Positions 1 to 20,524 of a DNA stretch of 20,524 nt are shown piece after piece (positions within the stretch are counted from its first letter, which is position 1; each line of letters opens with the position of its first letter). The stretch comes from a virus. Position numbers and translations under genes: made by a program. Location of the stretch: positions 1 to 20,524 of the IMG/VR virus record IMGVR_UViG_3300036879_000049; one strand, given 5' to 3'. The notes beneath the pieces were generated by a model. The model saw only the letters and a program-made list of their open reading frames with translations. It was not told the DNA's origin and did not search any database.

Positions 1-23
1 GAACAAGAATTATTATAATAAGC

Positions 24-87
24 TGATGGTTAAATCACATCCGTTATGGGTATTGAATATTTAGAGTCATAACGGATACAACCATCA
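24..87. repeat. Large imperfect hairpin at the window start
   Basis: Two nested inverted repeats share one axis. TGATGGT (24-30) pairs with ACCATCA (81-87). ATCCGTTATG (39-48) pairs perfectly with CATAACGGAT (68-77). The internal loop is asymmetric (8 versus 3 nt) and the terminal loop is 19 nt. No coding frame explains it. It could be a structured leader or trailer RNA, an operator or a recombination site; nothing seen decides between these. Confidence 0.45.
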
Positions 88-155
88 AGAGCAGCAAGTA
101 CTATAGTTAATTTTAAAACGCAGTCTAATGTGTTAATGTACATTTAATTTCCTTA

Positions 156-194
156 ACCACTAGCGGCATTAGAATGCGCTAGTGGTATCTTTTG
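156..194 (+). terminator. Probable intrinsic terminator
   Basis: ACCACTAGCG (156-165) pairs with CGCTAGTGGT (177-186). The stem continues inward as GCATT/AATG around one bulged base. It is followed by a short T-rich tract (ATCTTTT). It would end transcription entering from the left and insulate the promoter at 223-251. The T tract is modest, so termination efficiency is uncertain. Confidence 0.5.
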
Positions 195-222
195 GTTGTT
201 TATATTTAAAGCATCTTAATAA

Positions 223-251
223 TTGACGGCTTTAAGAGTACAGAGTTTAAT
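223..251 (+). promoter_or_regulatory. Sigma-70-type promoter for the replication-like gene
   Basis: TTGACG (223-228, 5 of 6 to consensus) is separated by 17 bp from TTTAAT (246-251, 5 of 6). Transcription would begin near 258, right before the hairpin at 260-287, leaving a leader of about 120 nt ahead of the gene at 378. Confidence 0.6.
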
Positions 252-259
252 ATAAAAAC

Positions 260-287
260 GCCCTAGGCGGAGTTAAGTTCCTAGGGC
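260..287 (+). promoter_or_regulatory. 5' leader hairpin
   Basis: A perfect 8-bp inverted repeat, GCCCTAGG (260-267) and CCTAGGGC (280-287), has a 12-nt loop. It lies a few bases after the predicted transcription start. No T-run follows, so it is not a typical terminator. It may stabilise the transcript or bind a regulator; that role is inference. Confidence 0.4.
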
Positions 288-377
288 AAAATTATTTTGC
301 ATGGATAAAGGGAAAGTATCAGACGATTAGCCACTAAAGTCAAACCAAAAGTCAGTTATTTACAGGGAGTAAATTAC

Positions 378-1097
378 ATGTGTTTTATGTTAATGCTGGC
401 TGCATTTCGCGACCAGGCCAAGGATTCTAATGGGAAGTATCGACTAACAGGAATTGAGACCGCTGTTTACGCCAGGATGGCCTTATATGCCAGCGAGGAC
501 GGAACTAATATTTATCCTGGCCTTAACACTCTAGTTGCTGAACTTAAGTTTTCTAAGAGTGCTATTCAACGAACTATAAAAGCTTTATTAGATAAAAAAC
601 GGATAGTTTTAATAAAGCAGGGCAACAGTCAAACGCATAAAGCTAACGAATATAAAATTAACCTGTCGTTACTTCCAAGGCACGTAGCTATTCAAATGCC
701 TACTTATACTGACGCTGTGGATAACTATGTGGATAACATGCCAATTTCTATGTATAACCCTGTGGATAATTCTTTACCTATAGTCCCAGAGAACATAGGA
801 GCTGTACCCAGAGAGACCAGGGGGGCTGTAGTCACAGCGCCCACCCATAATCATATATCACAATCATTAAATAAAAATCATATGATTAAAGAGCAACAAA
901 TTGATATAAAAAATGATTTGTTGATGATGAAGGTAAATAAGAAATCGGTAGATAGGTGGGTTAACGAGTTTGGGTTTACTGCACTAACTGAAATAATTGT
1001 AGCTATGAGAGAACACGAAAAGAAAAAAGGGATCCAAATAAAAAACAAGGGGGCTTATCTTAGGAAAATCTTAGAACAACAAAAAAGCAGACATTAA
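378..1097 (+). CDS. Winged-helix protein, probable phage/plasmid replication initiator
   Basis: This 239-aa protein has an N-terminal winged-helix region (about residues 20-100). It reads as a two-helix DNA-binding unit (YPGLNTLVAELKFSKSAIQR) followed by a wing (KKRIVLIKQGN). The pattern matches the HTH_36-like domains at the N-terminus of phage O-type and plasmid initiation proteins. The middle (about 105-170) is low in structure. The C-terminus (about 180-239) is basic and helical, ending in KGAYLRKILEQQKS, like the tails of some initiator proteins. The start is supported by GGGAG eight bases upstream. It lies behind its own promoter, next to but convergent with the recombination operon, which fits an early replication gene. 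A transcriptional regulator is the main alternative. The helix-turn-helix is fairly sure; the replication role is inferred. Confidence 0.65.
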   Translation: MCFMLMLAAFRDQAKDSNGKYRLTGIETAVYARMALYASEDGTNIYPGLNTLVAELKFSKSAIQRTIKALLDKKRIVLIKQGNSQTHKANEYKINLSLLPRHVAIQMPTYTDAVDNYVDNMPISMYNPVDNSLPIVPENIGAVPRETRGAVVTAPTHNHISQSLNKNHMIKEQQIDIKNDLLMMKVNKKSVDRWVNEFGFTALTEIIVAMREHEKKKGIQIKNKGAYLRKILEQQKSRH

Positions 1098-1103
1098 TAG
1101 CCA

Positions 1104-1153
1104 TAAAAAATTTAGCCCATACGGAAACCCAGGGAGGACCGTAAGGGCTAAAT
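1104..1153 (-). terminator. Intrinsic terminator of the leftward recombination operon
   Basis: A 15-bp stem with one mismatch (1110-1124 with 1139-1153) has a 14-nt loop. On the minus strand it is followed by TTTTTT (complement of 1105-1110). It lies about 150 bp beyond the recT stop and just after the convergent gene's stop. The + strand side has no T-run, so it mainly serves leftward transcripts. Confidence 0.6.
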
Positions 1154-1198
1154 ATCAGCCATGATTAATTAACAATTTAGTATATTCTCATTAAGCTA

Positions 1199-1270
1199 AC
1201 CTAAAGAAGTTCTAGAAGCTCCTTTAGGTCAGGAGTAATCTGTTAGCGGTCTTTCAAATCACTAACAGAT
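1199..1270. repeat. Two further hairpins between convergent genes
   Basis: ACCTAAAG (1199-1206) pairs with CTTTAGGT (1222-1229). ATCTGTTAG (1238-1246) pairs with CTAACAGAT (1262-1270). With the terminator at 1104-1153 they make three hairpins in a row in the 208-bp gap. Neither has a T-run on either strand. They may protect the 3' end of the recT mRNA or be part of a small structured RNA; this is not established. Confidence 0.4.
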
Positions 1271-1305
1271 CTAAGAATAAAAAAATGCAAGATAATGGTA
1301 ATATT

Positions 1306-2226
1306 TTAATTTGCCTCTTGCAAGTCATTTGTGCTGATTTCTTCAAACACTTTGTTAATAGGCAAACTATTAATCTTTTGTTGCTTATCAATTTTTTTAT
1401 CAAGCTGCCTTATAACATCAGCGAAATCTTTTGCTAGCATATGATCTAAACTGTTAATTTTTAGATAATTACATAACGCTATTTCTTCGCTATCCGACAA
1501 TATTATTTTGCTTTTAACAATATCTAATTGTTCAGCAGTAACGGTAGCGCCGACATCAACTAGATCTACAACACTAACAACATCTTTCGGCTCTTTACCT
1601 TCCATTTCTTCAAAGGTTGGATGCACACCAAGAACATCTGAAAAAGCTTTCCTAAGTGCTTGAGCCTCTGTACATTTAGCTATTTGTCCAAAAGGTCTTT
1701 TTGCCCACATAGCATTAGGGGTTTCATCAACTTGTGATGTTCCTTTTATTTTACCCTTGTTTGCGTAGTTTTCTTTCCAATACTCTTTGGCAGAAAAGAA
1801 AGAGCTTTTACCGCTAGTAGGATTATATTTTTCTACAGTCATCTTACACCATTCAGGATAAGATATTTCTATAGTTCCCAACCTTTCTGTTATCGTTGGA
1901 CCGTATTCAGGTTCGCTAATTCCCAAATATAGCCCAGTTCTATCAGCGTCAATACGATATGATGCAATACCAGGCATTAAAACATCCCTATATTCATAAC
2001 TACCAGTTTGACTGTTTTTTACACTCATAGGCACAATATGAACAGGTTTTGCTATTGGATCATACTTTTTAGCTTTACAATATGCTAAAACCATTCCTAT
2101 AGATTCATCTTTAGCGCCAGGATAAATCGAATTTTTAAGGGTATAATATATATTGCTATCAGTATCCGCTAAAAGTTCTGTTAACGTTTGTTTTGGTTTA
2201 ATTGGCTTTACATTTGAGCTAAGCAT
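1306..2226 (-). CDS. recT: RecT/Bet-family single-strand annealing protein
   Basis: This 306-aa protein would anneal complementary single-stranded DNA during phage recombination, working with the exonuclease encoded just upstream. The RecT/Bet core spans about residues 20-210. It includes a helical start with YPGAKDES (35-42), the strand region VLMPGIASYRIDADRTG (82-98) and the conserved helix AKCTEAQALRKAF (183-195), a hallmark of Bet-type members. The C-terminal hundred residues are lysine- and acid-rich and probably variable. The ATG at 2226 is preceded by GGGGG six bases upstream and overlaps the end of the exonuclease by 19 nt, so the two are probably co-translated. It is the last gene of a leftward operon. 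The family is confident; whether it is nearer lambda Bet or Rac RecT is not decided. Confidence 0.92.
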   Translation of the reverse strand: MLSSNVKPIKPKQTLTELLADTDSNIYYTLKNSIYPGAKDESIGMVLAYCKAKKYDPIAKPVHIVPMSVKNSQTGSYEYRDVLMPGIASYRIDADRTGLYLGISEPEYGPTITERLGTIEISYPEWCKMTVEKYNPTSGKSSFFSAKEYWKENYANKGKIKGTSQVDETPNAMWAKRPFGQIAKCTEAQALRKAFSDVLGVHPTFEEMEGKEPKDVVSVVDLVDVGATVTAEQLDIVKSKIILSDSEEIALCNYLKINSLDHMLAKDFADVIRQLDKKIDKQQKINSLPINKVFEEISTNDLQEAN

Positions 2227-3071
2227 TTTAATCCCCCTGCTTGATTATCTAATTCTTTCATTTTTGCCCAATTAGGTAATGATATTAATTGGAATTTTTC
2301 TTCATACCCTGGCCATTCTTTATATCTTACACATTCAGTATATAAAGCTGCACCATCTAGATATTCTAGTCTGCCTTGCGCTAACGAACCTTCGTCTAAA
2401 GTAAAGCAGGCTGTTAAATAAGGCGGTTTTTTCTCAACTACGAAAAAGGCAAAGAATCTTTTTTTACCATCTAATTGTTTTAATGCGTCTATCTGCATAG
2501 CAGCTTGTCTATGATAGCCATACTGATAAATAGAATTTGAAAACGCTTTAATTGAATCAGTGGTTTTAAGATCAATTATTAATTTATCATTAAAAATATC
2601 TGGCCTTGATCTAAGTGGTGTATCAAATGTGCCACCTTCCCAAAATATAGATTGCTCAACTTTACCGTCTTTTAGCTCGTTCCAAACAGGATGTGCAGCT
2701 ATAACGTTAGCCATGTCTTTAATATCTTCCCATTCGCCAGTTCTTAAAATATCTCGTCCATTAGCTGTAATCTCAGCTTGAGCGTAAATCTCTTTACCAA
2801 TCTTTGTAGATAAATTCACTGATTCTGTCATACAATAAAAGGTATTATCGAATTTTTTTGGCTCTAATATAAGTGTATGAACAGCACGTCCGAGCTTATA
2901 TTTTTCTGCTTGTTTCTTTAATTCTTTCTCGTCTAACTCTGTACGTTTTACGTGATATTCGTAGTAATACCGTTTAGGACAATCTAGTATCAAATTGATA
3001 CCAGTTGAGCTAATGCTATTATCTGCGTGGTATTCGTTAATGTCTAAATTGTCGTATATACCGTTTATCAT
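2208..3071 (-). CDS. PD-(D/E)XK exonuclease, RecE/YqaJ-like partner of RecT
   Basis: This 287-aa nuclease would resect double-stranded DNA ends to give single strands for the RecT-type annealase. The N-terminus has the Y/H-rich, CP-containing opening typical of RecE C-terminal and DUF3799-type nucleases (SISSTGINLILDCPKRYYYE, about 19-38). Visible active-site elements are GRAVHTL (61-67, His65), RPD (Asp158), IDLKT (Asp167 and Lys169) and the downstream YGYHRQAAMQ helix with Gln189. Its length suits a single-domain nuclease, much shorter than full RecE. The ATG at 3071 follows AGGAGG by seven bases. It overlaps the small upstream gene by 4 nt (ATGA) and recT by 19 nt. The PD-(D/E)XK assignment is firm; the exact subfamily is inferred. 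Confidence 0.88.
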   Translation of the reverse strand: MINGIYDNLDINEYHADNSISSTGINLILDCPKRYYYEYHVKRTELDEKELKKQAEKYKLGRAVHTLILEPKKFDNTFYCMTESVNLSTKIGKEIYAQAEITANGRDILRTGEWEDIKDMANVIAAHPVWNELKDGKVEQSIFWEGGTFDTPLRSRPDIFNDKLIIDLKTTDSIKAFSNSIYQYGYHRQAAMQIDALKQLDGKKRFFAFFVVEKKPPYLTACFTLDEGSLAQGRLEYLDGAALYTECVRYKEWPGYEEKFQLISLPNWAKMKELDNQAGGLKCLAQM

Positions 3072-3241
3072 ATTATTTCCTCCTGGTTCAATTCTAATTG
3101 ATTAAATAAATCTTCTATTGCCTCGAATTCGGTATCACCTTTTCCAAGGCAATCGCCACCCGAATAATTGTCTAGGTTGGCTATCCAGTTAAAAAACGGA
3201 CGCTCTTGGACATATTCTGTATTGATAGTATAAGTTCTCAT
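3068..3241 (-). CDS. Small phage protein, first gene of the recombination operon
   Basis: This 57-aa protein begins MRTYTINTEYVQ and contains PFFNWIANLDNY followed by a glycine-rich turn and an acidic helix ending in LNQEEII. A longer frame reaches 3301, but the ATG at 3241 has a well-placed GAGG seven bases upstream, and the longer start would run through the promoter -10 region. The next gene starts inside its stop (ATGA overlap). I do not recognise the family. Its position suggests an accessory role to the exonuclease/RecT pair or simply an early protein. Confidence 0.65.
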   Translation of the reverse strand: MRTYTINTEYVQERPFFNWIANLDNYSGGDCLGKGDTEFEAIEDLFNQLELNQEEII

Positions 3242-3287
3242 TATTTGCCTCTTCTTGTAATTTTTATGTTTTTGTGTAATAATAACT

Positions 3288-3317
3288 ACATTGTAATACA
3301 AAACGACACAATGTCAA
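3288..3317 (-). promoter_or_regulatory. Strong leftward promoter with embedded palindromic operator
   Basis: On the minus strand a perfect TTGACA -35 (3312-3317) is separated by 16 bp from TACAAT (3290-3295, 5 of 6). It sits ahead of the recombination operon. An inverted repeat, ACATTGT (3288-3294) and ACAATGT (3308-3314), covers the -10 and overlaps the -35. Its half-sites are 20 bp apart, about two helical turns. A protein bound here should block RNA polymerase. The divergent ribbon-helix-helix gene at 3334 is the obvious candidate. Confidence 0.7.
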
Positions 3318-3333
3318 GAGGTAGTTTATAAAA

Positions 3334-3513
3334 ATGTTGGATAAAACAGAAAAAGAGTTATTAGGAACTCCTTTAAGTGTGAGATTGACATCCATAACGC
3401 GTAATAAATTAAGCGTACTTGCACGTAAAAGGGGCATGTCGCCATCTAGCTTGGCTAGATTTTGGCTGGAAGAAAGAATTAAAAAAGAAGATAATAATAA
3501 AAAGGGGGATTGA
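3334..3513 (+). CDS. Ribbon-helix-helix (CopG/Arc-like) DNA-binding protein, likely repressor
   Basis: This 59-aa protein is divergent from the recombination operon. It reads as a ribbon-helix-helix fold: a beta strand PLSVRLT (residues 13-19), helix A around NKLSVLARKRG (25-35), then SPSSLARFWLEERI (37-50) as helix B, with a lysine/asparagine-rich tail. Proteins of this kind bind DNA as dimers at short inverted repeats and often repress their own divergent promoter region, which matches the palindrome at 3288-3314. The ATG at 3334 has an AGAGG about a dozen bases upstream, a rather long spacing. Its stop at 3511-3513 is two bases before the next start at 3516, so it is probably cotranscribed with the coiled-coil genes. 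The operator link is inference. Confidence 0.75.
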   Translation: MLDKTEKELLGTPLSVRLTSITRNKLSVLARKRGMSPSSLARFWLEERIKKEDNNKKGD

Positions 3514-3522
3514 ATATGGCAA
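3499..3522 (+). repeat. Duplicated 24-bp gene leader, copy 1 (copy 2 at 3797-3820)
   Basis: The stretch holding the five-A/five-G ribosome site through the first coding bases is identical at 3499-3522 and 3797-3820, in front of two neighbouring coiled-coil genes. It marks a tandem duplication in which the translation start was kept unchanged while the coding parts diverged. Confidence 0.8.
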
Positions 3523-3797
3523 ACATAGATACATTACAAATGTACAAAGAATACTTAGAAGGTGGTTATACTGAGGCTCAGGCAATGACAGCGGTAAAGT
3601 CCTTAGGAGTTTATCATTCTGATTTAGCAACTAAAGAAGATTTATTATTAACCAAAAATGAGTTTACTAATGGATTACAAATGCTAGAAAAAGACTTAAA
3701 AATTTTCTTCGTGTACTCCTTAGGAAGCACATTATTAGTAGGTTTTATATTACCGATTATTGTAGCAATCGTTTTAAAGTACTTTAGGATAATATAA
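3516..3797 (+). CDS. Coiled-coil membrane protein, Bdr/DUF1640-like, copy 1
   Basis: This 93-aa protein has three parts. An N-terminal helical hairpin has the motif YKEYLEGGYTEAQAMTAVKSL (about 9-29). A short coiled coil begins with LATKEDL (37-43). A C-terminal membrane helix spans about 64-88 and ends KYFRII. This architecture resembles DUF1640/CCDC90-type proteins and the phage-encoded Bdr proteins of Borrelia. The function of these small families is not known. I chose the ATG at 3516 over an in-frame TTG at 3510 because GGGGG lies seven bases upstream. It is most similar to the gene at 8143-8379, and its leader is duplicated at the next gene. Confidence 0.7.
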   Translation: MANIDTLQMYKEYLEGGYTEAQAMTAVKSLGVYHSDLATKEDLLLTKNEFTNGLQMLEKDLKIFFVYSLGSTLLVGFILPIIVAIVLKYFRII

Positions 3798-3813
3798 AAA
3801 AGGGGGATTGAAT

Positions 3814-4158
3814 ATGGCAACATCAAACGCATTAGTTTATTACCATGAATTAGTTAAAGCAGGAATACCAGACGAACAAGCATTTAATCAAGCAATGGCA
3901 TTTGATAATGCTATTAGTCATTTGGCAACTAAAGAATATTTACAACATCTGGAAACTAGAACTGACTCTAAATTTGATTTAGTTAGAAAAGATATTGCCA
4001 ATCTGGAAACTAGAACTGACTCTAAATTTGATTTAGCAAGACAAGACTTAAAAACAGAAATTGGTTTACTTAGAAGCGAGATGAGCATTAACCACCGTTG
4101 GATTATGGCATTTTTAATAGCTGGTTTAGGCGGAATAATTGGCATGCTTTGTAAATGA
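3814..4158 (+). CDS. Coiled-coil membrane protein, Bdr/DUF1640-like, copy 2 with internal repeats
   Basis: This 115-aa protein has the same plan as its neighbour. An N-terminal helical hairpin (YYHELVKAGIPDEQAFNQAM) is followed by LATKEYL, a longer coiled coil and a C-terminal membrane segment (about 92-113, MAFLIAGLGGIIGMLCK). The coil contains two copies of an 18-residue unit beginning LETRTDSKFDL, coded by nearly identical DNA with a 54-bp period, so it grows or shrinks by whole units. The start at 3814 is set by GGGGG seven bases upstream; an in-frame TTG at 3808 is less likely. The biological role is unknown. A scaffold or inner-membrane-associated protein is possible. Confidence 0.7.
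   Translation: MATSNALVYYHELVKAGIPDEQAFNQAMAFDNAISHLATKEYLQHLETRTDSKFDLVRKDIANLETRTDSKFDLARQDLKTEIGLLRSEMSINHRWIMAFLIAGLGGIIGMLCK
3947..4036 (+). repeat. 54-bp-period in-gene tandem repeat
   Basis: A 36-bp block (3947-3982) recurs identically at 4001-4036, offset by 54 bp (18 codons, five helical turns of a coiled coil). It lies within the coiled-coil gene at 3814 and keeps the reading frame, so copy-number change would only alter coil length. Confidence 0.85.
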
Positions 4159-4193
4159 TTAATAAACTATAATATAACAAGGAGGTTCATATT

Positions 4194-4460
4194 ATGAAGC
4201 GCAGATGTACAGCCTGTAACGGCAATAAAAAGATTATGAAACTAGGGATGATAATGGGTGAATGCGGCATCTGTAAAGGCACAGGCTTAGAAAAAACCCC
4301 AGACGAGCCATGGAGTGGCGATAGCATTACTTTAAATGATGGGGAAGTTAAACCAACAATAGACAAGGATGTCACCAATGACGCAAAAAGAGAAGAATCG
4401 CGAGAAGTTAAAAAAACAGATAGCAAAACTACCCACAATCAAGCTAAGCGTAAAAAGTAA
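4194..4460 (+). CDS. Small zinc-ribbon protein with DnaJ-like CxxCxG pairs
   Basis: This 88-aa protein has two CxxCxG motifs in its first 31 residues: CTACNG (5-10) and CGICKG (24-29). The spacing matches half of a DnaJ cysteine-rich domain, so a single zinc ion is probably bound by Cys5, Cys8, Cys24 and Cys27. The rest is charged, lysine-rich and probably disordered. There is no J domain, so it is not a full chaperone. AAGGAGG lies about ten bases before the ATG at 4194. It opens the packaging operon, and its last 83 nt overlap the small terminase gene in another frame. The zinc site is clear; the function is unknown. Confidence 0.7.
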   Translation: MKRRCTACNGNKKIMKLGMIMGECGICKGTGLEKTPDEPWSGDSITLNDGEVKPTIDKDVTNDAKREESREVKKTDSKTTHNQAKRKK

Positions 4461-4857
4461 ACACACTCCTGGCAGACCAACAAATTATACGGAAGCATTA
4501 GCAAATAAAATTTGCCACAAGGTATCCACTTGCACAGATGGTATGCGCAGAATGTGTGATTCAAATCCAGACTTTCCTTGTTGCCAAACCCTTATGGAAT
4601 GGCGCTTTAATTACCCAGAATTTGCTGCACGCTACGCACAGGCTAAACTTATTCAGGCCGATCTATTCGCAGAACAAATTATAGATATTTGTGATGAACC
4701 AAAAATTACTAGTGAAGAAATACAACACGCAAGACTACGAGTTGACACTCGTAAATGGTTAACATCAAAACTAATACCAAAAATTTATGGCGACAGAGTT
4801 CATAGCGAATCAACAGTTAATATTAAACATGAGGATGCGCTGGAGCTTTTGAAATGA
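4378..4857 (+). CDS. terS: Terminase small subunit, Sf6 gp1-like
   Basis: This 159-aa protein would recognise the phage packaging site and present DNA to the large terminase. After a basic leader the Sf6-type fold starts at GRPTNYTEALANKIC, with a helix-turn-helix-like stretch ending in LMEWRFNYPEFAARYAQA. The strongest signature is ARLRVDTRKW followed by KIYGDRV, closely matching the C-terminal part of the Sf6/P22-group small terminases. Two ATGs are possible. I prefer 4378 because AAGGA lies eight bases upstream; the one at 4369 sits on that ribosome site. The first 83 nt overlap the zinc-ribbon gene, and the stop overlaps the next start (ATGA). TerL is displaced from it by three small genes. 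Confidence 0.88.
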   Translation: MTQKEKNREKLKKQIAKLPTIKLSVKSKHTPGRPTNYTEALANKICHKVSTCTDGMRRMCDSNPDFPCCQTLMEWRFNYPEFAARYAQAKLIQADLFAEQIIDICDEPKITSEEIQHARLRVDTRKWLTSKLIPKIYGDRVHSESTVNIKHEDALELLK

Positions 4858-5051
4858 GGCCATTACCAGATCTGCAAGGACCGAATTGGCCGCCTATTAT
4901 AAACAACAAAGAATTTGATGCGCTAACTCCAGGAGACTTTTATGCATTAGCTGTAATGTTCTACGAGTTTATGACACCAAGCACCATTGATGTAACGCCA
5001 ATTACTTTGGCAGAATTTAAACAAAAGTTAGAAGGAGTGTTAAGAGAATGA
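4854..5051 (+). CDS. Hypothetical small protein in the terminase operon
   Basis: This 65-aa protein opens with a proline-rich stretch (MRPLPDLQGPNWPPI). It then has an aromatic helix with FDALTPGDFYALAVMFYEFM and an amphipathic end (LAEFKQKLEGVLRE). No family is recognised. The start overlaps the TerS stop as ATGA, and the next gene starts inside its own stop the same way, so expression is translationally coupled. That and the full conservation of frame support it being real. Confidence 0.65.
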   Translation: MRPLPDLQGPNWPPIINNKEFDALTPGDFYALAVMFYEFMTPSTIDVTPITLAEFKQKLEGVLRE

Positions 5052-5323
5052 GTGAATTAAATGCAAGTGATTTGGTAAGTGAAATAGTACAAAACCTCTA
5101 TGAGATAGAGGAAACGCTAGAAAATATAAGCCCACTTACAGGATGTGGGTATACAGCGGAGTGTTTTAATAAATTAGCAAAAAAGATAGAGCAAGCAAAA
5201 CGATTGGCCTTTAGTTTGGCGAGCTGTTTTACTTTAGAAGAGAATATTAAAAGATTACAATTAATACGTAAAAAACACGAATCCCATCAAAAGCAAGCAC
5301 CAATAACAAGGGATAAAAGATGA
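5048..5323 (+). CDS. Hypothetical helical protein in the terminase operon
   Basis: This 91-aa protein is predicted almost all helical. An acidic first helix (LVSEIVQNLYEIEETLENI) is followed by a loop with a single Cys and two lysine-rich helices (FNKLAKKIEQAKRLAF and IKRLQLIRKKHESHQKQ). No catalytic or metal motif is apparent. The gene overlaps both neighbours by 4 nt (ATGA), and GAAGGAG lies about ten bases before the start. A packaging accessory role is possible from position only. Confidence 0.65.
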   Translation: MSELNASDLVSEIVQNLYEIEETLENISPLTGCGYTAECFNKLAKKIEQAKRLAFSLASCFTLEENIKRLQLIRKKHESHQKQAPITRDKR

Positions 5324-5637
5324 ACTATAGTGTGCGCTCGCATAGCTTTGAGCGATTATTAGAGCTAATTAACGGTAACTTTGAAGGGCGTGTACTTATA
5401 ACCGTAACAGAATTGCCAGATTATATTAAACAATTACCAACTAAGCAGCAGCAGGTAATAAACTTTTTTTATCGAGACGGCTTAACTTTTAGAGAAATAG
5501 CCACTACGTTTGGAGTGAGCTGGTCGAGGCCGTCTCAAATTAGAGATAACGCTATAAAGAGTTTACGGAAAAAAGCTTCGTATAAATGGAATGATAAAAT
5601 GATGGACGAAAAAAACAATAAGTCATACGATGACTGA
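5320..5637 (+). CDS. Sigma-70 region-4-like helix-turn-helix protein
   Basis: This 105-aa protein has a region-4-type DNA-binding segment at about 39-85. LPTKQQQVINFFYRDGLTFR is followed by the turn EIATTFGVS and a recognition helix SRPSQIRDNAIKSLRKK. This order (L-P-x-x-x-x-x-V-I then L-T-x-x-E-I-A) is that of sigma-70 region 4 and of phage late regulators. There is no region 2, so it cannot be a complete sigma factor. It overlaps the gene before by 4 nt and TerL by 8 nt. It may act as a late-gene activator or RNA-polymerase appropriator; that is inferred from the fold and position. Confidence 0.65.
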   Translation: MNYSVRSHSFERLLELINGNFEGRVLITVTELPDYIKQLPTKQQQVINFFYRDGLTFREIATTFGVSWSRPSQIRDNAIKSLRKKASYKWNDKMMDEKNNKSYDD

Positions 5638-7189
5638 TGACGAGATTAAGACACGCCAACTTTTAAAAGACAACTTTATACATTATGCTTCGCGTTGTCT
5701 TAAAATCCGCACTAAGCAAGGTGAGATTGCGCCGTTTGTCTTAAATAAAGCGCAGCAGTATATACATGAGCGATTAGAAGATCAAAGAAGACAAACAGGT
5801 AGAGTTAGAGCACTGATCTTGAAAGGAAGACAACAAGGATGCAGTACGTATGTTGGCGGCAGATACTACCATAAAACAACGCATAATAAGGGGACACAAT
5901 GCTTTATCTTAACTCATGCATTAGATGCTACCAATAATCTATTTAAGATGGCGCAGCGGTTTTATCAGAATACCCCAAACTTAGTTCAGCCTGATATTAG
6001 CACCAACAACTCTAAAGAGCTTATCTTTGGGCGGTTAGATAGCGGATATAAACTAGGAACAGCCGAAAATAAAGCGGTTGGGCGCTCCAGTACTATTCAA
6101 TTATTCCATGGCTCTGAGATTGCCTTTTGGGCAAATGCTCACGAGCATACTAAAGGTATACTGCAAGCCGTGCCAGACGCAACAGGAACAGAGATCATAT
6201 TGGAATCAACCGCTAACGGGGTTGGTAATTACTTTCATCAGATGTGGCAAAAAGCAGAGGGCGGCATGTCTGATTTTATAGCTATCTTTGTTCCATGGTT
6301 CTGGCAAGACGAATATAAAAGACAAACGTCGCCGGACTTTAAACCTAATCATATAGAGTTACGCTTAATTGAAGCTTATCGGTTAACCTTAGAGCAGATA
6401 GCCTGGCGGCGATTTAAAATTACTGATTTATCAGTTAACGGTCAAGACGGGGAGAAAAGCTTTTGCCAGGAATATCCATGCAATCCAAATGAGGCTTTCC
6501 AACTTAAAGGCGAGAATTCATTTATCGATTCATCAATAGTAATGCGAGCGAGAAAAGAAACGGCAGAGAAATACGGCCCTTTAATTATGGGGGTTGACCC
6601 TGCCCGATTTGGTGATGATCGCACTTCAATAATCTTTAGGCAAGGCCGTGTGGCATTTGGATTACAAAGCTATACCAAGAAAGACACAATGGAGGTAACT
6701 GGCATTGTTCATTCATTGATTGAACAGCATCGGCCTTTAAAGGTGTTTGTTGATGTCGGCGGATTGGGAGCTGGTGTTGTCGACAGGCTTAATGAATTAG
6801 GCCACAAGGAGGCTGTCGTTGCGGTTAACGCTGGTTCAAAAAGCTTAGACGACCAGAAGTATTCAAATAAGCGTGCTGAGATGTGGGGTAAGTGCGCCAA
6901 TTGGCTAGAGGATATCCCAGTACAAATACCAGATGTAGACAGCTTACATGCAGATTTATGCGGTATACGCTATAGTTTTGATTCCAACTCTAGATTGGTT
7001 ATGGAGAAAAAGGAAGATATGAAAAAGAGGGGAATCAGGTCGTCAGACGAAGCGGACGCGCTTTGTTTAACTTTTGCTTATCCTGTTACGGCATTTAGGG
7101 AACAGCCAAACCCAAGCGCACCAATACTTAAATCATTGGCGCAAGATTTTAATACTAAACTGACAGCCATTAGGAGGTCTAGAAAATAA
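5630..7189 (+). CDS. terL: Terminase large subunit (ATPase and headful nuclease)
   Basis: This 519-aa motor protein pumps DNA into the prohead and cuts it when full. The ATPase domain has a Walker-A-like KGRQQGCST (65-73) and a Walker B with catalytic glutamate, TEIILEST (187-194, Glu192). The RNase H-like nuclease domain shows its three acidic sites: GVDPARFGDD (Asp323), KVFVDVGG (Asp375) and SSDEADAL (Asp476). Length is normal for the P22/Sf6 group. The ATG at 5630 has only a weak ribosome site and overlaps the previous stop by 8 nt, so translation probably depends on coupling. In P22 the portal gene follows at once; here about 1.3 kb of accessory DNA separates them. Confidence 0.93.
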   Translation: MTDDEIKTRQLLKDNFIHYASRCLKIRTKQGEIAPFVLNKAQQYIHERLEDQRRQTGRVRALILKGRQQGCSTYVGGRYYHKTTHNKGTQCFILTHALDATNNLFKMAQRFYQNTPNLVQPDISTNNSKELIFGRLDSGYKLGTAENKAVGRSSTIQLFHGSEIAFWANAHEHTKGILQAVPDATGTEIILESTANGVGNYFHQMWQKAEGGMSDFIAIFVPWFWQDEYKRQTSPDFKPNHIELRLIEAYRLTLEQIAWRRFKITDLSVNGQDGEKSFCQEYPCNPNEAFQLKGENSFIDSSIVMRARKETAEKYGPLIMGVDPARFGDDRTSIIFRQGRVAFGLQSYTKKDTMEVTGIVHSLIEQHRPLKVFVDVGGLGAGVVDRLNELGHKEAVVAVNAGSKSLDDQKYSNKRAEMWGKCANWLEDIPVQIPDVDSLHADLCGIRYSFDSNSRLVMEKKEDMKKRGIRSSDEADALCLTFAYPVTAFREQPNPSAPILKSLAQDFNTKLTAIRRSRK

Positions 7190-7192
7190 TTA

Positions 7193-7320
7193 AGGCCAAA
7201 AAGCTACCGTTAGTGTTTTTGCAGAACTACTAACGGCTAATAAAGAACATCAAATAAATTATACTGTAATCATAACTTTAATCAAACTTTGAATCTATTC
7301 TTTTTTCTAGGCTATTTATA
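7193..7320 (-). pseudogene. Remnant of a Bdr/DUF1640-like gene (C-terminal half)
   Basis: Read leftward, 7281-7318 encodes the same coil as the intact gene at 8143-8379 (SLEKRIDSKFD), identical over 38 bp. It then decays through stops and a hydrophobic stretch to a second matching patch coding VAFW at about 7195-7206, the exact C-terminus of the intact copy (shared CCAAAAAGCTACC, 7197-7209 and 8146-8158). The N-terminal half is missing beyond 7320. Within it lies a hairpin, CCGTTAGT (7207-7214) with ACTAACGG (7229-7236), with TTTTT following on the minus strand, which may act as a weak leftward terminator. Confidence 0.6.
7281..7318 (+). repeat. Perfect 38-bp direct repeat, copy 1 (copy 2 at 8215-8252)
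   Basis: The 38 bases at 7281-7318 and 8215-8252 are identical and in the same orientation, 934 bp apart. They encode the coiled-coil part of two paralogous leftward genes, one dead and one intact. Homologous recombination between them would delete the iteron array and both broken genes. Confidence 0.9.
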
Positions 7321-7343
7321 ACTCATTAGAGTCAAATGTTGAT

Positions 7344-7589
7344 GTGTTCAAAAAGCTGGGCTCCTACGTGGAGGAGAAAGAAATATATGATTACCATATA
7401 GGCAGCTTATTACGTGTGCTAATATCAAAAGGACATGATGAACATAATAGTATTACCCCTTATAAAACTCAAAATAAACTAATTGATGATATTGCAAATA
7501 AATTTCCTGAAAAAGAAAATTTGTCAGTAGAAAATCTGAACAGGAAGTTTTCTAGTGCAAATAAATTTTTTAAAAATAACAATTTATAG
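7344..7589 (+). CDS. 5'-truncated ORF of unknown function upstream of iterons
   Basis: The reading frame is open from 7311 to its stop at 7587-7589. The first plausible start is GTG at 7344, giving 81 aa, with no convincing ribosome site. The open frame continues upstream through NSLESNVDVF into the remnant of the coiled-coil gene, where a stop ends it at 7308-7310. The sequence (KLGSYVEEKEIYDYHIGSLL, later KFPEKENLSVENLNRKFSSA) reads like the C-terminal part of a larger protein cut off at about 7320. I recognise no family. It directly precedes the iteron array, so a link to replication or partition is possible but unproven. Probably not functional as it stands. Confidence 0.4.
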   Translation: MFKKLGSYVEEKEIYDYHIGSLLRVLISKGHDEHNSITPYKTQNKLIDDIANKFPEKENLSVENLNRKFSSANKFFKNNNL

Positions 7590-7746
7590 TACGAAATTAA
7601 TTAAATAATTGTACGAAAATAGCACAACTTTAACGAAAATTGTTATCCATAATACGAAAACGATAAAGAATTGTACGAAAACCTTAATTATTGTACGAAA
7701 AGCATCGTTTAATTGTACGAAATTGGTTATCCATTTTTGTACAATG
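7589..7746 (+). repeat. Iteron-like array with two DnaA-box-like sites
   Basis: Seven same-direction ACGAAA units, most of them GTACGAAA, start at 7589, 7611, 7631, 7652, 7673, 7693 and 7715, so 20-22 bp apart (two helical turns). A weaker GTACAA follows at 7739. Units three and four are degenerate. Two TTATCCAT sites, near the DnaA-box consensus, start at 7643 and 7727, each 12 bp after an iteron start and 84 bp from each other. The spacing regularity and AT-rich context are those of plasmid or phage replication origins. A regulator-binding array or centromere is the alternative. No intact adjacent Rep gene is visible. Confidence 0.75.
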
Positions 7747-7920
7747 AAAGAATATAAAACATTATCTAAGCTGAGCCTGTACTAAGAAAAACAGCATCCA
7801 AGGAATCAAGATGTAATTGATTGGTTAAGTAATAAAGAATTTGACCCAACTACAGCAAAGCGCATGGCTAGCTTTATTAGGCCAGAATGGGCAAAAAAAG
7901 GATCTCCCAAAAAACAATAG
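7744..7920 (+). pseudogene. Broken small ORF after the iterons (in-frame stop)
   Basis: An ATG directly after the last iteron opens a 59-codon frame interrupted by TAA at codon 14 (7783-7785). The frame then continues as EKQHPRNQDVIDWLSNKEFD and ends in a basic tail with AKRMASFIRPEWAKK. A single base change would restore a 58-residue protein. There is no start codon after the stop, so I treat it as a pseudogene. No family is recognised. Confidence 0.4.
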
Positions 7921-7947
7921 AGTCTACCTTAATTTCCTTAATTTTCA

Positions 7948-8141
7948 ATGCGTTATGGCTTTATGAACCCTATTATAAAGAACAATAGGGTTCGGTATCT
8001 TATTTAAAAGTCTCTAAAGGTGTTTTCCCTAAACCTATAAAACTTTCAGCCAGATCGGTTGGCTGGCTTGAGAGCGAGGTAGACAACTGGATAGATCAAC
8101 GGATTGAAGCCACTAGAGGCAACCATAGGGAAAAAATATGA
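7948..8141 (+). pseudogene. Degraded AlpA-like excisionase/regulator gene
   Basis: Two frames carry pieces of an AlpA-family protein. From 7948 the frame gives MNPIIKNNRVRYLI and then a stop. From about 7997 another frame gives VSKGVFPKPIKLSARSVGWL and ESEVDNWIDQRI, which is the AlpA recognition-helix/wing signature. The expected helix-turn-helix stretch (usually like LSRSTIYRL) is missing and the frame shifts at the join, so an internal deletion has killed the gene. A perfect 10-bp hairpin (GAACCCTATT 7965-7974, AATAGGGTTC 7984-7993) lies in its 5' part. AlpA proteins usually control excision or activation of integrated elements. Confidence 0.6.
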
Positions 8142-8142
8142 A

Positions 8143-8379
8143 TCACCAAAAAGCTACCTTCAGAAGCAGCACAATTATTGCTATGCAGGCTTTTTCTAGC
8201 ATACCGAACTTAGCATCAAACTTTGAATCTATTCTTTTTTCTAGGCTATTTAAATCTTCTTTAGTGGCTGCGCCGTCAAATGAGGCATTCAAGGCCTTTA
8301 CAGCCGTAATTGCTTGGCTTTCTGTGTAGCCCCCAGATAAATATTCTTTGTATACTTGTAATGTATCTATGTGTGCCAT
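8143..8379 (-). CDS. Coiled-coil membrane protein, Bdr/DUF1640-like, copy 3
   Basis: This 78-aa leftward gene lies alone against the surrounding rightward late genes. It begins MAHIDTLQVYKEYLSGGYTE, nearly the same as the gene at 3516, then has the coil ATKEDLNSLEKRIDSKFD and a C-terminal membrane helix (ACIAIIVLLLKVAFW). An ATG at 8391 is possible, but 8379 has GGGGA six bases upstream, like the GGGGG sites of its paralogues. Its coil region shares the 38-bp repeat with the dead copy at 7193-7320. Function unknown; a mobile or recombination-prone family is suggested by its scattered copies. Confidence 0.65.
   Translation of the reverse strand: MAHIDTLQVYKEYLSGGYTESQAITAVKALNASFDGAATKEDLNSLEKRIDSKFDAKFGMLEKACIAIIVLLLKVAFW
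8215..8252 (+). repeat. Perfect 38-bp direct repeat, copy 2 (copy 1 at 7281-7318)
   Basis: Second copy of the 38-bp repeat, inside the intact coiled-coil gene. See 7281-7318. Confidence 0.9.
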
Positions 8380-8484
8380 TCTTATCCCCATTTATAGTTA
8401 TTTCCTTAGATTTTACTATACTAAAAACTTAGATATAAGGAATGTATCTATCTAAGTAGTTCAACCACCAGAAAAGGATTTCAA

Positions 8485-10590
8485 ATGGTAGCTAAAAAGC
8501 ACACGGATAAGTTAAACGAAATCAAGAAAAATATTGAGCACGCGCACGAATATTTTATAAAGAATGTTAATCGCTTTAATGACTTTATGAAGTTTGTCTT
8601 CCAGACTTCGTTATCGTCCGATGACATCACTAAATTAGATGTGCTACAAAAACCTGCAATAGAATTTAACATCTTAGAAGCGATGATTTCAAGGCTAAGA
8701 GGCGAGTTCGCGAAACAAGAACCATCAATAGTGGCAAGAGCTGCCGACGGTGTGCGAATTGAAGAGCTAACCCCAGAATTTTTACAAACATTAGAAATAA
8801 TAGAGGCGCATTTAAGAGAGATTTTCTTTGACGCCTCCAACGATGCACTAGAGTATAACATTTATTCAGACTTATTAGCTGGTGGTTATAGTGTTGTCCA
8901 CGTTTATACAGGCTACATTAACGAGCTATCTTTTGAGCAAAATATTAAAGTAGAGCGAGTATTCGATCCAACTTTAACTGGCTTCGATCCGTTAGCCAGA
9001 GAATCACATAAGGGCGATGGTAATTACTGCTTTCAGTTAATCCCTAAATCAAAAGAAGATTTTGAAGAAGAATTCGGTAAAGGCTCGGCCGACAATATGA
9101 AGTTTGAAAGATCGAGCCATGTAGGCGATTTTAATTGGAGCTATTTAAATCAAGATCAAGAAATCATACTGGTTGCCGATTACTACTGCAAGAAAAAGAA
9201 GAAAGAGAAGATCGTAAAACTTTCTAACGGCCATACTATTGTTAAAAAACATTATGAGGAATTCCTTAAACTATGGGGTAATCAAGGGTTTATTGAACAA
9301 GCCCCCATTCTTATAGATGAAAGAGAAACCATTATCGAAACAATTGATCGCTATATGGTTTGTGAAGATAAAGTACTGTCTCACGAAGAAACATCCTATA
9401 AGTTCTTCCCGTTAGTATTTATTGATGGCAATAGTGTGGTAATTAGAGAAAACGAAGATGATGCATCAATGCAGATGACCAGGCCTTTTGTTTATCATGC
9501 TAAAGGTGTGCAACAACTTAAAAACTTCTCAGGACAGACCGTTGCTGCCGAAATTGAAAACATGGTGCAACATAAATTTATGGTAGCAGTTGAGTCTATA
9601 CCAGAGGATTATGCGGACGCTTATAAAAACGTACAGCAAGCATCTACGTTGGTTTATAACGCATTTTATAAAGATAATCCAGAGCAACCATTACCGCCCC
9701 CAAGAGAAGTTCAACGAACCCCTACTCCCGACATTGTTAATATGACTTTTATGGGGACCGATCAGGTTACCCAAACTATATTAGGTACGTATGATTCCAT
9801 ATTAGGAACTAACGATAAGCAAATATCAGGGGTCGCCATACAGCAAGGAGCAATGCAATCTAATGCTGCGGCCATTCCTTATTTACAGGGCTATATTAGA
9901 GGCTTAAATAGGGTTGCCCAAATAGTTGTTGACTTAATTCCTAAGTATTATGTAACGCCTAGAAGCTTACCAGTAAAGGAGCCTGACGGTAAGCGCTCTT
10001 ACCAAATTATTAATCACCCAAATAATCCTGAAAGCGTAGACTTTAGTTACAACCCAAATAGTTTACAGATTAAGGTTGAAGCAGGGGTTAGTAGCGCAGT
10101 ACAAAAACAAGTAGCGCTTGATCAAATAATTAGAATGATGCAGTCCAGTCAATTGTTTGCTGAGTTTATTAATACTATGGGGCTAGAAACAATTCTAGAT
10201 AACATGGACATTAGAGGTATTGAGGGGCTTAAGGCTCAAGCCGTTCAGTTTATGAAGCAATTAGAAGAACAAAAACAACAACAAGCACAGCAAGGCAATC
10301 CTGAAGAAACCGCAATGCGTGAGCAAACCGAGGCCATTAAACAAATTGAGATGGCTAAGATTCAGCAACAACAACAAAAACAAGAAGGAGAGCTAGCTAT
10401 CCAAGCTGCTAAAGTTGCTAATGAGAAGACCTTAACTGATGTTAAGTTTATGCAGATTATGGCGCAAATTAATCAGAACCAAATCAAACTTGGAATTGAA
10501 CAAGAAAAGGTTGATTCCGAAAATGCTAGAACTGCGGTGGAGCATGTAATTAAAAGTGCAGAAATAGCCCACAAACATAGGGAAGAATAG
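8485..10590 (+). CDS. P22-like portal protein
   Basis: This 701-aa protein forms the twelve-subunit ring at one head vertex through which DNA enters and leaves. Its length is close to P22 gp1 (725 aa). The core contains ILEAMISRLRGEFAKQ, the typical portal opening, and the FMGTDQVTQTILGTYDSILG region. The C-terminal 120 or so residues (from about 580) are a Q/K/E-rich continuous helix, matching the long alpha-helical barrel of the P22 portal. AAAAGGA lies seven bases before the ATG. A short inverted repeat (TTCCTTA 8402-8408, TAAGGAA 8436-8442) precedes the gene. It ends one base into the methyltransferase gene (TAGTG). Confidence 0.9.
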   Translation: MVAKKHTDKLNEIKKNIEHAHEYFIKNVNRFNDFMKFVFQTSLSSDDITKLDVLQKPAIEFNILEAMISRLRGEFAKQEPSIVARAADGVRIEELTPEFLQTLEIIEAHLREIFFDASNDALEYNIYSDLLAGGYSVVHVYTGYINELSFEQNIKVERVFDPTLTGFDPLARESHKGDGNYCFQLIPKSKEDFEEEFGKGSADNMKFERSSHVGDFNWSYLNQDQEIILVADYYCKKKKKEKIVKLSNGHTIVKKHYEEFLKLWGNQGFIEQAPILIDERETIIETIDRYMVCEDKVLSHEETSYKFFPLVFIDGNSVVIRENEDDASMQMTRPFVYHAKGVQQLKNFSGQTVAAEIENMVQHKFMVAVESIPEDYADAYKNVQQASTLVYNAFYKDNPEQPLPPPREVQRTPTPDIVNMTFMGTDQVTQTILGTYDSILGTNDKQISGVAIQQGAMQSNAAAIPYLQGYIRGLNRVAQIVVDLIPKYYVTPRSLPVKEPDGKRSYQIINHPNNPESVDFSYNPNSLQIKVEAGVSSAVQKQVALDQIIRMMQSSQLFAEFINTMGLETILDNMDIRGIEGLKAQAVQFMKQLEEQKQQQAQQGNPEETAMREQTEAIKQIEMAKIQQQQQKQEGELAIQAAKVANEKTLTDVKFMQIMAQINQNQIKLGIEQEKVDSENARTAVEHVIKSAEIAHKHREE

Positions 10591-11642
10591 TGTTAGACAA
10601 GGGATATGTCTGCGTTTTGTCGGATTGTAAAGATGCGATAAGGGATTTGATTGCAAAGGGTCAACAGGTAGATGCAATTGTTACTGACCCGCCGTATGAA
10701 CTTGGGTTTATGAACAAAGGCTGGGATAAGTCTGGCATTGCTAATGATGTCGAGTTATGGAAACTATGCCTAGAGGTATTAAAGCCAGGTGGCCATTTAT
10801 TAGCGTTCGGCGGTAGCCGCACTTATCATAGGATGGCCTGTGCAATTGAAGATGCCGGGTTTGAAATTCGGGATCAAATCATGTGGGTTTATGGAAGCGG
10901 TTTTCCTAAAAACTTAAATGTTAGCAAGGCTATCGATAAGATGGCTGGTGCTGAAAGAGAGGTTATAGGCGTTTTAAAAAGTAGCCAAGATATAAAGGGG
11001 AACGCTGGGTTTGGCAGTGAAAAAAGCAAGCTTAAAGAAAGGATTGATATTAACATAACCACGCCGCCAACATACGATGCCAAAAAGTGGGATGGCTGGG
11101 GTTCTCAATTAAAACCAGCACACGAGCCAATAATTGTGGCAAGAAAACCACTAAGCGAAAAGAATATAGCAAGTAACGTGCTAAAACATGGTACTGGCGG
11201 GATTAATATCGATGGGTGTCGGGTTGGAACAGAAACTAGAACGTATCAAAGTATGAAAACTTTAGGGGTTATGCACGATGATAATTGGGTGTCAAGGCAA
11301 TTTAAATCGACCGTGTCAGGCCGTTTTCCAGCAAACTTTATCCACGATGGTAGCGAAGAGGTAGAAGCAAGTTTAGGTTCGCCGTCCCGCTTTTTCTATT
11401 GTGCTAAAGCGTCGTCCGCAGAAAGAGGCCAACATAACAATCATCCCACTGTAAAACCAATTAAATTAATGCAATACTTATGTAGACTAGTTACACCGCC
11501 TAATGGCGTTATACTCGATCCGTTTATGGGCAGCGGTTCAACTGGAATTGCTGCTAAGCTAGAGGGATTTAGGTTCATAGGAATTGAAAAGCAACAGGAA
11601 TATATGGATATTGCGATTAAAAGGATAGCGAATGACAACTAA
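10590..11642 (+). CDS. DNA adenine/cytosine-N4 methyltransferase (beta-type order)
   Basis: This 350-aa enzyme would methylate an exocyclic amino group in DNA with S-adenosylmethionine. The catalytic motif TDPPY (32-36) lies near the N-terminus. The cofactor motif LDPFMGSGSTG (309-319) is near the C-terminus, giving the motif order of beta-class enzymes, with HPTVKP (285-290) ahead of it. GTG at 10590 is the start, touching the portal stop (TAGTG), with GGGAAG just upstream. No restriction enzyme gene is in the window, so it may protect phage DNA from host restriction or act in regulation. It is placed between portal and scaffold, an unusual spot. The target sequence cannot be read. Confidence 0.85.
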   Translation: MLDKGYVCVLSDCKDAIRDLIAKGQQVDAIVTDPPYELGFMNKGWDKSGIANDVELWKLCLEVLKPGGHLLAFGGSRTYHRMACAIEDAGFEIRDQIMWVYGSGFPKNLNVSKAIDKMAGAEREVIGVLKSSQDIKGNAGFGSEKSKLKERIDINITTPPTYDAKKWDGWGSQLKPAHEPIIVARKPLSEKNIASNVLKHGTGGINIDGCRVGTETRTYQSMKTLGVMHDDNWVSRQFKSTVSGRFPANFIHDGSEEVEASLGSPSRFFYCAKASSAERGQHNNHPTVKPIKLMQYLCRLVTPPNGVILDPFMGSGSTGIAAKLEGFRFIGIEKQQEYMDIAIKRIANDN

Positions 11643-11793
11643 ATCACATACCTTTCCGCCATTAAAGCCGCTGCCTCTGATTACTTTGGAGCAATATGAG
11701 ATTCTTGAGTTGAATCAAGATTTAGGTTATAAGAATCTTTTAGCTGACGCTAAATTTGAAGAAGAAAGAAGTAAACTATTTTTAAAGGATTAA
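11632..11793 (+). CDS. Small hypothetical protein overlapping the methyltransferase end
   Basis: This 53-aa ORF starts at ATG 11632 (AAGGA about seven bases upstream) and overlaps the methyltransferase by 11 nt. It reads MTTKSHTFPPLKPLPLITL, then a helical part with LELNQDLGYKNLLADAKF and EEERSKLFLKD. A proline-rich start and a helical tail are all that can be said. The ribosome site, the tight overlap and the short gap to the next gene support it. No family is recognised. Confidence 0.6.
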   Translation: MTTKSHTFPPLKPLPLITLEQYEILELNQDLGYKNLLADAKFEEERSKLFLKD

Positions 11794-11797
11794 TAAA

Positions 11798-12013
11798 ATG
11801 TCAAAACTAACAACTAACGCCAGAAAGAAATTAAAACCAAAAGAGTTTGCATTACCCAAATCACGTAAGTTTCCAGTGCCTGACAAATCTCACGCTGCCA
11901 ATGCTAAGGCTCGTGCATCTGAGATGGAGCATAAGGGTAAAATATCTAAAGAAACAGAAGAAAAGATAGATGCTAAGGCTAACAAAGTTCTTAAGGTAAA
12001 GAAAAAGAAATGA
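11798..12013 (+). CDS. Small basic phage protein (KPKEFALP family)
   Basis: This 71-aa protein is very rich in lysine and ends in KVLKVKKKK. The line KKLKPKEFALPKSRKFPVPD, followed by KSHAANAKARASE, is a pattern I recognise from small uncharacterised proteins of many phage late regions; DUF6582-like is my best guess. Likely nucleic-acid or head-associated, from charge only. Its stop overlaps the next start (ATGA). Confidence 0.7.
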   Translation: MSKLTTNARKKLKPKEFALPKSRKFPVPDKSHAANAKARASEMEHKGKISKETEEKIDAKANKVLKVKKKK

Positions 12014-12216
12014 AAAACGAAGATGAATCGGTACCTGTAATAACAGAAAAATCCGAAGATGAAAAGGTAATCGAAATTGCAGAAGATTGCGTTATCCTTT
12101 TAGATTATGCGCCTACTGAGGCTGAACTTGCCGAATTTCACCGAGAATCTTCAGTTGAATATTGGCGTACTATAGAATTACCGCCATCGCCTAAATATAA
12201 ACCTGGTTCACCATAA
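12010..12216 (+). CDS. Small acidic hypothetical protein
   Basis: This 68-aa protein is acidic, the reverse of its basic neighbour. It starts MKNEDESVPVITEKSEDEK and ends proline-rich (ELPPSPKYKPGSP). The middle is a short helical part (APTEAELAEFHRESSVEYW). It overlaps the previous gene by 4 nt and lies 25 nt before the next, in the same small-gene run. No family is recognised. Confidence 0.6.
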   Translation: MKNEDESVPVITEKSEDEKVIEIAEDCVILLDYAPTEAELAEFHRESSVEYWRTIELPPSPKYKPGSP

Positions 12217-12241
12217 ATTTTAACAAACAAGGAGAGTTACG

Positions 12242-12595
12242 ATGCCTACTGATAATCAACCTAAAAGCATTACGACTGTATTAAATAAACTTAAAACCGA
12301 ATTACACGAAGCCATGGCTAATTTCCATGCTAAAATAGATGCCATTGGACATCATGTGGAAGCCGAAGCCCCTAAGATTGAATCCGATGTTGCTAGCGCA
12401 GTTTCTAATATTCAACCGGAAGTTGCGGCCGCTGTTTCAACTGTAGAAGCTGTTGAGCCTGTTGTTAACACTGTAGTTGGTGTTGTTGCTCCAGAAGCAT
12501 TACCTATTGTTGAGGGCGTGGAAAGCGCTGTATCTACGGTAGCTAGTGTAGTTGACGCTCCTAATTCGCCAGCTAAAAAAAAGCTTAGAATATAG
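12242..12595 (+). CDS. Ala/Val-rich amphipathic-helix protein
   Basis: This 117-aa protein is low-complexity after a helical start (LNKLKTELHEAMANFHAKID, about 14-33). From about 45 it repeats V/A/E/S in near-heptad blocks (SDVASAVSNI, AAAVSTVEAVEPVV, VEGVESAVSTVASVV) and ends PAKKKLRI. It could form an amphipathic helix bundle or membrane-surface helix. The start has AAGGAG seven bases upstream. A strong terminator follows it, so it closes this transcription unit. Function unknown. Confidence 0.65.
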   Translation: MPTDNQPKSITTVLNKLKTELHEAMANFHAKIDAIGHHVEAEAPKIESDVASAVSNIQPEVAAAVSTVEAVEPVVNTVVGVVAPEALPIVEGVESAVSTVASVVDAPNSPAKKKLRI

Positions 12596-12603
12596 TATTA
12601 AGC

Positions 12604-12646
12604 GCATATACACTAACATAAATTATTAGTGTATATGCTATTTTTT
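12604..12646 (+). terminator. Strong intrinsic terminator
   Basis: A perfect 13-bp stem (12604-12616 with 12626-12638) has a 9-nt loop. It is followed by TA and six T's (12641-12646). It lies eight bases after the Ala/Val-rich gene and is the clearest terminator in the window. It ends the portal-methyltransferase unit before the Rpn-like gene and the toxin-antitoxin block. Confidence 0.85.
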
Positions 12647-12675
12647 ATCATTCATTATGCGCCTACTATATAAGA

Positions 12676-12876
12676 ATGAATAAAGAACATTATACGGAAG
12701 CAGATTTTATAACGTACGAGGTTTTAATTATTTTAGAAGCGAAAATTGAAAAAGCTAGAGAAATTGCCATTAACTTATTAAATGCTGGCGTAAGCCCAGA
12801 GATAATAAGTAAATGCTTGGGCTTGTCTATAGAAGAAATAGAGGAATTACCAAGATATGATGGGCGGAGAGATTAA
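12676..12876 (+). CDS. Stand-alone Rpn/transposase_31 C-terminal-like protein
   Basis: This 66-aa protein matches the tail of Rpn-type (PD-(D/E)XK transposase-like) proteins. A helix with AKIEKAREIAINLLNAG precedes VSPEIISKCLGLSIEEIEEL, the repeat motif seen in that family's tails. No nuclease domain is present, so it is either a small regulator like the short isoforms of Rpn genes or a gene fragment. The ATG at 12676 has a TATATA-type stretch just upstream but a poor ribosome site. The ending (EELPRYDGRRD) recurs in changed form at 13791-13826. The stop lies 4 nt into the RelE-like gene read convergently. Confidence 0.55.
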   Translation: MNKEHYTEADFITYEVLIILEAKIEKAREIAINLLNAGVSPEIISKCLGLSIEEIEELPRYDGRRD

Positions 12877-13139
12877 CTATATACGCTTTTTCTATGTCCA
12901 ACATTAACCACAATTACTACTAACGTACTGTCTTTTATCTCACACACAACTCTATATACCCCAGTTCTATAGCTCCATAATCCTTTGTGGGTTCCACTTA
13001 GGGGCTTACCTAGTCTGCGAGGGTTACTAAGTCTCCTAATTTTATTCGCTAAAAAGTCCCTTATTTGTTTTTGTGCTGGCTTCCCTAATTTGTCCAATTG
13101 TTTCACGGCCTTTTTGTCTAATTCAATCATCCAAACCAT
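12873..13139 (-). CDS. RelE/ParE-type toxin
   Basis: This 88-aa protein would be an mRNA-cleaving (RelE) toxin of a type II toxin-antitoxin pair. The fold signature is clear: MIELDKKAVKQLDKLGKPAQ, then RRLSNPRRLGKPLSGT, GLWSYRTGVYRVVCEI and a last strand VVIVVNVGHRKSVY, with the RHKxxY-like end typical of RelE/RelG types. I start at the ATG at 13139, since the nearest family members begin M-x-W-x-I-E-L. An in-frame ATG further on, at 13130, is also possible. It overlaps the antitoxin by 17 nt and ends 4 nt into the + strand Rpn-like gene. Arg and Tyr residues of the active centre appear present, so it is probably intact. Confidence 0.82.
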   Translation of the reverse strand: MVWMIELDKKAVKQLDKLGKPAQKQIRDFLANKIRRLSNPRRLGKPLSGTHKGLWSYRTGVYRVVCEIKDSTLVVIVVNVGHRKSVYS

Positions 13140-13335
13140 TCTTTTTGCTCCATTCATCCAAAGATATAGTAGGGTTCTTTTGTTCTAGCACGCTAATTGC
13201 CAATAAATAATCTTCCCTATCTTCTATAAATTCTTGGATGGCTTTTCTAGCATAATAGCTTTTAGTGCGACCTGTTTTTTCGGACAGTCTAGTTAAGCGT
13301 TGTTCTAAATCTTCTGAAATTCTAATAGCAAGCAT
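13123..13335 (-). CDS. RelB/RHH-type antitoxin
   Basis: This 70-aa protein has an N-terminal ribbon-helix-helix: strand MLAIRISEDL, helix EQRLTRLSEKTGRTKSYY and a second helix ARKAIQEFIED. An acidic toxin-binding tail follows (AISVLEQKNPTISLDEWS). The start at 13335 is favoured over a longer frame to 13425, since family members begin M-L-A-I-R; a GGGG sits about ten bases upstream. It precedes and overlaps the toxin, the usual antitoxin-first order. It should repress the promoter at 13348-13376. Confidence 0.82.
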   Translation of the reverse strand: MLAIRISEDLEQRLTRLSEKTGRTKSYYARKAIQEFIEDREDYLLAISVLEQKNPTISLDEWSKKNGLDD

Positions 13336-13347
13336 AATGTATCGCCC

Positions 13348-13376
13348 CGTATAACATGTATACCAAAGTATACCAA
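13348..13376 (-). promoter_or_regulatory. Toxin-antitoxin promoter with repeated GTATAC operator
   Basis: Read leftward, TTGGTA (13371-13376) is 17 bp from TATACG (13348-13353). The element TTTGGTATAC is repeated twice in the -35 and spacer (13358-13377), each with a GTATAC palindrome. This is a natural autoregulation site for the RHH antitoxin. The promoter boxes are only moderately like consensus. Confidence 0.5.
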
Positions 13377-13473
13377 AGCTATAGCAAAAGATATACCTCT
13401 TTTTGCACATAAAAAATTGGATCAAAAAAGAGGAGTTTTTGGTCGTTTTTTCGCCGTATACTTTTAAAGCAAA

Positions 13474-13728
13474 TTATGCTAGGCATTTTTTAGATTTTTT
13501 CTTGCGTGTATTTTTTTCTATTTCTTTAATTGATTTCATCAAAGCCAAAGCATTATAGGGGCTGCTCATAAGATATGCTGTTTCTTTTACGCTATTCCAT
13601 TCTTGTTCGGATACCAATACGGCATTGCTTTTTTTGCCTTTAATATAAATCGGTTTATGCCCATCAGATATTTCATTAACCAAACTATATAAATTTTGTC
13701 TTGCAGCACTTACGCTTAAAATTGTCAT
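13474..13728 (-). CDS. Phd/YefM-family antitoxin, apparently orphan
   Basis: This 84-aa protein has the Phd/YefM N-terminal fold: MTILSVSAARQNLYSLVNEI, then HKPIYIKGKKSNAVLVSEQE and W. A helical tail (NALALMKSIKEIEKN) would bind a toxin. The start at 13728 has GGAGG six bases upstream; a longer start at 13755 would run into the promoter. No toxin-size frame follows before the RelB gene, so the usual partner (YoeB or Doc type) is absent. A 9-bp inverted repeat (13396-13404 with 13425-13433) lies downstream and may be a weak terminator. It could counter an outside toxin or be a remnant. Confidence 0.78.
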   Translation of the reverse strand: MTILSVSAARQNLYSLVNEISDGHKPIYIKGKKSNAVLVSEQEWNSVKETAYLMSSPYNALALMKSIKEIEKNTRKKKSKKCLA

Positions 13729-13754
13729 ATAAAACCTCCACAATAGCAATCCCA

Positions 13755-13784
13755 ACTATACTACAATCCGTACGGGTTTTACAA
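13755..13784 (-). promoter_or_regulatory. Phd/YefM promoter with near-perfect palindrome
   Basis: Leftward TTGTAA (13779-13784) is 18 bp from TATAGT (13755-13760, 5 of 6). The spacer holds a 14-bp palindrome with one imperfect pair (13765-13778, core CCGTACGG). Placement between -35 and -10 is that of an autoregulatory operator bound by the antitoxin. Confidence 0.55.
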
Positions 13785-13790
13785 GTGTTA

Positions 13791-13826
13791 GTAGAGGAAC
13801 TACCTAGGTTTGATGCTCGCCAATAA
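13791..13826 (+). pseudogene. Remnant of an Rpn-like gene 3' end
   Basis: The frame here encodes VEELPRFDARQ and a stop, matching IEELPRYDGRR at 12838-12870. The DNA agrees at 22 of 29 bases over the aligned stretch. There is no upstream start in frame. It looks like a second, diverged copy of the same gene's tail left on the far side of the toxin-antitoxin block. Confidence 0.5.
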
Positions 13827-13842
13827 AAAGAACACTTTGTTA

Positions 13843-13870
13843 TTGACACGCCCTAAATAAGTCTGATATT
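13843..13870 (+). promoter_or_regulatory. Possible promoter for the scaffold-coat operon
   Basis: A perfect TTGACA (13843-13848) is 16 bp from GATATT (13865-13870, 4 of 6 to consensus). It lies after the toxin-antitoxin block and about 110 bp before the scaffold gene, where a promoter is needed because a strong terminator stands upstream at 12604. The -10 is weak, so an activator may be required. Confidence 0.4.
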
Positions 13871-13980
13871 CCCAAAATCCTGTGCAAACATTGCGCAAAT
13901 TCAGAAATTAAACTAAAGTTAAATTACTAGGTTTATACAGGATGTAGAAACTTAGGTTACTACCGAGCCATCGGGTATAA

Positions 13981-14742
13981 ATGGTCGCGAACTCAGCGCA
14001 TGAGGTTATTTTACCGTCACGGGGAAATAGTGGGTTTATGGATGATATAGAAGCTTCAGGGATCGAAGCGCCAGTTAGTGACAGTGGCACTGAAAAGACA
14101 CTGACTACTAGCCAGGTGAATGACATTGTTAAACGGGAAAAGGCTCATGCTGCTGAACGCGCGCGTCAACAGGCGCAAGCGGAATATCAAGCTGAACTTG
14201 AAAAGGTTCGTGCTGAGGCTGCTGGGAAACCAGCGTCAAAAGGCGAAATAGATGCTACTGCTATTAAGCAGCAAGTATACGAACAGTTCATGCAGGATTT
14301 ACAAAAGCATCGTGATGAGGTTGAAAGAAAAACTCAGGAAGATGAGTTAAAGACAATTGCTGATCAGTACTACCTTAAAATGGGTAAAGGCTCTCAGTTA
14401 TTTGAAGACTTTAACGAAGTCATGGGTGATTTTGAACCTGATAAATTTCCCAATGCGGTAATGCTTGCAGCGCAAATGGAGAATACGCCAGAGATTATGT
14501 ATGAGCTGGCTAATAACCCATCAAAGCTGTTAGAGATAGATGGACTAGCTAAGACCTCGCCTAAATTAGCGACAAAACAGCTAGAAAGGTTATCGAAATC
14601 GATAGCCAATAATCTAGAAGCAAAAACCAACAATGTTAGTGCCCCTCCTCCTTTATCAAAACTTAAATCTTCTTCGGTCGGTATGGATAGCGGCAAAATG
14701 ACGTTGAAGGATTTTAAGAACGCTTCTTGGTTGAAAGGCTAA
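13981..14742 (+). CDS. Capsid scaffolding protein (P22 gp8-like position)
   Basis: This 253-aa protein would template coat assembly and then leave or be degraded. It is highly charged, with a flexible N-terminus and a long helical part. The stretch TTSQVNDIVKREKAHAAERA starts a coil of about 80 residues, as in phage scaffolds. The C-terminus has a lysine/serine-rich end (LKSSSVGMDSGKMTLKDF, KNASWLKG) of the sort that binds coat. Its size is near P22 gp8 (303 aa) and it lies immediately before the coat gene. The ATG at 13981 has a poor ribosome site. In-frame ATGs at 14038 and 14041 are possible shorter starts. The role is inferred from position and composition. Confidence 0.75.
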   Translation: MVANSAHEVILPSRGNSGFMDDIEASGIEAPVSDSGTEKTLTTSQVNDIVKREKAHAAERARQQAQAEYQAELEKVRAEAAGKPASKGEIDATAIKQQVYEQFMQDLQKHRDEVERKTQEDELKTIADQYYLKMGKGSQLFEDFNEVMGDFEPDKFPNAVMLAAQMENTPEIMYELANNPSKLLEIDGLAKTSPKLATKQLERLSKSIANNLEAKTNNVSAPPPLSKLKSSSVGMDSGKMTLKDFKNASWLKG

Positions 14743-14813
14743 AGGATCGTTAACCTCTAACTACATTGCCATATCCCTACCTAGATTAACGCTAGATAAA
14801 GGGAAAATTTAAC

Positions 14814-16061
14814 ATGGCAGGACCAACAAATATTTTACAACAAGTGCAAACATACCAAATGTCTTCACTTGCCTTTCTACAAAACTTAAATTGTTTTATA
14901 TCTACTGCAAACACCAAGTTTAAGAACTTTGAAAAATTGGTCGGAAACTTAGGGGATTCAGTAGGCTTTGATTTACCTCCTAGAATGACTACTACTAACT
15001 CTTTAGTTGCAACTTTTCAACCAGCCGATCAAAGAATACAAACTTTGGTTTGCGATCAATCAGTTTCAACTAGCTATACATTTACATCTCAACAATTTAT
15101 ATTCAATGTTGAGGAATACATGGGACGTTTCGGTAAAGCTGCTGTTCAAGAAATTGGCGCACAAATCGAAGCTAACGTTGCACAAAATTGTGTAACTAAT
15201 ACTTATAGATTCTTTGGTGATGGCGTTAACCCAATTAACAGCTATACCCAATTAGCTAATGCATTAGCATTATACCGTAACTATGGTTCAGCTAATGGCC
15301 GCGCCAAAGCATATATTGGTGACACCGTTGTACCTAACATCGTTGGTACTGGATTAAGCCAATTTGCAATGGATCGTAATAACAAGATTGCGAACAGTTG
15401 GGAATTAGGGGAGTTCTCTAATTGCGATTGGTACCAATCTAACTTATTGCCAATTCATATAGCAGGAACTGAAGGACAACAAGGAAGCACTTTAACTGTA
15501 GTTTCTACTACGTTAGATGCTAACGGCGCTGTAACAGCTATTACCTTTAGTGGTACTCATGCTGCAAATGATGCTAACTCTGTTGCTCAATACGATAAAT
15601 TCCAATTTAACGATGGCGTAGCTGGATATACCAACTTACGTTACAGAACTTTTATTGGGCATAAAGTATCCGCTAACCCAGTTCAATTCCAAGCTACCGC
15701 AGCTGCTGCATCCACCAATGGATCGCAAGTAACTGTTAATATCTTCCCAGCATTACAAGCATCTCAAACTAATGCTCAAAACTTAAATACCCAAATATTA
15801 CCTGGTATGCAGGTTTCTGTATTACCAAGTCACAGGTCTGGGCTGATAACAGCTGGCGATCCATTGTTCTTAGCAATGCCAAGATTGCCTGATCAAATAC
15901 CGTTCCCTACAGGAAACGAAAACGATCCAGAAACAGGTGTATCAATGCGTATGTATTACGGAAATCTATTTGGACAAAATCAGATGGGGATGATCCATGA
16001 TGCAATATGGGGAAGTACGCTAGTACCAGAATATTCGATGGCTTTGGTATTTCCTCTATAA
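14814..16061 (+). CDS. P22-like major capsid (coat) protein
   Basis: This 415-aa protein forms the head shell; P22 gp5 has 430 aa. The start region (MSSLAFLQNLNCFI) and the order of strands fit the P22-type HK97 fold. The stretch VGDSVGFDLPPRM-like segment (here LGDSVGFDLPPRM) and the region near VEEYMGRFGKAAVQEIGAQI are typical of it. A middle part of about 220-340 is rich in T/A/N strands and would correspond to the insertion domain of P22 coat. The end SMALVFPL is strand-like. GGGA lies ten bases before the ATG. It follows the scaffold gene by 71 bp, and a hairpin at 16078 follows it. Confidence 0.85.
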   Translation: MAGPTNILQQVQTYQMSSLAFLQNLNCFISTANTKFKNFEKLVGNLGDSVGFDLPPRMTTTNSLVATFQPADQRIQTLVCDQSVSTSYTFTSQQFIFNVEEYMGRFGKAAVQEIGAQIEANVAQNCVTNTYRFFGDGVNPINSYTQLANALALYRNYGSANGRAKAYIGDTVVPNIVGTGLSQFAMDRNNKIANSWELGEFSNCDWYQSNLLPIHIAGTEGQQGSTLTVVSTTLDANGAVTAITFSGTHAANDANSVAQYDKFQFNDGVAGYTNLRYRTFIGHKVSANPVQFQATAAAASTNGSQVTVNIFPALQASQTNAQNLNTQILPGMQVSVLPSHRSGLITAGDPLFLAMPRLPDQIPFPTGNENDPETGVSMRMYYGNLFGQNQMGMIHDAIWGSTLVPEYSMALVFPL

Positions 16062-16074
16062 CCTGATGATTAAC

Positions 16075-16100
16075 AATAGGGGCAGCCATGCCCCTTATTT
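16075..16100 (+). terminator. Attenuator-like hairpin after the coat gene
   Basis: AGGGGCA (16078-16084) pairs with TGCCCCT (16089-16095) around a four-base loop. The stem continues as AATA/TATT with a bulge, followed by a short TTATTT. A partial terminator here would let coat be made in excess over the tail genes, as often seen after capsid genes. Confidence 0.55.
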
Positions 16101-16115
16101 AAAAGGAAGAATGTT

Positions 16116-16856
16116 ATGACAATACAACCTAACTACCCTATGGTTAACCTTGGTAACCTTTATGTCCAAGGTGGTGCGCTTTCATTTGTAAGCGGCACTA
16201 GTATTACAATTGCCTCCGGACAGTTTCGTGATTCAACCAATGTTAACGACATTGTGTTATCAAGCGCTGCAACTATTGTGGCATCTGCTAACGGAGCTAA
16301 CGGATTAGACGTTGGCGCATTAGCCAATAGCACTTTATATGCGGTTTATGTAATCGGCGATTCTACTGGATTTAACGCTACGGCTGGCCTTTTATCAACT
16401 AGCTTTAGCGCTCCAACATTACCTGCTGGTTATGATATGTTCCGCCGTATTGGAGCTGTTCTAACAAGCGGCGCTGCTGCAATTCTAGACTTTAGCCAAG
16501 CTGGTCGCACTATGTGGTATGCGGCTGCCGTTGCAACTGCTGTAACAGCTGGTGCATCTACTACTTTTGCTTTAGTTAACGTTTCAGCAATGGTACCAAG
16601 CACTGCAAGTTCTGTAATACTAGAGGCAGTTTTAACAGCTGACGCTGGCGCAACTCGTACTGCTGCTTTTAAAGCTAGTGGCTCAAGTTCAGCGGCTGGT
16701 CAGGTTGTTATGTCGTCCCCTGCTAGTACCGTTACTAGTACATCTTTAGTATGTCCTTGTTCAACTATAACAGGTACAACAGGCGTTAATTACTTAGTTT
16801 CAAATGTTGCGGCTGCTTTGGCAGTTTCTGTATTTGGCTATGTAGATCAATTATAA
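16116..16856 (+). CDS. Putative virion protein after coat (decoration or fibre type)
   Basis: This 246-aa protein is rich in A, S, T and V with strand-like repeats. Low-complexity blocks (TFALVNVSAMVPSTASSVIL, TAGASTTF, VSSPAST-like) recall the C-terminal beta modules of phage head fibres and decoration proteins. Only one CPC pair of cysteines occurs. No motif assigns a definite role. It lies between coat and the gp4-like gene, after the attenuator, with AAAAGGAAG about eight bases before the ATG. Confidence in a structural role is fair from position; the subtype is inferred. Confidence 0.6.
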   Translation: MTIQPNYPMVNLGNLYVQGGALSFVSGTSITIASGQFRDSTNVNDIVLSSAATIVASANGANGLDVGALANSTLYAVYVIGDSTGFNATAGLLSTSFSAPTLPAGYDMFRRIGAVLTSGAAAILDFSQAGRTMWYAAAVATAVTAGASTTFALVNVSAMVPSTASSVILEAVLTADAGATRTAAFKASGSSSAAGQVVMSSPASTVTSTSLVCPCSTITGTTGVNYLVSNVAAALAVSVFGYVDQL

Positions 16857-16869
16857 GGAGCACTTGTCC

Positions 16870-17580
16870 ATGGCTTATCCTGTCACACTGCTTATTTCAG
16901 AGGCATTTTATACGTCAGGAATCGTCTCAAGAAATTTTCAGCAAGTGGCAGGAGACCAGGAGCAAGTAGGCTTTTTAAAACTAAACGAAATCTTGTCTGA
17001 TACTGCAATTGAAGAAGATATGATCCCTTATTTTACGACATCATATGACTTTAATGCAGTACCTGGCCAAGAAATGTATTTTATTCCAAACCTATCTGAT
17101 CCTGAAACTTTAACATTCTTTATTAATACCATTCGGTATCAAATGAGAAAAGAATCTCAAGATTTGTATTTTGGTGCAGCACGCGCAGAAAATGTTGAAT
17201 CATTGCCTTATAATTGGCATTGCGAGCGTTGTTTAGGTGGCTGTAATTTATTTATCTATTTCTTTCCGGACACTGCTTACCCAATGCAATTAACAGGGCG
17301 CTTTAGATTGCAAACAGTAACTATTAATCAAGACTTATCGTTAATACTTGATCAGTATTATATTAATTATTTACAATACCGTTTAGCCGACAGATTGTGT
17401 ACAGCATACAATTTCGCACCTTCCCCATCATTAACTAAACAACTACTACAATATCAACAAATGATCTCCAAGCGTTCAAGCCCAATGGATTTAAGGATTA
17501 ATAAAACTTCTACTTTTAATTCGGGCAACTCGATCAATTACGCGCAAGTAAATCTTGGAAAGGGCTGGACTACCAATTAA
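16870..17580 (+). CDS. P22 gp4-like head-completion/tail accessory protein
   Basis: This 236-aa protein is placed where P22 gp4 lies, between coat and gp10. The N-terminal half (SEAFYTSGIVSRNFQQVAG, then GFLKLNEILSDTAIEEDM) has the helical start of gp4-type tail accessory factors, which plug and extend the portal after packaging. It is longer than P22 gp4 (166 aa), with a strand-rich middle. A TTG start at 16864 is possible, but ATG at 16870 has AGGAG nine bases upstream. Assignment rests on the N-terminal pattern plus synteny. Confidence 0.7.
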   Translation: MAYPVTLLISEAFYTSGIVSRNFQQVAGDQEQVGFLKLNEILSDTAIEEDMIPYFTTSYDFNAVPGQEMYFIPNLSDPETLTFFINTIRYQMRKESQDLYFGAARAENVESLPYNWHCERCLGGCNLFIYFFPDTAYPMQLTGRFRLQTVTINQDLSLILDQYYINYLQYRLADRLCTAYNFAPSPSLTKQLLQYQQMISKRSSPMDLRINKTSTFNSGNSINYAQVNLGKGWTTN

Positions 17581-17598
17581 TTAAGGGATACTCCATAA

Positions 17599-19218
17599 AT
17601 GAGACAAACACCCAACGCCAAACAAGAGCCCGTAAATGTAGTGGGAGGTTCAACCTTCGGTAGATATAAGAAAATCTCAAGTGAAAAAACATACAACATG
17701 TTTGTTTCTGACGAATGGCTAGTTAACACCGCTGGGTATCAAAAAGTTTATGAATTACTTCCGGATGGATTAGGCCGTGCTATTTTTACTAGTATTCGTG
17801 GTAACATTTTGATCATAGTAGTAGACAGTTTTGTTTATTCATTAAACGAGCACCTTGTACCTACTTTTGTAGGAATGTTGGGAACTGAAAGAGGTGTTGT
17901 ATATATAGATGAAAATTTAAACTCACAGATTTGTATTGTAGATGGGTTAAATGCTTACATCTATAATTATTCCCTGCCAGGCACCAGTTTAACGGTTCAA
18001 ACCGGCTTAGGCAATCTTATACCAGGCTACGTTGAGTATCATAATACCTATTTCCTTTTTGGAAATGCTGACAGAACTAGTAATGGCTCAGCTTGGTATG
18101 CTTATCAATACAGTACACCAACCACAATAATACAAGCAACTCCTGGACAATTTGCCTTACAAACTAAACCTGATTATGCATTAGCTATAGTAAGGCTGCC
18201 AGGGCAAGGCGCTAACGTTTTAGTTATGGGTACATCAGTTTGTGAGATATGGACACAAATTGGCGGCCTTCAAAATTATAGACGTAATAACACCATAAAC
18301 GTTGATTATGGTTGTGCCTCGATTTCAACCATTGCAACCTCAGATAGATATGTAGCGTGGCTCGCTATTAATGAAAATAATGCACCAACTATTATGGTGT
18401 ATACTGGACAAGGATTTAAGCCAATATCAACAGATGGTATTGATCACCAATTATCCCACATTAAATATGTAGCTGAATCAACGGCCATGTTTTATAGACA
18501 AGATGGTCATTTATTTTATCAATTAACATTTTATAATCCAGCTGATAATTTAACCATTCTTTATGATTTTAATACAGAAATGTTTTTTAATCTTAGTGAT
18601 TACGCATTAGATTATCATCCAGCTAAAAATTATGCCTACTTTAATGGCAACACTTATTTTGTTTCATTAAATAATGCTGCTATTTATTTATCATCAACGG
18701 ATTTAACTACATATAATGAAAATTTACCGACTATGATTTCAGATCCAACTCAAATATATGAGATCCAAAGGATTAGAATTTGTGATACTATTAGGGAAGA
18801 TGATAGTAGTCAATTCAGGCCAAACAGTTTTGTGTTTACAATTGAACAAGGCAACGATAAAAATGTTACAGGATTATCAATAAATAGCCCTGGACAGGAT
18901 TTACTAATAACTGAGGATTTATTTACTCCACCTGACGATACTATATACACTGAGGCTGGACAACAAATGGCAGATGAGGATTCTAGTGATATAGCATCAC
19001 TTACGATCCCATATCAACCTAGGGTTGATTTAACGGTCTCAAGAGACAGCGGTGTATCCTGGAGCAATACCGTCTCTAGAAATTTAAACCCTATAGGAAT
19101 ACGTCAGAACATTCTTAACTGGGAAAATTTAGGAGCATGTAATAGTTTAACTTTAAAATTAAGATTTTGGGGATTAAGCCGTTTTGTAGCTAATAACGGA
19201 ATGGTGGTGTTGTATTAA
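17599..19218 (+). CDS. P22 gp10-like packaged-DNA stabilisation protein
   Basis: This 539-aa protein would close the portal channel and join the tail; P22 gp10 has 472 aa. The beginning (VNVVGGSTFGRYKKISSEKT, YNMFVSDEW) and the repeated strand pattern (GRAIFTSIRGN, FVYSLNEHLVPTFVGMLGT, VVYIDENLNSQICIVDG) are typical of gp10, a beta-propeller-type protein. Many aromatic, strand-forming residues follow. Synteny after the gp4-like gene supports it. The start at 17599 has AAGGGA about ten bases upstream. The stop overlaps the next start by one base (TAATG). Confidence 0.82.
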   Translation: MRQTPNAKQEPVNVVGGSTFGRYKKISSEKTYNMFVSDEWLVNTAGYQKVYELLPDGLGRAIFTSIRGNILIIVVDSFVYSLNEHLVPTFVGMLGTERGVVYIDENLNSQICIVDGLNAYIYNYSLPGTSLTVQTGLGNLIPGYVEYHNTYFLFGNADRTSNGSAWYAYQYSTPTTIIQATPGQFALQTKPDYALAIVRLPGQGANVLVMGTSVCEIWTQIGGLQNYRRNNTINVDYGCASISTIATSDRYVAWLAINENNAPTIMVYTGQGFKPISTDGIDHQLSHIKYVAESTAMFYRQDGHLFYQLTFYNPADNLTILYDFNTEMFFNLSDYALDYHPAKNYAYFNGNTYFVSLNNAAIYLSSTDLTTYNENLPTMISDPTQIYEIQRIRICDTIREDDSSQFRPNSFVFTIEQGNDKNVTGLSINSPGQDLLITEDLFTPPDDTIYTEAGQQMADEDSSDIASLTIPYQPRVDLTVSRDSGVSWSNTVSRNLNPIGIRQNILNWENLGACNSLTLKLRFWGLSRFVANNGMVVLY

Positions 19219-19466
19219 TGGACTTACCAACATACATACAAAATGACAATCAAGAAAATTATAACCAAGAATTAAATCAAACTTTAAGGGATAATTTAAG
19301 TAATAATGGTTGGGTTGTACCAGAGATAACGACGGCAAACTTAGCTATAATATCATCACAGATGCCAGATGGTACGCTTTGGTATGTAACCGACAGTACG
19401 CCGCCTATATTTGTTGGAAAAGTTAACGGTAGTTTAGTAAAATTTACAACTACTTCATATCCATAA
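19218..19466 (+). CDS. Small tail-tip-like structural protein
   Basis: This 82-aa protein lies where P22 has its tail-needle gene (gp26, 233 aa) but is far shorter. A polar start (DNQENYNQELNQTLRDNL) is followed by a helical linker and a C-terminal strand motif, MPDGTLWYVTDSTPPIFVG, like the globular ends of phage fibre or tip proteins. The TAATG overlap gives coupling to the gp10-like gene. It may be a short tail component or adaptor; no firm family. Confidence 0.6.
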   Translation: MDLPTYIQNDNQENYNQELNQTLRDNLSNNGWVVPEITTANLAIISSQMPDGTLWYVTDSTPPIFVGKVNGSLVKFTTTSYP

Positions 19467-19478
19467 GGAGCATAGATA

Positions 19479-20324
19479 ATGGGATTTTTTAAAAGCGTAG
19501 GAAAGATGTTTAAAGGCGTAACTAAGCCTCTTATGGGAGCTGGTATGGGTTACCTGACAGGTGGTCCGATTGGTGGCTTAATGGGCGCTATGAGCGGCTT
19601 TGGTGGTAGCGGAGGAGGCGGTGGTGGCAATTATGGGGCTGGCATGGAATATTTAAACCAAATTCCAGGTATGGCTAGAAGCTATTTAAACCCCTACACC
19701 GAAGAAGGAAGAAAAGCTTATAACAGTCTTTTAGATCAATATAGTAATACCTCTACTACTAACCCAACTCAATTTCCAGCAGAATATAGCCAAATGGGAC
19801 GTGATCCTACAGCTTTTATGAATAACTTAATGAAAGATTACGAGCCATCTAGGGGTTACAATTACAAACAAAATCAAATGCTAGGAGCTGCTAGAAATAG
19901 TGCGGCATCTGGTGGTTTTTCTGGAACCCAGTATGATCAAGCAAACCAAGCTGAAACAATTAAAGATTTACTTGGCTCTGATATGGCAGAGTATTTATCC
20001 AATGTTTTGAATATTCAAAAGTCTGGCTTAGAAGGTGAAGAAAGAAGATTGGCTGGGCGCGAAAGAGTATTAGCAGGGGAGGCCGGAAGAGGCGGCGATG
20101 CTGCACATGATTTAGCAAGTATATTGGGAACTAATTTAGGACAACAAGCAGGATTTAGATTTGAGGGTGAACGTCAAAGAAGGTTAGATCAAGCTAATAA
20201 AAGAAACAGCAGGATGGGTTTATTTGGTGATTTACTAAGTTCGAAAAACCAAGGCGGCCTTGATGCTGCTAACGGTAGACTTACTGACATGTTTAGCTCT
20301 CTTGGCGCACTTTTTGGAGGATAA
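19479..20324 (+). CDS. DNA ejection/internal head protein, P22 gp7-like position
   Basis: This 281-aa protein starts with a glycine-rich amphipathic segment (FFKSVGKMFKGVTKPLMGAG, then GYLTGGPIGGLMGAMSGFGG), of the sort that inserts into membranes. A polyglycine linker and a helical, charged body follow (EGEERRLAGRERVLAGEAGR and similar). P22 gp7, an ejected pilot protein, has a similar start and position ahead of gp20. AAGGAG lies eight bases before the ATG. A lysis role is less likely given size and place. Confidence 0.7.
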   Translation: MGFFKSVGKMFKGVTKPLMGAGMGYLTGGPIGGLMGAMSGFGGSGGGGGGNYGAGMEYLNQIPGMARSYLNPYTEEGRKAYNSLLDQYSNTSTTNPTQFPAEYSQMGRDPTAFMNNLMKDYEPSRGYNYKQNQMLGAARNSAASGGFSGTQYDQANQAETIKDLLGSDMAEYLSNVLNIQKSGLEGEERRLAGRERVLAGEAGRGGDAAHDLASILGTNLGQQAGFRFEGERQRRLDQANKRNSRMGLFGDLLSSKNQGGLDAANGRLTDMFSSLGALFGG

Positions 20325-20326
20325 TT

Positions 20327-20524
20327 ATGCCTATTACACCTATTAATTTTGCTGCCATTGATCCTATCGATTTTAAAGATGATATGTTCTCTGGCTTATT
20401 AAAAATGCGTGAAGCTCAACATGCTGGCGAAAGACGTGGTTTAGAGAATGAGGGTACGCGTCACCAAAATTCTATCCAAGGCGCTAAGGCTCAATATGCT
20501 CCTGATATGGAAAAGTTTACTGCT
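20327..20524 (+). CDS. Probable second ejection protein, cut by the window end
   Basis: The frame is open from ATG at 20327 to the last base, 66 codons without a stop. GGAGG lies six bases before the start and two bases separate it from the previous stop. It reads MPITPINFAAIDPIDFKDDM, then SGLLKMREAQHAGERRGLEN. The helical, charged start and its place after the gp7-like gene suggest a gp20/gp16-type ejection protein, but too little is seen to be sure. Confidence 0.6.
   Translation, partial: MPITPINFAAIDPIDFKDDMFSGLLKMREAQHAGERRGLENEGTRHQNSIQGAKAQYAPDMEKFTA

Follow-up and report, generated by a model that had tools for sequence, protein, structure and literature searches.

What is an array of plasmid-type direct repeats doing between the terminase and portal genes of a P22-like phage? 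The window analysed here, a complete IMG/VR record of 20,524 bp to which no host genome is attached (IMG/VR records being fragments), encodes terS, terL (5630..7189, plus strand; phrog_2, E 3e-31; 53% identity to Pseudoalteromonas phage H6/1), a P22-like portal (8485..10590, plus strand; PF16510, E 1e-75) and coat among its structural genes. An N6/N4 DNA methylase gene (10590-11642) lies directly 3' of the portal gene. An earlier note, made from the letters of the window, had taken the repeats in the terL-portal gap for the replication origin of a plasmid or phage-plasmid, and we asked whether they are the origin of this phage or belong to something else.

The array (7589..7746, plus strand, 26.6% GC) consists of seven (TT)GTACGAAA-type units spaced by 20-22 bp and two TTATCCAT sites. 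The ACGAAA cores start at 7591, 7613, 7633, 7654, 7675, 7695 and 7717 on the plus strand (spacings of 22, 20, 21, 21, 20 and 22 bp in this order), so that the units span 7591-7722. Five units read GTACGAAA, one AATACGAAA and one TTAACGAAA, and about 10 of the 21 bp are conserved per unit; many iterons are conserved across the whole unit. The TTATCCAT sites, at 7643-7650 and 7727-7734, are separated by 84 bp and are imperfect DnaA boxes (7/9 consensus matches). Direct comparison of the composite blocks at 7633-7650 and 7717-7734 gave identity at 16 of 18 bases, as the earlier note had described. All units are oriented toward a short open reading frame starting at 7744, and an inverted copy that had escaped that note, TTTTTGTACAAT at 7734-7745 (ATTGTACAAAAA on the minus strand), overlaps its ATG. 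This regularity far exceeds what shuffled sequences produce: the longest chain of ACGAAA at 19-23 bp has seven members versus at most two in 5000 dinucleotide shuffles of 7319-7785, and across the entire window no 6-mer formed a chain of more than three in 200 shuffles, against seven observed. Two TTATCCA occurrences within 158 bp were reached in none of 5000 local shuffles, while the number of TTATCCAT sites over the whole window (three, 1.4 expected) is not unusual. The seven units and two sites claimed from the sequence were thus found again at the same positions, confirming an array of tandem same-strand direct repeats at near-helical spacing that is beyond chance.

Comparison with related phages delimits the DNA that carries the array. 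Relative to the allele of L004, L008 and L019, an exact comparison defines a 466-bp insert (7319..7784, plus strand) in place of 52 different bases; L007 has the same 52 bases as far as it reaches, and the portal genes of these array-minus phages are 100% identical to that of the window. The insert recurs in nine other contigs, four of them partial, with 100% identity where readable; these carriers may come from neighbouring sites, and their identity is uninformative as to whether the insert is a relic or functional. In relatives with 94-96% portal identity (e.g. L011, L012, L015 and L018) the gap is occupied by unrelated small genes alone, and in L020, L021, L028 and L030 terL and portal are nearly adjacent. 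The adjacency that the earlier note had given for P22-type phages is found in these more distant relatives. From this comparison of alleles the terL-portal gap emerges as a variable locus and the array as dispensable.

The genes around the insert are likewise truncated or variable. Small CCDC90-like genes are the typical occupants of the gap in this group of phages; the window has a remnant of a DUF1640/CCDC90-like gene (7187..7318, minus strand), the right 38 bp of which are repeated at 8215-8252, and a small gene with a weak CCDC90-like match (8143..8391, minus strand). On the other side of the insert lie a headless fragment (EKQHPRNQ...KKGSPKKQ; 7786..7920, plus strand), which is longer in L004, and a truncated AlpA gene (8013..8138, plus strand), of which the L004 copy is intact (66 aa; Pfam Phage_AlpA, E 8e-19). 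Because L004 keeps both an intact alpA and the longer next frame, the simplest course is that an allele of the L004 kind gave rise to that of the window. We rejected an AlpA/satellite-island origin for the whole insert, as AlpA and the KKQ fragment came in with a separate, earlier insertion that array-minus phages also have. The closest AlpA to that of the L004 allele is encoded on a Legionella adelaidensis plasmid (L172), in an island with an integrase and a RepB-type primase.

Other features of this region vary as well. Three contigs break inside the array (L159, L161 and L009) and one (L104) breaks 7 bases past the right junction of the insert, a pattern that repeats or co-occurring alleles would be expected to cause in assembly. 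Sister phages carry an in-frame intein at about residue 71 of terL (L005:1322-3679 and L012:5926-8283; Pfam Intein_splicing, E 9e-9 in L005 and below the cut-off in L012) that the window terL lacks. Intein and array segregate independently, both being present in L005 and L006, the intein only in L004 and the array only in L003. A different insertion, apparently intein- or HNH-like by inspection, lies near the end of terL (about residue 499) in L023:950-1960.

Within the insert, the array is flanked by two incomplete genes. To its left is a 3' gene fragment, orf81 (7344..7589, plus strand), whose frame is open back to the left junction without an ATG, and to its right is a 13-codon stub (MKEYKTLSKLSLY; 7744..7785, plus strand) whose stop codon TAA is formed across the right junction. 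No homologs of orf81 were found in plasmids, phages or 369 gammaproteobacterial genomes, a RecN-like match was judged to be chance, and its structural model is a three-helix fold of low confidence (mean pLDDT 65). The insert was thus probably cut from another element, taking with it the 3' part of one gene, the intergenic control region after it and the first codons of a second gene. Since no cognate initiator gene adjoins the array and only the 13-codon stub follows it, we do not class the array as a working origin.

The phage has two better origin candidates, which are kept with and without the array. The first lies in a gene (378..1097, plus strand) that the earlier note had called replication-initiator-like and that indeed encodes an O/DnaD-like replication protein (HTH_36 above the cut-off; PHROG replication initiation families). 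Within this gene are three perfect DnaA boxes (TTATCCACA; 716..769, minus strand), the only ones in the window (0.16 expected), and they are conserved in all eight aligned genes, array-plus and array-minus alike. No link between the 378-1097 protein and the array was found. The second candidate is a locus outside the window, about 2.1 kb left of its position 1 (L243:3248-5656, minus strand), where parA (PF13614, AAA_31, E 1e-29) is paired with a rep-like HTH gene that carries 11-bp iterons within its coding sequence; two perfect DnaA boxes lie upstream of parA and recur in L018 and L037. The iteron of this rep, GTGGAGTCAAA, is unlike the unit of the window array. In the near-identical phage L245 the repeat block in the rep-like gene is longer and the reading frame is interrupted (assembly error or repeat expansion). 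The plasmid-type look claimed for the array thus stands, but its assignment as the origin of this element is not supported, as the array is absent from sisters with an identical portal and from close relatives; from these alleles it is probably not a conserved origin of the phage.

The same loci speak to the lifestyle of the element. A single 19.5-kb contig carries the array, portal, terL, the O-like gene, parA and the rep-like gene, and genes for a ParE toxin, an RHH protein and a Phd/YefM antitoxin (12873-13755, minus strand) sit among the head genes of the window, in agreement with the toxin-antitoxin genes noted before. No integrase was found in nine related records, five of them of 39-40 kb, with positive controls (the array-bearing record G372 is incomplete). 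Similarly, tyrosine integrase, Rep3 initiator, S24 repressor and serine recombinase were all missing from slightly varying sets of nine related records, while control genomes scored positive; a search for a lysogeny repressor yielded, besides the lack of S24, only sub-threshold HTH_3 matches. Two related records of about 39-40 kb have terminal direct repeats of 123 and 127 bp. Judged by its genes, the whole element is probably a phage-plasmid, an earlier proposal that now draws its support mainly from the parA-rep locus outside the window and from the lack of an integrase.

Homologs of the phage pair of parA and HTH gene, with identities reaching about 37% in the HTH/C-terminal part, are found on plasmids of Piscirickettsia salmonis, Legionella and Bdellovibrio; such pairs also occur in other gammaproteobacterial genomes that were sampled. 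All eight rep-like genes in a shuffle test contain a repeated short motif (0/300 shuffles); the short rep-like gene of Legionella anisa (L279) has two copies only. Six of seven plasmid modules (Piscirickettsia and Legionella) also have repeats directly upstream of parA, in numbers reached by none of 300 shuffles, although these six are not independent, the two Legionella modules having similar ParA. In most modules the upstream motif is the same as that inside rep; in the Bdellovibrio plasmid and the phages the repeats are inside rep only. That the HTH gene encodes the replication initiator is suggested by its iterons, by its occurrence on plasmids and by weak matches to PHROG families of replication initiation; among solved structures, its product matched only winged-helix regulators, with marginal scores. 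A parA gene followed by an HTH gene with its own 11-bp iterons looks like an undescribed replicon type, and a small literature search returned no description or name for it. As a study of the P. salmonis LF-89 plasmids reportedly detected neither iterons nor an origin and, in two of the plasmids, no replication protein (PMC6963756), the module is a directly testable candidate for these plasmids. Following the array thus led to an apparent replicon type that plasmids of Legionella, Piscirickettsia and Bdellovibrio have in common with a P22-like phage.

The type of iteron in these modules follows the HTH domain. G375 (L032) and G374 (L018) differ in their iterons (AACCTAGTACA versus GTACTCAAACA) and share just 34% identity in the HTH domain, although their ParA proteins are 99.7% identical. 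Conversely, G375 and G378 (L037) share the same iterons and HTH domains of 96% identity, while their ParA proteins are about 33% identical. The rep-like genes compared among close relatives were L236, L239, L232, L238 and L243, and in this set the iteron type tracks the HTH domain and not ParA. Such co-variation is the expected pattern if the HTH domain reads the iterons and both swap together, and this one triple suggests that iterons and HTH domain are exchanged as a cassette. Apparent co-swapping between near-identical phages would let the origin of plasmid incompatibility types be tested.

On the basis that the flanking genes of the insert are cut, we favor, at about even chances, the reading that the array is the captured control region of a foreign rep/par operon, that is an origin and/or a partition site. 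The captured fragment would comprise the 3' end of the preceding gene, the repeat-bearing control region and the first 13 codons of the operon, and it would have entered the variable terL-portal gap of a P22-like phage-plasmid with replication modules of its own by illegitimate recombination. In the donor, an initiator or centromere-binding protein may have bound the repeats two helical turns apart, assisted by DnaA at the TTATCCAT sites; by binding the inverted copy over the start codon it may also have repressed its own operon. The headless orf81, the stop codon made by the junction in the stub, the presence/absence polymorphism and the orientation of the units toward the stub all argue for capture. 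As the phage is plasmid-like, recombination with plasmids is plausible; plasmids are more frequent partners of phage-plasmids in gene exchange than phages are (PMC10879196). None of the genes seen in the phage carries the repeats of the array, so we regard the fragment as a probable relic, and the array itself is probably debris.

Searches for the donor returned none: both the array and orf81 occur in IMG/VR only in this phage and are absent from plasmid and phage collections. The motif search in relatives proposed by the earlier note recovered the array in the nine other contigs and neither in L004-type sisters nor in these collections. Some repeats upstream of parA on plasmids have a core akin to that of the window array (GTACACAAA versus GTACGAAAA), a likeness noticed post hoc, yet the spacing of 20-22 bp differs from the 11, 24-25 and 33-36 bp common in plasmid arrays. 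As the spacing differs and the stub of 13 residues is too short to name the gene, a parA-type donor is kept, by analogy, as a possibility within the foreign rep/par reading. By inspection, 47 matches to a triple-unit pattern in GTDB genome contigs looked like unrelated tandem repeats, coding repeats or IS ends, and other TACGAAA arrays in viral contigs were mostly coding repeats. L192 and L222 have a similar core at 19-20 bp with no evident rep or parA nearby, and a match to an E. coli plasmid (H36, E 0.1) was isolated, in a vector-like record, and dismissed as chance. No literature was found on TTGTACGAAA together with an iteron.

Four other explanations were weighed. We consider it unlikely that the array is a cluster of operator sites, bound by a cooperative repressor at the promoter of the downstream gene and having no role as an origin. 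The array does end exactly at a start codon covered by the inverted copy, and spacing by two turns fits cooperative repressors, but seven sites over 158 bp are long for an operator and no sigma-70-like promoter was found on the plus strand near the array. In its present form, moreover, the array can hardly be the mere operator of the gene at 7744, an alternative raised at the outset, since this gene is a truncated stub. It is improbable that the array serves the phage-plasmid as an active second origin or partition site with a protein of its own: despite the plasmid-like phage and the combination of iterons and DnaA-box-like sites in an AT-rich stretch, the array is absent in sisters that share the O-like gene and in relatives that share parA, and the rep of the phage carries a different iteron. 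Quite improbable is a decoy or incompatibility element, whose extra iterons would draw the initiator away from a competing plasmid or satellite. Ectopic origin copies are known to block lambda replication (PMC4488673), an origin-directed nuclease of ICP1 that mimics RepA specificity targets satellite iterons (PMC8263062), and the insert is unchanged in nine other contigs, but no competitor with the iterons of the array was found. We regard as very improbable the extended version in which phage-plasmids swap the iteron and HTH cassette to change incompatibility group, with the terL-portal array as a foreign decoy against the source replicon. Finally, an IS21-type transposon end with multiple short terminal repeats bound by a transposase is disfavored as highly improbable: some TGTACGAAA arrays with a spacing of 22 bp in contigs of Actinomycetes and Acidobacteria adjoin IstA/IstB-like genes by inspection, but these arrays consist of 3-4 units and conserve nearly the whole 22 bp of each, and neither istA/istB, a transposase ORF nor a matching second end was seen among the ORFs listed near the insert.

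For the favored reading of a captured rep/par control region, iteron plasmid origins are among the closest known systems: they share with the array AT-richness, DnaA-box-like sites, direct repeats spaced by about two turns of the helix and an inverted copy where the next gene starts, whereas here no cognate rep remains, half of the unit is conserved and the DnaA-like sites are imperfect. The parA-HTH module of Piscirickettsia, Legionella and Bdellovibrio is homologous to the parA-rep of the phage, and the repeats before parA in six modules resemble the array before the stub, although spacing and core differ. The O-type origins of lambda and P22 find a parallel in the gene at 378-1097, which is O/DnaD-like and contains origin-like boxes, but these are DnaA boxes instead of O iterons and are unrelated to the array. 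The element, a probable phage-plasmid, resembles P1- and N15-like phage-plasmids in combining phage structural genes with parA, rep and toxin-antitoxin genes and in the lack of a detectable tyrosine integrase in its relatives; it differs in its podovirus-type head genes and another rep family. Lastly, while PLE is a satellite under nuclease selection and the module considered here is the phage's own rep, the swapping of RepA and iterons in PLE (PMC8263062) is akin to the pattern in the phage rep, in that origin repeats and DNA-binding domain change together and the rest stays.
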